DNA of 64,000 nt from Ilumatobacteraceae bacterium (GTDB taxonomy: Bacteria > Actinomycetota > Acidimicrobiia > Acidimicrobiales > Ilumatobacteraceae): the NCBI GenBank assembly GCA_025463305.1, contig JAOBWK010000095.1, positions 1 through 64,000 on the forward strand, in the 5' to 3' direction. Positions within the stretch are counted from its first letter, which is position 1. Each line of letters begins with the position of its first letter. The notes under the pieces were generated by a model that did no database searches, was not told where the DNA came from, and was given only the letters and a program-made list of their open reading frames with translations. Of this stretch, positions 1 to 64,000 are shown piece by piece. Position numbers and translations under genes: made by a program.

Positions 1-21
1 ACGGGCATTACCGTGAGACAT
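1..21 (-). CDS. IS481-family transposase, N-terminal fragment at the window edge
   Basis: Only ATG plus six codons are present (M-S-H-G-N-A-R) before the left edge. The family normally continues with LTxxGR and an HTH domain, then a DDE integrase core. A strong ribosome binding site, GGAGG, lies six bases before the ATG on the minus strand. That site is inside the 3' arm of the hairpin described at 23-78. The identification rests on the start peptide plus this leader, so the family call is good but whether the copy is intact is unknown. Confidence 0.55.
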
Positions 22-22
22 C

Positions 23-78
23 GAAGACCTCCGTAGTTCAGTGATTGACAGCAATCACCACTGCACACGGAGGTCTTC
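23..78 (-). promoter_or_regulatory. Hairpin that masks the transposase ribosome binding site
   Basis: A perfect 12-base inverted repeat, GAAGACCTCCGT (23-34) with ACGGAGGTCTTC (67-78), encloses a second perfect 7-base stem, GTGATTG (41-47) with CAATCAC (52-58), with a 4-base loop. Read as minus-strand RNA, the 3' arm carries the GGAGG just ahead of the transposase ATG at 21. A transcript entering from outside the element would fold and hide this site. A transcript starting inside the loop would lack the 5' arm and be translatable. The structure is visible; the control role is inferred from known IS strategies such as those of IS10 and IS50. Confidence 0.6.
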
Positions 79-281
79 ACCGCGTCAACCCGTCAACGTC
101 ACCAACGTCCCGGCCGAGTACACCTAGGGCGCCGGATACGGCAGCGCCTCGGCGCTCCGATTCGTCAGCGCCCTTCCCCGAAGGCGCGCCCGTTTGCTGG
201 GATGACAACTCGCGTTGCACCCTCGACAACCTGTCTTGCCATCCGGCTGGAGACGACAACGGTCGGGGGAACGCCGGCGGG

Positions 282-470
282 TCACCAACCGATCGGATCC
301 TCGTCGGCACGCCGACGGCACTCCTCCTGGATGCGGCGGAAGTCTGCTTCCTGGCGGTGCTTGGCGAGGTACGGGTCAGGGCGGAACGCGAGACGGGCAT
401 GCTCGAATCGCTGGCGCATCGCCTGACGGCTGCGGCCGAGCAGCCTGCCGATCAGGTTGCTGGTGGTGAC
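282..470 (-). pseudogene. Remnant of an HTH-like protein C-terminus
   Basis: The last ~60 codons of a minus-strand frame read like a real protein: a helix-turn-helix-like GRLLGRSRQAMRQRF followed by a charged helical tail ending DEDPIGW. Upstream the same frame turns into an out-of-frame shadow of the neighbouring Thr-rich lipoprotein, so no start is available. The fragment also overlaps the end of that lipoprotein gene. It may be what remains of a regulator cut away when the adjacent IS481 element arrived. Between the IS end (about 128) and 282 nothing recognisable is seen. Confidence 0.35.
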
Positions 471-1678
471 GGCGCGGCCGTCGTGGGGGCTGCGGTCGTC
501 GGTGCGGCGGTGGTCACCGGCGGGAGCGTGATGATCGGCGGCGCCGCCGTGGTGGCGGGGGTGGGCGCCGTTGACGTGCTCGTCGGGGCGGTCGTCGCCG
601 TCGAGGAACTGGTGGGCGCGGTCGTGGCCGTCGTCGTGCCGGTGCCCTTGATCGTCGAGGAGGTGTTGGTCGGGCTGGTGGTCGCCGTGGTGGTGCCGGT
701 GCCCGTGCTCTTGACGGTCGTCGTGGTCCCCGTGCCGGTGCCCTTCACGGTGGTCTCGGTGGCCTTCACGGTTGTCGGCGTGGTGTGCGGTACGGTGGTC
801 TTCGGGGTGGTCTGGTTGCCGGGAGGTCCGTCGGGGCTGCCGGCGGAGTCGTCGGTGAAGTTCGTCTTCAGGCACTGCCCGGGTTGGGTGGGCGCCTGGC
901 CCATCGCGGCACCGATGTAGAACGCGAGCGTGTTTCGGCCGGTCTCGGTGAGGTGCAGGTTGTCGGCGCCGGTGAGCGCGGGATCCTGCGAGATCGTCGT
1001 CCAGTCGAGCACCGTGACGCTGGTGAACTGGGCGGCCTCTTCGTGGATCGCGTCGTTCACGTCCTGCTGCTGGGGACGGAACATCGACGTGTCGATCAGC
1101 AACGTCGGCCGCGGCACGAGGCGCAGCAGAAGCGCGTGCAGCGCCTGCTGGTACGTGGCCTTGTCGTAGCCGTAGTTGTTGCCGAGGAACAGCACGGCGG
1201 CGTCCCAGCCGGCGCTGAGCCGCTTGTCGAGGACGAGCTTGCCGAAGTCGATGAACTTGCCGGTCTCGGCGTCGACCTCGACCTTCCATCCGCGCGGCAC
1301 GAGGACCGAGCACGCCTCGCCGCCGTAGCGCGTGGAGATCGACGCGGTGACCGAGTCGCCGATCATCAGCAGGCGGTTCCCCGCCGACTTCGAGCCGAGC
1401 GTCTGATCGACCGGCACGGTGGTCTCGGTGATGGTCGTGGTGGTCGCGGCGGGGTCGGTCGTGACCACGGAATCGGTCGTGACCGGCTTGCTCTCCGCGA
1501 CCACAGCGGTGTCCGGGGCGGTGGTCTCGGGCAGCACACCGACCGCGCCGACGGTGCCGACGGGCGCGGTGGTGTCGGCGGATTGGCCCGACGACGACGC
1601 GCACGAAGCGAGCGCCGTCCCCGCGAAGAGTGAGCCGGCTGCGGCCAGCGCAGCAAAGAACCTTCTGGCCGCCGTCAT
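452..1678 (-). CDS. SGNH/GDSL-type hydrolase lipoprotein with Thr-rich tail
   Basis: 408 aa. The N-terminus is a lipoprotein signal (RRFF, hydrophobic stretch, lipobox LASC at about residue 25), so the protein is probably anchored outside the membrane. An SGNH fold follows: block I is MIGDSVTAS near residue 107 and the block V-like DNLHLTETG near residue 245. This resembles the periplasmic SGNH domains of O-acyltransferases. From about residue 275 to the end it is almost wholly Thr/Ala/Pro/Ser repeats, likely a wall-spanning or glycosylated linker. Substrate unknown. AGAGGG abuts the ATG, which is closer than usual, so the start is not certain. Confidence 0.72.
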   Translation of the reverse strand: MTAARRFFAALAAAGSLFAGTALASCASSSGQSADTTAPVGTVGAVGVLPETTAPDTAVVAESKPVTTDSVVTTDPAATTTTITETTVPVDQTLGSKSAGNRLLMIGDSVTASISTRYGGEACSVLVPRGWKVEVDAETGKFIDFGKLVLDKRLSAGWDAAVLFLGNNYGYDKATYQQALHALLLRLVPRPTLLIDTSMFRPQQQDVNDAIHEEAAQFTSVTVLDWTTISQDPALTGADNLHLTETGRNTLAFYIGAAMGQAPTQPGQCLKTNFTDDSAGSPDGPPGNQTTPKTTVPHTTPTTVKATETTVKGTGTGTTTTVKSTGTGTTTATTSPTNTSSTIKGTGTTTATTAPTSSSTATTAPTSTSTAPTPATTAAPPIITLPPVTTAAPTTAAPTTAAPSPPAT

Positions 1679-1735
1679 CCCTCTATTGGAGCGAACGCGA
1701 ACTCCAGATGCAAGTCGCCGGGAATCAACCGCAGT

Positions 1736-2197
1736 TCAACTGCGCGCTTTGAGCGCGTCGCGGATCTCGGCGAGCAGCTCGATCTCGGTCGGGCCGGGAA
1801 CCGCTGTCGGCTCGGCTGCAACAGCTGCCGCCTGCTTGCGCTTCAGCTTGTTGTAGGCCTTGACGATCATGAACAGCACCAGGCCGGTGAGCACCAGGCT
1901 GATCAGCGCGTTGATGAAGGTGCCGATCTGCAGCGTCGCGTTCTGGTGACCGATGACCTTGCCGGTGGCGTCCTTGATGTCGGACACGTTGTGGCGCAGC
2001 GTGATGGTGATGTTGTTGAAGTCGGGCTGGCCGAAGATGGCCGCGACCACCTGCATCATGATGCCCTCGGTGAAGGCCTTGATGACGACGCCCACCGCCG
2101 CACCGAGGATGACGCCGACCGCCAGCTCGATCATGTTGCCGGAGGCGATGAACTCGCGGAACTCCTGGATCAGACCCTTCTTGTCTGCATCGGCCAT
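1736..2197 (-). CDS. mscL: Large-conductance mechanosensitive channel MscL
   Basis: 153 aa from an ATG at 2197 preceded by GGAG about nine bases upstream; upstream in-frame codons are less likely. MscL opens a wide pore in the cytoplasmic membrane on hypo-osmotic shock. The N-terminal amphipathic helix (FREFIASGNMIELAVGVILG) leads into TM1, which has the Gly/Ala-rich pore pattern. A periplasmic loop (about residues 55-85) is followed by TM2 (FINALISLVLTGLVLFMIV) and a charged C-terminal bundle helix ending EIELLAEIRDALKA. All family hallmarks are present. It is a single gene with its own ribosome binding site. Confidence 0.95.
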   Translation of the reverse strand: MADADKKGLIQEFREFIASGNMIELAVGVILGAAVGVVIKAFTEGIMMQVVAAIFGQPDFNNITITLRHNVSDIKDATGKVIGHQNATLQIGTFINALISLVLTGLVLFMIVKAYNKLKRKQAAAVAAEPTAVPGPTEIELLAEIRDALKARS

Positions 2198-2277
2198 GTC
2201 GTTGTCTCCCATTTCGTCGCGCCGTGTCGAGCCCGTGTGGTGCTCAGCGGACATCATGGCACCACTACCGTTGCGTC

Positions 2278-3339
2278 GTGAGTTCCGATGCTCCCCCGGC
2301 CGACCCGACGCCGTCACCGCCGCCGGTGCCATCACCCGATCACGATCGTGCCGCCGAGAAGGCCGGCGAGACGGTCGGGAGCAAGGTCAGCGACCGGGTC
2401 AGCGTCATCCTCCACGAGGGCGAGCACCCGGCGAAGGCGATCGACGATCTGCTCCTCGATCGCATCGATGCGCTGCAGGTGCTGCGCGCCAACACGCCGG
2501 AGGAGAAGGGCAAGATCCTGGAGGCGATCGGCGGCCGCGGCAAGGCCGAGCAGGAGATCGTCGACGAGATGTCGAAGCAGCGGCCGCTCTGGCGCCCGGA
2601 CCGCTTCGAGGAGGCCCATCGGCTGGCGATGCGGTCGCTCGAGGTGCTCGATCGCAACGGCGCGCGCACGGCGACGATGCCGCGCATCGGCCCGCTCAAG
2701 CCCGTGGCGCAGTGGCTGGTCCAACTGATCACCCAGTGGATCGTGAAGAACCACCAGAACTCGGTGATCACCAAGATCCGCAAGCTCTACGAGCGACGTG
2801 AGGCCAACGCGATCTGGGGCAGCGACGAGCACCACATGCTGCGCCGGGCGCGCATCAACGCCGTGCAGGTCGAGAAGGGGTTCAAGGCGAACACGCTCGG
2901 GCTGCCCACGTTCCTCGTCGGCGGCGCGTTCCTCACGTCCATCCTCTCGGGGGCGCAGACCCTGGCGCGGAGCGCGCTCAGCTCCTCGGTCGGGACGGTG
3001 GTGTTCGGCGCGATCCTGGCCGGCGTGCTCGCTGCCGTCGCGTGGGCGGCGCTGTTCGGCGCGGCCGTGTCGCGCCGACGGATCCGCCTGTCGACGGACC
3101 AGCCGCTGAAGGCGCTGTGGGAGACGATCGGCGCGTGCGGCAACCCGCCGCGCGATGCCAGCTACGACTTCGCGCTGTACGCCATCATCCTCACGGCACT
3201 CGCCTGGATCATCATCCCGTTCATGATCTACTTCTTCTTCCACAACCTCGCCACCGACGTCCGCGACGTGCACCAGGTGACGCCGACGACGCTGGCCCAT
3301 GGGGCGCGCCTGCTGCTCGCCGGGAAGAACGCCGTCTAA
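2278..3339 (+). CDS. Membrane protein of unknown function
   Basis: 353 aa from GTG at 2278 (VSSDAPPADP...). The N-terminus is Pro-rich and disordered. Residues ~30-190 are soluble, helical and charged; 200-290 hold two membrane segments (LPTFLVGGAFLTSILSG and a Gly/Ala-rich one at VGTVVFGAILAGVLAAVAWA), and a last one lies near the C-terminus (YAIILTALAWIIIPFMIYFF). I do not recognise the family. It is divergent from mscL with about 80 bases between the starts. Its stop overlaps that of the convergent MFS gene by four bases. Confidence 0.7.
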   Translation: MSSDAPPADPTPSPPPVPSPDHDRAAEKAGETVGSKVSDRVSVILHEGEHPAKAIDDLLLDRIDALQVLRANTPEEKGKILEAIGGRGKAEQEIVDEMSKQRPLWRPDRFEEAHRLAMRSLEVLDRNGARTATMPRIGPLKPVAQWLVQLITQWIVKNHQNSVITKIRKLYERREANAIWGSDEHHMLRRARINAVQVEKGFKANTLGLPTFLVGGAFLTSILSGAQTLARSALSSSVGTVVFGAILAGVLAAVAWAALFGAAVSRRRIRLSTDQPLKALWETIGACGNPPRDASYDFALYAIILTALAWIIIPFMIYFFFHNLATDVRDVHQVTPTTLAHGARLLLAGKNAV

Positions 3340-4685
3340 GGCATCGGCATCTCCGCCGAGCTGGGCAGCTCGGTCGGGGTGAGCGCGGCGGTCATCGGGG
3401 GCACCGGGGGCAAGGTCGGGTTCTCGTCGTGGACGAGGTCCTCGAAGCGGTCGATCTTGCGCACCGTCGGGAAGAAGAACCAGAACACGCCGACCACCGC
3501 GATCGTCGCCGCGCCGCCGCCGGCGACGGCGGTGAACAGGCCGAGCTGTTGGGCAGCCATGCCGCTCTCGAACGCGCCGAGCTCGTTCGAGGCGCCGATG
3601 AAGACGTTCTCGACCGCGAGGACCCGACCGCGCTTCTCGTCGGGCGTCACCAACGGCACCAGCGACGTGCGCACGAAGACGCTCACCATGTCGGCGCCGG
3701 TGAGCACGAGCAGCGCGGCGAACGCGACGAAGAAGTTGTGGGTGAAGCCGAGCACCACGGTGCCCACGCCGAACAGGCCGACGGCGATCAGCAGGCTGCG
3801 GCCGACGCGGCGACGCAACGGCCGGGCCGACAGGAACACCGCCATCAGCGCGGCGCCGATGCCGGGCGCGGCGCGCAGCCAGCCGTACGCGACGTCGCCG
3901 ACGTGGAGCCGGTCCTCGGCGATGGCGGGCAGCAGCGCGACCGCACCGCCGAGCAGGACCGCGAAGAGGTCGAGCGTCATGATGCTCAGCAGGATCGGCG
4001 TACGGCGGATGAACGCGAGGCCCTCCATCGCCGACTTGAGCGTGGGGCGCTTGTCGGGATCGGGCGGTGGCGGCTGGCGGCGGAACCGGACGAGCAGCAG
4101 CCACCCGAGGCCGATGCCGACCAAGGTCGCGGCGACGGCGTAACCCACCCACGGACTGATGATGTAGAGCACACCGGACACCGCCGCGCCGATGATGGTG
4201 GCGCCGGTGAACGTGGCGCTGAACAGCGCGATGACGCGGGGCAGCGCGCCATCGGGTGCCACCATCGGCGGCATCGAACGCACGGCCGGAGCGTTGAAGG
4301 CACGGAACGCACCGAACACGCCGGCGATGAGGAAGAACGGCCACGCCGCGGTCGGCTTCGAGGCCGAGTACATCGCGAGCCCGACGATGCACAGCAGCTC
4401 GCCACCGATCGCGAGCGCGGCGATCTTCTTGCGGTCGAACCGGTCGGCCACCGCGCCCGTGAGGAACACGAGGAACGGCGCGGGCAGGAACTCGGCGAAA
4501 CCGAGCCACGCGAGATCGCTTTCGCGGCCCGTGATGTCGAAGACCTCCTTGCCGACGAGTGCCAACTGGAGGGCGACGCCGGTGTAGATCAACACGTTGG
4601 CGATGATGAAGTTGCGGACGTCTCGATCGGCCAGCACTTCGCGGCCCGTCGGCGTCGGGATGACAGCCGGCGGCGTCTCGTTCAC
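3336..4685 (-). CDS. MFS exporter, EntS/MFS_3-like
   Basis: 449 aa from GTG at 4685 (VNETPPAVIP). It is a proton-driven drug/siderophore-type exporter of the cytoplasmic membrane. About 12 hydrophobic segments are seen. The first loop carries the MFS signature in the form GAVADRFDRKKIA, and the N-terminal DRDVRNFIIANVL resembles the EntS/enterobactin-exporter subgroup. A longer upstream open frame exists, but it is only the antisense of the amidase gene. The substrate cannot be told; no siderophore genes are nearby. Confidence 0.82.
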   Translation of the reverse strand: MNETPPAVIPTPTGREVLADRDVRNFIIANVLIYTGVALQLALVGKEVFDITGRESDLAWLGFAEFLPAPFLVFLTGAVADRFDRKKIAALAIGGELLCIVGLAMYSASKPTAAWPFFLIAGVFGAFRAFNAPAVRSMPPMVAPDGALPRVIALFSATFTGATIIGAAVSGVLYIISPWVGYAVAATLVGIGLGWLLLVRFRRQPPPPDPDKRPTLKSAMEGLAFIRRTPILLSIMTLDLFAVLLGGAVALLPAIAEDRLHVGDVAYGWLRAAPGIGAALMAVFLSARPLRRRVGRSLLIAVGLFGVGTVVLGFTHNFFVAFAALLVLTGADMVSVFVRTSLVPLVTPDEKRGRVLAVENVFIGASNELGAFESGMAAQQLGLFTAVAGGGAATIAVVGVFWFFFPTVRKIDRFEDLVHDENPTLPPVPPMTAALTPTELPSSAEMPMP

Positions 4686-4748
4686 GTGGGGCCACGCTAC
4701 CGAGCGTCGGGTCGAATGACGTCGTCGGTTTCGTGCTACACCGGCGCG

Positions 4749-6188
4749 ATGACCTCGTTGGCCGATGACACCCGGTGGATGGACGCGACGGACCAGGCGG
4801 CGCTCGTCGCCCGTGGCGACGCGAGCCCGAGCGAGCTGCTGGAGGCAGCGATCGACCGAATCGAGCGCATCGATCCCGCACTCAACGCCGTCGTGATCCG
4901 CTGGTTCGACCACGCCCGCGAGACCGCTGCCGATCCGGCGCTGCCCGACGGTCCCTTTCGAGGCGTGCCCTTCCTGCTCAAGGACCTGTGGGCGGCATAC
5001 GCCGGTCAGCTCATCACCAACGGCAACGCCGGCCTCAAGCGCGCTGGCATCGCGTCGCCCGCCGACACCACGCTCGTCAGTCGCTACCGGGCCGCGGGGC
5101 TGGTGATCGCCGGGCGCACGAACAGCCCCGAGCTGGGCAGTGTGCCCACCACCGAGCCGCTCGCATGGGGCGCCACCCACAACCCCTGGGACACCGCTCG
5201 CACGCCCGGCGGATCGAGCGGCGGTTCCGGCGCGGCGGTGGCGTCGGGCATGGTGCCGTTCGCCCACGCCAGCGATGGCGGAGGATCGATCCGCATCCCC
5301 GCTTCGTGTTGCGGACTCGTCGGGCTCAAGCCGAGCCAGGGCCGGATCTCGCTCGGACCCCAGCGCGACGAGAGCGGTCTCGGCGTCGAGCACTGCCTCA
5401 CCCGCACGGTGCGCGACTCCGCCGCGCTGCTCGACGCCACGCACGGCCCGGGCGTCGGCGACACCGTCATCGCACCGCGGCCGAGCCGTCCCTACCTCGC
5501 CGAGGTCGGTGCCGATCCCGGTCGGCTGCGGATCGGCGTGCTCGACCACCATCCGCAGGGCGGCCACGTCGATGCGGAGTGCACGACGGCGGCGCAGAAC
5601 GCAGCGACGCTGCTCGAGTCGTTGGGCCACACGGTGGAGATCGGCTGGCCGACGGCGCTGGAGGACCGCTCATTCGGCGCGCAGTTCGGTGCGCTGTGGG
5701 CAGCGAACATGGGCGTGTCCCTGCAGCGCTTCGAGACGATGATCGGGCGCCCACTCGCCGACGACGAGTTCGAGCCGATGAACCGGGCCCAGGCCGACCT
5801 CGCCTCGCGCTTCACCGCGATCGAGTACGCGATGTCGCTCGCCGCCGTCGCTCAGTACCGCCGCGCGGTTCAGGGCTGGTGGGCCGACGGTTGGGACCTG
5901 CTGCTCACGCCGACGCTCGCCGAGGTGCCGCTGCCGCTCGGCACGATCCGCAACGTGGAGGGCAGTCCGCTCGACGGCGTCATCCGGTCAGGGCAGTTCG
6001 TGCCGTTCACGCCGCCGTTCAACACCTCGGGCCAGCCGGCCATCAGCCTGCCGCTGCACTGGACCGACGCCGGCCTGCCCGTGGGCGTGCAGCTCGTGGC
6101 CGCCTACGGTCGCGAGGACGTCCTCATCCGCGTCGCGGCGCAGCTGGAGCAGGCGGTGCCGTGGGCGCACCGCACACCGCCGATCTGA
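4749..6188 (+). CDS. Amidase-signature family hydrolase
   Basis: 479 aa from ATG at 4749 ([10 protein letters not shown]). It hydrolyses an amide bond using the Ser-cisSer-Lys triad. The Lys is in PFLLKDLW (~residue 80). The Gly/Ser-rich signature [14 protein letters not shown] (~155-170) carries the cis-Ser, and [10 protein letters not shown] (~180) the nucleophile. Closest in style to the amidase/6-aminohexanoate-cyclic-dimer hydrolase group; substrate unknown. It is divergent from the MFS exporter with 63 bases between the starts. A second amidase occurs at 35657-37057, with only moderate resemblance. Confidence 0.88.
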
Positions 6189-6217
6189 GCCGGGCGATCT
6201 CGTTCTGCGAGCCGTGA

Positions 6218-6994
6218 TCAGCGAGCCGTCCAGCCCCCGTCGACGATGACGGACTGACCGGTCATGAAGGTGCTCGCCCGGCTGGCGAGGAGCAGCAACG
6301 CGCCGTCGAGCTCGTGCGCGTAACCCATGCGCGGGATCGGCGAGTTCTGGTGGACGAACCGCTGGCTGCCCTCGTCGCTCTCCATGCCCGCCGTCATCTC
6401 ACTCTCGAACCATCCCGGGCAGAGCGCGTTGACGCGGACACCACGCCGGGCCCACTGCACGCCGAGCTCACGGGTGAGGTTCACGACGGCACCCTTCGAC
6501 GCGCAGTAGTTGGCCTGCTTGATCGGCGAGCCGGCGACGTGGCCGAGCATCGACGCGATGTTCACGATCGAGCCGTACCCCTGCTCGATCATCGGTGCCG
6601 CAGCGAGCTTGCTCAGCTGCCAGACGGCGGTGACGTTGACCTCCATCACGTCGCGGAACGTGTCGAGCTCCTCCAGCTCGGCGGCGACGACGCGGCTGAT
6701 GCCGGCGTTGTTGACGAGCACGTGGATCGTGCCGCACTGCTCGATCGCCGTGGCGATCAACCGCTCGCGGTCCTCGGGCTGGGCGAGGTCGGCCGTGACC
6801 GCGAGTGATCCGGGCAGCTCCTCGACCAACGCGGCCAGTCGATCGGCCCGCCGCGCGGCGACGACCACGGTGGCGCCGGCCGCGTGCAGCACCCGGGCGA
6901 AGCGCTCGCCCAGCCCGGACGAGGCACCGGTGACGACCACGACCTGATCGTCGAGGCGGAACAGGGACAGCGGGTCGAGATCCGTGGGGAGCAT
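6218..6994 (-). CDS. Short-chain dehydrogenase/reductase
   Basis: 258 aa classical SDR: TGASSGLG cofactor-binding motif at ~residue 22, NNAG at ~95, catalytic Ser in NIASMLG and YCASK (Tyr-Lys) near 160, and C-terminal GQSVIVDGGW. It is an NAD(P)-dependent oxidoreductase. The ATG at 6994 is the first good start. Arg residues after the first strand (AARRADR) favour NADP. It is convergent with the amidase gene and has no operon partner. The substrate is not predictable. Confidence 0.88.
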   Translation of the reverse strand: MLPTDLDPLSLFRLDDQVVVVTGASSGLGERFARVLHAAGATVVVAARRADRLAALVEELPGSLAVTADLAQPEDRERLIATAIEQCGTIHVLVNNAGISRVVAAELEELDTFRDVMEVNVTAVWQLSKLAAAPMIEQGYGSIVNIASMLGHVAGSPIKQANYCASKGAVVNLTRELGVQWARRGVRVNALCPGWFESEMTAGMESDEGSQRFVHQNSPIPRMGYAHELDGALLLLASRASTFMTGQSVIVDGGWTAR

Positions 6995-7096
6995 GCGACG
7001 ACGTTAGGCAACGGCCGCTGGACATCGAACATTGCGGTTTCGAGAAGAAGTGTCTGGATCCGTATCGAAAGTGGGGACCGCTACGTCTACACACAT

Positions 7097-7372
7097 ATGA
7101 ATGCGCACACCACCACCCCCCACCGGAGCGCTTCGCAGCTGATCTCAGCCGCGGCAGCGCTCACCGCCGGCGCTGCAGCCCTCGCGTGGCTGCTCGCGTC
7201 GGTCGCGCACCTCACCGAGCACGTCGTCGTCATCACCGTGATGGTCGTCGCGTTCCTCGCCAGCTGGATGGTCACGAACCGTCGCCCGTCGGGCGATCAC
7301 CGTGCGAACAGCACCCACCGCATCGACGGGCACCGCGTCACGCTCGTGCCGGTGCGGGTGCACTCGCACTGA
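7097..7372 (+). CDS. Small two-helix membrane protein
   Basis: 91 aa from ATG at 7097. There are two hydrophobic segments (about 14-35 and 43-60, SWMV end) and a His/Arg-rich C-terminus (STHRIDGHRVTLVPVRVHSH). No family is recognised. No clear Shine-Dalgarno sequence is seen. The case for it being real rests on the membrane-protein character and its position in an otherwise empty gap. It lies 44 bases upstream of the alpha/beta hydrolase. Confidence 0.5.
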   Translation: MNAHTTTPHRSASQLISAAAALTAGAAALAWLLASVAHLTEHVVVITVMVVAFLASWMVTNRRPSGDHRANSTHRIDGHRVTLVPVRVHSH

Positions 7373-7416
7373 CCTCGCACTGATCTCGCGTCGGGCCGCT
7401 GTGGCACGATGCGTCG

Positions 7417-8142
7417 ATGGAAGCTGCCGCATCGCCCCTCGTCGTCCTGGTCCACGGGGCATGGCACGGCGGCTGGTGCTTCGCAGCCCTGCAGGCCGAG
7501 TTGGACTCGCGGGGCATCCCGTCGTTGGCCATCGACCTGCCCGGCCACGGCGCGTCGACGGAACCGTTCACCGACCTCGCCGGTGACGCGGCGGCGGTCG
7601 CCGCGACGCTCGCGATGTCGAGCCGACCGATCGTGCTCGTCGGTCATTCCTACGGTGGTGCCGTCATCGGCGAGACCGTGGCGCCGAACGGGAACGTGGT
7701 GCACCAGGTGTACCTGGCGGCGTACGTCCTCGACGTCGGCGAGACGGTGATCGGCCTGACCCGCGCGATGCCCGAGACCGCCGGACCGAACGCACTGGTG
7801 GCGGCGATGTCGATCGCCGACGGGGCGAGCCTCATCGACCCGGCACTCGCCCACGACGCGTTCTACGGCCATTGCGACCCGATGGTGGGCGCGGCCAACG
7901 CCGCCCGGTTGTGTCCACAGCCGTTGGCGACGATGGCCCAGGAGGCCACCGTTGCGTCGTGGCGCAACCTGCCCACCACCTACGTCCGCTGCACCGACGA
8001 CCGCGCCGTGGCGCTGTCGCACCAGGACGTGATGGCGGCCCGGTGCACGAACATCGAGACGCTCGAGACCGACCACTCGCCGTTCGCGTCGATGCCGATC
8101 GAGACGGCCGAGATCATCGCCCGGATCGTGCGCGACGCATGA
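7417..8142 (+). CDS. Alpha/beta hydrolase
   Basis: 241 aa. Oxyanion motif VLVHGAWHGGWCF near residue 10, nucleophile elbow GHSYGG near 76, and a C-terminal His in TDHSPF near 220. It resembles the salicylate esterase/methylesterase (EstC, MES) branch of the superfamily, cytoplasmic. The natural ester or C-C bond target is unknown. It is followed 13 bases later by an LLM oxidoreductase on the same strand, so the two are probably co-transcribed. Confidence 0.85.
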   Translation: MEAAASPLVVLVHGAWHGGWCFAALQAELDSRGIPSLAIDLPGHGASTEPFTDLAGDAAAVAATLAMSSRPIVLVGHSYGGAVIGETVAPNGNVVHQVYLAAYVLDVGETVIGLTRAMPETAGPNALVAAMSIADGASLIDPALAHDAFYGHCDPMVGAANAARLCPQPLATMAQEATVASWRNLPTTYVRCTDDRAVALSHQDVMAARCTNIETLETDHSPFASMPIETAEIIARIVRDA

Positions 8143-8155
8143 GCACACCCACCTC

Positions 8156-9076
8156 ATGAGCGCCACGACGATGAAGGTCCGGATCGGCTACGGGTTCGGC
8201 ACGGGCACCCGGCTGAACGACGGCGGGTTCGCCGTCGTCGTCGACGCCTTGGAGCGGTTGCGGTTCGACAGCCTCTGGCTCAGCGAGCGCATCGGTGGCG
8301 ACGCACCCGATCCGCTCGTCGCGATGTCGTTCGCGGCGGGACGCACCACGCGGTTGAAGTTCGGGATGAGCGTGATGGTGCTGCCCGGCCGCAACCCGGT
8401 CGTGCTCGCCAAGGAGCTCGCCACGCTCGACCGGTTGAGCAACGGCCGGCTGCTGCCCGCGTTCGGGCTCGGCGTCGCCAACCCGCACGAGCAGCAGGCG
8501 TTCGGCGTCGAGCGCAAGGACCGCGCCAAGATCTTCGACGAGGCCCTCGCCGTCATGCGTTCGTGCTGGAGTGACGAGACGACAACGTTCCACGGCGAGC
8601 GGTTCCACTACGACGCGCTGCGCGTCCTCCCCAAGCCGATCCAGAACCCGCTCGAGGTGTGGCTCGGCGGCATCGCCCCGTCGGAGCTGAAGCGGGTCGG
8701 CCGGCTGGCCGAGGGATGGCTGCCGTCGTTCCTGACACCCGCCGACGTCGCTGCGGCTCGGCCGATCATCGAGCACACGGCCCGCGAGCACGACAGGGCG
8801 ATCCCCGACGACCACTACGGCGCGCTCATCCCCTACTCCCACGGGCCGCTGCCCGACGCGCTCGTCGCCGGGCTGGCGGCTCGCCGTCCGGACATCACCG
8901 ATCCGCGCGAGCTGGTGCCGCAGGGGTGGGACGCGCTCCTGGCGCTGATCGACCGGTTCGTCGACGTCGGGACGACCAAGTTCGTGGTGCTGCCGATCGT
9001 CGAGCCGGAGGGTCCCGAGCGTTGGACCGCCGAGCTCGAGGCCGCCGCACAGGTGCTGCTGCCCCGCCAGACCTGA
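8156..9076 (+). CDS. LLM-class flavin/F420-dependent oxidoreductase
   Basis: 306 aa with the bacterial luciferase-like TIM barrel pattern: FDSLWLSERIGGDAPDPLV near residue 40, RLKFGMSVMVLPGRNPVVLAKELATLDRLSNGR (positions 66-98) and LGLGVANPHEQQAFG-like turns. In actinobacteria such proteins usually use F420, but FMN cannot be excluded from sequence alone. It sits just behind the alpha/beta hydrolase and ends nine bases before the convergent acetyltransferase stop. Confidence 0.85.
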   Translation: MSATTMKVRIGYGFGTGTRLNDGGFAVVVDALERLRFDSLWLSERIGGDAPDPLVAMSFAAGRTTRLKFGMSVMVLPGRNPVVLAKELATLDRLSNGRLLPAFGLGVANPHEQQAFGVERKDRAKIFDEALAVMRSCWSDETTTFHGERFHYDALRVLPKPIQNPLEVWLGGIAPSELKRVGRLAEGWLPSFLTPADVAAARPIIEHTAREHDRAIPDDHYGALIPYSHGPLPDALVAGLAARRPDITDPRELVPQGWDALLALIDRFVDVGTTKFVVLPIVEPEGPERWTAELEAAAQVLLPRQT

Positions 9077-9085
9077 GACCGCGGT

Positions 9086-9877
9086 TCAGCGGTCGATGAG
9101 GTAGGCGAGGTCGCTGCTCATCCCGGCGATGGTGGCGCCGTTGGCGAGCTCGCTGCCGACCGTCGATGCGAACGCGTCGCGCCATTCGAGGGCGAGCGCC
9201 TTGTCGGTCTTGCGGATCTCGACGATGTTCGGCGGGACCTCGGCGAACACCGCGTCGCCGGTGACATCGGTGACCACCGGCCCTCCGTCGGCACCGACGG
9301 CGAGGATCGGCTGGCGCTCGGCCTCGTCGACCACGCGGCGATCGGTGGGCGGCACGTCGTCGGCGCCCCAGCGCACGAGGAAGCGGTCCGAGCCGAGCCC
9401 GGCGCTGAACTCGTCCTCGAGCTTGCCGTAGAAGTCGGTGTGGAAGCTCAGCACGCGAGCGCCGAGCTTGGCGAGGTTGAACCGCGCGTTCGCCGCCAGC
9501 ACGGGATCGTACGTCCACTCGATCGCGGCCAGCCCGTGTTCGCGCACGAAGTCGCGTTGGTGGTGCTTGACCCGCGCCCCGATGCCCTGGGCACGGAACC
9601 CGTCGAGGAAGCCGACCACATGCGAGTGCAGCCGCCACTCGTGCGTGCCGTCCGGGAGCGCGACGTGCGTCGGCCAGCCGAAGCCGCCGCCGATCAAGCG
9701 ACCGTCGACGCGCACGCCGGCGACGTAGCAACCGGAGTACGCCATCGCCCGCAACGTGTCGCCCGATGCGACGCCGGTGCGCTCCTCGAACCCCCAGACG
9801 TCGGCGAGGACGTGGGCCAGCGCCGCACAGTCCTCGGGGGACTCGATCATCACGATGTCGATGTCGGGAGACTCCAT
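9086..9877 (-). CDS. COG3375-like GNAT acetyltransferase
   Basis: 263 aa. It begins with a GNAT-like N-terminal half (CAALAHVLADVWGF), has a central acetyl-CoA-binding-like turn (GFRAQGIGARVKHHQRDF) and the WTYDPVLAANARFNLAKLGA segment typical of the COG3375 'predicted GNAT' family. Members of that family are frequently neighbours of menC/N-acylamino acid racemase genes. Here the two are divergent with 32 bases between the starts. A shared role in N-acyl amino acid metabolism is therefore plausible but unproven. Confidence 0.78.
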   Translation of the reverse strand: MESPDIDIVMIESPEDCAALAHVLADVWGFEERTGVASGDTLRAMAYSGCYVAGVRVDGRLIGGGFGWPTHVALPDGTHEWRLHSHVVGFLDGFRAQGIGARVKHHQRDFVREHGLAAIEWTYDPVLAANARFNLAKLGARVLSFHTDFYGKLEDEFSAGLGSDRFLVRWGADDVPPTDRRVVDEAERQPILAVGADGGPVVTDVTGDAVFAEVPPNIVEIRKTDKALALEWRDAFASTVGSELANGATIAGMSSDLAYLIDR

Positions 9878-9909
9878 CCGACGAGCGTAGGACGTGCCAC
9901 AGTGGCGGC

Positions 9910-11043
9910 ATGGAACGCGCCACCTCCGACCTGCGCCTGACGCCCCAGCTGTTCGAGCTCCGCCGGCTGAAGATGCCGCTCGTGCGCCCGTTCCGCACCA
10001 GCTTCGGCACCGAGACCGTGCGCGAGGTGATGATCGCCCGCGTCGTCACCGATCAGGGCGAGGGCTGGGCGGAGTGCTCGATCGAGAGCGACCCGCTCTA
10101 CCTCAGCGAGTTCCTCGACGCCGCCGACCACGTCTTCAGCGATCACCTCGTGCCTCGCCTGTTCGCGCACGGCGCGCTGCGCGCCGAGGACGTCGCCGAC
10201 ATCCTCGAACCCGTCAAGGGCCACCGGATGGCCAAGGCGACGTTGGAGATGGCGCTGCTCGACGTGCAGCTGCGCGCCGAGGGGATCAGCTTCCAGCAGT
10301 ACATCGGCGGCACGCGCGATCGCATCCCAGTCGGCGTGTCGGTGGGCATGACCGACACGGTCGACGAGCTCGTCGACAACGTGGCCGGCTACATCGTGGA
10401 CGGCTACACCCGGGTGAAGCTGAAGATCGAGCCGGGTTTCGACATCGAGCCCGTGCGCCGGGTGCGCGAGGCCAACCCCGACGTGATGCTGCAGGTCGAC
10501 GCCAACACGGCGTACTTCACCAAGGACATCGATCACCTCGCCCAGCTCGACGCGTTCGATCTGCTGCTGATCGAGCAGCCGTTCGGCGAGGACGACCTCG
10601 TCGGCCACGCCGAGCTGGCCCGCCGGATCACGACGCCCGTGTGCCTCGACGAGGCGATCCGCTCGCTCGACCACACCCGCACGGCGCTCGCCCTGGACGC
10701 CGCGCACATCATCAACGTCAAGCCCGCTCGCGTCGGCGGATACATCGCCGCGGCAGCGATCCACGATCACTGCGTGGCCGCCGGCATCCCGGTGTGGTGT
10801 GGCGGGATGCTCGAGACCGGCATCGGCCGCGCCGCGAACCTCGCCCTCGCGTCGATGCCCGGCTTCACCCTGCCCGGCGACATCTCCGCCAGCAAGCGCT
10901 ACTGGACCCGCGACATCACCGCCCCGTTCGAGATGGTCGACGGCCACATCACCGTGCCCACCGGCCCCGGCTTCGGCGTCGAGGTCGACATCGACTTCGT
11001 CGACGAGATCACCTTCGAACGCCGCGAGCTCACCCCGACCTGA
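9910..11043 (+). CDS. menC: o-Succinylbenzoate synthase / N-acylamino acid racemase
   Basis: 377 aa from ATG at 9910. Enolase-superfamily capping domain then barrel. The catalytic Lys pair is in RVKLKIE (~residue 175), metal ligands are Asp in VDANTAY (~200), Glu in IEQPF (~225) and Asp in CLDEAI (~250), and the second catalytic Lys is in NVKPARVGG (~275). All residues for OSBS (menaquinone route) or NAAAR activity are present, and many members do both. No other men gene is in the window and the neighbour is the COG3375 acetyltransferase, so the racemase role is a real alternative and the symbol is provisional. Confidence 0.82.
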   Translation: MERATSDLRLTPQLFELRRLKMPLVRPFRTSFGTETVREVMIARVVTDQGEGWAECSIESDPLYLSEFLDAADHVFSDHLVPRLFAHGALRAEDVADILEPVKGHRMAKATLEMALLDVQLRAEGISFQQYIGGTRDRIPVGVSVGMTDTVDELVDNVAGYIVDGYTRVKLKIEPGFDIEPVRRVREANPDVMLQVDANTAYFTKDIDHLAQLDAFDLLLIEQPFGEDDLVGHAELARRITTPVCLDEAIRSLDHTRTALALDAAHIINVKPARVGGYIAAAAIHDHCVAAGIPVWCGGMLETGIGRAANLALASMPGFTLPGDISASKRYWTRDITAPFEMVDGHITVPTGPGFGVEVDIDFVDEITFERRELTPT

Positions 11044-11096
11044 CGGGTGCGGCGCGCTTCGCGCAGAAGCGACGGTCATTGCGGCCGCACTGCGCG

Positions 11097-11130
11097 CGAT
11101 CCGCCTCGGGGCGCGCGGATCGTTGACTTT
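11097..11130 (+). terminator. Putative Rho-independent terminator after menC
   Basis: An 8-base perfect stem, CGATCCGC (11097-11104) with GCGGATCG (11115-11122), with a 10-base loop, is followed by TTGACTTTT. A smaller GCGCG-CTT-CGCGC hairpin lies at 11052-11064. Both are in the 136-base gap between menC and purSL. The larger one could end menC transcription or act as an attenuator ahead of the pur operon. No purine riboswitch fold was recognised here. Confidence 0.45.
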
Positions 11131-11179
11131 TCGTTCAGTCCGCGACGGGTGCTGAGGGGCGCTGCCTAAGGTCGCGGAC

Positions 11180-13963
11180 ATGGCCGAAGTGGACGCTGCG
11201 ACGAGCAGACGGCACCGCCTCACCCTGCGATCGCACGCCGACGACGGCGCCATCTCGGCGAGCGCGACGACCATCACGGTGAGCGGTGACCTGAGCCTCG
11301 ACGACCTCGATCGGCTCGAAGCCGTCCTGGTCGACCCACTGCTCGAGACCGGCTCGTGGCAGGTCACGGTCGCTCCGGAGCAACTCGACATCGGTCTCAT
11401 CCCGGGTGTCACCGACACCGCGGCGGCGCAGGTCGTGCATGCCGCCGAGCTGTTGGGGATGACCATCGACGACGCGTCTGTCGGGCGCATCATCGACATC
11501 ACCGGCGCCCCCGACGACGCCGAGATCCGCCGCCGCTGGGCCAACGCAGTGATCGAGCGCTGGAGCCTCGGCACGGTCGTCGAGCCGGGTTTCGCCGCCG
11601 GAGCAGCGGTCGACGGTGTCACCGAGCACGTCGACCTCCCCGCCGACGACGCTGCGCTGTCGGCGCTCGGCAAGGCCCGCGGCCTGGCCCTCGACCTCGC
11701 CGAGCTGCACGTCATCCGCGAGCACTTCGCCGGCGTCGGTCGCCCCCCGACCGACGCCGAGCTCGAGACCCTCGCGCAGACGTGGAGCGAGCACTGCGCG
11801 CACAAGAGCTTCCGCGCCGACATCGTGCCAGTCGGCGCCGGAGCCGACGCGGCGGCGGCCGAGCCGCTGCTCGCCCGGCTCCGCCGTTCGACCTCGGAGA
11901 TCGCTGCACCGTTCGTGGTCTCGGCGTTCGACGGCAACGCCGGCATCGTGCAGTTCGGCCCCGGGCGCACCTACGCGCTGAAGTGCGAGACCCACAACCA
12001 CCCGTCCGCGATCGAGCCGTTCGGCGGGGCGAACACAGGCGTCGGCGGCGTGATCCGAGACATCATCGGCGCCCACCACCGGGCCATCGCCTGCACGAAC
12101 ATCCTCTGCTTCGGCCCTGCGGACACGCCCGACGCCGAGCTGCCCGACGGCGTGCTCAGCCCGCGCCGCATCATCGACGGTGTCGTCGCCGGCGTGGCCG
12201 ACTACGGCAACAAGATCGGCCTGCCCACGGTCGCCGGCGGCGTGCTGTACGACCCGGCCTACATCTCCAACCCGCTCGTGTTCGCCGGCTGCATCGGCGT
12301 CGCGCCGTCCGACCGCCCGGCGCTCACCGGACCCAACCCGGGCGACCGCGTCGTCGTGTTCGGCGGGCGTACGGGGCGCGACGGCATTCGTGGCGCGACC
12401 TTCTCGTCGATGGAGATGGACGCCACCACCGGCGACGTCGCCGGGGCGAGCGTGCAGATCGGTGACCCGATCATCGAGAAGCTCGTCAGCGACCTGCTGA
12501 TCGATGCGTGGGACCTCTACACCGCCATCACCGATTGCGGTGCCGGTGGCCTGTCGTCGGCGATCGGCGAGCTGGCCGACGGCATCGGTGCCGATGTCGA
12601 ACTGGCCAAGGTGCCACTCAAGTACGCCGGCCTCGCGCCATGGGAGATCTGGCTGAGCGAGGCCCAGGAGCGCATGGTCGTCGCGGTCGCGCCGCACCAG
12701 CTCGATGCGCTCACCGAGATGGCGACCCTCCACGGCGTGGAGATCAGCGATCTCGGCTCGTTCACCGGCGATCGCACGCTCGTCGTGCGGTTCGAGGGCG
12801 AGCCCGTCATCGAGCTCGACACCGACTTCCTCCACGACGGCCGGCCGCGCCGCCGGCTCGAAGCCGTCATGCCCTCGCCGCAGCGCGACGACACCGTGCC
12901 GCCGTGCGACGACACCCGTGCGGCCCTGCTCGCGTTGCTCGCCCATCCGAACATCGCCAGCAAGGCCGACATCATCCGCCGCTACGACCACGAGATCCTC
13001 GGCGCCACCGTGATCCGCCCGCTGACCGGCGTGCGCAACGACGCCCCGGCCGACGGCGTGGTGCTGGTCGACCCACGCGACACCGACGGCATCGCGATCG
13101 GCATCGGCGTCAACCCGTGGTACGGCCTGCACGACCCGGAACGGATGGCGTGGGCCGTCGTCGACGAGGCGATCCGCAACGTCGTCGTCACCGGCGCTGA
13201 CCCGAGCGCCATCGCGCTGATGGACAACTTCTCGTGGGGCAACCCGACCCGGTCGACCACGTTCGGCGAGCTGGTCGCCGCGGTCGACGGTTGCGTCGCC
13301 GCGGCGCACGCGTACGGCGCGCCGTTCGTGTCGGGCAAGGACTCGCTCAACAACGAGTACCTCACCGCCGACGGCACTCGCCGGGCGATCCCGCCGACCC
13401 TGGTCATCACCGCGGTCGCACCGGTGCGCGACGTCACGCTGACCGTGACGCCCGATCTCAAGCGCCCTGGCAACCCCCTCGTGCTGCTCGGTCGCACGCT
13501 GCCCGAGTTCGGCGGCAGCCACCTGTCGATGCTCACCGGCGACCACGCCGCGCCAGGCCCCACCGTGCCGGCGCCCGATCCCACGGCAGCGGCGCGCTAC
13601 CGCACGCTGCACGCCGCGATCGGCCTCGGCTACGTCGACGCGGCGCACGACTGCAGCGAGGGTGGCCTCGGCGTCGCGCTCGCGGAGATGTGCATCGGCG
13701 GCCGGATCGGTGCGGCCATCGAGCTCGCTCCGGTCGATGCCGATCCCGTGGTCGCGCTGTTCAGCGAGTCCGCCGGGCGCATCGTCTGCGAGGTCGCCAC
13801 CGAGTCGCTCGACGAGTTCCTCCGGCTGTTCGCCGATGCGGGCGATGTCGGCGGCGTCACGGTGATCGGGCACGTCGCCGACTCCCCCACGCTCTGCTTC
13901 GACGGCGTCTTCGAGGTGCCCGGCGACGAGCTCGTCGCCGCGTTCAAGGGTGGGGCGCGATGA
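11180..13963 (+). CDS. purL: FGAM synthase with fused PurS domain (PurSL)
   Basis: 927 aa. It converts FGAR to FGAM with ATP and ammonia delivered from PurQ. Family PurL of the small type is about 740 aa and needs a separate PurS. Here the first ~180 residues include a PurS-like stretch (LIPGVTDTAAAQVVHAAE then VGRIIDITG, ~75-110), and no separate purS gene is present. The catalytic core shows TWSEHCAHKSF (~200), ATP-binding KCETHNHPSAIEPF (~270) and the C-terminal DCSEGGLGVALAEM (~820). ATGA overlap with purQ gives translational coupling. Confidence 0.93.
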   Translation: MAEVDAATSRRHRLTLRSHADDGAISASATTITVSGDLSLDDLDRLEAVLVDPLLETGSWQVTVAPEQLDIGLIPGVTDTAAAQVVHAAELLGMTIDDASVGRIIDITGAPDDAEIRRRWANAVIERWSLGTVVEPGFAAGAAVDGVTEHVDLPADDAALSALGKARGLALDLAELHVIREHFAGVGRPPTDAELETLAQTWSEHCAHKSFRADIVPVGAGADAAAAEPLLARLRRSTSEIAAPFVVSAFDGNAGIVQFGPGRTYALKCETHNHPSAIEPFGGANTGVGGVIRDIIGAHHRAIACTNILCFGPADTPDAELPDGVLSPRRIIDGVVAGVADYGNKIGLPTVAGGVLYDPAYISNPLVFAGCIGVAPSDRPALTGPNPGDRVVVFGGRTGRDGIRGATFSSMEMDATTGDVAGASVQIGDPIIEKLVSDLLIDAWDLYTAITDCGAGGLSSAIGELADGIGADVELAKVPLKYAGLAPWEIWLSEAQERMVVAVAPHQLDALTEMATLHGVEISDLGSFTGDRTLVVRFEGEPVIELDTDFLHDGRPRRRLEAVMPSPQRDDTVPPCDDTRAALLALLAHPNIASKADIIRRYDHEILGATVIRPLTGVRNDAPADGVVLVDPRDTDGIAIGIGVNPWYGLHDPERMAWAVVDEAIRNVVVTGADPSAIALMDNFSWGNPTRSTTFGELVAAVDGCVAAAHAYGAPFVSGKDSLNNEYLTADGTRRAIPPTLVITAVAPVRDVTLTVTPDLKRPGNPLVLLGRTLPEFGGSHLSMLTGDHAAPGPTVPAPDPTAAARYRTLHAAIGLGYVDAAHDCSEGGLGVALAEMCIGGRIGAAIELAPVDADPVVALFSESAGRIVCEVATESLDEFLRLFADAGDVGGVTVIGHVADSPTLCFDGVFEVPGDELVAAFKGGAR

Positions 13964-14721
13964 GCACCTCCGCATCCAGGCCCACCGCGCTGATCCTGCG
14001 CGCGCCCGGCACCAACCGCGACGGCGACGCGGCGTTCGCGCTCGATCTCGTCGGCGCCGATCCCCGCCGGGCCCTGCTGTCCGAGGTGTTCGCCGATCCG
14101 AAGCTGCTCCACGAGGCCCAGCTGCTCGTCGTCCCCGGCGGCTTCTCGTTCGCCGACGCGCTCGGCGCCGGTCGCCTGTTCGCGCTCGAGCTCGTCACCC
14201 GCCTGCGCGACGAGCTGGCCGCGTTCGTCGAGGCCGGCAAGCCGGTCATCGGCATCTGCAACGGCTTCCAGGTCCTCGTCCGCACGGGCCTGCTGCCCGG
14301 CGACGGGCTCACCGTGGCGCTCGGCGGCAACCGCGTCGACGGAGCACCCGAAGGGCAGTTCGTCTGCGATTGGGTGCGTCTGCAGCCGGTGTCGCAGAAG
14401 TGCATCTGGACCACCGATCTCACCGCCGACGTCGAATGCCCGATCGCCCACGGCGAGGGACGCTTCGTCTGCGACCCGGACACGATGGCGACGCTGACGA
14501 ACGACGACCAGATCGCGTTCCGCTACGCCACACCGAACCCGAACGGCTCGATGGCCGACGTCGCAGGCATCTGCGACGCCACCGGCCTCGTCCTGGGGCT
14601 GATGCCCCACCCCGAAAACCACGTCCTGCCCCGGCAGCACCCCCAGTACCTCCGCCATCACCGCGGCGGGCTCGGTCGGGCGCTGTTCGAGGCCGGCGTC
14701 AACCATGCAAAGGAACTCTGA
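13960..14721 (+). CDS. purQ: FGAM synthase glutaminase subunit PurQ
   Basis: 253 aa class I glutamine amidotransferase. It releases ammonia from glutamine for PurSL. The nucleophile Cys is in GICNGFQVL (~residue 92) and the His/Glu pair in GLMPHPENHVLP (~215). APGTNRDGDAA at the start and VPGGFSFADALGAGR match PurQ. At 253 aa it is slightly longer than the ~225 aa B. subtilis form. The start is an ATG inside the purL stop (ATGA); its own stop shares its last A with the purC start. Confidence 0.95.
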   Translation: MSTSASRPTALILRAPGTNRDGDAAFALDLVGADPRRALLSEVFADPKLLHEAQLLVVPGGFSFADALGAGRLFALELVTRLRDELAAFVEAGKPVIGICNGFQVLVRTGLLPGDGLTVALGGNRVDGAPEGQFVCDWVRLQPVSQKCIWTTDLTADVECPIAHGEGRFVCDPDTMATLTNDDQIAFRYATPNPNGSMADVAGICDATGLVLGLMPHPENHVLPRQHPQYLRHHRGGLGRALFEAGVNHAKEL

Positions 14722-15701
14722 TGACCGCCTCCCAGCTCGACTCCAGCGTCGCGACCTCGTCGCCGGCGCCGTTCACCGACATCGTGCTCGACCTCCCCGA
14801 CCGCCGCGTCGGCAAGGTCCGTGTGTCGTACGAGCTGCCCGATGACGAGCGGCTGTTCGTCACCACCGACCGGCTCTCGGCGTTCGACCGCATCGTCGCC
14901 GCCGTGCCGTACAAGGGCCAGGTGCTCAACGAGCTCGCCGCGTGGTGGTTCGCCAACACTGCCGACATCGTCGCCAACCACGTGCGCGGCGTGCCCGACC
15001 CGAACGTCACCATCGGCGTGTCGGCGAAGCCGCTGCCGGTCGAGGTCATCGTTCGCGGCCACATCACCGGCGTCACCTCCACCTCGCTCTGGAAGCGCTA
15101 CGCCGACGGCGAGCGCACCATCTACGGCTACGACCTACCCGAGGGACTCACCGAGCACCAGCGGCTCGACACCCCGCTGATCACGCCCACCACCAAGGCC
15201 GAGGGTGGCGCCCACGACGAGGCGCTGACGTGCGCCCAGGTGGTCGACGAGGGGCTCGTCGAGGCCGGGCTGTGGGACCGGGTCCAGAAGGCGGCACTCG
15301 CGCTGTTCGCCCGCGGGCAGGAGATCGCCACGGGCGCCGGACTGATCCTGGCCGACACCAAGTACGAGTTCGGTCTCGATCCGGAGGGCAACCTGATCAT
15401 CATCGACGAGATGCACACGCCGGACTCGTCCCGCTTCTGGGTGGCCGCCACGTTCGAGGAGCGCGTCGCCGACGGCCGCGATCCGGAGAGCCTCGACAAG
15501 GAACCGATCCGCCGAGCGCTGATCGAGGCCGGCTACAAGGGTGACGGTCCGTCGCCCGACCTCGGCCCGGAGGTCACGGCCCAGACCACGGCCCGCTACA
15601 TCAATGCCTTCGAGCGGCTGACCTGTCGCACCTTCGTCCCCGGCACCTACCCGGTCGAGCCCCGCCTGATCGATGCGCTCGGCAAGGTCGGTGTGCTGTG
15701 A
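14721..15701 (+). CDS. purC: SAICAR synthetase PurC
   Basis: 326 aa. It ligates aspartate to CAIR with ATP. Motifs: TDRLSAFDRIV (~residue 50), VIVRGHITGVTSTSLW (~110), TPTTKAEGGAHDE (~155), LADTKYEFG (~210) and IDEMHTPDSSRFW (~230). It is of the longer, yeast ADE1-like form rather than the ~240 aa B. subtilis form. The order purC-purE matches the domain order of vertebrate PAICS. TGATG overlap with purQ before it and GTGA overlap with purE after it. Confidence 0.95.
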   Translation: MTASQLDSSVATSSPAPFTDIVLDLPDRRVGKVRVSYELPDDERLFVTTDRLSAFDRIVAAVPYKGQVLNELAAWWFANTADIVANHVRGVPDPNVTIGVSAKPLPVEVIVRGHITGVTSTSLWKRYADGERTIYGYDLPEGLTEHQRLDTPLITPTTKAEGGAHDEALTCAQVVDEGLVEAGLWDRVQKAALALFARGQEIATGAGLILADTKYEFGLDPEGNLIIIDEMHTPDSSRFWVAATFEERVADGRDPESLDKEPIRRALIEAGYKGDGPSPDLGPEVTAQTTARYINAFERLTCRTFVPGTYPVEPRLIDALGKVGVL

Positions 15702-16204
15702 GCACCACGCTCGACGGAACCGTCGCCACTCCCCTCGTCGTCATCCTGATGGGCTCCGGGGCCGACAAGGAGCACTGCGCGAAGATCGCCGCCGTCCTGG
15801 CCAAGCTCGGTGTCGAGCACGTGCAGCGCATCGGCTCGGCGCACAAGACGCCCGAGCACGTGCTCGAGATCATCGCCCACTACGAAGGCCTCGACCGCCC
15901 CATCGTGTGGGTCACCATCGCCGGACGCAGCAACGCGCTGTCGGCGTTCGTCGACGCCAAGGTGATCTCGCCGGTCATCTCCTGCCCGCCGCTGAGCATG
16001 CCGGAAGACGTGTGGTCGAGCCTGCGGATGCCGAGCGACGTCGCCCCGCTCGTGGTGCTCGATCCGGCCAACGCCGGTCTCGCGGCTGCCAAGATCGCCG
16101 GCCTGTACGATCCAGAACTGCGCCAGCGCATCGCCGGACACAAGGCAGGTGAGGCCGCCAAGGTCACATCTGCAGACGCGGAGATCCAGCATGTTCCCCA
16201 ATGA
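15698..16204 (+). CDS. purE: Class II PurE (AIR carboxylase)
   Basis: 168 aa. Unlike the usual bacterial class I PurE mutases (GSDSDW, SAHRTP, AGGAAHLPGM), this one has LMGSGADKEHC, SAHKTPE, AGRSNALSAF, SPVISCPPLS and DVWSSLRMPS. These match the AIR carboxylase domain of animal PAICS and class II PurE such as that of Treponema denticola. Class II enzymes use CO2 directly and need no PurK; consistently, no purK is in the operon. The start is GTG inside the purC stop codon (GTGA). Its 3' end overlaps purF by 14 bases. Confidence 0.9.
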   Translation: MSTTLDGTVATPLVVILMGSGADKEHCAKIAAVLAKLGVEHVQRIGSAHKTPEHVLEIIAHYEGLDRPIVWVTIAGRSNALSAFVDAKVISPVISCPPLSMPEDVWSSLRMPSDVAPLVVLDPANAGLAAAKIAGLYDPELRQRIAGHKAGEAAKVTSADAEIQHVPQ

Positions 16205-17699
16205 CACCGGTTCCCACGACGCCCACTCCATCGGAACGCCCGTCACCCTCACGGTGAAGGGCGCCTCGGGCGCCGTCGAACCTGCGTCGTTCGCCGACGA
16301 TGCTCCGCACGATGAGTGCGGCGTGCTCGGCATCTCCACGCCGCACGGCGACGGCGTCGCGCAGATGGCGTTCTTCGGCCTGTTCGCGCTGCAGCACCGC
16401 GGCCAGGAAGCCGCCGGCATCGCCGTCAGCGACGGCATGCGCGCCCGGATGCACAAAGACGCCGGCCTCGTCAGCACCGTGTTCACGCCCGAGGTGCTCG
16501 CGCCCCTCGCCGGCTACCACGCCATCGGCCACACCCGCTACAGCACCACCGGCGGGTCCACGCTGAAGAACATCCAGCCATTCCTGGTCGAGACGATGCA
16601 CGGCACGCTCGCCGTCGCCCACAACGGCAACCTCGTCAACGCCGCCGCCCTGCGCGACGAGCTGCTCGGCCGGGGCTTCGGCCTCAGCGCCACCAGCGAC
16701 ACCGAGGTCTTCACGCTCATGCTCGCTGCCGCCGGCGGTCGCACGTGGGAGGAGCGCATCGAGCGCACCATGCCCGCGTGGAAGGGCGCCTACTCGATGG
16801 TGATCCTCGCCAACGACCGCGTGCTCGCGGTGCGCGATCCGTGGGGCTTCCGTCCGCTGTCGGTCGGGCGGTTGCCGCGTGGCGGCTGGGCCGTCGCGTC
16901 GGAGACGTGCGCGCTCGAGACCCTCGGCTGTGTCGACATCAGCGAGGTGAACCCGGGCGAGATCGTCACGCTGATGGGTGCCGAGATCCACCGCCGCCAA
17001 GCGATGGCCCCCACCACAGGCGCGCACTGCTCGTTCGAGTTCGTCTACTTCAGCCGGCCCGACAGCGAGTGGGACGGCCGCAACGTGCACCACGTCCGCC
17101 AGCGTCTCGGCGAGGAGCTCGCCGACGAGCACCCCGCAGATGCCGACGTGGTGGTGCCCGTGCCCGACTCCTCGATCCCCGCGGCCATCGGCTACTCCCG
17201 TCGCAGCGGCCTGCCCTACAACGACGGGCTGATCAAGAACCGCTACATCGGGCGCACCTTCATCGAGCCCACCCAGGCGATGCGCGAGCGCGGTGTGGCG
17301 CTGAAGTTCAACGCGCTCGGCGCGAACCTGATCGGCAAGCGCGTCGTGCTCATCGACGACTCACTCGTGCGCGGCACCACCGCCGGCCCGCTTGTGGCGC
17401 TGCTGCGCAAGGCCGGCGCGAGCGAGGTGCACATGCGCATCACCTGCCCGCCGATCACCAACCCGTGCCACTTCGGTGTCGACATGGGCCACGACAACGA
17501 GCTGATCGCCGCCAAGCTCTCCATCGAGGAGATCCGCGAGCGCATCGGCGCCGACTCGCTCGCGTTCTTGGGGCTCGACCGGATGATGCGCGCCATCGAC
17601 CGTGAGTCGGGCTACTGCAACGCGTGCTTCACCGGTCGCTACCCGATCGAGGTCGGCGAGGCCCAGGGCAAGCTCGACTTCGAGGGCGTGCTTGCGTGA
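16191..17699 (+). CDS. purF: Amidophosphoribosyltransferase PurF
   Basis: 502 aa from ATG at 16191 with GGAG seven bases upstream. It catalyses the first committed step, PRPP plus glutamine to phosphoribosylamine. The N-terminal ~40 residues are a propeptide ahead of the catalytic Cys in DECGVLGI, then FALQHRGQEAAG and GHTRYSTTG. The C-terminal phosphoribosyltransferase domain has VVLIDDSLVRGTT. Cys residues in GAHCSFE, NPCHFG and YCNACF match the 4Fe-4S ligands of the B. subtilis-type enzyme, so it is probably processed and oxygen-sensitive. The gene overlaps the end of purE. Confidence 0.95.
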   Translation: MFPNDTGSHDAHSIGTPVTLTVKGASGAVEPASFADDAPHDECGVLGISTPHGDGVAQMAFFGLFALQHRGQEAAGIAVSDGMRARMHKDAGLVSTVFTPEVLAPLAGYHAIGHTRYSTTGGSTLKNIQPFLVETMHGTLAVAHNGNLVNAAALRDELLGRGFGLSATSDTEVFTLMLAAAGGRTWEERIERTMPAWKGAYSMVILANDRVLAVRDPWGFRPLSVGRLPRGGWAVASETCALETLGCVDISEVNPGEIVTLMGAEIHRRQAMAPTTGAHCSFEFVYFSRPDSEWDGRNVHHVRQRLGEELADEHPADADVVVPVPDSSIPAAIGYSRRSGLPYNDGLIKNRYIGRTFIEPTQAMRERGVALKFNALGANLIGKRVVLIDDSLVRGTTAGPLVALLRKAGASEVHMRITCPPITNPCHFGVDMGHDNELIAAKLSIEEIRERIGADSLAFLGLDRMMRAIDRESGYCNACFTGRYPIEVGEAQGKLDFEGVLA

Positions 17700-20056
17700 G
17701 CGATCCCGGCGCCGAGATCGTGTTCGACGACGCGCCCGGCGGTGATGTCGCCGACGTTCTGGACCATGACGGTGCAGCCTCGGTCGCGTTCGAGGAGACG
17801 GCGGAGGCCGTCACCACCAGCACGGTCCTGATCGTGGGCGGCGGTGCACGTGAGCACGCGCTCGCCTGGGCCACGCGCCGTTCGCCACGCTGCGGCACGC
17901 TCTACACCGCGCCCGGCAACGACGACATGCCCGGCGACCGCGTCGCCATCGCCGCCGACGACGTCGTGGGCCTCACCGACTTCGCCGTCACCAACGGTGT
18001 CGATCTGGTGATCGTCGGCCCCGAGGTGGCGCTCGCCGCCGGCCTCGTCGACTCGCTGACGGCAGCCGGCATCACCGCGTTCGGACCCACGCGCGATGCC
18101 GCGCAGCTGGAGTGGGACAAGGCGTTCACCCGTCAGGTGGCCGGCGAGCTCGGCCTGCCGTCGCCCGCCTACGCCGCGTTCGAGACCGCCGCCCAGACCG
18201 ACGACGCCATCGCCTGGTGGAAGGCGCTCGGCCGGCGCATCGTGGTCAAGCAGGTCGGCCTCGCCAGCGGCAAGGGCGTCGCCGTGCCGCTCGACGACGA
18301 CACGTGCGAGGCAGCGATCCGCTCGTTCTTCGTCAGCGGCGGCGTGGTGCTCGAGGAGCGGCTCAGCGGTCCGGAGTGCTCGTTGCTCGCCTTCTGCGAC
18401 GGGATGACGGCCACGCCGCTGCCGTTCGCCCAGGACCACAAGCGGCTCGGTGAGGGCGACACCGGTCCGAACACCGGCGGGATGGGTGCGTATGCGCCGG
18501 CACCCGTGCCGTACGACGTGGCCGAGCTGACTGCGATGTTCATCCAGCCGGTGGTGGACCACATGCAGCTGCGCGGCACGCCGTTCGTCGGCGTGCTCTA
18601 CGCCGGGCTGATGCTCACCGCCGACGGGCCCAAGCTGCTCGAGTTCAACTGCCGGTTCGGCGATCCCGAGGCGCAGGTGCTGATGCCCCTGCTGCACACC
18701 GACCTGCTCGAGATCATCGACGCCTGCTGCAACGGCACGCTCGCCGACACCAAGGTCGAGGTGCGCTCCGGCGCCGCGCTCGGCGTGGTGATCGCCGCCG
18801 CCAACTACCCGGCACCCGGCCCCGCGCTCGCCCCGGCCAGCCCCGCCGACATCGTGATCGGCGAGAGCGAGGGCACGCTCGTGTTCCGCGGCAACCCTGG
18901 CGGGCGCGAGTACACCGTCGTCGGCATCGCCGCATCGCTCAGTGAGGCGCGCACCGCCGCATACGACGTGGTCGCCCAGGTCGCGACGGCCGGCGCCCAG
19001 TACCGCCGCGACATCGGCTGGCGCGCCCACGGTGCCGCGTTGTCGTCGTACGCCGCCGCCGGTGTCGACATCGACGAGGGCACCCGCGCCGTCGAGCAGC
19101 TCAAGGCCGGCGTCGAGCGCACCCACACGTCATCGGTGCTCGGCGGCATCGGTGCGTTCGGTGGCACGTTCGACCTGTCCCAGATCGTCACCATGGACAA
19201 GCCCGTGCTGGTGGCGTCCACCGATGGTGTCGGCACCAAGGTCGAGCTCGCCGCCCGCGCCGGGCGCTACGACGTTCCCGGCCAGGACATCGTCAACCAC
19301 TGCGTCAACGACGTGCTCGTGCAGGGCGCCCGCCCGCTGTTCTTCCTCGACTACTTCGCCTCGTCGGCCATCCACGCCGAGCAGGTCGCTGCCGTCGTGA
19401 ACGGGATGTCGATGGCGTGCACTGCCGCCGGCTGCGTGCTGCTCGGCGGCGAGACCGCCGAGATGCCCGGCGTCTACATGCCGGGCGCGTTCGACGTGGC
19501 CGGCACGCTCGTCGGCGTCGTCGAGCGCGACCGCCTGCTGCCGCTCGACTCGATCGCGCCCGGCGATGTGCTCGTCGGACTGCTCTCGTCGGGCCCGCAC
19601 ACCAACGGCTACTCGCTGATCCGCAAGCTGTTCGACTGGCTGCCGCTCGATGCCCAGCCGGCGCCGCTCGAGTGCACGCTCGGCGATGCGCTGCTGCAAC
19701 CGCACCGCAGCTACCTCGACGCGCTGGCCCGCCCACTCGTCGATCACGGGCTGATCAAGGGCCTCGCCCACATCACCGGCGGCGGGTTGATCGACAACGT
19801 GCCGCGCGTGCTGCCGGCGAACTGCGACGCCTCGATCCGCCTCGGCTCTTGGCCCGTGCCTGCGCTGTTCCGGCTCATCGAGGAGGTCGCCTCCGGGCTG
19901 CCCCAGGAGGAGCTGTACCGCACGGTGAACATGGGCATCGGCATGGTGGTCGTCGTCGCCGAGCACCGTGTCGCCGAGCTGCGCGACTGCATCAACGAAC
20001 CGACGTGGATCATCGGCGAGATCGTGGCCGGCGAGAAGCGGGTGCAACTGGTGTGA
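17696..20056 (+). CDS. purD-purM: PurD-PurM fusion: GAR synthetase and AIR synthetase
   Basis: 786 aa from GTG at 17696 (GTGA overlap with purF). An acidic ~42-residue N-terminal extension precedes the GAR synthetase part (~43-440), with LIVGGGAREHALA, KQVGLASGKGVAVP, DHKRLGEGDTGPNTGGMGAY and EFNCRFGDPEAQ. The AIR synthetase part (~448-786) has SYAAAGVDIDEG, ASTDGVGTKVELA, LLGGETAEMPG, SSGPHTNGYSL and HITGGGLIDN. Bacteria normally encode these apart; eukaryotes fuse them (yeast ADE5,7, animal GART). No frameshift is needed to read through the junction. Confidence 0.93.
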   Translation: MSDPGAEIVFDDAPGGDVADVLDHDGAASVAFEETAEAVTTSTVLIVGGGAREHALAWATRRSPRCGTLYTAPGNDDMPGDRVAIAADDVVGLTDFAVTNGVDLVIVGPEVALAAGLVDSLTAAGITAFGPTRDAAQLEWDKAFTRQVAGELGLPSPAYAAFETAAQTDDAIAWWKALGRRIVVKQVGLASGKGVAVPLDDDTCEAAIRSFFVSGGVVLEERLSGPECSLLAFCDGMTATPLPFAQDHKRLGEGDTGPNTGGMGAYAPAPVPYDVAELTAMFIQPVVDHMQLRGTPFVGVLYAGLMLTADGPKLLEFNCRFGDPEAQVLMPLLHTDLLEIIDACCNGTLADTKVEVRSGAALGVVIAAANYPAPGPALAPASPADIVIGESEGTLVFRGNPGGREYTVVGIAASLSEARTAAYDVVAQVATAGAQYRRDIGWRAHGAALSSYAAAGVDIDEGTRAVEQLKAGVERTHTSSVLGGIGAFGGTFDLSQIVTMDKPVLVASTDGVGTKVELAARAGRYDVPGQDIVNHCVNDVLVQGARPLFFLDYFASSAIHAEQVAAVVNGMSMACTAAGCVLLGGETAEMPGVYMPGAFDVAGTLVGVVERDRLLPLDSIAPGDVLVGLLSSGPHTNGYSLIRKLFDWLPLDAQPAPLECTLGDALLQPHRSYLDALARPLVDHGLIKGLAHITGGGLIDNVPRVLPANCDASIRLGSWPVPALFRLIEEVASGLPQEELYRTVNMGIGMVVVVAEHRVAELRDCINEPTWIIGEIVAGEKRVQLV

Positions 20057-20697
20057 CCGCGAATGGTGTGAGGGGGCGCATCGTGGTGCTCGCGTCCGGC
20101 AACGGCTCGAACTTCCAGGCCCTCATCGACGCCAGCACCAGTCGACCGCCGAAGGCGGCCACGTTGGCAGCGGAGATCGTCGGGCTGGTCGTCAACCGTC
20201 CCGATGCGTACGCGCTCGAGCGGGCGGCGGCGTCGCACATCCCGGCGGTGGTGCTCGCGCCGCTGCCGGGTGAGGCTCGCGCCGACTACGACACCCGACT
20301 CGCCGACGTCGTCTCGGCGATGGCGCCTGACCTCGTGGTGCTCGCCGGGTGGATGCGCCTGCTGTCGATGCCGTTCCTGTCGCGCTTCCCGCGTCGCGTC
20401 ATCAACCTGCATCCGGCGCTGCCCGGCCAGTTCCCCGGCACACACGCGATCGAGCGCGCGCTCGAGTCCGCACAGCGGTCGGAGATCGACCACACCGGGG
20501 TGATGGTCCACTACGTCCCCGACGAGGGCGTCGACGACGGCCCGGTCATCAGCACCGCATCGGTGGTCATCCACCGCGACGACACCGTCGACACGCTCGC
20601 CGATCGGGTGCACGCGGCAGAGCGGTTGGTGCTCGTGAGCGCCGTGCGCGAGGCGCTCAGCGATGTTCGGCGGCCAGGCGCGCCAACGTCGTCGTGA
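20053..20697 (+). CDS. purN: GAR transformylase PurN
   Basis: 214 aa from GTG at 20053, overlapping the purDM stop (GTGA). It transfers a formyl group from 10-formyl-THF to GAR. Motifs: VLASGNGSNFQALI (~residue 12), LAGWMRLLS (~97), the active-site region NLHPALPGQFPGTHAIERA with catalytic His (~117-135), and HTGVMVHYVPDEGVDDGPVI with catalytic Asp (~150-170). It follows purD-purM exactly as the third domain follows in animal GART. Its 3' end overlaps the convergent DUF1697 gene by 41 bases. Confidence 0.94.
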   Translation: MTANGVRGRIVVLASGNGSNFQALIDASTSRPPKAATLAAEIVGLVVNRPDAYALERAAASHIPAVVLAPLPGEARADYDTRLADVVSAMAPDLVVLAGWMRLLSMPFLSRFPRRVINLHPALPGQFPGTHAIERALESAQRSEIDHTGVMVHYVPDEGVDDGPVISTASVVIHRDDTVDTLADRVHAAERLVLVSAVREALSDVRRPGAPTSS

Positions 20698-21205
20698 CGT
20701 TCCAGTTGCGCGCCGTTCCAGGCACCCGCAGCTTCTTCCACACACCCGTCGTGAGCTTGGTCGTGCCGGCGCCGACCGCGTAGCGGATGTAGACCTCGCG
20801 TCCGTCGGCGTGCACCTCGTCGTCGCCCCGGGGTGCGTCCAGGAACGCCTCCACGTCGGCCGCCGCCGGCTTCTCGTCGAAGAACATGACGTACAGCTTG
20901 GAGATGTCGCCGGGCTCAGCCGGGTCGGGCACGAACGGGTTCGATCGGGTGATCGCCTCCAACTCTGCGGCCGTGCGGATGACGGCGTCGATCGTCAGTC
21001 CCATCGAACCGTGGATCAGCGCCTCGACATCGCGCTTCACGGCGGCAGCCCCGGCACGACTGGTGAAGACGATGTTGCCGGTCTGGATGTGCGTCACCGC
21101 ATCTGCGAACCCGGCCTCGACGAACGCCCGCTTCAGGTCCGCCATCTTGATCCGGTTCGAGGTGCCCACGTTCACCGCGCGCAGCAACGCCACATACGTC
21201 GTCAT
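20657..21205 (-). CDS. DUF1697 family protein
   Basis: 182 aa. The start MTTYVALLRAVNVGTSNRIKM, HIQTGNIVF and the pattern ITRSNPF...KLYVMFF place it in DUF1697, a widespread cytoplasmic family of unknown function. Length is normal (~180). Its last 14 codons are antisense to the end of purN, so transcription of one could interfere with the other. Confidence 0.85.
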   Translation of the reverse strand: MTTYVALLRAVNVGTSNRIKMADLKRAFVEAGFADAVTHIQTGNIVFTSRAGAAAVKRDVEALIHGSMGLTIDAVIRTAAELEAITRSNPFVPDPAEPGDISKLYVMFFDEKPAAADVEAFLDAPRGDDEVHADGREVYIRYAVGAGTTKLTTGVWKKLRVPGTARNWNVTTTLARLAAEHR

Positions 21206-21230
21206 CCCGCCGACGTTACGCGAGGCGCGG

Positions 21231-22247
21231 TCAGCGAGGGGCGGGGATGCCGATGTCGGCGAGGGCGCGGCGGTAGGACACGCTGCAGCGATCCTGGGGG
21301 AGGTGGCGCTCGGAGACGACGTCGACGGGGAGGCCGCGTGGGCGCTGGGACTCGACGATGGCCATGTCGGGTCGCCAGATCCGGTCCTCGATGTCGGCGT
21401 ACTCCGCCTCGTCGATCTCGACGCCGTGCGGGAAGGCCGTGCCCCAGTACACCCGGGCCTCGTAGACGTCGACCGGCGTGGAGTGGACGAACATCACCGA
21501 GCCCGGACCGCTCGCGCCCCCGAGCAGGACGCTGCACGGCAGCTCGATCAGGTAGTCGAACACCATCGGGAAGCCGACCTTGTCGGGCGCCGGCGGCGTG
21601 GTCGGATCCATCGCCGGATACGGGAACTGGAAGCCCAGCTGCCAGTCGTCGCGCACCGCCGCGGTCGGCTCGAGCGAGGTCCCCGTTGGGTTGCCGAACG
21701 TGTCGACGTGCAGGACGGAGAAGTGCGAGACGTCGCTGAAGTTCTCGATCTGGCGCAAGTTCTGCGCCTTCCAATCGATCGGCTCGCCCATCCAGAACCA
21801 GTGCGTGTCGTCGTCGAGCGCGGGGAAGGCGACGCGCGGGCGGGCCGGCTCGTCGGCGAGGCACGCCCACACGAACCCGTAGGCCTCCTCCACCGCGTAG
21901 CCGCCCACCGACGAGCCGGGCAGGATGCGTCCGGGCAGCTGGGGGATCTCCGTGCACGCGCCACTCGTGTCGAACGTCCAGGCGTGGTACGGACAGCGCA
22001 GGCAGCCGTCGTCGGTGACGGCACCGAGCGAGAGCGCCACCCCGCGGTGTGGGCACTGCTCGTCGATCAGGCCGAGCGCGCCATCGGGCGTGCGCCAGAG
22101 CGCGAGGCGACGGCCGAGCAGCGTGACACCGACGACGTCGCCGGACCCGACGTCGGCGCTGCGCGCCACGACGTGCCAGTACGGCGTCATCGAGGCGATC
22201 CACGCCACTTCGTACGTCGCTTGGTCGGCCACTCGCAGATCCGTCAT
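21231..22247 (-). CDS. Rieske non-heme iron ring-hydroxylating oxygenase
   Basis: 338 aa. The N-terminal Rieske [2Fe-2S] motif CPHRGVALS...CLRCPYHAW lies at about residues 65-90. The catalytic domain has the mononuclear iron site in NFSDVSHFSVLH (~170-180). This layout is that of vanillate O-demethylase/PobA-type monooxygenase alpha subunits. A ferredoxin reductase partner is not in the window. It is downstream of the LLM gene on the same strand (55 bases), so the two likely form one transcript from the divergent promoter at ~23450. Confidence 0.88.
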   Translation of the reverse strand: MTDLRVADQATYEVAWIASMTPYWHVVARSADVGSGDVVGVTLLGRRLALWRTPDGALGLIDEQCPHRGVALSLGAVTDDGCLRCPYHAWTFDTSGACTEIPQLPGRILPGSSVGGYAVEEAYGFVWACLADEPARPRVAFPALDDDTHWFWMGEPIDWKAQNLRQIENFSDVSHFSVLHVDTFGNPTGTSLEPTAAVRDDWQLGFQFPYPAMDPTTPPAPDKVGFPMVFDYLIELPCSVLLGGASGPGSVMFVHSTPVDVYEARVYWGTAFPHGVEIDEAEYADIEDRIWRPDMAIVESQRPRGLPVDVVSERHLPQDRCSVSYRRALADIGIPAPR

Positions 22248-22302
22248 CGGCCAACGATCGTGTCGGACCGATGTTTCGCCCCGGTGAACGGCCCGCGACA
22301 GT

Positions 22303-23418
22303 TCAGCGGAAGTGCGGGATCACCTTCTCGCCCCACTGGCGGATCGTCTCCATGCCGGCCTCGTGGGAGACCGTGCCCATCTGGGTGAGGCACATGATCT
22401 CGTCGACGCCGGCGTCGACGAGGCGCTCGGCGTACTCGATCGCGTTGCGCCAGTCGCCGTAGGCGTGGTCGGGCGGGGTGTACAGCGAGGTCGCCGACGT
22501 CGTCAGCGGCACGTTCATCTCGTGCAGCCGGGCGACCATCCGCTCGGCGTTGCCCTGCATCGCGGCGAGGTCGTCGCCGGCGTCGATCTCCAAGTTGGGC
22601 GGGTTGCCGGTGCCGTACCAGTGGTGGATCGCCTCGCCGAAGAACCGCTGGCCGCGGGTGCCGATCCGGAAGGCCTCGTCCCTGTCGTCGAGCACGATCG
22701 TCGGGCACAGCGCGGCGAAGTGATCGTTGACCTGATCGCTGACGAACCGCTCGCCCGTGCGCGTCGCGATCGCCTCGTCATAGATCTTGCGCAACCCGGC
22801 GATCTCGTCGGGGCCACCGAACCCGAGCACCAGCGCACCGACGCCCATCTCCGCCGCGAGGCGGACGGTGTTCTCCTTGGTGCAGGCGATGTGCATCGGC
22901 GGATGCGGGGTCTGCACCGGATGCGGCGTGATCGGCCGGTTGGGGATGTCGAGCCGCTCGGAGTGCCACTCGAACGTCTCCTCCCGCCAGATCCGCGACA
23001 GGATCTGCAGGGTCTCCTCGACCTCGGGGTAGGTGTCCGCGACATCGACGCCGAACAGGCCCATCTCCTGCTGCGTCGCACCACGACCGCCGCCGACCTC
23101 GAGCCGGCCACCGGACAGCGCGTCGAGCATCGCCAGCCGTTCGGCGACGCGCACCGGATGGTTGAACTTGAACGGCATCAGCACGCAGCCGTATCCGATC
23201 CGGATGCGGGAGGTGCGCGCCGCGACGAACGAGAGGAAGATCTCCGGCGCGCTCATGTGCGAGTACCACGTGAGCGCATGGTGCTCGACGGCCCAGATCG
23301 CGTCGAAGCCCATCTCCTCCGCGAACACGGCCTCGTCGACGCAGTGGCGCAGCACGCGCTGCTCGTTCGCCGGCGAGGCGTCGTGCATCTGGGCCTCGAA
23401 GATCAGTGAGAAACGCAT
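22303..23418 (-). CDS. LLM-class flavin-dependent monooxygenase
   Basis: 371 aa. Luciferase-like barrel: MRFSLIFEAQM start, GFDAIWAVEHHALTWYSHMSAPE, RIRIGYGCVLMPFKFNHPVRVAE, and GRLEVGGGRGATQQEMGLFGV. The WAVEHH region is like FMN-dependent alkane/nitrilotriacetate-type monooxygenases that use a separate reductase. It is first in a leftward operon with the Rieske oxygenase and is divergent from the SDR-PadR pair. It probably carries out one oxidation step of the same catabolic route; the substrate is unknown. Confidence 0.85.
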   Translation of the reverse strand: MRFSLIFEAQMHDASPANEQRVLRHCVDEAVFAEEMGFDAIWAVEHHALTWYSHMSAPEIFLSFVAARTSRIRIGYGCVLMPFKFNHPVRVAERLAMLDALSGGRLEVGGGRGATQQEMGLFGVDVADTYPEVEETLQILSRIWREETFEWHSERLDIPNRPITPHPVQTPHPPMHIACTKENTVRLAAEMGVGALVLGFGGPDEIAGLRKIYDEAIATRTGERFVSDQVNDHFAALCPTIVLDDRDEAFRIGTRGQRFFGEAIHHWYGTGNPPNLEIDAGDDLAAMQGNAERMVARLHEMNVPLTTSATSLYTPPDHAYGDWRNAIEYAERLVDAGVDEIMCLTQMGTVSHEAGMETIRQWGEKVIPHFR

Positions 23419-23462
23419 GCCACAACCCCCATATGATCCATCCCGTGACAGATCAACTCGTC

Positions 23463-23481
23463 ATAGTTCTATTTGAACTAT
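23463..23481. promoter_or_regulatory. Inverted-repeat operator in divergent promoter
   Basis: A perfect 7-base inverted repeat, ATAGTTC-TATTT-GAACTAT, AT-rich in a region otherwise near 70% GC, is centred between the LLM start (23418) and the SDR start (23531). The position and shape are those of a regulator-binding site. The PadR-like protein encoded at 24298-24885 in the rightward operon is the obvious candidate ligand-responsive repressor; this link is inference. Confidence 0.6.
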
Positions 23482-23530
23482 CGTCGGACGTCAAGAGGAC
23501 TTGATCGTGCACGACGAACAGGGGGCCAGG

Positions 23531-24301
23531 ATGAACACGTTGACCGGACGGATCGCCGTCATCACCGGGGGCGCGAGGGGCATGGGCGCATCGCACGCCC
23601 GACGGTTCGTGGCCGAGGGCGCGTCCGTCGTCATCACCGACGTCGGCGACGCAGGCGGGCTCGCGCTTGCCGCGGAGCTCGGCGAGGCCGCGCACTTCGT
23701 CCACCACGACGTCAGCAGCGAGGACGACTGGGCGAACGTCATCACGACGACGGTGAAGCACTTCGGTGGCCTCGACATCCTCGTCAACAACGCCGGCATC
23801 CACTGGGTGCGCCCGCTGGAGGACGAGACGGTCGCCGCGTTCCGCCAGGCGTTCGAGGTCAACCTGCTCGGCACGTTCCTCGGCATCCGCTCGGCCGTCG
23901 CACCGATGCGCTCCCGTGGCGGGGGGTCGATCATCAACGTCAGCTCGCTCGCCGGCACCACGGGCCAGGGTTGGCACGCCGCGTACGGCGCGTCGAAGTG
24001 GGGCGTGCGCGGGCTCAGCCGCGTCGCCGCCAACGAGCTCGGCCACGACGGCATCCGGGTCAACACCGTGCTGCCCGGCGCGATCGAGACCGACATGCTG
24101 CCGCCCGACCGCGGCGGCCTGGGGAGCAACCGCTTCGCCCACCTGCCGCTCGGCCGATCAGGGCTGCCGGCGGAGATCAGCTCGCTCGTGCTGTTCCTCG
24201 CCTCCGACGAATCGTCGTACATCAGTGGCGGCGAGTTCGCGATCGACGGCGGCAGCTCGTCCGGACCGCCACTCACCCCACGACCGAGCGCGCCGGCATG
24301 A
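23531..24301 (+). CDS. Short-chain dehydrogenase/reductase
   Basis: 256 aa from ATG at 23531 (MNTLTGRIAVITGG). A GTG at 23507, with AGAGGA eight bases upstream, is an alternative start that would add a non-conserved leader. Motifs: TGGARGMG (~12), NNAG (~85), NVSSLAG (~135) and YGASKWGV (~150), with C-terminal GGEFAIDGG. The style is of the hydroxysteroid/cyclic alcohol dehydrogenase group. An Asp after strand 2 (VITDVGD) favours NAD. It overlaps the PadR gene by ATGA and is driven from the operator region at 23463. Confidence 0.88.
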   Translation: MNTLTGRIAVITGGARGMGASHARRFVAEGASVVITDVGDAGGLALAAELGEAAHFVHHDVSSEDDWANVITTTVKHFGGLDILVNNAGIHWVRPLEDETVAAFRQAFEVNLLGTFLGIRSAVAPMRSRGGGSIINVSSLAGTTGQGWHAAYGASKWGVRGLSRVAANELGHDGIRVNTVLPGAIETDMLPPDRGGLGSNRFAHLPLGRSGLPAEISSLVLFLASDESSYISGGEFAIDGGSSSGPPLTPRPSAPA

Positions 24302-24885
24302 CCACGACCGGCGCCGATGACGCTCCGGTGCTCCCGCCCACCGCGTGGGCCGTGCTCGGCCTGCTCTCGTTCGGCCGCGAGCTCAGCGGTTACGACCTCA
24401 AGAAGTGGGCCGACAACTCGCTGCGGTTCTTCTACTGGAGCCCGGCGTCGAGCCAGATCTACGCCGAGCTGCGCCGCCTGGAGGCCATCGGCTACGTCAC
24501 GTCGCGCATCGCTTCCCAGGACGACCTCCGCAACAAGCGCCTGTTCACCATCACGCCCACCGGCGCGGCGGCCATCAGCGACTGGGTGCAGCACTCCTCC
24601 GTCGAGCCGCCGGTGCTCAAGCACGGGGTCGCGTTGCGGGCCTGGCTCGGGCACCTCGCCGATCCCGCGAGGTTGCGCGAGGTCGTCGCCGAACACCGCG
24701 ACAACAGCGCCCAGCTGGCACGTGAGGCCGGCGACGCGGCCGAGAGCGCGGCGGTCACCGACGGTTGGGAGTACCCGGCGCTCGTCAACCGCTGGAGCCA
24801 GCGCTACTTCGCGGCCGAGCAGCGGCTGGCCGAGGAGATGCTGGCCGATCTCGACGACCTCGCCCAAGCACGCGACAGGCGTTGA
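24298..24885 (+). CDS. PadR-family transcriptional regulator
   Basis: 195 aa. The N-terminal winged helix has the PadR pattern AVLGLLSFGRELSGYDLKKW, SSQIYAELRRLEAIGYV and the wing ...NKRLFTITPTGAAAI (~residues 15-100). The C-terminal half is helical, as in the PadR-s2/Vir family that dimerises through it. It is co-transcribed with the SDR through an ATGA overlap. It likely controls both arms of this divergent cluster via the palindrome at 23463-23481. Confidence 0.88.
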   Translation: MTTTGADDAPVLPPTAWAVLGLLSFGRELSGYDLKKWADNSLRFFYWSPASSQIYAELRRLEAIGYVTSRIASQDDLRNKRLFTITPTGAAAISDWVQHSSVEPPVLKHGVALRAWLGHLADPARLREVVAEHRDNSAQLAREAGDAAESAAVTDGWEYPALVNRWSQRYFAAEQRLAEEMLADLDDLAQARDRR

Positions 24886-24890
24886 CAAAA

Positions 24891-24902
24891 ATCAACGTTG
24901 AT
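24891..24902. promoter_or_regulatory. 12-base perfect palindrome before the CoA-transferase
   Basis: ATCAACGTTGAT lies 33 bases upstream of the CoA-transferase ATG. A TTGACA (-35-like) at 24882-24887 is next to it, so the palindrome would sit in the promoter spacer. No convincing -10 follows. It may be an operator; its sequence differs from the ATAGTTC site at 23463, so a different regulator is implied if it is real. Confidence 0.35.
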
Positions 24903-24934
24903 CTCGTCTGATCGCTGAGCCACGATGCCCGGAC

Positions 24935-26329
24935 ATGCACACGGCAACTGCGTTCCTCGCCGAGCTCACCATGGCGATCGGCGGCGGCGATGCCGCTGCG
25001 GCACCCGTGACGTTCACCGGCGAGCATCCGTGGCCGTCCGCCTTCGCAGTCACCGACTTCGCAGCGGCCTCGATCGCCGCGGCGGCCGGCGAAGCCGCCG
25101 CACTGGCTGTGGACCTCGGTGGATCGGCCGGCGAGATCGTGGTCGACCGCGACCTGGCATCGCTGTGGTTCGCGTTCAGCCTGGTGCCTGAGGGTTGGCA
25201 GCTGCCGGCCGTGTGGGACGCCGTGGCGGGCGACTACCTGGCGGGCGACGGATGGATCCGACTGCACACCAACGCGCCGCATCACCGGCGCGCTGCCTTG
25301 GCCGTGCTGGGCATCGATGATCGCCCCGACCTCGCCCGAGCCGACGTGGAGCCGGCGGTCGCGGTGTGGGCCGGGGACGAGCTCGAAGCGGCCGTCGTCG
25401 AAGCCGGCGGGTGCGCGGCGGCGATGCGCACGAATGCTGCGTGGGCCGGACATCCGCAGGGTGTCGCCGTCGCCGGCGAAGCACTGATCGCGTGGCACGG
25501 CACGACATCGGACGGGCCGACGCGCCCGACGGCGTCCACGTCGGCACGACCGCTCGCCGGGGTGCGGGTCCTCGATCTCACCCGGGTGCTCGCCGGCCCG
25601 GTGGCCACTCGGTTCCTCGCCGGGCTCGGCGCCGACGTCCTGCGCATCGATCCGCCGGATTGGGACGAGGCCGCCGTGGTCCCGGAGGTCACCCTCGGCA
25701 AGCGCTGCGGTCGACTCGATCTGCGCGATCCAGCCGGTCTCGATGCGTTGCGCCGCCTGCTCGCCGAGGCGGACATCGTCGTGCACGGGTACCGACCCGG
25801 CGCGCTCGACGGTCTGGGCCTCGGCGCCGACGACCGGGCCGAGATCTCGCCGGGCCTGATCGACATCTCGCTCGACGCCTACGGCTGGAGCGGCCCGTGG
25901 GCCGATCGGCGCGGGTTCGACAGCCTCGTGCAGATGTCCTGTGGCATCGCCGCTGCAGGAATGGCTGCCCGGGGCGCCGATCGACCCGTGCCGCTGCCGG
26001 TCCAGGCGCTCGATCACGCGACCGGCTACCTGCTGGCGGCCGCAGCGTTGCGTGGCTGGCGGGATCGCCTCCACGACGGGCATGGTCGACAGGCCACCGC
26101 CTCGCTGGCGCGCACGGCGGCGACGCTCATCGCCGGGCCCGCCGGATCCTTCGACGAACCCGGGCCGTCGTACGACGACGCGCCGACCACTCCGGAGCGA
26201 ACACCTTGGGGCGGCGCACGCAGGCTGCAGTTCGCCGCCACGATCGACGGCACCCCGTTCAGCTGGGACCGCCCGGCGGGTCCGCTCGGCAGCGAGTCGT
26301 CACCGCTGCGCTGGCTCGACGACCGCTGA
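24935..26329 (+). CDS. CaiB/BaiF-type (family III) CoA-transferase with unusual N-terminus
   Basis: 464 aa. Residues ~205-464 carry the family III core: LAGVRVLDLTRVLAGPVATRFLAGLGADVLRID in positions 208-240, then VHGYRPGALDGLGLG, a FDSLVQMSCG segment and ALDHATGYLLA, which aligns with the catalytic-Asp motif. Typical members start with this core at residue ~5. The first ~200 residues here (Ala-rich, WPSAFAVTDFAAASIAAAAGEAAAL) are different and may be a degenerate second half-domain. It would activate a carboxylic acid as CoA thioester. It lies directly behind the PadR cluster, possibly the same route. Confidence 0.8.
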   Translation: MHTATAFLAELTMAIGGGDAAAAPVTFTGEHPWPSAFAVTDFAAASIAAAAGEAAALAVDLGGSAGEIVVDRDLASLWFAFSLVPEGWQLPAVWDAVAGDYLAGDGWIRLHTNAPHHRRAALAVLGIDDRPDLARADVEPAVAVWAGDELEAAVVEAGGCAAAMRTNAAWAGHPQGVAVAGEALIAWHGTTSDGPTRPTASTSARPLAGVRVLDLTRVLAGPVATRFLAGLGADVLRIDPPDWDEAAVVPEVTLGKRCGRLDLRDPAGLDALRRLLAEADIVVHGYRPGALDGLGLGADDRAEISPGLIDISLDAYGWSGPWADRRGFDSLVQMSCGIAAAGMAARGADRPVPLPVQALDHATGYLLAAAALRGWRDRLHDGHGRQATASLARTAATLIAGPAGSFDEPGPSYDDAPTTPERTPWGGARRLQFAATIDGTPFSWDRPAGPLGSESSPLRWLDDR

Positions 26330-26377
26330 GCCCTGCCGGGTCCGGGCGCGCAAACCGATCACGCGAGCGCGACCTGC

Positions 26378-26413
26378 GCGACCGCGGTCGCACCACACGC
26401 GCACGCGTGCGCG
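26378..26413. terminator. Twin GC palindromes between convergent genes
   Basis: Two perfect palindromes, GCGACCGCGGTCGC (26378-26391) and CGCGCACGCGTGCGCG (26398-26413), stand seven bases apart in the gap between the CoA-transferase and ku stops. They could form cruciform or hairpin structures in either strand and might serve as a bidirectional transcription end, although no T-run follows. Confidence 0.35.
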
Positions 26414-26445
26414 GAATGCGCGGCCGACGTGGGACGGACGTGGGC

Positions 26446-27318
26446 TCAGGCGCTGCGGCGTGCCGTCCCGGCAGCGGGCTTCTTCGCGGCCGGTCTCTTC
26501 GCGGCCGGTTTCTTCGCGGCCGGCTTCTTGGTGCGGCCACGGCGCGTGGAGCCGGCGAGGCTCGCCTCGAGGGCGGCCATGAGGTCGACGACCTTGGTGT
26601 CGTCGCGCTCCGGCTCGTCGGCGACGATCTCCTTGCCGGCGTCCTTGGCCTCGATGCGCCGCCGGAGCTCGTCCACATACGTGTCGTGGTACGCCGCCGG
26701 TCTCCAGTCGGTCGACAACGCGTCGACCAGTTGCTCGGCCATCCGCAGCTGCTTCGCGTCGGGCTTGGCCCGTCGCGGCAGACCGTCGATGTCGGCTCGT
26801 GGCACGACCTCGTCGGCGAAGCGCATCGTCGACATGACGAGTGCGCCGTCGAGCGGGCGCACTGCGGTCAGGTACTCCTTGTTGCGCATCGCCACGGTGC
26901 CGATGGCGGCGCGGTCGCGGGCCTCCATCGCCGCGAGCAGCAGGAGGTACGGCTTGGCGGCGGACTCGTCGACCGGCACCAACCAGTAGGTGCGCTCGTA
27001 GTAGATCGGATCGATGTCGCCGAGCGCGACGAAGTCGGTCACCTCGATCGCCCGGGTCGACTTCGGTCGGACCGCAGCGAGCTCGTCACGGTCGAACGTG
27101 ACGTATCGGCCGCTGCTGACCTCGAAGCCCATCTCGATGTCGTCGGCCTGCACCTCGCGTCCCGTCTTCTCGGACACGTTCTTGTTGCGGACCCGGGCGC
27201 CGGACTTGCGGTCGAGGCGGTGGAAGTGGACGTCGTGGTCGCGCACGGCGGTCATCGCGTGCACCGCGACGCTGACGAGTCCGAAGCTGATGGTTCCGGT
27301 CCAGACGGGGCGAGCCAT
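26446..27318 (-). CDS. ku: Ku protein of bacterial NHEJ
   Basis: 290 aa from ATG at 27318 (MARPVWTGTISFGLVSVAV). Ku dimers encircle broken DNA ends and recruit LigD. The beta-barrel core shows DVHFHRLDRKSG, YVTFDRDEL, IDPIYYERTYWLVP and RDRAAIGTVAMRNKEYL. The C-terminus is a Lys/Ala/Pro-rich tail with four KKPAA-like repeats (~265-285), like the DNA-binding tails of mycobacterial Ku. No ligD is seen in the window. An 11-residue longer start upstream is possible but lies outside the conserved N-terminus. Confidence 0.95.
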   Translation of the reverse strand: MARPVWTGTISFGLVSVAVHAMTAVRDHDVHFHRLDRKSGARVRNKNVSEKTGREVQADDIEMGFEVSSGRYVTFDRDELAAVRPKSTRAIEVTDFVALGDIDPIYYERTYWLVPVDESAAKPYLLLLAAMEARDRAAIGTVAMRNKEYLTAVRPLDGALVMSTMRFADEVVPRADIDGLPRRAKPDAKQLRMAEQLVDALSTDWRPAAYHDTYVDELRRRIEAKDAGKEIVADEPERDDTKVVDLMAALEASLAGSTRRGRTKKPAAKKPAAKRPAAKKPAAGTARRSA

Positions 27319-27381
27319 GACTGCCGAGTACCCGCTCGGCGGGCCCGTCAACCCGGCAGCGTACGCGGGACGACCGACGCC

Positions 27382-28890
27382 TCAGCCGCTCGACGTCCCG
27401 GCGGGCAGCGGCGCGGTGTCCTGCCCTCGGTCGATCTCGTGGCAGGTCTGCGCCGCGGTCCACGCGACGTCGGCCTCGCCCGGCTCACTGCTCAGCCGGA
27501 TTCCCCGGTTCATCAGCACGGCGACGAGCGCGTCGACCACTGCGGCGTCGAAGTGGGTGCCGCTGCCGGCGGTGATGTGGGCGAGCGCACGAGTGGGCTC
27601 CCAACCAGCGCGGTAGGCGCGATCCGAGGTGAGCGCATCCCACACGTCGGCGACGGCGACGACGCGAGCCTCGAGCGGTACCGCGCTGCCGGACAACCCG
27701 GCCGGGTAGCCGCCGCCGTCCATCCGCTCGTGGTGGTGCAGGATCACGGGCAGCACCTCCTGCAACGACGGTGCGGTCGAGGCGAGGTCCCAGCCGAGCT
27801 GCGGATGGGTCTCCACCACGGCGCGCTCTTCAGGCGTCAGCGACCCCGGCTTGTTGAGGATGTGGTCGGGGATCGCGATCTTGCCGAGGTCGTGGAGGTA
27901 GGCGCCACGGGCAATGATCCGCAGGCGATCGGGCGGCAACGACATCTGCAACCCGAGCTCGACGGCGAGCTCGGCCGTGCGCAGGCTGTGGCCGTGGGTG
28001 TACGCGTCCTTGACCTCGACGGCCCTGACCAACCGCGACAGCGCCTCGGGGTAGCCGCGGACGATGTGCGCGAACGGATCGTCGACGAAGGTGTCGGTGA
28101 GCACGTCGAGGACGGCGCTCTGCCGGCGGCCGCGCACGACCACCGCGTACACCGCCGCACCGAAACCGGCGAGGAGGTACGCGTGGTAGTCCCACCAGGA
28201 CAGCCGGGTGAACTTGCCGTGTTCGAACGACACGACCGCGGCGATCGACATCGCCGAGGACAGCACCAGCGCGAGCTGGATCGGGTCCTTGCCGAGGTGC
28301 CAACGGCGACCGTGGCGCACGATGACGACGAGGAGCAGGGCGACCACCACCACGGCGACAGCGGTGAACACGGCGTGCTCGTGCCGATACGGCCCCGTGC
28401 CATGGAACCCCGTCGGATCGTGGACGACGAGCGCGACGAAGGCCGTCGCCGGCGTCATCGGGATCATCACGGTCAGCAAGGGATGACGCCCGACCCAACG
28501 GTTGAGGCGGCGATCCGCACGGAGGCCGGCAACGAACAGACAGACAGCGAGAGCGGCCAACGCGACGTACGGGAACCGGCCGACCCACTGGTTCGGCGGC
28601 TGGTTCAACGCTCCCGGCGTGGTCAGCCCGTGGCCGAGCATGAACAGCCCGACGGCGGAGCAGCCGAGGCCGAGCCACACCACGCCCGACTGCGGGGCCT
28701 GCGCGGCGGAGATCACCGCGACGACGGCGACGAACAGCGCACACGCGGCGATCGCCGACACGACGACCAGGTGGCTGCTGGGCGAGAACCAGTGCAAGTC
28801 GAACCCCGGCATGGCGCGGAGGAACACCAAGAACGCGGTGGGGAGCGCCAGGAGCGCGACCACGAACGACCATCGGCGGACAGCGAGCAC
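27382..28890 (-). CDS. Membrane-bound HD-GYP domain phosphodiesterase
   Basis: 502 aa. The N-terminal ~260 residues have about seven or eight membrane helices forming a sensory module. The cytoplasmic C-terminal HD-GYP domain (~280-450) has HGHSLRTAELAVELG, YLHDLGKIAIPDHIL, THPQLGWDLA, ILHHHERMDGGGYP and VADVWDALTSDRAYR. The HD pair and the GYP triad are intact, so c-di-GMP hydrolysis is likely. No GGDEF partner is in the window. It is upstream of ku on the same strand with 63 bases between. Confidence 0.9.
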   Translation of the reverse strand: MLAVRRWSFVVALLALPTAFLVFLRAMPGFDLHWFSPSSHLVVVSAIAACALFVAVVAVISAAQAPQSGVVWLGLGCSAVGLFMLGHGLTTPGALNQPPNQWVGRFPYVALAALAVCLFVAGLRADRRLNRWVGRHPLLTVMIPMTPATAFVALVVHDPTGFHGTGPYRHEHAVFTAVAVVVVALLLVVIVRHGRRWHLGKDPIQLALVLSSAMSIAAVVSFEHGKFTRLSWWDYHAYLLAGFGAAVYAVVVRGRRQSAVLDVLTDTFVDDPFAHIVRGYPEALSRLVRAVEVKDAYTHGHSLRTAELAVELGLQMSLPPDRLRIIARGAYLHDLGKIAIPDHILNKPGSLTPEERAVVETHPQLGWDLASTAPSLQEVLPVILHHHERMDGGGYPAGLSGSAVPLEARVVAVADVWDALTSDRAYRAGWEPTRALAHITAGSGTHFDAAVVDALVAVLMNRGIRLSSEPGEADVAWTAAQTCHEIDRGQDTAPLPAGTSSG

Positions 28891-28936
28891 GTCTGAGGTA
28901 TCGGCGGTGTCACGGCAGTTCTTGAACCGCGAGACC

Positions 28937-29596
28937 TCAGCGCGGCACGAACAGGATGATCAGCGTCGACCACACGACATGAGTCACGATGCTCGCCACG
29001 ACGCCGCCCGTGACGACGCGCTCGATCACGAACACGACACCCATCACCAGCGCGGCCACCGTCAGGGCGGTGTTGCCGCCGACCGCCGTGAACGCGACGT
29101 AGACGACGACGGCGAGCACGGGGGCGAGTCGCTCGGGGAGCACGTCGAACAGCGCGCCGCGGAAGAACAGCTCCTCGGCCACGGCGTTGACGAGCGCGAG
29201 CGCCAGCACGGCGGCGAGCGGCCCGGCGTCGGCCTTGCCGAGCACGTTGTCGATGGGGCCGGCGAGGAAGCTGATACGACGGCCGATCTCGGCCCCGCCG
29301 AGGAACAGCGCGAACGTGAGACCGCCGAGCACCACACCGGTCAACAGCGACGAGTCGTGGGTCGCCCGTTCGCCCCAGACGTCGATCGGGCGAGCCGCGA
29401 GCGCAGCGACGATCCACACGACGGCGAGGCCGAAGCCGGCGGCGTAGAAGCCGGTGCTGTCGCGGTGCAGGCGCAACGTGGCGGCGATGAGCACCGCACC
29501 GGCGACGAGTGCGGCGACGACGACGATCGTGCGCGCCCGCGGCGACAGGCCCGGGCGGCCGATGTCGAGCGGCCGCTCGGCGACGCGCTCAGTCAT
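28937..29596 (-). CDS. CPBP-family intramembrane metalloprotease
   Basis: 219 aa with about six membrane helices. The Abi/CPBP motif 1 is NAVAEELFFRGALF (~residue 140), and later FTAVGGN and THVVWSTL provide the further conserved His. Members cleave within the membrane; roles include prenyl-protein processing and bacteriocin immunity. The gene is followed by the HD-GYP gene and preceded seven bases upstream by an NAD-binding protein, so it is probably in an operon with the latter. Confidence 0.82.
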   Translation of the reverse strand: MTERVAERPLDIGRPGLSPRARTIVVVAALVAGAVLIAATLRLHRDSTGFYAAGFGLAVVWIVAALAARPIDVWGERATHDSSLLTGVVLGGLTFALFLGGAEIGRRISFLAGPIDNVLGKADAGPLAAVLALALVNAVAEELFFRGALFDVLPERLAPVLAVVVYVAFTAVGGNTALTVAALVMGVVFVIERVVTGGVVASIVTHVVWSTLIILFVPR

Positions 29597-29602
29597 GGAC
29601 GA

Positions 29603-30508
29603 TCACGCATCGGCGGGTTCGGCCGGTGCGGCCCGCTCGCTGCGTTCCTTCAACGCGATGCGGGCGGCGTCGAGGAACGGCGTCGGCGGACGACCGACTC
29701 GCTCCTCGAAGCGGCGATCGGTGACCACCACCTCGTTCGCCATCGAGTCGACGAGCGACCGTGCGGTCTGCAGGTCCACGTCGGTGACGAGGCGCAGCCA
29801 GTAGGACGACATCGTCGGTGACAGTACCGGCACCGGGAGGATGTGGATCGAGCGATCCTGCAGCTGGGCCACGGACTTCAGCATCTCGTTGTAGGTCATC
29901 GCGTCGGGGGCACCGATCTCGAAGTGGTCGCTCACCCCGGTCATCTCGACGGCCGCGACGAGGTAGGCCACGACATCGTCGAGTGCGATCGGCTGCGTGC
30001 GGGTCTGCACCCAGCGCGGCGTCACCATCACCGGGAGGCGCTCGACCAGCTGGCAGAGGATCTCCCAGCTGACGCTGCCCTGGCCGACGACGATCGCGGC
30101 GCGCAGCGCGATGGTGGGCAGCGCAGCGGTGAGGATCTCCTCCACCTCACGCCGGCTGCGCAGGTGCTCGGACAGCTCGTCGCCGTCGTTGCCGAGGCCG
30201 CCGAGGTACACGACGTGGTCGAGCCCGGACTCCGCCGCCTGGCGACCGAAGTTCTCAGCGCCCACCCGGTCCCGCTCGGCGAAGTCGGGATGATCGAGCG
30301 TGTGCACGAGGTACACCGCGACATCGATGCCGTGCATCGCGCCGGCGATCGTCAACGGCTCGGCGATGTCGCCGAAGACCTCCACGGCGCCGTCGTCGCG
30401 CTCGCCGGGCGAGCGCGTCATCACACGCACGTCGTGGCCTCGCTCGAGCAGGGCAGGGACGACGTGGCGCCCCACGAATCCGGAGCCGCCGGCGACGAGA
30501 ACGTTCAT
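29603..30508 (-). CDS. Atypical SDR / NAD(P)-binding protein
   Basis: 301 aa. The N-terminal Rossmann motif is VLVAGGSGFVGRHV (GxxGxxG), with VYLVHTLDHPDFAERDRVGAENF and VVYLGGLG typical of the NDUFA9/YbjT-like atypical SDR group. These are often quinone-related or sensor-like rather than true reductases, and the YxxxK pair is not clear. It is the first gene of a leftward unit with the CPBP protease. The intergenic region to Ohr (125 bases) holds both promoters. Confidence 0.8.
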   Translation of the reverse strand: MNVLVAGGSGFVGRHVVPALLERGHDVRVMTRSPGERDDGAVEVFGDIAEPLTIAGAMHGIDVAVYLVHTLDHPDFAERDRVGAENFGRQAAESGLDHVVYLGGLGNDGDELSEHLRSRREVEEILTAALPTIALRAAIVVGQGSVSWEILCQLVERLPVMVTPRWVQTRTQPIALDDVVAYLVAAVEMTGVSDHFEIGAPDAMTYNEMLKSVAQLQDRSIHILPVPVLSPTMSSYWLRLVTDVDLQTARSLVDSMANEVVVTDRRFEERVGRPPTPFLDAARIALKERSERAAPAEPADA

Positions 30509-30633
30509 CGTCTCCCGCTACCCCGGGTGCTGCGATCCGAGACGCCGATGTCGAGTGACGCCCGGCAGACTGGGCCAGGTCGTCCGACCTGTCGCGACGG
30601 ACATCCCCAGACCCACACCGAGGAGTCACTCCG

Positions 30634-31050
30634 ATGAACACGCTCTACACCGCCACGGCAACCGCCACCGGCGACGGCCGCAACGGTCACGCCACCAGCG
30701 AGGACGGCATCCTCGACCTCGATCTGCGCGTGCCCACCCAGATGGGCGGCCCGGGCGGGGCCACCAACCCCGAGCAGCTGTTCGCCGTCGGCTACGCGGC
30801 GTGCTTCCACTCGGCGCTGAAGGTGGTCGCCGGGCGCGAGAAGCTCGACGTCACCGGCACCGAGGTGTCGGCCAGCGTCGGCATCGGCACGCTCGACAAC
30901 GGCGGGTTCGGCCTCGCCGTCGAGCTCGACGTGTACGCCCCCGGCCTCGAGCGCGCGGTGGCCGAGGACCTGGTCGCCAAGGCCCACGAGGTCTGCCCGT
31001 ACTCGAACGCGACGCGCGGCAACATCGAGGTCAAGCTCAGCGTCATCTGA
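30634..31050 (+). CDS. ohr: Organic hydroperoxide reductase Ohr
   Basis: 138 aa with GAGGAG eight bases before the ATG. The OsmC/Ohr fold uses two redox Cys: GYAACFHSAL (~residue 60) and HEVCPYSNATRGNI (~120). The conserved PEQLFAVGYAACF is present. It detoxifies organic hydroperoxides with lipoyl-type thiols. Typical length (~140). No OhrR regulator is adjacent; the next gene is a LuxR-type regulator. Confidence 0.94.
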   Translation: MNTLYTATATATGDGRNGHATSEDGILDLDLRVPTQMGGPGGATNPEQLFAVGYAACFHSALKVVAGREKLDVTGTEVSASVGIGTLDNGGFGLAVELDVYAPGLERAVAEDLVAKAHEVCPYSNATRGNIEVKLSVI

Positions 31051-31119
31051 GTCGGTCTCGGCCACCTGGACACCCGCCCACCTGCACCACGGACCGGTCG
31101 ACGGCTACAGTCGCGCGCC

Positions 31120-31803
31120 GTGCCGGATCGGATCACTGTCGCCCTGATGAACGACTTCGACATCGTCGTCGAGGGGCTTGCGGAGATGCTCGCGCCCTTC
31201 GACGACATCGTCATCGCCGACACGTCCGTCGGCAACGTCGATCTCGATCGGCACGTCGACGTCGCCCTGTTCGACACGTACGGCCGGCACGGGATGCCGT
31301 GGATCGAGCTCGACGAGGTGATCGCCGACGCCCGCGCCGACCACGTCGCGATCTTCACGTTCACGTTCGTCGACCACGTGATCGAAGAAGCGCTGTCGCG
31401 GGGCGTGTCGGGCTACCTCTGGAAGGGCGCCGGCCGCGAACAGATGGCCCACGCGATCCGCCGCATCGCTGCCGGTGAGACGGTGGTCGACGAGGTGCCG
31501 CATCCACAGCCGCGCCAGTCCGACGGGCAGCGCTGGCCCTTTGCCGGCGACGGGCTGAGCGCGCGCGAGAGCGAGGTCCTCGCGCTCATGGCCGAGGGGC
31601 TCAGCAACCCGGCCATCGCCGAGGCGCTGTACATCAGCCGCGAGACCGTGAAGTCACACGTCAAGCAGGTGCTCCGCAAGCTCGACGTGTCGTCACGCAC
31701 CGAGGCCGCCGCCGTCGCCCTGGCCGACCCGTCGTTCGCCCGCCAGGTCCGCCGGCTCCGACGACGCAACGCCGACGAGGAGAAGGGTCAACTGGTCCGA
31801 TGA
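31120..31803 (+). CDS. NarL/LuxR-type response regulator
   Basis: 227 aa from GTG at 31120. The receiver-like domain (~1-125) keeps the phospho-acceptor region VALFDTYG and the Lys in SGYLWKG, but the acidic pair is weak (MNDFDIV). The C-terminal LuxR HTH (~150-210) is complete: [39 protein letters not shown] and [12 protein letters not shown]. No histidine kinase is beside it. Its stop overlaps the enoyl-CoA hydratase start (ATGA). Confidence 0.87.
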
Positions 31804-32609
31804 GCACGGTCGAGATCGCCCCACTCGCTGCCGGGGTCACGATGATCCGGCTCGACCGTCCCGAGCGGCTCAACGCGCTCGATTACACGTGCGTGAGCGA
31901 GTTGCACGACGCGCTCGACACCGTTGCCGCCGACGATTCGTGCCGGGTGATCGTGCTGACGGGCGCCGGCCGCGGCTTCTGCGCCGGGCTCGATCTGAAG
32001 AACTTCGGCCGGGTGCCCGAGATCGGCGAGCACCGCCACCGTCACGCGGGCATCAGCGGCCAGGCCTTCCTGGCCAACCTCGCCCAGCACATCCACGACA
32101 CGCCGCAGGTGGTGATCGCGGCGATCAACGGCCCGGCCTACGGCGGCGGGCTGGCGCTCGCCTGCGCGAGCGATCTGCGCATCGCATCGGAGTCGGCGAC
32201 GATGGCCTCGGCATTCATCCGCACCGGGCTCACCGGCACCGACGTGGGCATCACCTACTTCCTGCCGCGGCTGATCGGCGCATCACGGGCGTTCGACCTG
32301 ATCCTCACCGGGCGCACGATCGACGCCGCCGAGGCCGAGCGGATGGGCCTCGTCTCGCGAGTCGTCGCCGACGCCGCACTGCTCGCCACCGCCACCGAGA
32401 TGGCCGAGCAGATGGCAGCGTTCACGTCGTTCGGGCTGCGGCGCACCAAGGAAGTGATGTGGCACAACCTCGAGGCATCGAGCGTGGCCGCCGCCATCGC
32501 ACTGGAGAACCGAAACCAGGAGCTCGGCGCCCGCGAGCCCGAGGTGCTCGAGTTCATGCAGCGCTACAGCGCCCAGCGCGTCGGCCCGAAGCCCGCATCC
32601 AACGAGTAG
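31800..32609 (+). CDS. Enoyl-CoA hydratase/isomerase (crotonase) family
   Basis: 269 aa. Crotonase motifs: [29 protein letters not shown] (oxyanion/CoA site, ~55-70), [23 protein letters not shown] (~105-125) and the [21 protein letters not shown] segment. An Asp in [15 protein letters not shown] corresponds roughly to the catalytic-acid region, so activity is likely on an acyl-CoA. It is coupled to the regulator gene by an ATGA overlap; co-expression is certain enough, but the shared role is not. Confidence 0.88.
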
Positions 32610-32630
32610 CGCGGCCCGGTCTGGTCCGGA

Positions 32631-33131
32631 TCAGCCGCGGTCGTGATCGCCCGTGCCGCCGTCGATCTGCTCGCGGATGATGTCCATGTGGCCGACGTGG
32701 CGCGCGGTCTCCTCGATCATGTGGATCAGCACCCAGCGCAGCGTCACCGCATCGCCCGACCACGAGGTGCCGAGGGCCTCGATGTCGAGCTCGGCGACCA
32801 CGGCATTGGCAGCGGCCCGGGCCCTGCCGTAGAACGCGACGATCGCCTCCGTGGTCTCGTCGGGCTCGATGCGGAGGTCGGCGTCGGGGTCGTCCGGGTC
32901 GAAGGGGACGTCCTCCATCTCGCGCCCGAACGTCTCGCAGAACCAGCCGTAGTCGACGCAGGCGAGGTGCTTGACGAGGCCGAGCAGCGTGGTGCCCGAC
33001 GGGGTCATCGGCCGGCGGAGCTGCTCGTCGTCGAGCCCGGTGATCTTCCAGAGCACCACATCGCGGTGGCGGTCGAGGCTGACGAGCAGGCTCTCCTTCT
33101 CGCCGCCGGTGGGTGGGACGCGTTGTGCCAC
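32631..33131 (-). CDS. DinB-like (DUF664) protein
   Basis: 166 aa four-helix bundle of the DinB/YfiT superfamily. Conserved GTTLLGLVKHLACVDYGWF and HMIEETARHVGHMDIIRE supply the three His that bind metal. DUF664 members are common in actinobacteria and some act as mycothiol-dependent enzymes; the actual thiol and substrate are unknown here. It lies 11 bases upstream of the esterase lipoprotein gene on the same strand. Confidence 0.86.
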   Translation of the reverse strand: MAQRVPPTGGEKESLLVSLDRHRDVVLWKITGLDDEQLRRPMTPSGTTLLGLVKHLACVDYGWFCETFGREMEDVPFDPDDPDADLRIEPDETTEAIVAFYGRARAAANAVVAELDIEALGTSWSGDAVTLRWVLIHMIEETARHVGHMDIIREQIDGGTGDHDRG

Positions 33132-33141
33132 GTCGCCGGCC

Positions 33142-34362
33142 TCACCCAGCCGCGGGGCGGAGCGGGTGAGCGACGAAGAAGTCCCAGATCAGCTTGGTCG
33201 CGTCGATCGACAGCGTCGTCTTGCCGACGACGGACGCGATCTGCGCCCCGAAGGCGCTCCCCGGCCAGGCATGGCCGCCGCCCTCGACGCGGTAGAGCTG
33301 GACCTCGTCGCCCGGTGGGCAGGCGAACTGCACGAGCGTCACGTCGTCGGCGACGGCCGACTCGGTGGGATCGGGCGCGCAGCCGTTGCGCGCCGCCCAG
33401 GTCGCGGCGCGCTCGGGGACCGAGGGCCCGTTCGAGACGGGATCGCTCGACGGCGGGCCGGAACCCAGCGTGCCGGTTCCGTCCGCGTTCGGCAGCGACG
33501 CCACCGACGAGCCGAGACCGCCGGTGTACGGCACGAACGTGTCGGCCGTGCCGTGGAACGCGATCACCGGGACCGGACGGTCGGGCTTGCAGTCGTCCGG
33601 CGCCTGGATGCCGGCCACGGGCGCGGCGGCGGCGATGCGGCCGCTGAGGTCGCAGGCCAAGATCGACGTCATGAACGCACCGTTGGACAGCCCGGCGACA
33701 CCGATGCGGTTGGTGTCGACGCAGACGGTCGCCTCGAGGTGGTCGAGCAGGTCGCTGAGGTAGTGCACGTCGGGGCTGCCGACGTTCGAGTCCCAGCGCG
33801 GCACCGGACGGGTGATCTGTGGCAGGACCGTCACGAAGCCCATGGTGTCGCCGTACGTCGTGAGCCCGCTCTGCACCTCCTGCACAGCGGCCGGCTCGCT
33901 GTAGCCGTGGAGCTCGATCACGAGCGGCAAGGGGTCACTGCCCGTCGCCATCGGCGGGACGTGGAGGATGTAGGTCCCGTCCAGGCCGACGCTCGTGAAC
34001 GGCAACGTGCTCTCGCCCGGGGCAGCCGCCGAGCCCGACGCACACGCGGCCGACGCCGCAGCGGGCACATCGGCAGCGGCCACGATCGTGGTGGTCGGCG
34101 CGACCGTGGTCGGTGCGATGGTCGTCGGCGCGACCGTGGTGGGCGCGTCGGTGGTGGGCGCGTCAGTCGTCGGCGCGGCCGTGGTCGGCGCCTCGGATGG
34201 AGCGGGCGCCGCGGTGGTCGGCACACTCGTGCCGGCGACGGTGCTGGACGTCGACGCAGCCGTGCTGGCGGGCGACGACGTGCTGCTGCTCGAGCACGAG
34301 GCGACGCTGCACACGACGACGACGACCAGGGCGATCCGGGAACGACAGGCAAGTTGTCTCAC
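33142..34362 (-). CDS. Exported esterase lipoprotein, PHB depolymerase/LpqC-like
   Basis: 406 aa. Lipobox VASC near residue 23, then a Thr/Ala/Pro linker with repeated (A)PTT(D/V/I) units to about residue 100. The CE1/LpqC-type catalytic domain has PLVIELHGYSEPAA, nucleophile elbow GLSNGAFM (~245), Asp in AFHGTADTFVPY and His in GGGHAWPG (~375). Likely acts on feruloyl, polyhydroxyalkanoate or similar esters outside the cell. It is tandem with a related gene immediately upstream (34411-35580). Confidence 0.83.
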   Translation of the reverse strand: MRQLACRSRIALVVVVVCSVASCSSSSTSSPASTAASTSSTVAGTSVPTTAAPAPSEAPTTAAPTTDAPTTDAPTTVAPTTIAPTTVAPTTTIVAAADVPAAASAACASGSAAAPGESTLPFTSVGLDGTYILHVPPMATGSDPLPLVIELHGYSEPAAVQEVQSGLTTYGDTMGFVTVLPQITRPVPRWDSNVGSPDVHYLSDLLDHLEATVCVDTNRIGVAGLSNGAFMTSILACDLSGRIAAAAPVAGIQAPDDCKPDRPVPVIAFHGTADTFVPYTGGLGSSVASLPNADGTGTLGSGPPSSDPVSNGPSVPERAATWAARNGCAPDPTESAVADDVTLVQFACPPGDEVQLYRVEGGGHAWPGSAFGAQIASVVGKTTLSIDATKLIWDFFVAHPLRPAAG

Positions 34363-34410
34363 GAACCGTGCAACCTAGTCATCCTGCCGGACCGTGCCGT
34401 CACCGGCGGG

Positions 34411-35580
34411 TCACAGCCGCGGATGAGCGAGCAGGAACGCCACGATCTGCGCCGTCGCGTCGAAGCCCGCGTAGCCGGCGCCGTTGGCGGGCGTCACCAG
34501 CGGCGTGCCGCCGGGCCAGGAGTGGTTGGCGCCGGTGATGGTGACGAACTCGGCGGCCGCACCGTTCGCACACGGCGACCGGGTCTCGGTGGTGATGTCG
34601 CCCGACGTCGAGCTCGTTGCGGCCGGGCAACCGTCGGCGGCCGCCAACGTGTCGAAGCCGTCGTGCGGCGGAGCGAAGTCGACCGCGGCGATCGACTCGT
34701 TGCCGCGCCCACCGGCGAGCGGGATGTTCTGGTCAGCGGTGCCGTGACCGTGGATGACGGACACCGGCATCGCCGGGGTGCACGTGTCGATGCCGAGCGT
34801 GCCGGCCCACATCCCGATGCCGACGATGCGGTCGGACAGCTCACACGCCAGGCGGTAGCTCATGATCGCACCGTTCGAGTGCCCGTACGCGTAGACCCGA
34901 TGCGGATCGATGGAGTGGCTGGACTCGAGCGAGTCGATGAGCGCACGGATGAACCCGACGTCGTCGACGTTCTGGCGGGCGGCAACCCCGCAGCAGCTCC
35001 CGCCGTTCCAGACCTCACCGCGGCTGCCGGCGATCCTCACGCCGTCGGGATGCACGACGATGAACCCGTTGCTCTCGGCGAGGCCCTCGATGTGATCGGT
35101 CTGGGCGAACTGGTCGGCCCATCCGGTGCCGCCGTGCAGGCCGATGAACAGTGGCACCGGTCCGCTCGGCAACGTCGAGGGGACGTAGAGGCGGTAGGTG
35201 CGGACCACGCCGTCGACCGTGATCGAGCCGTGGGTCACGGTGCCGCTCGCCGCGCCCGCCGGCTGGAGCGCGACCGTCGTGGTCGTGGGCGCAACGGCCC
35301 CATCGGTCGCGGGCACGGTGGTCGCGGGCACGGTGGTCGCCGGCACGGCGATCGCCGGCACGGTGGTGGGAACCGGGCTCGTCGCGGCAGTCGTCGTCGC
35401 GACAGCCGTCGTCGTCGCGACAGCCGTCGTCGCGGGCACCGTCGTGACGGCTCCGCCGAGCGAGTCGTCGGTGCGGCGCGCCGAGCAGGCAGCGAGGACC
35501 ACCGCGAGCACGACCGAGGCCGCCTGCAGCTGGAACGTGGAACGGTGGAGGGCGGAGGACGGCCGGTGATCGGAGCGCAT
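34411..35580 (-). CDS. Second exported esterase lipoprotein, PHB depolymerase-like
   Basis: 389 aa from ATG at 35580 (MRSDHRPSSA). Lipobox LAAC near residue 32, then a linker of ATT/VPATT repeats to about 100. Catalytic domain: RTYRLYVPSTLP, LFIGLHGGTGWADQF, VWNGGSCCG, nucleophile elbow GHSNGAIM (~245), HGHGTADQNIP and NHSWPGG (His, ~360). It has the same fold and order as its downstream neighbour but a distinct sequence, so it is an old duplication. Ends 48 bases before the neighbour begins. Confidence 0.83.
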   Translation of the reverse strand: MRSDHRPSSALHRSTFQLQAASVVLAVVLAACSARRTDDSLGGAVTTVPATTAVATTTAVATTTAATSPVPTTVPAIAVPATTVPATTVPATDGAVAPTTTTVALQPAGAASGTVTHGSITVDGVVRTYRLYVPSTLPSGPVPLFIGLHGGTGWADQFAQTDHIEGLAESNGFIVVHPDGVRIAGSRGEVWNGGSCCGVAARQNVDDVGFIRALIDSLESSHSIDPHRVYAYGHSNGAIMSYRLACELSDRIVGIGMWAGTLGIDTCTPAMPVSVIHGHGTADQNIPLAGGRGNESIAAVDFAPPHDGFDTLAAADGCPAATSSTSGDITTETRSPCANGAAAEFVTITGANHSWPGGTPLVTPANGAGYAGFDATAQIVAFLLAHPRL

Positions 35581-35656
35581 GTCGACATCTTGAACGAGAG
35601 TTGTGACGAAGTCGTGATGGCCGACGCCCGCAGCGATCACATGGCAACATGCCGAG

Positions 35657-37057
35657 ATGAGCGATCCGACCGATCTCACCCGCTGCACCGCGCTCGAGCT
35701 GACCGGCCTGTACCGCGACGGCACGGCGTCACCGGTCGAGGCCACCCAGGCGGTGCTGGACCGGATCGAGCGCATCGATCCACTCCTCAACGCGTTCGTG
35801 CTGGTCGACCGCGAGGCAGCGCTGCACTCCGCACGCGACAGCGAGGCGCGCTGGCACGAGGGCGCACCGATGGGAGCGCTCGACGGCGTGCCCACGTTGA
35901 TCAAGGACCTCATCCTCACCGCCGGTTGGCCGACGCTGCGCGGTAGCAACACCGTCGACGCCGACCAGGCGTGGGACGTCGATGCCCCGGCCACGGCGCG
36001 CCTGCGCGAGTCGGGCGCCGTGCTGATCGGCAAGACCACCACCCCCGAGTTCGGCTGCAAGGGCGAGACCAACTCGCTGCGCTCGGGCATCACCCGCAAC
36101 CCGTGGGACACGTCGAAGACATCGGGTGGATCGTCGGGTGGCACGGCCGCAGCCGTGGCGGCGGGCCTCGGTCCGATCGGCGTCGGCACCGACGGCGCCG
36201 GCTCGATCCGCATCCCGGCGGCGTTCTGCGGCAACGTCGGCTTCAAGGCCAGCTTCGGCCGCGTGCCGGCGTACCCGATGTCGCCGTTCGGCACCGTGTC
36301 GCACACCGGTCCGCATGCGATGAGCGTCGCCGACGCGGCGGCGACGTTGAACGTGCTAGCCCAGCCCGATGCGCGCGACTGGACCTCGCTGCCGCCGACG
36401 TCGGTCGATCACCTCGCCGGGCTCGACGACGGCATCGCCGGACTGCGCGTCGCCTTCTCCCCCGCGCTCGGGCACGCCACGGTGGATCCCGAGGTGGCCG
36501 CGGCGGTGGCGGCCGCGGTTGGTGAGCTCGCCGACTCGGGCGCGCTCGTCGAGGAGGTCGACCCAGGGTTCGCCGACCCGCTCGACATCTCGACCGGCCT
36601 CTGGTTCACCGGTGCGTGGACGCTGTGGAACACGCTCACGCCGGAGCAGCAGGCCGTCACCGATCCCGACTTCGCCGCCCAGGCCGAGCTCGGTTCGCGG
36701 TTCAGCAACCTCGACATCCAACGCCTCGTGCTGCGCCGCGGCGACCTCGGCTCGATGATGCGCCGGTTCATGACGCGGTACGACCTGCTCGTCACGCCGT
36801 CGATCGCAGTGCCGGCGTTCGACGCCGTGCCGACCGGTTCACGACCGATGACGCCGGAGACGATGCTGGGCTGGACGCCGTTCACCTATCCGTTCAACCT
36901 CACCCAGCAGCCGGCGTGCACCATCCCCTGCGGCCTCACCGCCGCCGGGCTGCCGATCGGCCTGCAGATCGTCGGGCCGATGTTCGAGGACGCGCTCGTG
37001 CTCCGCGCTGCTCGCACCTACGAGCAGCGCCACCCCGTGCCGCGCCCCGCCATCTGA
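35657..37057 (+). CDS. Amidase-signature family hydrolase
   Basis: 466 aa. Triad: Lys in TLIKDLIL (~residue 80), cis-Ser in TSGGSSGGTAAAVAAGLG (~155-172) and nucleophile Ser in DGAGSIRIPAAFCG (~180). Start ATG at 35657. It belongs to the same family as the gene at 4749, with [34 protein letters not shown] typical of aryl-acylamidase/GatA-like enzymes (positions 14-47). Without GatB/C neighbours it is a stand-alone amidase; substrate unknown. Confidence 0.88.
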   Translation: MSDPTDLTRCTALELTGLYRDGTASPVEATQAVLDRIERIDPLLNAFVLVDREAALHSARDSEARWHEGAPMGALDGVPTLIKDLILTAGWPTLRGSNTVDADQAWDVDAPATARLRESGAVLIGKTTTPEFGCKGETNSLRSGITRNPWDTSKTSGGSSGGTAAAVAAGLGPIGVGTDGAGSIRIPAAFCGNVGFKASFGRVPAYPMSPFGTVSHTGPHAMSVADAAATLNVLAQPDARDWTSLPPTSVDHLAGLDDGIAGLRVAFSPALGHATVDPEVAAAVAAAVGELADSGALVEEVDPGFADPLDISTGLWFTGAWTLWNTLTPEQQAVTDPDFAAQAELGSRFSNLDIQRLVLRRGDLGSMMRRFMTRYDLLVTPSIAVPAFDAVPTGSRPMTPETMLGWTPFTYPFNLTQQPACTIPCGLTAAGLPIGLQIVGPMFEDALVLRAARTYEQRHPVPRPAI

Positions 37058-37074
37058 TCCCTGCATCCGAGCTT

Positions 37075-37126
37075 CGTATCTGGGCCTCGTATCTGGGCCT
37101 CGCATCTGGGCCCCGCATCTGAGCCC
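37075..37126. repeat. Four tandem copies of a 13-base unit
   Basis: CGTATCTGGGCCT occurs twice exactly (37075-37087, 37088-37100), followed by CGCATCTGGGCCC (37101-37113) and CGCATCTGAGCCC (37114-37126). The end of the amidase gene (CGCCATCTGATCC) resembles the unit. It fills the gap between the amidase and the alkylsulfatase genes. It is a minisatellite-like stretch; no function is evident. Confidence 0.8.
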
Positions 37127-37153
37127 CGGCTGCGGAGCTGCGACACTGCCCGG

Positions 37154-39040
37154 ATGGGAACCGCCCCCAAGGACGCCAGCACGCACACCAGTTCCGTCAA
37201 CGCGCCGGTCGAGCTGGGCTTCGACCCCGCCGACTTCACGCGGGCGAGCCGCGGGTTGGTCGCCCGCCACTCCACCGGCGTCATCGACACGCCGCTCGGC
37301 ACGGTGTTCGACGTCAACCGCTACGCCTTCGTCGAGCCCGGCAGCACCAATCCGGACACCGTGCACCCGAGCCTCTGGCGCCAGGCCCAGCTGAACGGCA
37401 TCCACGGTCTGTTCGAGGTGGCGCCGGGCGTCTGGCAGGCACGCGGCTACGACATCTCGAACATCACCTTCATCGCCGGCGACACCGGCTGGATCGTCAT
37501 CGATCCGCTCACGGTCGAGCCGTGCGCGCGGGCGTGCCTCGACCTCGCCAACGAGCACCTCGGCGAGCGGCCGGTCGTCGCGGTGATCTACACCCACTCG
37601 CACGTCGACCACTTCGGTGGCGTGCTCGGCGTCACCACCCGGGCCGACGTCGATGCCGGCAGGTGCCGCGTCATCGCGCCCGAGCACTTCCTGCGCGAGA
37701 CCGTCGGCGAGAACGTGATCGCCGGGCCGGCGATGACGCGTCGGGCCATGTACCAGTTCGGCCCGCTGCTGCCCGCCGGCCCGCGCACTCACGTCGACTG
37801 CGGGCTCGGCAAGGCCATCCCGTTCTGGACGAGCAGCCTGATCGCGCCGACGGAGGAGATCACCGCGACGGGCACCGAACTGACGGTGGACGGTGTCCGG
37901 ATCGAGTTCCAACTGACGCCGGAGACCGAGGCGCCGGCGGAGATGAACTTCTTCTTCCCCGACCACGGCTGGCTGTGCACCGCCGAGAACTGCACGCACA
38001 CGATGCACAACCTCGTGCCGATCCGGGGTGCGCTGGTGCGCGATGCGTTGCAGTGGTCGAAGTACATCGCCGAGATGATCGAGCTGTTCGGTGAGCGGAC
38101 GACGTTGCTGTTCGCATCGCACCACTGGCCGCGCTGGGGCAACGACGATGTGCTGCAGTTCCTGCGCACCCAACGCGACCTCTACCGCTGGATCCACGAT
38201 CAGACGATGCGCCTCGCCAACCAGGGCCACAACGCCACCGAGATCGCAGAGTTGCTCGCCCTGCCGCCCGAGTTCGCCGCCGAGTCGCACAGCACCGGCT
38301 ACTACGGCCACCTCGCCCACAACGTCAAGGCCGTGTTCCAGCGCTACCTGAGCTGGTACGACGGCAACCCGGCGAACCTGTGGCGGCTGCCGCCCACCGA
38401 CGCCGGCCGCCGGTACGTCGAACTGGCCGGCGGTGCCGAGGCGCTCCTCGCGCACGCCAGCGCCAGCTTCGCCGAGGGCGACTACCGGTGGGTGGCCGAG
38501 GTGGTCAACCACCTCGTGTTCGCCGACCCCACGAACACCGCCGCACGCGAGCTGCAGGCCGACGCGCTCGAGCAGCTCGGCTACCAGTCCGAGTCGGCCA
38601 CGTTCCGCAACGCGTACCTCACGGGTGCACAGGAGCTCCGCAACGGCCCGCTCCCGTCCCGGCCCGTGGGCCGCGGCGGCTACCTCGACGCGATGACGGT
38701 CGGCCAGGTCTTCGACGCGCTCGCGGTCCGTCTGCGTGCGGAGGATGTCGGTGGTCTGACGGTGTCGATCAACTTCACGTTCACGGATCTCGGCGAGGAC
38801 TGGGTGCTCGGGCTCGGCAAGCGCGCCCTCCATGCCATCGAGGGTCGCCACGATCCCCTTGCCGCGGCCGCCCTGCGAATGGACCGCGCCGCGCTGTCGG
38901 CGCTGGTCGACGGCTCGGCCTCCCTCGTCGATCTGATCGCGTCCGGCCGGGTCACGATCGCCGGCGACCCGGGAGCGCCGTCCGTGATCCTCGACCACCT
39001 CGACACGTTCATGTCGAACTTCAACCTGATCGAGCCATAG
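37154..39040 (+). CDS. SdsA-type alkylsulfatase (metallo-beta-lactamase fold)
   Basis: 628 aa. N-terminal binuclear zinc MBL domain: THSHVDHFGG (~residue 150), CTAENCTHTMHNL with further ligands (~280) and FASHHWPRWG (~320). A helical dimerisation domain follows (GYYGHLAHNVKAVFQRYLSWYDGNPANLW, positions 380-408). The last ~130 residues are an SCP2-like substrate-binding domain (TVSINFTFTDL). The length and domain order are those of group III sec/prim-alkylsulfatases that hydrolyse SDS-like detergents. No signal peptide is evident, unlike SdsA1. A single gene with a GG-poor leader. Confidence 0.9.
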   Translation: MGTAPKDASTHTSSVNAPVELGFDPADFTRASRGLVARHSTGVIDTPLGTVFDVNRYAFVEPGSTNPDTVHPSLWRQAQLNGIHGLFEVAPGVWQARGYDISNITFIAGDTGWIVIDPLTVEPCARACLDLANEHLGERPVVAVIYTHSHVDHFGGVLGVTTRADVDAGRCRVIAPEHFLRETVGENVIAGPAMTRRAMYQFGPLLPAGPRTHVDCGLGKAIPFWTSSLIAPTEEITATGTELTVDGVRIEFQLTPETEAPAEMNFFFPDHGWLCTAENCTHTMHNLVPIRGALVRDALQWSKYIAEMIELFGERTTLLFASHHWPRWGNDDVLQFLRTQRDLYRWIHDQTMRLANQGHNATEIAELLALPPEFAAESHSTGYYGHLAHNVKAVFQRYLSWYDGNPANLWRLPPTDAGRRYVELAGGAEALLAHASASFAEGDYRWVAEVVNHLVFADPTNTAARELQADALEQLGYQSESATFRNAYLTGAQELRNGPLPSRPVGRGGYLDAMTVGQVFDALAVRLRAEDVGGLTVSINFTFTDLGEDWVLGLGKRALHAIEGRHDPLAAAALRMDRAALSALVDGSASLVDLIASGRVTIAGDPGAPSVILDHLDTFMSNFNLIEP

Positions 39041-39068
39041 CCGGCGAGTCCGCGATACAAAGGCGTCG

Positions 39069-39680
39069 ATGCCATCTCGCCGTCGTGTCTTCCGCGGTGA
39101 GATCTGCGGCGTCGGCACGGAGTCCGGGCAGCGGATCGTGATCGGCCGCTGGACGGAGTCGCCGCTCGGCGCGTTCACCGACGTGATGCACGAGGCGGCC
39201 GACGGCAGGCGCACCCTGTACGCGCCGGACGACGACGTCGCCGCGTTCGTGCAGACGACGTACACGTTCGACCGGGTCGCCGTCGCGCCGATCGCCTCGA
39301 CGCGCACCGCATCGACGTTGACCGTGGAGGCCGGCGGCCTGCGGGCCTCGATCGAGGTCGGCCGGCGATCGCCCGTCGGCTGGCTCCTGCGCAGCGTGCC
39401 GTCGCGCGTCGCCGTCTCACCGACCTGGTGCCGCACGATCGACCCGATCGCTCGCGTCACGATGCGCGGCGTGCGCACCCGCGGCTCGGCCGGCAATGGT
39501 CGCACCGAGTCGTACGGCGCGACCGACGCCCACGCCATCGCGTCGCTCCACGGCGACCTCGACGGCGTCGATCTCGGTGGCCTCACCGATGTCTGGCCAC
39601 CAGTGCACTTCGGCTTCGGATCCACCCCACGAACGCCGAGCATCGTCGCCATCCAGACCACGATCGACGAGGCATCATGA
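39069..39680 (+). CDS. Hypothetical protein
   Basis: 203 aa, no signal peptide or membrane segment. The N-terminus reads RGEICGVGTESGQRIVIGRW, the C-terminus VHFGFGSTPRTPSIVAIQTT. A beta-rich composition is apparent. I do not recognise the family. The start ATG at 39069 is 28 bases behind the alkylsulfatase, so it may be in its transcript. ctaC starts 64 bases downstream. Confidence 0.65.
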   Translation: MPSRRRVFRGEICGVGTESGQRIVIGRWTESPLGAFTDVMHEAADGRRTLYAPDDDVAAFVQTTYTFDRVAVAPIASTRTASTLTVEAGGLRASIEVGRRSPVGWLLRSVPSRVAVSPTWCRTIDPIARVTMRGVRTRGSAGNGRTESYGATDAHAIASLHGDLDGVDLGGLTDVWPPVHFGFGSTPRTPSIVAIQTTIDEAS

Positions 39681-39744
39681 GCCCGGCCACCCGGACCGCG
39701 CACGCCGGATCCGTGCCTCCCGACGGACTGCTACGGTCCAGCTG

Positions 39745-40569
39745 ATGGACCGGGAGACGTCGTTCGCCCGACGGCGGTGGTGGCTCATCGCCGTGCTGCC
39801 GGTGCTCGTCGCCCTCGGTGTCTTCGTCGGGTTCCTGATCGGCGGCGGTGGCGTTCCCTCGTTCGGGATGCCCGATCCGGTCACCGTGCAGGGCCGGCGC
39901 ACGCACACGCTGTGGCAGATCCTGTTCATCGCGGCGATGGGCGTCGGCGCCCTCGTCTGGGGGCTGATCGCGTGGTCGGTCCTGCGCTTCCGCCGTGGCG
40001 ACGACGACGAGCGGATCCCCAGCCAGAAGGCGTACAACATCCCGATGGAGATCGTCTACACGGTCCTGCCGATCCTCGCGATCATCGCCGTCTTCATCGG
40101 CACCGTGATCGTCCAGGACAAGAACAACGCGCTCTCGGCCGCTCCCGACGTCACCATCGACGTCACCGGCTTCCAGTGGCAGTGGAAGTTCGTCTACCCG
40201 AACGACGGGGTCACGGTCATCGGCGACAGCGAGCCCGACACGACGCCGCAGATCGTGCTGCCCGTGGACTCGACGATCCGGTTCGAACTGACCACCGCCG
40301 ACGTCATCCACTCGTTCTGGGTGCCCGACTTCCTCACCAAGCGCGACCTGATCCCCGGCGTGCACAACGTTATCGAGGTGCACACCACCAAGACCGGCAC
40401 CTACGCCGGGCGGTGTGCCGAGTTCTGCGGGATCAACCACGCGATCATGAACTTCGAGGTGAAGGTCGTGACGCGAGCCGAGTACGAGCAGTGGATCGCC
40501 ACGCATCGCTCGACCGCGCCGACGACCACCGCCGCAGCGTCTGCGACATCGACCGTGAGCACCGGATGA
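39745..40569 (+). CDS. ctaC: Cytochrome c oxidase subunit II (CtaC)
   Basis: 274 aa from ATG at 39745. It accepts electrons from cytochrome c at the CuA site. Membrane segments at about 12-32, 58-78 and 100-120 are followed by the cupredoxin domain. CuA ligands: His in DVIHSFWVP (~190) and [12 protein letters not shown] (~225). No fused cytochrome c domain is present, in line with direct transfer from QcrC in the actinobacterial supercomplex. The first segment could serve as a signal helix. ATGA overlap with ctaD. Confidence 0.95.
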
Positions 40570-42356
40570 CCGCGCTCGCGGATCCCGGGTCCGGCTCGGC
40601 ACCTGCCGCGCCGGTGCTCGACGACGAGGCATCCGGCGCCGACTTCCACGTTCCGCCGGCGAAGGGTCTGCTCGGCTGGCTGACGACCACCGATCACAAG
40701 AAGATCGGCATCAGCTACATGGTGACCGCCTTCGGGTTCTTCATGTTCGGTGGCGCGCTCGCCGAGGTGATCCGTGCCCAGCTGTGGAGCCCGGGCAGCA
40801 CGCTCGTCAGCCCCAGCACCTACAACCAGCTGTTCACGATGCACGGCAGCATCATGATGTACCTGTTCATCGTGCCCTTCGCCTTCGGCCTGGGCAACTA
40901 CCTCGTGCCGCTGCACATCGGCGCGAAGGAGATGGCGTTCCCGCGGCTGAACGCACTCGGCTACTGGCTGTACCTGCTCGGCGGGCTGACGATGATCTCC
41001 GGCTTCCTCACCGCCGACGGCGCGGCCGACTTCGGCTGGACCGCGTACGCGCCGCTGTCGGAGAGCGCGCGCAGCCCGTCGGTGGGCGCCGACCTGTGGC
41101 TGATCGCGCTGGTGTTGACCGGGCTCGCCGGCGTGCTCGCCTCGGTGAACATCGTCGCCACCGTCCTGTCGATGCGCGCGCCCGGCATGTCGATGTTCCG
41201 GATGCCGATCTTCACCTGGAACATGCTCGTGACGAGCATCCTCGTGCTGATCGCGTTCCCGGTGCTGACCAGCGCGACGTTCATGCTGCTCGGCGACCGG
41301 TTGCTGGGCGGCCACATCTTCGACCCAGGGGGCGGCGGGGTGCCGATCCTGTGGCAGCACCTGTTCTGGTTCTTCGGCCATCCCGAGGTCTACATCGCCG
41401 CGCTGCCGTACTTCGGCGTGGTCACCGAGATCCTCCCGGTGTTCTCGCGGCGACCGGTGTTCGGCTACGTCGGCCTGGTCTTCGCGACACTGTTCATCGC
41501 CGCGTTCGCGGTCGGCGTGTGGGCCCACCACATGTTCGCCACGGGCGCTGTCGATGTCGACTTCTTCTCCGGCCTGTCGTTCCTGATCGCGGTGCCCACC
41601 GGCGTGAAGTTCTTCAACTGGATCGGCACGATGTGGGGCGGCAGCCTGCGCTTCGACGCGCCCATGCTCTTCGCCGTCGGCTTCCTCGCGCTGTTCCTGC
41701 TCGGCGGCCTCTCCGGCGTGCTGCTCGGCTCCGTGCCGGTCGATCTCCAGGTGACGGACTCGTACTTCGTCGTCGCGCACATGCACTACGTGCTGTTCGG
41801 TGGATCGGCGTTCGCGCTGTTCGCCGCCATCTACTACTGGTACCCGAAGTTCACCGGCAAGCGCCTGCACGACGGCTGGGGCAAGGTGCACTTCGCGATC
41901 ATGTTCGTCGGCTTCAACCTCACGTTCGCCGTGCAGCACGAGCTCGGTCTGCAGGGCATGCCGCGCCGCGTCGTCACCTATCCGAACGACACGCTGCTGA
42001 CGGTCCTCAACCGCATCTCCACCGTCGGCGCCGGCCTGCTCGGGCTCTCAACGTTCCCGTTCCTGTGGAACGTCTACCGCACCTGGAAGCGCGGCGAGCG
42101 CGTCGGCGACAACCCGTGGGACGGGCACACGCTCGAGTGGGCCACCACGTCACCGCCGCCGGCCCACAACTTCGATGGGCTGCCACCGATCCGCTCGAAC
42201 CGCCCGGTGTGGGACCTCAACCACCCCGATCACCAGTCGCCACGGGGGCACGGTTCCTCGACGCATGCCGACGACGCGCCGGCGGTGTCGCCATCGGCGA
42301 TCGCCGAGCTGCTCGATCCCGGCCCGACCGCCGAGACCCCGGCGGCGGATCCATGA
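40566..42356 (+). CDS. ctaD: Cytochrome c oxidase subunit I (CtaD)
   Basis: 596 aa, twelve or more membrane helices. It holds heme a, heme a3 and CuB. Heme a ligand His in [12 protein letters not shown] (~95); CuB/Tyr cross-link region [16 protein letters not shown] (~275), with the proton-pumping Glu of A-family oxidases; VWAHHMF (~325) for Cu[11 protein letters not shown] (~405) for heme ligands. The usual YILILPGFG is changed to YIAALPYFG. The C-terminal ~60 residues are a polar tail. ATGA overlaps join it to ctaC and ctaF. Confidence 0.96.
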
Positions 42357-42811
42357 GCACCCATCCCGACCTCGATCCCTCAGTGGGCGACGGCGCGGTC
42401 GACGACGAGGGCCGCGACGAAGCGCGCGCATCGACGATGCAGGCGCGGATGTTCGCCGGGCTCGCCGCGTTCTCGGTGCTGGCCGCCATCGTCTACGGCG
42501 CACTGTCGCACGAGCCGGCCGGCACGACGCTGCTCGTGCTCACCGGTGGCCTGACCGGCCTGTGCGGGCTGTACATCAGCTGGCACCGACCCGGGCACGT
42601 CGACGAGGCCTCCGGCCATGGCGATGCCAACGCGGTCGACGAGAGCGAGCCGTGGTTCCCACACGCCAGCCCGTGGCCGTTCGCGATCGCCGTCAGCGTC
42701 GTGCTGATGGGCAACGCGATGCTCCTCGGTCTCTGGCTGATCCTGCCGGCCGGCGTGCTGCTGATCGCGTCGATCGCCGGCTTCGCCGCGCAGAGCCGCA
42801 ACCGCAGCTGA
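42353..42811 (+). CDS. ctaF: Cytochrome c oxidase subunit IV-like (CtaF)
   Basis: 152 aa. Four hydrophobic segments (about 32-50, 55-72, 103-122, 125-143), SWHRP after the second, and a polar N-terminus, as in actinobacterial CtaF. It is assigned by topology, size and its position right behind ctaD (ATGA overlap) rather than strong motifs. It ends 25 bases before the convergent qcrB stop. Confidence 0.8.
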
Positions 42812-42836
42812 CGACCACCCGCTTCCCGCAGGGGTG

Positions 42837-44264
42837 TCAGTCGGCCGTCGCCTCGACGGCTGGTTCGACCGTCGCCGACGGCCTCGTCCGACCGTGCGTC
42901 GCCTTCGCGGACTCGTCGCGGGCGATCAGCTCGCGGCACAGCCGGTAGGTGATCATCCCGGCGATGATGGGCGCGAAGATCGTCAGCGCACGCAGCGTCC
43001 AGACCACCGAGTTGACCGAGAGCCCGAACGTCGTCGCCGTCACGTCACTGGAGGCCGACAGCGTCAACGTCGCGTAGAACGTGAACGCGCCGACGCCGAT
43101 CGCCGTACGCCGGGGGCGGTCGCGCGGGCGATCGAGGAGGTGGTGCACCTCGTAGTCGCCCGTCATCCGGGCCTCGATGAACGGCCACAGGTACAGCAAC
43201 GTGAACGTGATGCCGGCGAGCGCGACGGCAGGGAAGAACGGTGCCGGCACCTCGAACCCGAACAGGCGGATCTCCCAACCGGGGAACAGGCGCAGCGCGC
43301 CGTCGAGCCAGCCCATGAACCAGTCGGGTTGCGACGCCGAGCTGACCTCGGCCGGGCGGAAGGGGCCGTAGAGCCACACCGGGTTGATCTGGGCCAAGCC
43401 GCCGAGCGCGCTGAGCACCGACGTCGTGAGCAGCATCAGCCCGATCGACTTGAACGCGAAGCTCGGCCAGACCCGCTCGCCGACGACGTTCGTCTCGGTG
43501 CGTCCGGGCCCGCGGAACTGGGTGTGCTTCTGGCGCACGAGGATGGCCAGGTGCACGCCGAGCAGGGCGATGATGGCGGCGGGGATCAGCAGGATGTGGA
43601 TCACGTACAGGCGGCGGATGATGTCGACGCCGGGGAACTCGCCCCCGAACAGCAACGACGCCAGCCAGGTGCCGGCCACCGGGATCGACAGGGCGATCGA
43701 GTAGGCGATCCGCAGACCCGTGCCGGACAGCTGATCGTCGAGCAGCGAGTAGCCGGCAAAACCGTTGAAGATCGCCAGGATCAGCAGGGTGACGCCGACC
43801 ATCCAGTTGATCTCGCGCGGGCGGCGGAACGCACCGGTGAAGAAGATCCGCATCAGGTGCACCACGATCGCGGCGATGAACAGCAGCGCCGCCCAGTGGT
43901 GGATCTGGCGCATCACGAGACCCGCGCGCACCTGGAAGCTGAGGTCGAGCGCGGAGCGATAGGCCTCGCTCACCGTCACCCCGCGCAGCGGCGCATAGGC
44001 CCCGCTGTAGACGACCTGACGGGAACTGGCGTCGAAGAAGAACGTGAGGTAGGTGCCCGTGAGGATCAGCACCACGAGCGAGTAGAGCGCGATCTCGCCG
44101 AGCAGGAACGTCCAGTGGTTGGGGAACACCTTGCCGAGCGCGGTGCGAGCGAACTTCGCGCTGCCGACGCGGTTGTCGATCCACTTCGCCATCCGCTTGG
44201 TGAGCATCTTCTCGCGCTTGGCCGAAGCGGGTCGGCGGCGGCTCGGGCGCTTGGTGTTGGCCAT
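42837..44264 (-). CDS. qcrB: Cytochrome bc complex cytochrome b subunit (QcrB)
   Basis: 475 aa with eight or more membrane helices. It carries two b hemes and the quinol sites. MRQIHHWAALLFIAAIVVHLMR gives one heme His pair (positions 119-140); the second is in RLYVIHILLIPAAIIALLGVHLA (~218-240). The Qo-site equivalent is in NPVWLYGPF (~288). As in other actinobacteria, b and IV-like parts are fused with a C-terminal extension. It is last in ctaE-qcrC-qcrA-qcrB; one base lies between the qcrA stop and its ATG. Confidence 0.95.
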   Translation of the reverse strand: MANTKRPSRRRPASAKREKMLTKRMAKWIDNRVGSAKFARTALGKVFPNHWTFLLGEIALYSLVVLILTGTYLTFFFDASSRQVVYSGAYAPLRGVTVSEAYRSALDLSFQVRAGLVMRQIHHWAALLFIAAIVVHLMRIFFTGAFRRPREINWMVGVTLLILAIFNGFAGYSLLDDQLSGTGLRIAYSIALSIPVAGTWLASLLFGGEFPGVDIIRRLYVIHILLIPAAIIALLGVHLAILVRQKHTQFRGPGRTETNVVGERVWPSFAFKSIGLMLLTTSVLSALGGLAQINPVWLYGPFRPAEVSSASQPDWFMGWLDGALRLFPGWEIRLFGFEVPAPFFPAVALAGITFTLLYLWPFIEARMTGDYEVHHLLDRPRDRPRRTAIGVGAFTFYATLTLSASSDVTATTFGLSVNSVVWTLRALTIFAPIIAGMITYRLCRELIARDESAKATHGRTRPSATVEPAVEATAD

Positions 44265-44265
44265 C

Positions 44266-45183
44266 TCAGCGATCCCGGTCCCAGAACCCGGGGCCGGTCG
44301 GGCTGGAGAAGTCGCCGGTCGAGATCAGGTAGCCCTCGGCGTCGATCGAGAGCGGCAGTTGGGGCAGCGACCGAGCCGCTGGACCGAAGATCGGCCGCGC
44401 CCCGTCGAGCACGTCGAAGGTCGATTGGTGGCACGGGCAGAGCAGCAGGTGCTCCTCGGCCTGGTACAGACCGACCGGGCAGCCGACGTGGGTGCACAGC
44501 TTCGAGTACGCGACGATGCCGTCGGGCGTCCACGTCTCGCGGCCCTTGCGCGGCTTGATCGTCTGCCCGGGCCGGATCAGCACGGTCGACGCATCGGCCG
44601 CGTCGGTGTGGTCCTGCGGGAACACGGTGAGCACGCCGTCGGTGACGAGATCGGTCGGCTTGACGGGATGGTTGGACTCGTCGACGAGGCGCACACCAGG
44701 GCCGAACGGCGTCGACTTGAGCCCCTTGCCGGGGCGCGGACCGAGCGAGCGGATCGGGAAGATCAGCGCCGCGCCGAGTGCCACCACGGCGGCACCAGCA
44801 GCCTTGACGAGCACGCCGCGACGCACGAGCACCTCCTCGCCGCGCTCGAACTCCTCGCGGAACGCGACCAGTTCCTCGTCGCTGGAGGCGAGGTCGTGAC
44901 GCTCCTCGGTGACCTCCTCGTGGGGCATGAAGTGCTTGGCCCAGACGATGAACCCGACGCCGAGCCCGCCGAAGATCAGCGCCAGGCACGTCCCCTCCAG
45001 CTGGGCCTGACCGCCCTGCCAGTAGACGACGCCGAGGCCGATCGCGGCCAGCACGCTGACGCCGAACGACAGCGCTGCGTAGCGCTCGCGGCGCAGCGCG
45101 AACGCCCGGCGCTCGGCCCGGCGGTGGGCCTCGTCCTCCGCCTCGGTGGTGGAGATCGGCACAGGTGGTTGCTGCTCGCTCAC
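44266..45183 (-). CDS. qcrA: Rieske iron-sulfur subunit (QcrA)
   Basis: 305 aa from GTG at 45183, overlapping the qcrC stop (GTGA). Three N-terminal membrane helices (about 32-55, 63-82, 116-135) are typical of actinobacterial QcrA. The Rieske domain has CTHVGCPVG (~235) and CPCHQSTFD (~255) binding 2Fe-2S. It moves electrons from quinol to the QcrC hemes. An RR-like Tat motif is not clear ahead of the third helix (LVRRGVLVKAAG may serve). Confidence 0.94.
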   Translation of the reverse strand: MSEQQPPVPISTTEAEDEAHRRAERRAFALRRERYAALSFGVSVLAAIGLGVVYWQGGQAQLEGTCLALIFGGLGVGFIVWAKHFMPHEEVTEERHDLASSDEELVAFREEFERGEEVLVRRGVLVKAAGAAVVALGAALIFPIRSLGPRPGKGLKSTPFGPGVRLVDESNHPVKPTDLVTDGVLTVFPQDHTDAADASTVLIRPGQTIKPRKGRETWTPDGIVAYSKLCTHVGCPVGLYQAEEHLLLCPCHQSTFDVLDGARPIFGPAARSLPQLPLSIDAEGYLISTGDFSSPTGPGFWDRDR

Positions 45184-46001
45184 TGCTTGGCCTCCGTCGT
45201 CCGCCGGCGGGCCACCCGCCGCGGCGTGTACGCGATCCACACGCACAGCAGGATCAACCCGCCGATGCCCACCATCCAGATCAGCAGGCCCTCGGGCACC
45301 GGGCCCAGGCCGCCGAGGTCGACGCCGCCCCTGTTGTCGGGATGGTGGAGGTACTCGATGTACGCGGCCAGGCCGTTCAGCTGGGTGTCGGAGATGGTGC
45401 CGGTCCCGAACACCGGCATCTGCCCGGGGCCGATCCGGATGGCCGTTCCGATCTGCTCGGGCGTCGCCTGCGACAGCGAGGGCGCGGCGCGCCCGTAGCT
45501 CAGCGCGCCACCGGCGCCCGTCGCGCTGTGGCAGGCCGCGCACTGCAACCGGTAGATCTCGCCGCCCGCAGCGAGGTCGCCAGCGGCCGTCGACACCTGG
45601 GGGATCGTCGGCCCGTTGCCGAGCGAGCCGACGAAGGCCACCAACGCGTCGATCTGCTGCGGGTCGTACACCGGGTCCTTGCGCAGCGGCTGCTTGGTGG
45701 GATCGCTCAACGGCATCCGCCCGGTCGAGAGGTAGAAGTACGCCGCGGCTTCTCCGGAGTTGGTGAGCGCCGGGCCGAGCACCGATCCGTCGGCGGCGTG
45801 CAGTCCGGCACCGGTGAGCCCGTGGCAGCCGGAGCAGCCGGTGAGGAACAGCTGGCGGCCGGTGTCGACCAGGCTGCCCGCGGCTGCGGCGATGTCTGGA
45901 GCAGCAGGTGCGGCCGAGGCCCGGATCTGGTGGTCGACCACGATCGCGAGCACCGAGACGATCACGAACAGCACCGGCGCGGACCGCAGCAGCCGCTTCA
46001 C
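45180..46001 (-). CDS. qcrC: Diheme cytochrome c subunit (QcrC)
   Basis: 273 aa from GTG at 46001, overlapping the ctaE stop (GTGA). The N-terminal signal/anchor (~8-25) is followed by two cytochrome c domains with CSGCH (~58) and CAACH (~158) heme motifs and distal Met candidates (GRMPLSD, GQMPVFG). A C-terminal membrane helix (LLIWMVGIGGLILLCVWIA) anchors it. Such a diheme QcrC replaces mobile cytochrome c and feeds CtaC directly. Confidence 0.94.
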   Translation of the reverse strand: MKRLLRSAPVLFVIVSVLAIVVDHQIRASAAPAAPDIAAAAGSLVDTGRQLFLTGCSGCHGLTGAGLHAADGSVLGPALTNSGEAAAYFYLSTGRMPLSDPTKQPLRKDPVYDPQQIDALVAFVGSLGNGPTIPQVSTAAGDLAAGGEIYRLQCAACHSATGAGGALSYGRAAPSLSQATPEQIGTAIRIGPGQMPVFGTGTISDTQLNGLAAYIEYLHHPDNRGGVDLGGLGPVPEGLLIWMVGIGGLILLCVWIAYTPRRVARRRTTEAKQ

Positions 46002-46612
46002 TTGAGCACGTAGACCGTGAGGTAGACGGCGATCCAGACGACATCGACGAAGTGCCAGTAGTACGCGCACACCGACGTGATCGAGGCGACAGGAGCCTTC
46101 GACGTGCGACCGCCGACGATGCCGGCGACCACGAGCATGAACACGATGCCGCCGATCACGTGCAACCCGTGGAACCCGGTGAGCAGGTAGAAGATCGATC
46201 CGTAGGCGTTGCTGTCCACGTGGAAGTCGGCGGTGGCGTACTCGTATCCCTGGTTGGCGATGAAGACGATGCCGAGCGCCGCCGTCAGGAACAGCATCCG
46301 CACCGCCCGCTCGCGGTCGCCGTGCTCGCCGGCGCGCACCGCGAGGTGCATCGTGCCGCTCGAAGCGATCAGCACCAGCGTGGCCAGGCCGGCGCGCGCC
46401 GTCGACAGCTCGACGCCCGCGGCCGGCCACACCGAGGTCTGGGCGCGCAGCGTGAAGTACGCCGCGAAGAGGCCGGCGAAGAACATCAGCTCCGACGACA
46501 GCCAGACCACCACGCCGACGCCGAGCAGCGACGGCCGTCTCGAGCCGGCACCCGACCCGGCACTCGAGCCATCAGCCGACCCCGCACTCGACGCGGCCAG
46601 GTCGGTCTCCAT
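45998..46612 (-). CDS. ctaE: Cytochrome c oxidase subunit III (CtaE)
   Basis: 204 aa from ATG at 46612. Five membrane helices: VVVWLSSELMFFAGLFAAYF at the start, GFHGLHVIGGIVFML in the middle and ICAYYWHFVDVVWIAVYL-like end. The Glu in SSELMFF is the family's conserved one. The first ~30 residues are Ser/Gly/Ala-rich. It leads the ctaE-qcrCAB operon, as in other actinobacteria. The divergent ctaG starts 72 bases away, so both promoters share that gap. Confidence 0.94.
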   Translation of the reverse strand: METDLAASSAGSADGSSAGSGAGSRRPSLLGVGVVVWLSSELMFFAGLFAAYFTLRAQTSVWPAAGVELSTARAGLATLVLIASSGTMHLAVRAGEHGDRERAVRMLFLTAALGIVFIANQGYEYATADFHVDSNAYGSIFYLLTGFHGLHVIGGIVFMLVVAGIVGGRTSKAPVASITSVCAYYWHFVDVVWIAVYLTVYVLK

Positions 46613-46684
46613 GACCGCAGAGTAGTTCGTCGATGCCGGCGCGTCGTCCAGAGCGCGACGTTCGCCGAGGGGTATCGTCCCACC

Positions 46685-47563
46685 ATGGTGCCGCCTCTCG
46701 ATTGGCGCACCGCCGTGCTCGACTGGCAGCCGGATCCGGTGGTGCTCCCGCTGCTCGTGGTCGCCGCCGGCGCGTACCTCGGCGGCGTCCGGCGCCTGGC
46801 CCGACGGGCCCCGCGCCCGCAGCACTGGGCCCCCGGACGGACCGTCGCGTTCCTGTCCGGCCTCGCCGTCCTCGCCATCGCGACGATGTCGGGCGCGGCA
46901 CGCTACGACACCGTGCTGTTCAGCGTGCACACGGCGCAGCACATCGCGCTCGGGATGATCGCCCCGCTGCTGCTGGTGATGGGCGCCCCGATCACGTTGG
47001 CGCTGCAGGCGTCGCACCACACGACGCAGGTCATCCTGCTGCGCGTGGCCCACCATCCGGTGGTGACCGCCCTCACCCGGCCGATCGTGTCGTGGGTGCT
47101 GTTCGCCGCGACGCTGTTCGGGCTCTACTTCACGCCGCTGTTCGACCTCTCGCTGCGCAACAACGGCGTGCACGCACTCGTGCACGTGCACTTCATCGCC
47201 GTGGGCTTCATCTTCTGGTGGCCCGCGGTCGGCATCGATCCGCTGCGCCGTCCCCTCGGCGATCCGGCGCGCCTGCTCTACGTCGTGCTCGCCGTGCCGT
47301 TCCACGCCTTCCTCGGGCTCGCGGTGATGTCGTCCACGGCACATCCGCTCGGCGGCCACGAGTACGCGGCCGTCGTCCGTGCGTGGGGACCGTCATTGGC
47401 CTCGGATCAACGCCTCGGCGGCGGGATGATGTGGGCGGCCGGCGAGCTGCTCGGCGCGGTCGCGGCCGGCATCGTCGGCAACCGCTGGTACCGCCGCGAG
47501 CAACGGCGTCAGGACCGCGAGGACCGGCAGCTCGATTCCAACCGGATTCACACCCAGACCTGA
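46685..47563 (+). CDS. ctaG: CtaG/Caa3-type oxidase assembly membrane protein
   Basis: 292 aa, about seven membrane helices. The pattern FSVHTAQHIALGMIAPLLLVMGAPITLAL, HFIAVGFIFWWPAVGIDP and VPFHAFLGLAVM is that of the CtaG_caa3 family (PF09678), thought to help copper delivery to the oxidase. The Tyr/Arg-rich C-terminus is cytoplasmic. It is divergent from ctaE, which supports the assignment. Confidence 0.88.
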   Translation: MVPPLDWRTAVLDWQPDPVVLPLLVVAAGAYLGGVRRLARRAPRPQHWAPGRTVAFLSGLAVLAIATMSGAARYDTVLFSVHTAQHIALGMIAPLLLVMGAPITLALQASHHTTQVILLRVAHHPVVTALTRPIVSWVLFAATLFGLYFTPLFDLSLRNNGVHALVHVHFIAVGFIFWWPAVGIDPLRRPLGDPARLLYVVLAVPFHAFLGLAVMSSTAHPLGGHEYAAVVRAWGPSLASDQRLGGGMMWAAGELLGAVAAGIVGNRWYRREQRRQDREDRQLDSNRIHTQT

Positions 47564-47653
47564 CGGGCATCTGCGACTCCCGGCCCGTACAGTCATCTGC
47601 ACCCCCCTCCGACGGACCTGGCCCTTGCCCGTCACGCTCCCTTGGACACGCTC

Positions 47654-48397
47654 ATGACCCAATCCCACACCGACGGCGACCTCTCGTACGTCGAGCTCGC
47701 CCGGAAGGATCGGGCCCCGTTGTGCGCCCGCTTCGCCGATGCCGATGGCCGCGACATCGAGCTCGGCACCGATCTGCGCCCGTCGTGGCGTGGCCGCGTC
47801 CACCTCATCGGGTTCTGCATCGCCGTGCCGTGCGTCGCTGCGCTCATCGTGTTCGCCCAGTCCGCTCGCGCTCGCGTCGGCGTGGCGATCTACGCCGCCG
47901 GGCTGTGCTCGATGCTGTTCACGTCCACCACGTACCACCGTTGGGTGCACCAGTTGAAGTCTCGTGCGGCATGGCGCCGTGCCGATCACGCGATGATCTT
48001 CGCCGCGATCGCCGGTTCCACCACCCCCGCGCTGCTCATCCTGATGCCCGGCGGTCTGGGCATCGCCCTGCTCGCGGCGGTCGGTGTGGTGTCGATGATC
48101 GGGGCGCTCTGCAAGGTTGCCCACTGGCAGCGCGGCGACGCCGTCGGCAGCGCGCTGTACGCAACCGTCGGGGTGATGGCCGCGCTCGCCGTGCCGGCGA
48201 TGTTTCACCAGGGTGGTGTGGTCGCCGGCGTGCTCTACCTGTCCGGCGGCGCGCTGTACACGATGGGCGCGTTCTGGTTCGCGAAGAACCGGCCCCGTCT
48301 GCGTCCGTCGGTGTTCTCGTACCACGAGGTGTGGCACGTGTTCACCATCGCCGCCGCCGCTGCGCACTTCGGCGCGATCTGGATCATCGCCACCTGA
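47654..48397 (+). CDS. Hemolysin III/PAQR-like membrane protein
   Basis: 247 aa from ATG at 47654 (an in-frame TTG lies 12 bases upstream). About seven membrane helices. HlyIII/PAQR metal-site motifs are present: FTSTTYHRW (~100), ADHAMIFAAIAGS (~118) and SYHEVWHVFTIAAAAAHF (~225-242). In this family the conserved Ser/His/Asp set binds zinc in a seven-helix fold; function in bacteria is not settled. It stands alone after ctaG with a 90-base gap. Confidence 0.85.
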   Translation: MTQSHTDGDLSYVELARKDRAPLCARFADADGRDIELGTDLRPSWRGRVHLIGFCIAVPCVAALIVFAQSARARVGVAIYAAGLCSMLFTSTTYHRWVHQLKSRAAWRRADHAMIFAAIAGSTTPALLILMPGGLGIALLAAVGVVSMIGALCKVAHWQRGDAVGSALYATVGVMAALAVPAMFHQGGVVAGVLYLSGGALYTMGAFWFAKNRPRLRPSVFSYHEVWHVFTIAAAAAHFGAIWIIAT

Positions 48398-48421
48398 CCC
48401 GCCCGCCGCGGGCGATCAACG

Positions 48422-49354
48422 TCAGGCCCGGCAGGCGTCCATCAGCATCGCCTTGAAGCGGTGCTCGTCGACCTTGTGGGCCACCGTGCAGTTGGGCGCC
48501 GGCGCTTCGAAGCGGTGATCGATGAAGGTGCCGCCGCGACTGATCGGGTCGACCCCGATCGTGACGGCGCACCGGGACGACTTCTGCACGATCGACGGGT
48601 CCAGCGCCACGGCCATCGCGATCGGGTCGGGCAGGTCGAACGCCGTGATGCCGGAGTGGCGGAGGACGAACTCGCCGACGCTGCGGTTGATGTCGACCAC
48701 GAACTCGCCCAGTCGTCCGAGGGTGCCGATCTCGGCCTGCTCCTCGGCCGAGATCATCGCGTCGCGACGCGAGGCGTCCCATCCGATGAACGTGCGCTCG
48801 CCGGGCGCATCCAGCACGATCGCGGCGGCCTCGGGATCGACCCACACGTTGAACTCGCCGACGGGGTGCACGTTGCCGACGCCGTCGAACGCACCGGCCA
48901 TCAGGTACACGTGGGCGAAGCCGGTCAGCAGCTCGGGCTCGAGCAGGATCGCCGAGGCGATGGTCGAGAGCGGCCCGAGGGTGACGAGCGTGTGCCGGCC
49001 GGGCTCGTCGTGCACGATCCGGCGTAGGGCATCCACCGCGTGCTCGGTCTGTGCTGCCGCCCGCGGATCGGGGAACTCGACACCGCCCATCCCGTTCTCG
49101 CCGTGCACGTACTGCGCGGTCTCGAGCGGCCGCAGCATCGGCGCTGCGCGCCCCATGTAGACGGGCACGTCGCCGGCACCGGCGAGCTCCAGCGTCACGA
49201 GCGCGTTGCGGGTGGCGAGCGGGAGGGGCACGTTGCCGGCCACGGTGGTGACTGCGCGGATCGTCGCGTGCGGCGAGCGCGCCGCCATCAGCAGTGCCAC
49301 GGCGTCGTCCGATGCGGTGTCCGTGTCGATCACCAGGCTCAGCGGTTCGGTCAT
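48422..49354 (-). CDS. Inosine-uridine-type nucleoside hydrolase
   Basis: 310 aa. The calcium-binding signature DTDTASDDAVALL is at residue 10, NVPLP/ N-ligand at ~40, TLGPLSTIA at ~125, LMAGAF and GEFNVWVDPEAA at ~165, and a DPIAMAVALDP region at ~240 with the final Asp. It hydrolyses the N-glycosidic bond of ribonucleosides for base salvage. The preferred base cannot be told. No co-transcribed transporter is present. Confidence 0.9.
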   Translation of the reverse strand: MTEPLSLVIDTDTASDDAVALLMAARSPHATIRAVTTVAGNVPLPLATRNALVTLELAGAGDVPVYMGRAAPMLRPLETAQYVHGENGMGGVEFPDPRAAAQTEHAVDALRRIVHDEPGRHTLVTLGPLSTIASAILLEPELLTGFAHVYLMAGAFDGVGNVHPVGEFNVWVDPEAAAIVLDAPGERTFIGWDASRRDAMISAEEQAEIGTLGRLGEFVVDINRSVGEFVLRHSGITAFDLPDPIAMAVALDPSIVQKSSRCAVTIGVDPISRGGTFIDHRFEAPAPNCTVAHKVDEHRFKAMLMDACRA

Positions 49355-49403
49355 GACGAGCGAGCCTACGCAGCGGGCCCGAACCGTGCCGCTCCGTCGG
49401 TCG

Positions 49404-49763
49404 TCAGGCGTCGCGGTGGCTGGTGATGTTGATCACGTTGCCGTCGGGATCGCGCACGAAGAACCGACGGATGCCCCACGCCTCGTCGGTGATCGGGTGG
49501 ACGATCTCGTAGCCGCGCCGTTGCGCCTCGGCGTAGGCCTCGTCGATGTCGCTCCCGACGGCGACGGAGATCACCGCGTCCTCCGGGCTCGTGGCATCGC
49601 GGGTCACGAGCTGCACGAACGCGGACCCGTCCGGCGACTCGAACCGGGCGACCCATCCCAGGTTGAACGACTCGACGCCCAGCCCGAGGTAGTCGGCATA
49701 GAAGTCGCGGGCCGCATCGATGTCGGCGACCCGGAGATCGGCGATGACCTTGGTGGTTCGCAT
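49404..49763 (-). CDS. VOC-family (glyoxalase/bleomycin resistance-like) protein
   Basis: 119 aa from ATG at 49763 with GAGGGAG six bases upstream; an upstream in-frame ATG would add 22 Arg/Pro-rich residues and is rejected. Two beta-alpha-beta modules: IADLRVADIDAARDFYADYLGL start, and FFVRDPDGNVINITSH end with the metal-ligand position. It lies ten bases after the FAD monooxygenase gene on the same strand and is likely co-transcribed. Confidence 0.88.
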   Translation of the reverse strand: MRTTKVIADLRVADIDAARDFYADYLGLGVESFNLGWVARFESPDGSAFVQLVTRDATSPEDAVISVAVGSDIDEAYAEAQRRGYEIVHPITDEAWGIRRFFVRDPDGNVINITSHRDA

Positions 49764-49773
49764 GCGCGCTCCC

Positions 49774-51288
49774 TCATTCGGTGTTCGAACCATGCTCGCG
49801 CGTGGGCACCGTGGTGGGCGTCGCGGCATCGGGCGCGGGACCGAACCACGTCGTCAGCGCGTGCGGGAGGTCCGGGTCCGTCAGCTCGCCGACCCAGGCG
49901 ACGTGGCCGTCGGGCCGGATCAGCACAGCCGACGGAGCGGGCACCTCGCCGAGGACCGGGAGCTCCCACGCGCCGACGTGTTCGGCGTCCACGAGGCGCA
50001 CCCGGTCGGCCCACGGGGCGATGTCGAACCGGCCAGCCCTGCCGAGGTTCAGCAGCACGGGCCGGGCCTCGTGCAGCAGTTCATAGACGCGCGTCGAGTC
50101 GGCCGCGGTGCGCAGATCGATGTCCGGCATCCGTCGACCGACCAGCGGATGGCCTTCGCCGAGGTCGTAGTGGATGTCGAGCGCAGCGAGCATCCCCGCC
50201 AGTCTCCGGCGCGGGCCGTCCATCACCACGAGCCCGGCCAACGTGTCGCGCAGGGCCTGGTGGCGGTCGTCGGGACTGCTCAGCGCGACCTGCGCCATCG
50301 TGCTGCGCAACACACGCGCACCGACCGGATGACGTTCGGTGTGATAGGTGTCGAGCAGGCTGTCGGGCGACATCCCGTTCACCACCTGGGCCAGCTTCCA
50401 GCCGAGGTTCACGGCGTCCTGCACGCCGGTGTTGAGGCCCTGGCCGCCCTGCGGAGGATGCAGGTGCGCGGCGTCGCCGGCGAGCAGAACCCGGCCGTGC
50501 CGGTACGTCGCTGCCTGGCGCGTCATGTCCGTGAACCGCGAGATCCAGTTGGCGCTGCGCAGCCCGAAGTCGGTCCCGTAGATGCCGACGAGCGCCTCGC
50601 GCAGATCGTCCATCGTGGGCTCGCCGGCGTGTTGGACCGATCGCTCGGTGAGCACGACCCGGATCGGTTCGCCGGCTGCGCGCCGTCCGATCGCGTGCTG
50701 GCCGAGGGCGTCGCGGCGGAACCCGAACTCCGGCTCGCCGTCCATCTCGACCTCCGCGATCATCCAGCTCGTCGACGGATCCAGGCCGACGAAGTCGATG
50801 CCGGCAGCCTTGCGCACGAGGCTGCGGCCGCCGTCGCAGCCGACGAGGTACCGCGCACGGATCGACTCGCCGCTCGACAGCTCGACGTCGACGCCCGTGT
50901 GGTCCTGGGCGAGCCCGACCACCTCGGCGCCACGGAGCGTCGGCACACCGAGCTCTTCCACCCAGCCGGCGAGGATCGGCTCGAACGTGGCTTGCCACAG
51001 CGCCAGGCCGTAGGGATGCCGGGTCGGGAAGTCGCTGATGTCCAACGGCACCCCGCCGAACGCGTTCGTCTGCATGATCTGCCCGGCCTCGATGAACCGT
51101 TCGGCGATCCCCCGCTGGTCGAGCACCTCGATGGTGCGCGAGTGCAGACCACCGGCTCGCGACCCGTCGACCTGCTGGTTCGTGCGACGTTCGACGACGA
51201 CGACGTCGACGCCCGCCAGCGCCAGCTCACCCGCCAACATCATCCCCGTCGGACCGCCGCCGGCGACCACCACCGCATGTTCCGTCAT
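49774..51288 (-). CDS. FAD-dependent aromatic hydroxylase (PheA/TfdB/Rox-like)
   Basis: 504 aa from ATG at 51288 with GGAGG six bases before it. Class A flavoprotein monooxygenase: VVVAGGGPTGMMLAGELA (GxGxxG, ~5), the DG motif YLVGCDGGRSLVRKAAGI (~150) and GRVLLAGDAAHLHPPQGGQGLNTGVQDA (GD motif, 268-295). The C-terminal thioredoxin-like domain (from ~400) matches the PheA/TfdB and rifampicin monooxygenase branch. It hydroxylates an aromatic or polyketide compound with NAD(P)H and O2. Operon with the downstream VOC gene. Confidence 0.9.
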   Translation of the reverse strand: MTEHAVVVAGGGPTGMMLAGELALAGVDVVVVERRTNQQVDGSRAGGLHSRTIEVLDQRGIAERFIEAGQIMQTNAFGGVPLDISDFPTRHPYGLALWQATFEPILAGWVEELGVPTLRGAEVVGLAQDHTGVDVELSSGESIRARYLVGCDGGRSLVRKAAGIDFVGLDPSTSWMIAEVEMDGEPEFGFRRDALGQHAIGRRAAGEPIRVVLTERSVQHAGEPTMDDLREALVGIYGTDFGLRSANWISRFTDMTRQAATYRHGRVLLAGDAAHLHPPQGGQGLNTGVQDAVNLGWKLAQVVNGMSPDSLLDTYHTERHPVGARVLRSTMAQVALSSPDDRHQALRDTLAGLVVMDGPRRRLAGMLAALDIHYDLGEGHPLVGRRMPDIDLRTAADSTRVYELLHEARPVLLNLGRAGRFDIAPWADRVRLVDAEHVGAWELPVLGEVPAPSAVLIRPDGHVAWVGELTDPDLPHALTTWFGPAPDAATPTTVPTREHGSNTE

Positions 51289-51537
51289 CGAACCCTCCGT
51301 CATCGCAACTCCCCCGCCGCCGACGCCGATTGCCCGGCGGACGAGCAATGATCAGCACGTTTTGGTCGTTTGCGGCAAGCCCCCCTCCTCGCGGTACGTT
51401 GTTCATGGCGGGAGAGATCGGTGTGACGAGCTGCGGCTGCGCCCCCTCCAGGATCGACGAACTGGACGCGTGATCGGCCCACATCGGCCACGATCCAGCA
51501 GCCAGTTGCCGGGCTGTTGTTCCGTTGCGCGACGCGA

Positions 51538-51933
51538 TCAGCTCGGGGGTCCGATGAGATCCCACTTGTTGCCGGCGACGTCGACGAACACGACGACGGT
51601 GCCGTATGCCTCGACGCGCGGGGCTTCGGTGAACTCGACGCCGTGGTCGAGCATGCGGCGGTACGCCACGTCGAAGTCGTCGACGCGCAGGATGAACCCG
51701 ACTCGTCCCGCGACCTGATCACCGACCGACGCCGACTGCCGTGCGTCGTCCGCCTGTGCCAGCAGCACACCGGTCTCGGCGCCGGGCGGGCGCACCACGA
51801 CCCAACGCTTCGGACGACCATCGTTCGTCAACGACGGCGTGTCCTCGACGAGCTCGAACCCCAAGGCGTCGACGAAGAACCGGATCGCCGCGTCGTAGTC
51901 CTCCACGATGATCGTCATCGACTCGATGTGCAT
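51538..51933 (-). CDS. VOC-family protein
   Basis: 131 aa from ATG at 51933 (MHIESMTIIVEDYDAAIRFF). Two VOC modules are visible, with RVGFILRVDDFDVAYRRMLDHGVEF and the closing VFVDVAGNKWDLIGP. A small cytoplasmic enzyme or binding protein of unknown substrate. The 249-base region on its other side (51289-51537) has no recognisable gene, RNA or repeat. Confidence 0.85.
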   Translation of the reverse strand: MHIESMTIIVEDYDAAIRFFVDALGFELVEDTPSLTNDGRPKRWVVVRPPGAETGVLLAQADDARQSASVGDQVAGRVGFILRVDDFDVAYRRMLDHGVEFTEAPRVEAYGTVVVFVDVAGNKWDLIGPPS

Positions 51934-51986
51934 CGAGCGAACGTAGCTGGCTGCGGTCACGTCGTGCCGACGGGAGGCGGCAGAGG

Positions 51987-53513
51987 TCAGGGCTCGTCCA
52001 GTTGAGGCGTGCCGTCGACGACCTGCCCGATCGGGTTGCCCCTTGCATCGATGATCGTGACGGGTGAGCCGAAGCGCGACCCGGTCGGTGGCGGCGCATC
52101 GAGTTCGGCGGTCAACACGTACCCGACGACGAGTCCGTCCTTGCCGACCGGCGTGTACTTGCGATGGGTGGATCCGTCGGTCCCGCCCAGGGATGGCAAC
52201 TCGTCGGAGGGTACCGAGCCGACCGGCGGTAGAGAGGGGTCGTCTGATGGCACGGCCGGGATGCACGAGGCGGACGATGCGGGGACGATGCCGACGTCGA
52301 TGGCGACGGGCTCTTCGCCGGCCACCGATCGGCCTCTGAAGAGATCGGCGATCGCGTGGCTGTTGGGGCTGGCAAGGTCCGGCGTGAAGCCAGCGGTACC
52401 GACGCTGCCGGAGAAGTCGTACATCCCGAAGTCGGCCGCAGGAACCGCAACCACCGTGTCGAGCTGATCGATGAGATCGGCCTCGAGCAGGTTGTGGTCG
52501 GTCACGATGTTCGGTTCGAGGCCGGTGATCACCGTTGCGGCGTTCCACGAGGCGAGCGTGCCGTTGGCCACCCCGGTCGCGATCAGACGGCGGAGGAAGT
52601 CGAACTGACGGTAGATCCGACCGCGCTCACCCGAGGGGTCGGTGCGCCACTCGCCGGCTGCGGTCTCGTACTCGAGATGGGTCGACGTGAGATACGGGGC
52701 GATGTCGCTGCTCGTGAACGTGTGGCATCCGGGCTCCGTGACATCGAGACCCGTCTGGGCGTCGCGGACGGCGTAGGGCAGAGGAACAGCGATGCTTCCG
52801 ACGGCGTCGAGCAGCGACCCGACGGCGCACTGGTCGAGCTGGACGTAGTGGTCGATGGCGATGAAGAACGTGACGTAGATCTGATCGACGAGCAGCTCCG
52901 GGTTGTCGATGGCGAAGATCGAACCGAGCGTCGTCGTCGCATTTTCCCTGTCCTTCACGACGAGGTTCGTGGGAATGCCGAGCAGGCTGGCGCGTCCCGT
53001 CGTCAGGTCCGTCCGAAGGACTTGGATCGACAGCGTGGCCGGATCGACCTCGGTCGTCGAGCTGGTCTGGCACGTGTCGGCGGTGAAGCTGACGATGAGC
53101 GTGTTCTCCGCGGTCGATGCGTCGATCGAGCCATCGGTGACCGGGCTGGCTGTCGTGCTCGGGAGGGACGAAGTGCTCTCCGGCACGACGGGGAGGGGAA
53201 CTGACGAGTTCGTCACCGCGCTCGGCGTGTCCGTCCGGACGACGGACGGATTGGTCGGGGGCTCCTGGTGGGACGTGACCAGTTCGCGGCGGTCGGAGGC
53301 TCGCGTCGCGGAGAACGTGATGGCCGACGCAACGACGACCACCGCCGCAGCGATTCCCGATGTCGTCAGCCGACGCGAGCGACGATGCTGTCGAGCAGCG
53401 CGATCGATGTCGGTCTGCATCGTCGGTCCAGGCGTGATGTCGCTCGTGGCGGCGCGGAGGCGTGATCGCAAGCGTGCCTCGAGGTCGGAACCGTCCGGTT
53501 CGTCGTGGTTCAT
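51987..53513 (-). CDS. Membrane protein with degenerate LCP-like ectodomain, sigma factor partner
   Basis: 508 aa, ATGA overlap with the upstream ECF sigma gene. The N-terminal ~45 cytoplasmic residues end in an Arg-rich stretch, then one membrane helix (~50-70), then a Thr/Pro/Ser linker to ~135. The ectodomain resembles LytR-CpsA-Psr: LLGIPTNLVV (normally IPRD), AIDHYVQLDQCAVGSLLDAVG, and DPSGERGRIYRQFDFLRRLI. The usual Arg-Asp after IP is Thr-Asn, so phosphotransferase activity is doubtful. A C-terminal extension from ~380 is unique. Probably an anti-sigma-like sensor; the cytoplasmic part lacks an obvious zinc motif. Confidence 0.7.
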   Translation of the reverse strand: MNHDEPDGSDLEARLRSRLRAATSDITPGPTMQTDIDRAARQHRRSRRLTTSGIAAAVVVVASAITFSATRASDRRELVTSHQEPPTNPSVVRTDTPSAVTNSSVPLPVVPESTSSLPSTTASPVTDGSIDASTAENTLIVSFTADTCQTSSTTEVDPATLSIQVLRTDLTTGRASLLGIPTNLVVKDRENATTTLGSIFAIDNPELLVDQIYVTFFIAIDHYVQLDQCAVGSLLDAVGSIAVPLPYAVRDAQTGLDVTEPGCHTFTSSDIAPYLTSTHLEYETAAGEWRTDPSGERGRIYRQFDFLRRLIATGVANGTLASWNAATVITGLEPNIVTDHNLLEADLIDQLDTVVAVPAADFGMYDFSGSVGTAGFTPDLASPNSHAIADLFRGRSVAGEEPVAIDVGIVPASSASCIPAVPSDDPSLPPVGSVPSDELPSLGGTDGSTHRKYTPVGKDGLVVGYVLTAELDAPPPTGSRFGSPVTIIDARGNPIGQVVDGTPQLDEP

Positions 53514-54049
53514 GCGCCCTCCTCGAGGATGCGTCGAAGGTGGGCGAGTGCCCGGCTGCTGTGCGTCTTCACCGTGCCGACCGAGACGCCGAGGATGCGC
53601 GCGACCTCGATCTCGGACACATCGTCGTGGTATCGGAGGACCACCACCGTCCGCTGGCGAACGGGCAGTTCGGCGAGCGCGGCGACGAGCGGGTCCCGGT
53701 TCGTTTCGGGTGTGAGATCACCTTCGGCACGGATCTGGCTCGAGTATCGAGCGATCGCTCGCCGCTCGTGGACGCGCCGTCGGTGACGTGACCGAACCTC
53801 GTTGACGACCGCTCGCCGCAGGTATTGCAACGGGTTCTCGATCACTCCCGTACGCCACTTCGGGAGCACTCTCGCGAACACATCCGCGGTGATCTCGTCG
53901 GCTACGTGCCGATCACCGGAGAGCAGAACCGCGAGCTTCAACACCGCTGCGTGGTGGTCGGCGAAGACTGTGGCGAACCCGTCGTCGACGTTGCGCTGCA
54001 CGCCCTCGTTCAGGATGGTGATGTCGACCGGATGCTGCATCTCAACCAT
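53510..54049 (-). CDS. ECF RNA polymerase sigma factor (SigE-like)
   Basis: 179 aa from ATG at 54049 (MVEMQHPVDI), with GGGAG five bases upstream; the longer frame would need a TTG at 54091. Sigma region 2: FATVFADHHAAVLKLAVLLSGDRHVADEITADVFARVLPKW. Region 4: LAELPVRQRTVVVLRYHDDVSEIEVARILGVSVGTVKTHSSRALAHL (positions in the last third). No region 3, as expected. Co-expressed with the LCP-like membrane protein by ATGA overlap. Divergent from the second ECF gene. Confidence 0.88.
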   Translation of the reverse strand: MVEMQHPVDITILNEGVQRNVDDGFATVFADHHAAVLKLAVLLSGDRHVADEITADVFARVLPKWRTGVIENPLQYLRRAVVNEVRSRHRRRVHERRAIARYSSQIRAEGDLTPETNRDPLVAALAELPVRQRTVVVLRYHDDVSEIEVARILGVSVGTVKTHSSRALAHLRRILEEGA

Positions 54050-54096
54050 CCAGACTCCCGAGGCACCGAGTCCGTTGACATCCGTCTCCAATTCGT

Positions 54097-54131
54097 CGGT
54101 TCAGACGACGGTGCTTCCGGTTCACGGTGCT
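54097..54131. promoter_or_regulatory. Paired direct repeats between two divergent sigma genes
   Basis: CGGTTCA occurs at 54097-54103 and 54118-54124; CGGTGCT at 54109-54115 and 54125-54131. The two pairs have different inner spacing (five bases versus none). They lie in the 127-base gap between the ECF starts at 54049 and 54177. They may be sigma or regulator sites; this is inference from position only. Confidence 0.35.
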
Positions 54132-54176
54132 CGATCTTGGCGGTTGTCGCACTCGGGTGGGGTTACATGTGTCGTG

Positions 54177-54632
54177 ATGGTCGATGACGACGCTGAGGTG
54201 TACCGCAGGTATGCCGGCGATCTGATTCGATTCGCGACCGCACTGGTCGGCCCGCACGATGCCGAGGACGTGCTGGCGACTGCGGTGGTGCACGCTCTGG
54301 CGACGCCCCGTTGGGTACACGTGGACAACCGTCGGGCGTACCTCTATCGCGCCATCCTTCACGAGGCGTCGAAGTTGCGGCGCTCTGCACGACGTCGCCG
54401 CGCGCGGGAGGAGCGGGCCGCGACACCCGGTTCGGTCGAGCAGGTGGCCGGGGATGTGGATGTGCTGGTCGCATTGCGCGGCCTGTCGGAGCGTCAGCGT
54501 GCGGTCGTGTTCCTGACGTACTGGGCGGACCTGGACGTGGCTGCGGTCGCTGCCGAGTTGGGTGTGTCCGTGCGCACCGTCGAGCGGGAGTTGACCGCGT
54601 CGAGAGCGATGTTGGCAAGGAGGCTGTCATGA
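54177..54632 (+). CDS. Small ECF-like sigma factor
   Basis: 151 aa from ATG at 54177 (GTG at 54174 is in frame too). Region 2: VYRRYAGDLIRFATALVGPHDAEDVLATAVVHAL. Region 4 HTH: LSERQRAVVFLTYWADLDVAAVAAELGVSVRTVERELTAS (~105-145). It is at the short end for the ECF family (160-200). The stop overlaps the start of a membrane protein (ATGA), copying the layout of the divergent sigma-LCP pair. Confidence 0.82.
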   Translation: MVDDDAEVYRRYAGDLIRFATALVGPHDAEDVLATAVVHALATPRWVHVDNRRAYLYRAILHEASKLRRSARRRRAREERAATPGSVEQVAGDVDVLVALRGLSERQRAVVFLTYWADLDVAAVAAELGVSVRTVERELTASRAMLARRLS

Positions 54633-56380
54633 GCGAGTCCGTCGATGACCGGATCCGTGCCCTCATGGGCGAGATCGATCGCGTCGCGCCGCCGCCGCCG
54701 GATTTCGCCACGCTCCGCACGACCCCTCACCGGAACCCGACCGCCGCACCCGCCCCGGCCGCATACGGTGACGAGCCCCGGTCGCGCCGACACGTGATCG
54801 GACCGGCGATCGCGGCAGCGCTCATCGTCCTCGCGGTCGGTGTCGTCGTGATCGCACGCGCGTCCAGCCATCACGTGTCGACGATCTCACCGACTCCCGG
54901 CACGTCCCTCGATGAACCGACCGCGAGCACGTCGATCGGAACGGCCCCGGTGACGACCGTCACGACCGCTCCGTCATCGACGTCGTCGACCACCACGACG
55001 ACCGCTCAAACATCCACGGCATCCACGACTCCGGCCGCGACGCCCTCGTCAGCACTGATCGTGCATCCGTTCGGGTCGCGCAGCGAGGTCATCGACGTCG
55101 GCGTGACCGACGCCAACGTCACCACACACAGAGCAGCGACCAACCCTGGCGACGTGGTGCTGGACTACGAGCTGCAGATCGGCTTCGACCCCCGCAACCT
55201 CAGCAGCACCATCGAAACCCCGGCGGCAACCTCGGACACCCAGCTGGCGATCGAGACCAGCTGCGCGACCTCGGGTTGCCTCAGCGTGCAGCCGGTCAAC
55301 GACCGGATCCAGACCACGGTCCAGCTGACGGTGCGCCGCACGACCGTCGACCTCACCCGGGGCGAGCACGATGCCCCGTTCGCGATCCACTTCACCGACG
55401 GCACCGTCGAGCGCTTCACCATCGGGCTGTACGCCGAACCGGCCCCGTCGGAGGCGATCGCGACGCAAGCCACCACCCTGACCGGGCCGCCGAGAGCGAT
55501 CCAGACCGTGTTCGACATCGGCCACTTCGACTACCACATGATCTCGGCGTTCGGCTCGATCTGGCTGCTCGGCCAGAGCTCGTACAGCGTGACCCGGCTC
55601 GACGCCAGGACGGGCGCCGTGCTCGCGTCGATCCCGATCGGCATCCCCAGCAACCGCCTCACCGCCAACGCCGACGCTGTCTACGTCGCCGGCGACCCAG
55701 TGCTCCGAATCGACCCGGCGACGAACACCGTCACTCCGCTCACGGCTCCCGGTCTCACCGTCAACTCGAGAGCGATCATCGCCGACGGCCAGACCCTCTG
55801 GGCCGCCAGTCTCACCGGCGGCATCTACCGCATCGACCCGGACGGCACCGTCACCATCTTGCACCCGTCGACGCCAGCGGCGTGGGTCGATCTCGCTGTC
55901 TCCCACGGGAAGGTCTGGGCACTCGGCCGGGACACCAGCGGTGCCCGACTCGTCTCGTTCGACGAGTCCACCAGCGTCCCAGTCGACAGTCTCAGCATTC
56001 CGCTCGGCCCGAACCTCGGGATCCCGGCGCGCCTCGTCGCCGACGAACGCGACGTCGTCGTCGGCATCGATCCCCGCACCGGTGGCGCCAACGGGTTCCA
56101 GTCCAACGGGGAGCTCGTGATCGTCGACCCCGACGGCGCGACGATCACCGCCACCGTGCCGCTCCCGACGAGACCCGAAGGGATCGTCCTCACCGACCTG
56201 CACATCTGGACCAGCGGTGCCGTGCTCGACCGGACCACGCTCGCCGTCACGCCGATCACCCTCGGGTTCACCATCGCACGCGGACCCGACGGCTCCATCT
56301 GGGCAACGACCATCAACTCCGGCAGCTTCGACGCGACCTCGATCGCCATTCGCTACGCACCCGGCGACGACTCAGGCTGA
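54629..56380 (+). CDS. Membrane protein with beta-propeller-like ectodomain, sigma factor partner
   Basis: 583 aa from ATG at 54629. The cytoplasmic N-terminus (~1-55) is followed by one membrane helix (HVIGPAIAAALIVLAVGVVVIA), a Ser/Thr linker (~80-140), then an immunoglobulin-like beta stretch with two Cys (SCATSGCL) and, from ~290, repeated blades of the YncE/Vgb type (GSIWLLGQSSYSVTRLDARTG, DGQTLWAASLTGGIYRIDPDG, HGKVWALGRD, PDGSIWATTIN). An extracellular propeller behind a sigma factor suggests a ligand-sensing anti-sigma-like role; this is inference. Confidence 0.72.
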   Translation: MSESVDDRIRALMGEIDRVAPPPPDFATLRTTPHRNPTAAPAPAAYGDEPRSRRHVIGPAIAAALIVLAVGVVVIARASSHHVSTISPTPGTSLDEPTASTSIGTAPVTTVTTAPSSTSSTTTTTAQTSTASTTPAATPSSALIVHPFGSRSEVIDVGVTDANVTTHRAATNPGDVVLDYELQIGFDPRNLSSTIETPAATSDTQLAIETSCATSGCLSVQPVNDRIQTTVQLTVRRTTVDLTRGEHDAPFAIHFTDGTVERFTIGLYAEPAPSEAIATQATTLTGPPRAIQTVFDIGHFDYHMISAFGSIWLLGQSSYSVTRLDARTGAVLASIPIGIPSNRLTANADAVYVAGDPVLRIDPATNTVTPLTAPGLTVNSRAIIADGQTLWAASLTGGIYRIDPDGTVTILHPSTPAAWVDLAVSHGKVWALGRDTSGARLVSFDESTSVPVDSLSIPLGPNLGIPARLVADERDVVVGIDPRTGGANGFQSNGELVIVDPDGATITATVPLPTRPEGIVLTDLHIWTSGAVLDRTTLAVTPITLGFTIARGPDGSIWATTINSGSFDATSIAIRYAPGDDSG

Positions 56381-56456
56381 GGGGCCTCGACATCGATCTC
56401 GGTCATCGCATTGCGCACCTACACTCGGCGCCAGCACCAACCAGGGTGGAGGACCG

Positions 56457-56843
56457 ATGAGCGAGAACCAGATCGTCACCGTACGGCCGAACGAGATGGT
56501 CGACACACTGCAGCACCTGCCGAACTTCGTGGGTGTCTCGCGGGACACCACCGGCGCGACGGGCATCGGGATGAACATCGTCGTGATCCCGGCTGGAGCA
56601 GCCGCTGAGCCCCACTACCACGAGGGGTTCGAGACGGCGATCTACATCCTGTCGGGCCGGGTCGAGACGCGCTACGGCGAAGGACTCCGCGAGGTCGTCG
56701 TCAACGAGGCCGGAGACTTCCTGTTCATCCCGGCCGGCGTACCGCATCAGCCACGCAACCTCAGCGACACCGAGGCCGCTCGAGCGCTCGTCGCCCGGAA
56801 CACCCCTGCCGAACAAGAATCGGTCGTGGCCTACCACCCGTAG
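56457..56843 (+). CDS. Cupin-domain protein
   Basis: 128 aa with GGAGGACCG before the ATG. One cupin barrel: PHYHEGFETAIYILSGRVETRYG (motif 1, positions 52-74, with His and Glu metal ligands) and GDFLFIPAGVPHQPRNLS (motif 2, ~93-110). A mononuclear metal enzyme or sensor of unknown role. It starts 76 bases behind the beta-propeller gene and has its own strong ribosome binding site. Confidence 0.88.
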   Translation: MSENQIVTVRPNEMVDTLQHLPNFVGVSRDTTGATGIGMNIVVIPAGAAAEPHYHEGFETAIYILSGRVETRYGEGLREVVVNEAGDFLFIPAGVPHQPRNLSDTEAARALVARNTPAEQESVVAYHP

Positions 56844-56872
56844 CGATCAGATCAGCGTGCCGATCAGCTCGC

Positions 56873-57601
56873 TCACGGACGAAGGCCACCGTCGGAGTAC
56901 AGCAACTGGCTGTTGATCCACTGCCCGTCCGGGGAGCAGAGGAACCGGACGAGGTTGGCGCAGTCCGCGGGCACGCCGACGCGGGGCTGCAGGTTGCGGG
57001 CGCGCACTTCGGCTTCGATCGAGTCGTTCATCCAGCCGGTGTCGGTCGCCCCCGGGTTGACGACGTTGCAGGTGATGCCGCGCGCGGCGAACTCGACGGC
57101 GGCGGCGAGCACGATGCGGTCCATCGCCGCCTTACTGGCCCCGTATGGCATGTTGAAGGCCGTGTGATCGCTCGTGATCGACACGATTCGACCGGTGCCC
57201 GGCTCGGTGACGAACTGCTCCGCGAAGGCTCTGATCAGCAACCAGGTCGCTCGAACATTGATCGCGAAGTGACGATCGAAGCTCTCCACGGTCGTGTCGA
57301 CGATGTTGGAGTCGACCGACTCGCAGTGGCACAGGATCAACGCGGACACCGGTCCAGCGAGATCATTGGCCCGTTCGAGCACGATGGCCGGTGTCGACGG
57401 ATCGGCCAGATCGGCCTCGATGTCGGCCAGGGGAACGTCGTCTGCGCCCCACCGCATTCGTTGGTCATAACCACGCCAACCGGCGGTGACGACTCGCCAT
57501 CCATCGGTGCGCAAGGCAGTTGCCACCGCAGCGCCGATTCCCCGTGAGCGGCCGACGCCCGTGATGACAGCGACGGGCGGGTCATCGCTGTGCGCCGACA
57601 T
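56873..57601 (-). CDS. SDR-family oxidoreductase
   Basis: 242 aa from ATG at 57601 (MSAHSDDPPVAVITG); an upstream start would add 50 residues with no SDR similarity. TGVGRSRGIG at ~14 is an expanded cofactor loop, CHCESVDSN replaces the usual NNAG at ~90, ITSDHTAF supplies Ser and YGASKAAMDR the Tyr-Lys pair (~150). The NNAG loss is unusual and may alter the active site. C-terminal LLYSDGG is standard. Divergent from the Rid gene. Confidence 0.83.
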   Translation of the reverse strand: MSAHSDDPPVAVITGVGRSRGIGAAVATALRTDGWRVVTAGWRGYDQRMRWGADDVPLADIEADLADPSTPAIVLERANDLAGPVSALILCHCESVDSNIVDTTVESFDRHFAINVRATWLLIRAFAEQFVTEPGTGRIVSITSDHTAFNMPYGASKAAMDRIVLAAAVEFAARGITCNVVNPGATDTGWMNDSIEAEVRARNLQPRVGVPADCANLVRFLCSPDGQWINSQLLYSDGGLRP

Positions 57602-57707
57602 CAACACGACAGTAGCGATGCAGGCCGAGGTCTCGAACTCGTCGATCATCCGATCGGGTGGGAACGGCGGAACCGTGTGCTGTCCGGCGATGCAGCAGAC
57701 TCGCTGT

Positions 57708-58094
57708 GTGAACGAGATCGAGGTCGCAGCCGGACTTCCCCCGACCCCCAACTACCGGTATGCAGACGTTGTCGGCAACCGATTGTTCATCGCAGGACAG
57801 GTACCGCTGAACGTGGATGGCGTTGTGGTGGATGCCGACCGCGTCGAACCGCAGACCGAGCGTTGTCTCGCGAACCTCGACACGCTCATCGCGGCCTACG
57901 GCTTCGGCCGTGAGGACATCCGTCATCTCACGGTCTACGTGGTGGGAGGACATCAGAACCTGCTGGATGCCTGGTCGACGATCGTTCGCGCATTCGACTC
58001 GGATGTCCCACCGGCAACGTTGTTGGGCGTGCAAGGCCTCGGCTACGAACAGCAGCTCGTCGAAATCGACGCACACATCGAACGCACCAGCTGA
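57708..58094 (+). CDS. Rid (YjgF/YER057c/UK114) family protein
   Basis: 128 aa from GTG at 57708; an ATG at 57690 in frame would add six residues. PNYRYADVVGNRLFIAGQVPLNVDG and QTERCLANLDTLIAAYGFGREDIRHLTVYVVG fit the family (residues 15-90). The C-terminus PPATLLGVQGLGYEQQLVEIDAHI has Gly-Tyr where RidA has the catalytic RxxVEVD region; an Arg is missing, so imine deaminase activity is uncertain. Cytoplasmic trimer expected. Confidence 0.82.
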   Translation: MNEIEVAAGLPPTPNYRYADVVGNRLFIAGQVPLNVDGVVVDADRVEPQTERCLANLDTLIAAYGFGREDIRHLTVYVVGGHQNLLDAWSTIVRAFDSDVPPATLLGVQGLGYEQQLVEIDAHIERTS

Positions 58095-58194
58095 CAGCCC
58101 GCTTCGCACGGCTGGCGACGATCGACACTGCGTCGCACCGCTCGCGGCACGAGCGTTGTTCGGTCACCGTGCAGCGATCGGCAACAATGTCCGA

Positions 58195-58740
58195 GTGGGG
58201 TCGTTGCTGGTCGTGACCGGTCCGCCAGGCGCCGGGAAATCGACGTTGGCTGCAGCGCTTGCACTCAGGTTGAACCCGAGCGTGCTCATCGAAGGCGACG
58301 CGTTCTTCCACTTCCTTCGCAACGGAGCGATCGATCCGTGGCTGCCGGAGTCCGACGATCAGAACACAGTCGTCACCCGGGCCGCAGGTGCAGCAACCGG
58401 TGAGTTCGCACGCGGGGACATTCACGCCGTGTTCGACGGTGTCATCGGGTCCTGGTTCCTCGACGAGTTCCTGGCCGCCACCGGTCTCGCCGCGCTCGAC
58501 TACGCGGTGTTGCTGCCTCCCGTGGATCTCTGCGTTCAGCGTGTCCTGACTCGAGAGCGGCACGGGTTCAAGAACGAGCCTGCCGCGCGACACATGCACG
58601 ATCAGTTCACTCGCCGACCGCCGGCCGATCGCCACGTCTTCCGCCAGTTCGACCAGTCACCCGATGAACTCGCGACCTGCGTTCTCGACGCCCGCAGCCG
58701 AGGCGAGCTCAGCTACGAGACGTCCGCTGATCCTCGGTGA
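58195..58740 (+). CDS. P-loop kinase-like ATPase
   Basis: 181 aa from GTG at 58195. Walker A VTGPPGAGKSTLAAALALRL at ~8-27; then EGDAFFHFLRNG and, near 90, VFDGVIGSWFLDEFL. It resembles the gluconate kinase/chloramphenicol phosphotransferase/zeta-like small kinase group. The substrate cannot be told. No toxin or antitoxin partner is adjacent. It follows the Rid gene with a 100-base gap. Confidence 0.72.
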   Translation: MGSLLVVTGPPGAGKSTLAAALALRLNPSVLIEGDAFFHFLRNGAIDPWLPESDDQNTVVTRAAGAATGEFARGDIHAVFDGVIGSWFLDEFLAATGLAALDYAVLLPPVDLCVQRVLTRERHGFKNEPAARHMHDQFTRRPPADRHVFRQFDQSPDELATCVLDARSRGELSYETSADPR

Positions 58741-58825
58741 TTCGCACGCCAGTCTTGGACGAGCCGCTCGCGGACGGGGGCGGCGTGAGGCCATGAGCGC
58801 CCACGACGACGCCGCCTGGCGCCCG

Positions 58826-59563
58826 TCAGTCTGCGCCGAGCAGGCGACGGATCCAATCACTCGACGCCGCGGAGGCCACCGACTTCCCGCTCGCGTCGGT
58901 GTCGTCCGGACGCGCTCCGTGCTCGAGCAGCAGGACGATGATCCGGCCCTGCTCGGCCTTGGCCCTCTCCGATCCGGCATTGCTTCGACCGGTGCTCTGC
59001 ACCGCAAGATGGAGCGGCGTCGATCCGCTCTTGTTCGGCGAGCGCGCATCCGCACCACCCGCGAGGAGGGCGCGGACCGCCGACGACGAACGAGTCCTGA
59101 CCGCTCGATGGAGCGGGGCCACGCCGCTCGTGTCCAACGCGTTGGAATCCGCCCCGGCATCGATCAGCAGCGTGACCACTTCGGCCTGAGCGACCGGATC
59201 CCAGTGCTCGCTTCCTGGGCTTCCGTCCGCGGCGTAGTGAAGAGGTTCGGCGCCCCTGCGATTGCGGGCGCGCACGTCTGCCCCTTTCCCCGCGAGCAGC
59301 TCGACGGAATCCCTCGCATGGGCCGCTGCGGCGACGTGCAGTGCCGTGTCCCCTGCGTACACGTAGTGGCGGATCGCGTCGAGGAAGTACCGATCAGCGG
59401 CTTGCCTGCTCGCGCCGATCTTCATCGATCGGTTCACGAGATCACTGGACGACGCAAGCAAACGTGAAACCTCCCGATGGTCATGGGAAGTGATCGCGTC
59501 GAAGACGGCGAGCAGCGCTTCGTCCCCGTCATGGCCACCGCCTTGACTGGGTCCCTTCGCCAC
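58826..59563 (-). CDS. Ankyrin-repeat protein
   Basis: 245 aa from GTG at 59563, the best-placed start; longer starts lack similarity. About five ankyrin repeats: GDTALHVAAAAHARDSVELLAGKGADV, GAEPLHYAADG, GVAPLHRAVRTRSSSAVRALLAGGAD, GSTPLHLAVQS and a final ...LLLEHGARPDDTD (all within 85-235). No signal peptide. Such proteins bind other proteins; no partner is evident. Confidence 0.78.
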   Translation of the reverse strand: MAKGPSQGGGHDGDEALLAVFDAITSHDHREVSRLLASSSDLVNRSMKIGASRQAADRYFLDAIRHYVYAGDTALHVAAAAHARDSVELLAGKGADVRARNRRGAEPLHYAADGSPGSEHWDPVAQAEVVTLLIDAGADSNALDTSGVAPLHRAVRTRSSSAVRALLAGGADARSPNKSGSTPLHLAVQSTGRSNAGSERAKAEQGRIIVLLLEHGARPDDTDASGKSVASAASSDWIRRLLGAD

Positions 59564-59757
59564 CCGCTCAGATTGGCGCTTCGACGGCCGACACGCAAGC
59601 GACGGATGGCCCACGTCCTCGAATGGGCCGGCGTCCTCCTGGTGGGTGTGGCGCGGTCGGCCGACACGGGCGGTCGAGAAACGAACGAACGGCAGCGAGG
59701 CAAGGTCGATGACGATCAACGAAGCGTCGACGACGATCAACGAGGTCGTTTGCCCGC

Positions 59758-59816
59758 GCCGAATCCTCGGAGCAAGCGCGCGCGTCGATGCAGAAACGAC
59801 GGTCGCCGAGCCACAG
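59758..59816 (-). repeat. Dispersed hairpin repeat, copy C
   Basis: One of three similar intergenic elements (others at 62476-62550 and 63620-63695). It shares GCCGAATCC at one end and the core CGTCGATGCAGAAACGACGG. Inner stem CTCGG (59766-59770) pairs with CCGAG (59806-59810). This copy lacks the matching outer TCGGC and is the most divergent. It lies in the 263-base gap before the ankyrin gene start. The rest of that gap shows only a short direct repeat, GACGATCAACGA. Confidence 0.5.
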
Positions 59817-59826
59817 TTCTGGGGGG

Positions 59827-60348
59827 TCAGATGGTCGTCGATGCGGCGAGCGGCCACGAGCGTGCCACGGTCCATTGGCCGTCGTCGTCCTCGACCAGCA
59901 ACGTGAGCCGATCCACGCGAGTCGACACAGGGAGCCCAGGAGCAATCACACGTTCCAGGCTGTCGGCGGTGGCGTCATCGATCCGACTTCCGACGGTCAG
60001 GTGCGGGTGCGGATCCGGGAACGCTCCGCCGTACGGAGGGCAATCCGGAAACGCGTCGACAAAGGTTCGCGTCATCTGCTTGAAGCGGTCAAACGGCTCC
60101 GGCGACAAGAACAGGACGCCACCTGGAAATCGATCCATCGATGCGAGGGTCGCGTCGAACGGTTCGATTCGACTCGCGATCGCCGCGACGTCTCGTGCGG
60201 TTTCTTCGTCGACGACGGCGCGAAACGGATGAAGGACCGTGACGTGGGCCGGCACACCACGAGCGGCCATCGGATCATGCACGAGCCGGTGAACGGAGAT
60301 CAACGGCTCGGCTTCGACCACAACCACCACGAGAGCAGACCGAGTCAC
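59827..60348 (-). CDS. 2H phosphoesterase / 2'-5' RNA ligase-like protein
   Basis: 173 aa from GTG at 60348 (VTRSALVVVVVEAE). Two HxT motifs of the 2H superfamily: AHVTVLHPF (~35) and HPHLTVGSRI (~127). The family includes LigT-type RNA ligase and cyclic phosphodiesterases, so it likely handles 2',3'-cyclic phosphates. A TTG/ATG start 33 residues upstream is less probable. Stand-alone gene. Confidence 0.83.
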   Translation of the reverse strand: MTRSALVVVVVEAEPLISVHRLVHDPMAARGVPAHVTVLHPFRAVVDEETARDVAAIASRIEPFDATLASMDRFPGGVLFLSPEPFDRFKQMTRTFVDAFPDCPPYGGAFPDPHPHLTVGSRIDDATADSLERVIAPGLPVSTRVDRLTLLVEDDDGQWTVARSWPLAASTTI

Positions 60349-60499
60349 GGTCCGACCATACCTGCGCGTCCCCCGCGGCTCGACGAGCAAGAGCCGGAGG
60401 CCTCCCCCACGACCGTGCGAATGAAGCTCCAACTTGGTGCTGGTCAACCCTGGGCCCGGCTGCGAGCAACCGCCGAGCGACTGCCGGAACCCGCGGCTT

Positions 60500-60518
60500 G
60501 TCGGTGACCGTCACCGAC
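60500..60518. promoter_or_regulatory. 19-base perfect inverted repeat upstream of a methyltransferase
   Basis: GTCGGTGAC-C-GTCACCGAC is perfect over nine bases each side. It stands 59 bases before the methyltransferase start and 151 bases behind the 2H phosphoesterase start on the other strand. Shape and position suit a dimeric regulator. No regulator gene adjoins. The 229-base gap (60349-60577) holds nothing else recognisable. Confidence 0.45.
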
Positions 60519-60577
60519 GCGGCCGGCGCTCCATGAACTGATCGATGTGAAGGGGCGGATTCTGCGAGCCTGGCCGG

Positions 60578-61414
60578 ATGATGTCCGAGACGACAACACG
60601 GCTGTCACAAGCACGTGAGCGCTTTCCGCGGAGTGCTGGCTACGACCAGCAATGGCTCATCGACAACGCGATGGGGCCACACCCGCTCTGGCTGCTCGAG
60701 TGGTTGTGGCCGGCGCTGGACTTGCCACGCGGAGCGCGGGTGTTGGACTTGGGTTGCGGCACGGCGCTGACTTCGATCTTCATGGCCAAGGAGTTCGGCG
60801 TCGACGTGGTGGCCGCGGACCTCTGGGTGCCACCGGCGGAGAACTGGGCACGGATCGCCGCTGCCGGCAGTTCCAGCCGGGTGTTCCCGATGCGGGTCGA
60901 GGCACACGACCTCCCGTTTGCCGACGGTTACTTTGACGCTGTCGTGTGCATCGATGCATATCACTACTTCGGCACCGATGAGCTCTATCTGTCGTACCTG
61001 AGTCGGTTCGTCGTGCCCGGGGGACGGCTGGCAATCGCGCTGCCCGCACTCGTCGCCGAGTTTGCTGGCGATCAGGTGCCCGAGCACCTCCAGGAGGACT
61101 GGACGCCGGACTTCTGGACCTTTCACTCCCCGCAGTGGTGGCAGCAACTGTGGGCCCGCAGCGGTTCGGTCGAGGTCGAGTGCGCGGATCTGCTCGACGG
61201 CGGGTGGCTGGATTGGGCGGCGTGGAACGAGGCCCGGGCCGAGATCGCGACCGACAACTTCGCGCTCAGAGCCCCTGGGCAGACGCTCGCGACGATCGCC
61301 CAGCACCAGTCGAAACAAGCGGAGATGGTGCGCCGCGACGCCGGCCGCAACCTCGGCCTCGCCCGCGTTGTCGCCCGACGGCTGGCCGGGCGCGAGCAAA
61401 TGCGTCGCAGCTGA
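60578..61414 (+). CDS. SAM-dependent methyltransferase
   Basis: 278 aa. Class I motif I is VLDLGCGTALTSIFMAKEFG (~55-74), then VVAADLW, and motif-IV-like FDAVVCIDAYHYFGTDE (~125). The fold is UbiE/Methyltransf_11. The C-terminal third has many Trp (FWTFHSPQWWQQLWARSG), suggesting a substrate-binding role. Substrate unknown; MM at the start allows either Met. The gene is followed by lepB after 76 bases. Confidence 0.87.
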   Translation: MMSETTTRLSQARERFPRSAGYDQQWLIDNAMGPHPLWLLEWLWPALDLPRGARVLDLGCGTALTSIFMAKEFGVDVVAADLWVPPAENWARIAAAGSSSRVFPMRVEAHDLPFADGYFDAVVCIDAYHYFGTDELYLSYLSRFVVPGGRLAIALPALVAEFAGDQVPEHLQEDWTPDFWTFHSPQWWQQLWARSGSVEVECADLLDGGWLDWAAWNEARAEIATDNFALRAPGQTLATIAQHQSKQAEMVRRDAGRNLGLARVVARRLAGREQMRRS

Positions 61415-61490
61415 CCACGTCCAGTGTCGATCCACGCACGGTGGGATGTGGCTTCCAGAAATTGCGAGCTGCGAGTACGGTCTCGCTCGC

Positions 61491-62138
61491 ATGTCCAGCG
61501 AAGACATCTCCGGCGTGAACGAGAACAACGCGACCGACGGAGCAGCAGCCGCCGACGCTGCGCCGGCGGACAGGCTCGTGACGACGAAGGCACCGGTCCA
61601 CACGTCGGGCCTCAGCAAGTCCGTGCGGGAGTGGGGTCTGGTCCTCATCATCGCCGTCGCTGCGGCGCTGCTGATGAAGGTGTTCGTCGTGCAGCAGTTC
61701 AAGGTTGACGGTGAATCGATGGATTACACGCTGCACAACGACGACCGCGTGCTGGTCAACAAGCTCTCGTACGACCTGCACGATCCCAACCGTGGCGACG
61801 TCGTGGTGCTCGAGGAGTCAAAAGGCGTCGCCCAGCGCGACCTCATCAAACGGGTCATCGGTCTGCCGGGCGAGACGATCGAGATGCGCGACTGCGTCGT
61901 CTACATCGACGACAACGTCCTCGTGGAGCCGTACCTCGATCCGAAGGTGGTGACCCCGGGCAACTGCGGAAACAACTTCGCCAAGCTCACGATCGAGAAG
62001 GATCACGTGTTCGTGATGGGTGACAACCGCCCCGGATCCGGCGACAGTCGCGCCTCGCTCGGCCAGGTCGACTACGACCAGATCGTCGGCCGCGCGTTCG
62101 TGGTGATCTGGCCGAAGGGCCACTGGAAGTGGCTGTGA
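61491..62138 (+). CDS. lepB: Signal peptidase I
   Basis: 215 aa from ATG at 61491. One N-terminal membrane helix (WGLVLIIAVAAALLMKVFVV) follows a ~45-residue acidic/Ala-rich cytoplasmic tail. Catalytic Ser in DGESMDYTL (~80), Lys in IKRVIGLPGE (~120), box D VMGDNRPGSGDSR (~180). It removes signal peptides of Sec/Tat cargo outside the membrane. The usual rplS/rnhB neighbours are absent, so this may be an additional copy. Confidence 0.94.
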   Translation: MSSEDISGVNENNATDGAAAADAAPADRLVTTKAPVHTSGLSKSVREWGLVLIIAVAAALLMKVFVVQQFKVDGESMDYTLHNDDRVLVNKLSYDLHDPNRGDVVVLEESKGVAQRDLIKRVIGLPGETIEMRDCVVYIDDNVLVEPYLDPKVVTPGNCGNNFAKLTIEKDHVFVMGDNRPGSGDSRASLGQVDYDQIVGRAFVVIWPKGHWKWL

Positions 62139-62183
62139 ACGTCAGCCGACCGGTCGTGCCTCGCGTATCGGGGCGAACACACG

Positions 62184-62468
62184 GTGACGGCCGACGGCGC
62201 GATCGACGGCGCTGGGGTGATCCTCTTCGGATTCCTCGTCTTCGTCCTGCCCTTCGCTGCCGCATCGTTTCTCGCCCTACGAAGTCGCTTGGTCAGCCCC
62301 TGGGTCGTGGTTGCACTCGCGGTGGGCGCCGGCGGGCTCTTCGCATCCGTGCGGCCAGGCAACCTTGAAGCCCTGTGGTTTGTGTATGCGCTTGTTGCGG
62401 CAGTAGCCCTCCTCGGGTTGGCGGGTGTTGCCGGAAGGCTCGTGCTGCACGTCAATCGCACCCGGTAA
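62184..62468 (+). CDS. Small three-helix membrane protein
   Basis: 94 aa from GTG at 62184. Hydrophobic segments at about 10-30, 38-54 and 64-84; short polar ends. No family recognised. It lies 45 bases downstream of lepB on the same strand and may be co-transcribed. The following repeat copy B begins eight bases after its stop. Confidence 0.6.
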   Translation: MTADGAIDGAGVILFGFLVFVLPFAAASFLALRSRLVSPWVVVALAVGAGGLFASVRPGNLEALWFVYALVAAVALLGLAGVAGRLVLHVNRTR

Positions 62469-62475
62469 CTCACCG

Positions 62476-62550
62476 GCCGAATACCGGCCCGCCGCTCATG
62501 GCGCAAGAGCGACGGACGATGCAGAAAATCGAGCGCAGATCGGCAGATTC
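62476..62550 (-). repeat. Dispersed hairpin repeat, copy B
   Basis: Outer stem GCCGA (62476-62480) with TCGGC (62540-62544); inner stem GCGC (62501-62504) with GCGC (62533-62536); core GGACGATGCAGAAAATCGAGC in the loop. The inner stem differs from copy A (CGGCG/CGCCG) but pairing is kept, which suggests that structure matters. It stands directly upstream of the metallopeptidase lipoprotein gene. Confidence 0.55.
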
Positions 62551-62643
62551 GTGTTCGCCCAGAGGCTGCGGGCGGACGTCCTGTTCTAATCTCGTCGCCG
62601 ACGTGGCCCTCCGACCAGGTCTCTGATTGATTGGATGTGCGGG

Positions 62644-63618
62644 ATGTCGTCACGCTTCACACTTCGCTCCTGCGCGTTCGTCGTCGCAGTTGCCCTTGCT
62701 AGCGCGGGGTGTTCATCATCGTCGAAGGGCGCTTCGACGACGGCCCCGGCTGTCACTGTTGCCGGTTCGGCGGTCACCGATTCGACATCGCCAGCGACGG
62801 CTGCGTCAGACGCAACGACGTCGGCCACCGAGGCAACGCAAGCAACGACACCGACGAGTGATGGGTCTGCCTCGACCACACCAGGAACCGACGTGCCCGC
62901 CACCGACGCCCCGGCGACTTCGACCACGATCGTCGATCAACGCATCGGCGACTTGAGCCTGCCGATCGTCGGTGTCTACGACGTCAAAGACGGTGTGCTC
63001 GCGTCGGGGGTGGACCCGTCCTACGCCAAGGTGTGGGGACGGTTCAACCAGCTGGTGGACGCGACCCAGTTCCCGGCAATCACATTGTTCGTCGCGCTCG
63101 ACGTGAAGTCCTCGGCGGAAGGCATCGCTGGTGCTGTGGCATCGATCGAGAACGACCCGACGCACTACTACGTGGCCCTGGATGTCAGCGGCGGTGTCAG
63201 CGGAAAGAGCCTTGACGGGGCAATGATCCACGAGTTCGCCCACTACTTGACGTTGAACCCTGATCAGATCTCGCTCGACACGAGCGGCGCGGCTTCGTGT
63301 CCGATCTCCACGTTCAATGGTCGGTGCCCGCAGCCCGGCTCGTACCTCGGCGACTTCGAGGCTGCGTTCTGGGCTGGGTACACCGACGACAAGGCCGACG
63401 CCACGCAGGCCGCCCAGGACACCCGCTTCGCAACCGGTGACTTCGTCAGCCAGTACTCGACGATCAACCCGGACGAAGACATCGCCGAGACCTTCTTGTT
63501 CTGGGTGCGAGAAGACGCCGCGCCGACTGGTGACTCCGTGCTCGACCAGAAGCTTCGCTTCTTCGACGCCTACCCCGAACTCGTCAAGATCAAGGAACAC
63601 ATCCTCGCGTCGCTCTAG
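62644..63618 (+). CDS. Zinc-metallopeptidase-like lipoprotein
   Basis: 324 aa from ATG at 62644 (MSSRFTLRSC); an ATG nine bases upstream is also possible. Lipobox ASAGC near residue 23, then a Thr/Ser/Ala linker to ~100. The globular part has HExxH in GAMIHEFAHYLTLN (~200) and a downstream acidic PDEDIAETFLFWV (~280), the gluzincin-like Glu position. Cys in SCPISTFNGRC may form a disulfide. An exported protease of unknown target; flanked on both sides by hairpin repeats. Confidence 0.75.
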   Translation: MSSRFTLRSCAFVVAVALASAGCSSSSKGASTTAPAVTVAGSAVTDSTSPATAASDATTSATEATQATTPTSDGSASTTPGTDVPATDAPATSTTIVDQRIGDLSLPIVGVYDVKDGVLASGVDPSYAKVWGRFNQLVDATQFPAITLFVALDVKSSAEGIAGAVASIENDPTHYYVALDVSGGVSGKSLDGAMIHEFAHYLTLNPDQISLDTSGAASCPISTFNGRCPQPGSYLGDFEAAFWAGYTDDKADATQAAQDTRFATGDFVSQYSTINPDEDIAETFLFWVREDAAPTGDSVLDQKLRFFDAYPELVKIKEHILASL

Positions 63619-63932
63619 CGCCGAATGCCCGCTCCATGCTCCGGCGCAAGGGCCGTCGACGATGCAGAACAACGAACGCCGAGCGGCAGATCGGCGCCCG
63701 GCCTGCAGTGCGCGTAGGCGGACCGAAGGCCGCGCAGCCGTGTCGCCGCATCTTCGACGGAAAGCCTTCTCGGAGGCCAGGTGGGGCAAGCATCATGAGT
63801 GATCGGCTCGCCGTGCAGGACGAGCGTTGCCAGGGAGTGGAGCGCCGCCCGGCTGATGCCGTCGAGGGCGGTGCCGTGATCTTCGGCGAGCAGACGACGC
63901 AGCTCATCGACGAGATCGAGCTCTGAAGGCAT
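63615..63932 (-). CDS. Possible small protein, unrecognised
   Basis: 105 aa from ATG at 63932 (MPSELDLVDELRRLLAEDHG). The first ~60 residues look protein-like (acidic helical start, ISRAALHSLATLVLHGEP). The last third runs through hairpin repeat A, which is unusual for a real gene. It may be a gene whose 3' end was replaced by the repeat, or a chance frame. No family recognised. The remaining 68 bases to the right edge show nothing. Confidence 0.35.
   Translation of the reverse strand: MPSELDLVDELRRLLAEDHGTALDGISRAALHSLATLVLHGEPITHDACPTWPPRRLSVEDAATRLRGLRSAYAHCRPGADLPLGVRCSASSTALAPEHGAGIRR
63620..63695 (-). repeat. Dispersed hairpin repeat, copy A
   Basis: Outer stem GCCGA (63620-63624) with TCGGC (63691-63695); inner stem CGGCG (63642-63646) with CGCCG (63677-63681); core GTCGACGATGCAGAACAACG. 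It begins two bases after the metallopeptidase stop. Together with copy B it brackets that gene. Confidence 0.55.
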
Positions 63933-64000
63933 CACGATCGGCGCGCCCGTGTCTGGCGGTCGAACGGTGCGGGAGCGGCAAGCGTGAGACTCCGGCGATG

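Follow-up and report, generated by a model that had tools for sequence, protein, structure and literature searches.

The window analysed here, a stretch of 64,000 nucleotides, contains two divergently oriented gene pairs (Table 1) that are probably two neighbouring, separate modules, each consisting of an ECF sigma factor and a transmembrane anti-sigma factor with an ectodomain sensor. New in this analysis is that the LCP ectodomain on the left is, judged by its sequence, a pseudoenzyme. The gene layout, the coupling of sigma factors to membrane proteins, the kinship of the cytosolic heads, the exchange of ectodomains, the upstream motifs of relatives and the loss of LCP active-site residues were all computed. 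A preliminary description of this DNA had two ECF sigma genes diverging from a 127-nt gap, each coupled by ATGA to a membrane protein, and both points were confirmed, with a 4-nt overlap on either side. No sigma-70-type promoter or terminator was matched in 51400-57000 and no Rfam family in 51000-57500, and PADLOC gave no match for any of the four proteins.

Table 1. Features of the divergent locus (positions in the window).
Feature	Coordinates	Strand	Basis
Left membrane protein, 508 aa: short cytosolic head, membrane helix, Ser/Thr linker, LCP-fold pseudoenzyme ectodomain (by sequence)	51987..53513	-	
LCP-fold domain, ~residues 136-366, without conserved active-site residues	52416..53108	-	alignment + Foldseek
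Left cytosolic head, residues 1-48, putative minimal anti-sigma domain (left-sigma type)	53370..53513	-	head HMM
Left ECF sigma factor, 179 aa, SigE-family-like	53510..54049	-	profile matches + tree
Divergent intergenic region, 127 nt	54050..54176		
Predicted ECF promoter of left module, TGTCAAC-N17-AGTC, 3 nt before assumed ATG	54053..54080	-	matrix scan
Weak degenerate candidate promoter of right module, TGTCGC then GTC; not significant	54145..54173	+	
Right ECF sigma factor, 151 aa, separate clade	54177..54632	+	profile matches + tree
Right membrane protein, 583 aa: cytosolic head, membrane helix, Ser/Thr linker, beta-strand domain, beta-propeller	54629..56380	+	
Right cytosolic head, residues 1-56, putative minimal anti-sigma domain (right-sigma type)	54629..54796	+	head HMM
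Beta-propeller, ~residues 293-580 of right membrane protein	55505..56368	+	PDB sequence + fold matches

Profile searches identified both sigma factors as ECF type. Both passed the TIGR02937 (sigma70-ECF) cut-off of 42.9 bits (left 57.2, right 52.7) and scored 56.1 and 43.2 bits for region 4 (PF08281, cut-off 25.7), while for region 2 (PF04542, cut-off 24) the right sigma reached 26.0 bits and the left, at 23.5, fell just under. They resemble the SigE family in that TIGR02983 was the top NCBIfam match of both (left 134.2, right 73.9 bits), but neither reached its curated cut-off of 141.55. A phylogenetic tree placed the right sigma in one group with the 27 right-type relatives fetched (support 0.96); on this sequence comparison, the left and right sigma factors are two lineages.

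Coupling of a sigma factor to a membrane protein was recurrent among relatives. We collected 100 loci, 27 from a right-type search (27 of 31 matches, leaving out G136:C87, G373:C333, G242:C58 and G389:C37) and 73 from a left-type search, chosen by rank and in some cases for long open frames; all 100 are high-scoring matches rather than a random draw, and only a few candidates per genome were scored in the searches of 397 genomes. A partner was counted if it exceeded 120 aa, started no more than 60 nt from the sigma end, and had no more than two helices, the membrane helix coming by residue 110. These loci contained 111 sigma-domain ORFs; 95 were followed by such an overlapping or adjacent protein, 61 of the 95 pairs having the 4-nt overlap seen in the window. 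The 16 failures included weak or non-anchor sigmas (L158, twice, L195, L240, L244), contig ends (L231, L233), helices below threshold (L152, L160), a multi-pass protein (L205) and a fusion (L191); no membrane partner was found for five of the 16 (L190, L225, L229, L240, L246). A phylum-wide check, in which the + strand alone was read, found a sigma in 18 of 29 loci (L278-L306), and for 16 of these 18 the protein downstream had a membrane helix early in its sequence. Two ORFs, P0029 (in L191) and P0031, are fusions of sigma factor, membrane helix and ectodomain. Ectodomains across the family are of Kelch, PASTA, Gmad2, propeller and, in the window, LCP kinds. The YkuD-type active-site regular expression had no match, although one family member matches the YkuD profile.

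The part of the membrane protein that follows the sigma factor is the cytosolic head. We compared 94 proteins, namely the window's two and the 92 left after removal of duplicates and of sigma scores <80. Each window head matched the head HMM of its own sigma lineage rather than the other (left, 31.7 versus 2.2 bits; right, 29.1 versus 5.3 bits); in leave-one-out assignment these HMMs were correct in 61/68 and 21/25 cases. Among 91 modules including the window's (proteins >200 aa), head similarity tracked sigma similarity modestly (Spearman 0.255, reached by none of 500 permutations), whereas ectodomain similarity did not (Spearman 0.039, reached by 89 of 500). The head–sigma correlation could reflect joint inheritance of the operon rather than contact; the ectodomains of the same operons show no such correlation. 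Recurrent coupling, head similarity following sigma similarity and the two fusions all bear out the earlier proposal that sigma factor and membrane protein belong together. The sequences also have the general attributes of transmembrane anti-sigma factors, with a sigma in the same operon and a cytosolic head conserved with it.

Profile searches recognized no anti-sigma domain in the heads. They were covered by no Pfam family above cut-off, and an NCBIfam anti-sigma model with a cut-off of 100 bits matched them weakly, at 16.2 and 13.9 bits. The zinc anti-sigma (ZAS) motif H-X3-C-X2-C is absent from both membrane proteins and neither head contains cysteine, in agreement with the preliminary description. 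The left head was modelled at low confidence (block pLDDT 42-71, residues 1-50), with helices suggested at 9-23 and 30-71; the right head was modelled at pLDDT under 40.

That Pfam recognizes no anti-sigma domain would also fit membrane proteins that are merely co-regulated exported proteins riding in the sigma operon. In favour of this, PMC2632651 places EcfY of Bacillus thuringiensis, a separate LCP protein, in what is believed to be one operon with an ECF sigma and a putative anti-sigma, and assigns further LCP genes to cell-wall stress stimulons. We consider the co-regulation reading quite unlikely, however, as the element associated with sigma across the family is the head and not the ectodomain, the order sigma, head, helix is preserved in the fusion P0031, and the LCP domain is unlikely to be a working effector because its active-site residues are lost.

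Upstream motifs differed between the lineages as well. AAC-N17-CGTC was present upstream of 41 of 76 left-type modules, compared with 2.0 at randomly placed positions of these loci, and of 0 of 27 right-type modules. TGTCAC was present upstream of 16 of 27 right-type modules (1.2 at random places) and 1 of 76 left-type modules. With a matrix trained on relatives only, the predicted promoter of the left module ranked 3 of 127,942 scanned positions; the strict pattern AAC-N16..18-CGT misses it because AGTC stands there in place of CGTC. The sole strict-pattern match in the gap, AAC-N16-CGT at 54145(-), is not the site preferred by the matrix. The matrix scan returned no convincing promoter of its own clade's type for the right module, the candidate in Table 1 scoring 6.1 and ranking 234 of 127,944.

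These observations bear on the mirrored layout, which the preliminary description took to suggest a paired envelope-sensing system. On such a reading the modules would have co-evolved and would cross-regulate each other via the shared divergent region. The two modules do have the 127-nt intergenic region in common, and divergent ECF pairs recur, since two other right-type loci (L166 and L169) also have a divergent ECF module opposite. Those opposite partners are, however, of a third kind; with the family sigma model they score 60.7 and 59.7, and the right-type sigmas of the same loci 180.0 and 169.7. At the order level, a left-type sigma lay opposite in 0 of 27 right-type loci, so that right-type modules occurred without their supposed other half throughout, and heads and upstream motifs are lineage-specific. 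A protein search pointed the same way, yielding three more proteins like the right membrane protein (75, 73 and 46% identical to it) and no left one with the head, which the three others retrieved lack; this is a weak point in the argument because the contigs were short and just the best-sharing candidates were scored. A paired system is thus not supported and strikes us as distinctly improbable, and the best reading is two adjacent sigma/anti-sigma modules, members of an actinobacterial family in which the cytosolic head is very short and the sensors can be exchanged.

The two modules carry different ectodomains. The right one had been described as a beta-propeller, and this was upheld by matches to PDB sequences (designed propellers, best E 8.1e-11) and by a fold search with a low-confidence model (mean pLDDT 50; 64-91 in blocks 301-460), in which the top matches were propellers and there were 987 PDB matches at E up to 0.001; Pfam gave no family above cut-off. 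A contig scan of genomes with the right membrane protein returned no relative, its profile had 0 matches in 6 genomes, and in 397 genomes, with few candidates scored per genome, just partial propeller matches were found, in 5. The relatives' genomes were reached through the window's cytochrome b gene instead. The Thr/Ser linkers noted earlier are present: Ser+Thr make up 36% of residues 72-135 on the left and 56% of residues 80-142 on the right, against 21-22% overall. The accompanying claim of a single membrane pass is less secure for the left protein, which is probably single-pass; a crude hydropathy scan marked a second stretch near residue 403, within a region modelled at pLDDT <50.

The left ectodomain is LCP-like, as proposed, with PF03816 (LytR_cpsA_psr) at 30.1 bits (cut-off 24.6) and A. 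oris LcpA (PDB 5v8c) as top Foldseek match (E 2.6e-14; model mean pLDDT 50); TIGR00350 scored 31.5 bits on the left protein, below its cut-off of 62.3. Across 33 LCP relatives, 20 positions are invariant, and the left ectodomain departs from them at 15; D161, R182, D183, R276, R278 and Q304, present in 33/33 relatives, are L, T, N, T, T and F in the window protein. R299, R302, Q303, C263 and D251 (33/33 relatives each) are kept. In the alignment, A159 and T182 stand where A. oris LcpA has R128 and R149; R149A abolished pyrophosphatase activity and glycosylation in that enzyme, while glycosylation persisted in R128A, as reported in PMC6381275. A working glycopolymer transferase with a rearranged active site, making the left protein both enzyme and regulator, would account for the retained fold and for the five kept residues, one of whose arginines probably corresponds to LcpA R266, which is also required for activity (the alignment ends before R266), yet it is very improbable given the replacement of the R128 and R149 equivalents, the inactivity of R149A and the further loss of D161, D183, R276, R278 and Q304. 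The left window protein has the sole LCP ectodomain in the 94-protein sigma-coupled set, and for its 30 best LCP relatives no sigma was found within the flanking sequence retrieved, at most 1,500 bases to either side. No LCP-ectodomain anti-sigma factor was found in the literature searched, which is not proof of absence.

If the locus consists of two separate modules, each short cytosolic N-terminal head would bind its own ECF sigma and keep it inactive while the ectodomain detects an envelope or extracellular cue, the left sensor being an LCP-fold pseudoenzyme that presumably retains a binding function and the right one a beta-propeller. A signal would release the head, proteolysis being the likeliest means in view of known ECF systems, and the freed sigma would bind RNA polymerase and transcribe targets that may include its own operon, via a lineage-specific promoter; such a promoter is predicted on the left side alone. 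A broader and rather unlikely proposal is that these membrane anti-sigma factors form an actinobacterial class defined by a minimal two-helix head, freely swapped sensors and lineage-specific, mutually orthogonal autoregulatory promoters, in which the dead LCP domain reports lipid-linked wall-glycopolymer precursors by binding without turnover. If the reading as sensor modules is right, folds of wall-building enzymes have been converted into sensors of stress that feed into transcription, and a set of actinobacterial sigma/anti-sigma modules combines a common, very short sigma-binding head with exchangeable extracellular domains. The testable rule would be that head and promoter go with the sigma while the sensor can be swapped, which could serve regulon prediction and the building of orthogonal switches.

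In canonical ECF systems, a membrane anti-sigma factor with a class I domain, of the RseA type, is released by regulated proteolysis (PMC8999054 and PMC7406223). The window resembles these in that sigma and membrane partner share an operon and in the conserved upstream motif of its relatives, but its heads run only about 48 and 56 residues to the membrane, and no class I domain or zinc motif was found in them. The class II domain of CnrY is a short one whose two helices contact sigma 4 and sigma 2 (PMC7406223). The window's heads are also very short, and the low-confidence left model suggests two helices; the CnrH/CnrY likeness is confined to head length and that model, and the ectodomains are unlike. 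The fused sigma/transmembrane regulators ECF48, ECF52 and ECF53 of Actinobacteria have the same order as P0029 and P0031, but a zinc-finger anti-sigma domain is described for them (PMC8999054), whereas in the window sigma factor and membrane protein are encoded by separate genes and lack such a domain. ECF57 ties propeller-like repeats to an ECF sigma through C-terminal WD40-like repeats (PMC8999054); in the window, the propeller belongs to a separate protein, behind a membrane helix. The left protein shares its fold and part of the conserved core with LCP glycopolymer transferases such as A. oris LcpA, but lacks the active-site residues, has an added N-terminal head and adjoins a sigma gene. 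EcfY likewise links an LCP protein to an ECF operon, with a proposed negative control of sigma, and is separate from the putative anti-sigma EcfX (PMC2632651); in the window, by contrast, the LCP fold, its active-site residues lost, is the ectodomain of the putative anti-sigma factor itself.

The region holds four genes in two divergent pairs separated by a 127-nt gap, and the layout given in the preliminary description was borne out: both sigma genes were confirmed as ECF by profile, each overlaps its membrane-protein gene by ATGA, and in both membrane proteins a short cytosolic head is followed by a membrane helix (from about residue 49 on the left and 57 on the right) and a Ser/Thr-rich linker. 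The left ectodomain is LCP-like by the PF03816 profile and matches PDB 5v8c by sequence and by fold; the right ectodomain is a beta-propeller preceded by a beta-strand region. The window probably comes from an Acidimicrobiales bacterium: its cytochrome b comes nearest to that of MAGs bearing this name (up to 77%), and an Ilumatobacter MAG encodes a protein 46% identical to the right membrane protein. The observation was right and the modules are real. Immediately behind the left membrane-protein gene comes a glyoxalase-fold gene, and immediately behind the right one a cupin gene, each on the same strand as its neighbour; both are possible operon members or targets.

Features of the two modules and adjoining genes (window positions)
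Feature	Position	Strand	Remarks
Glyoxalase-fold gene	51538-51933	-	
Left membrane protein	51987-53513	-	LCP-fold ectodomain
Left sigma	53510-54049	-	ECF sigma, profile-confirmed
Left predicted promoter	54080-54053	-	TGTCAAC-N17-AGTC; strong matrix match, rank 3 of 127,942 positions
Right degenerate candidate promoter	54145	+	rank 234 of 127,944; no better candidate found
Right sigma	54177-54632	+	ECF sigma, profile-confirmed
Right membrane protein	54629-56380	+	beta-strand region, then propeller
Cupin gene	56457-56843	+	

The further proposal, that the mirrored modules form one paired envelope-sensing system, is not supported. Across 397 genomes sampled from the order to which an Ilumatobacteraceae MAG (G001) belongs, relatives of the left sigma (left-type) were matched in 187 genomes (E up to 1e-15) and relatives of the right sigma (right-type) in 65 (E up to 1e-10), with a break in the right-type scores between 31 matches down to E 2.6e-22 and the next at 1.3e-17. 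Of the 100 loci that we retrieved, 27 are right-type; at this order level, a left-type sigma stood opposite the right-type module in 0 of the 27. In two right-type loci (L166:7450/8050 and L169:6718/6986), the module diverging from the right-type one is an ECF module of a more distant kind, which also has a membrane partner; such divergent pairs recur, and their partners vary. The 100 loci (1.06 Mb) contained eleven more sigma-domain ORFs than one per locus would give, some of them weak; two divergent neighbours may be a mild excess.

The two halves belong to distinct lineages. A tree of 110 sigma domains grouped the window's right sigma with the 27 right-type relatives (support 0.962) and kept the left sigma outside. 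Head models built from relatives only, correct in 61/68 (left) and 21/25 (right) leave-one-out trials, gave the left window head 31.7 bits with the left-type model versus 2.2 with the right-type, and the right window head 29.1 bits with the right-type model versus 5.3 with the left-type. Upstream sequences also differed: AAC-N17-CGTC preceded 41 of 76 left-type sigmas (mean 2.0 for randomly chosen positions of these loci) and none of 27 right-type sigmas, while TGTCAC preceded 16 of 27 right-type sigmas (1.2 at random places) and 1 of 76 left-type. The strict left-type pattern misses the window site because AGTC stands there; that site was found with a matrix trained on sites from 48 relatives. 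The window's two highest matches to this matrix, at 35371 (+) and 42050 (+), both fall inside ORFs picked as coding and may be due to chance. The window's right sigma has only the degenerate candidate upstream, and its two nearest tree neighbours, L149 and L154, are likewise without an upstream TGTCAC.

Both lineages are part of a larger family. In the 100 loci, 95 of the 111 sigma-domain ORFs have immediately behind them a gene whose product has an early membrane helix, with an exact 4-nt overlap in 61 of these pairs, and the heads have in common a loose pattern, approximately D-L-E-x-R-L-R-x-x-L-x-x-x-A, followed by Pro and a stretch rich in Arg. Across a sample of the phylum, 80 of 296 genomes had a left-type match (E up to 1e-18), and a downstream protein of such architecture was present in 16 of the 18 loci read (29 fetched). 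Tandem sigma/membrane-protein modules of the same orientation, spaced by about 1.5-2.9 kb, occur at three loci (L198, L200 and L201); at L205:4995 (-), the protein after a family sigma bears a head but has about ten predicted membrane stretches, not one.

Across this family sensors have been exchanged far more than heads. In a comparison of 91 modules, the similarity of heads tracked that of sigmas modestly (rho 0.255, reached in 0 of 500 permutations), that of the helix and linker region did so weakly (rho 0.090; 4/500) and that of the ectodomain did not (rho 0.039; 89/500); for the 3,927 of 4,095 pairs whose ectodomains are dissimilar, the head value was 0.231. The left sigma's nearest tree neighbour, from L175 (support 0.93), is accompanied by an ectodomain that looks Kelch-like by eye. 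We scanned 94 of the family's membrane proteins, counting both from the window, against Pfam; matches were to Kelch models (up to 9), Gmad2 (5), PASTA (3), PD40 (3) and SecDF_P1_head (2), with Vgb lyase, YkuD, the FtsX extracellular domain and others found singly. Apart from the window protein, no LCP member was present among the 94 at E up to 0.001, since the 25 families listed, ordered by member number, extend to those with one member. Two fusion proteins, P0029 (L191:4962-6788 (+)) and P0031, join a SigE-family sigma through a membrane helix to a large C-terminal ectodomain, and in P0031 the head can still be recognised between the sigma and the helix; Pfam matched only their sigma domains and no ectodomain family. 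P0032 looks frameshifted and was left uncounted, and P0030 lacks a C-terminal membrane part.

Judged from sequence, the active site of the left LCP domain is lost. We compared it with 33 relatives (30 best-hit loci from the 397 genomes and three database proteins). Of 20 positions invariant in all 33 and alignable to the window protein, five are retained (D251, C263, R299, R302 and Q303) and 15 changed, including D161 to L, R182 to T, D183 to N, R276 to T, R278 to T and Q304 to F; position 159, R in 28 of 33, is A. In the alignment to 5v8c (construct offset by 77 residues), the A. oris LcpA residues at positions 159 and 182 are R128 and R149. According to PMC6381275, R149 is needed in LcpA for glycosylation and pyrophosphatase activity, R266 is required as well, and the R128A enzyme still glycosylates; we infer that R266 probably corresponds to one arginine retained in the window. 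Two Phe after the conserved His-Tyr, invariant in relatives, are replaced (Q228, V231), so retention of a lipid tunnel cannot be claimed, which counts against the simplest lipid-sensor reading. The fetched flanks of the 30 loci contained no sigma gene beside the LCP relative. In three genomes (G339:C49, G235:C14 and G107:C8), LCP genes that rank among the nearest to the left ectodomain lie side by side in pairs.

The most interesting part lies outside the preliminary description: an LCP pseudoenzyme serving as a putative sensor, together with the two-lineage split in heads and upstream motifs within a modular family whose members are putative anti-sigma factors. The head-sigma correlation and the fusions suggest that the head acts as a putative minimal anti-sigma domain of the membrane protein; the left head was modelled as two helices at low confidence. 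Its release would occur by intramembrane proteolysis, by analogy with known ECF systems (PMC8999054). The length of the head fits the class II type of anti-sigma domain, that of CnrY (PMC7406223). EcfY of B. thuringiensis is an LCP protein encoded on its own within an ECF operon (PMC2632651).
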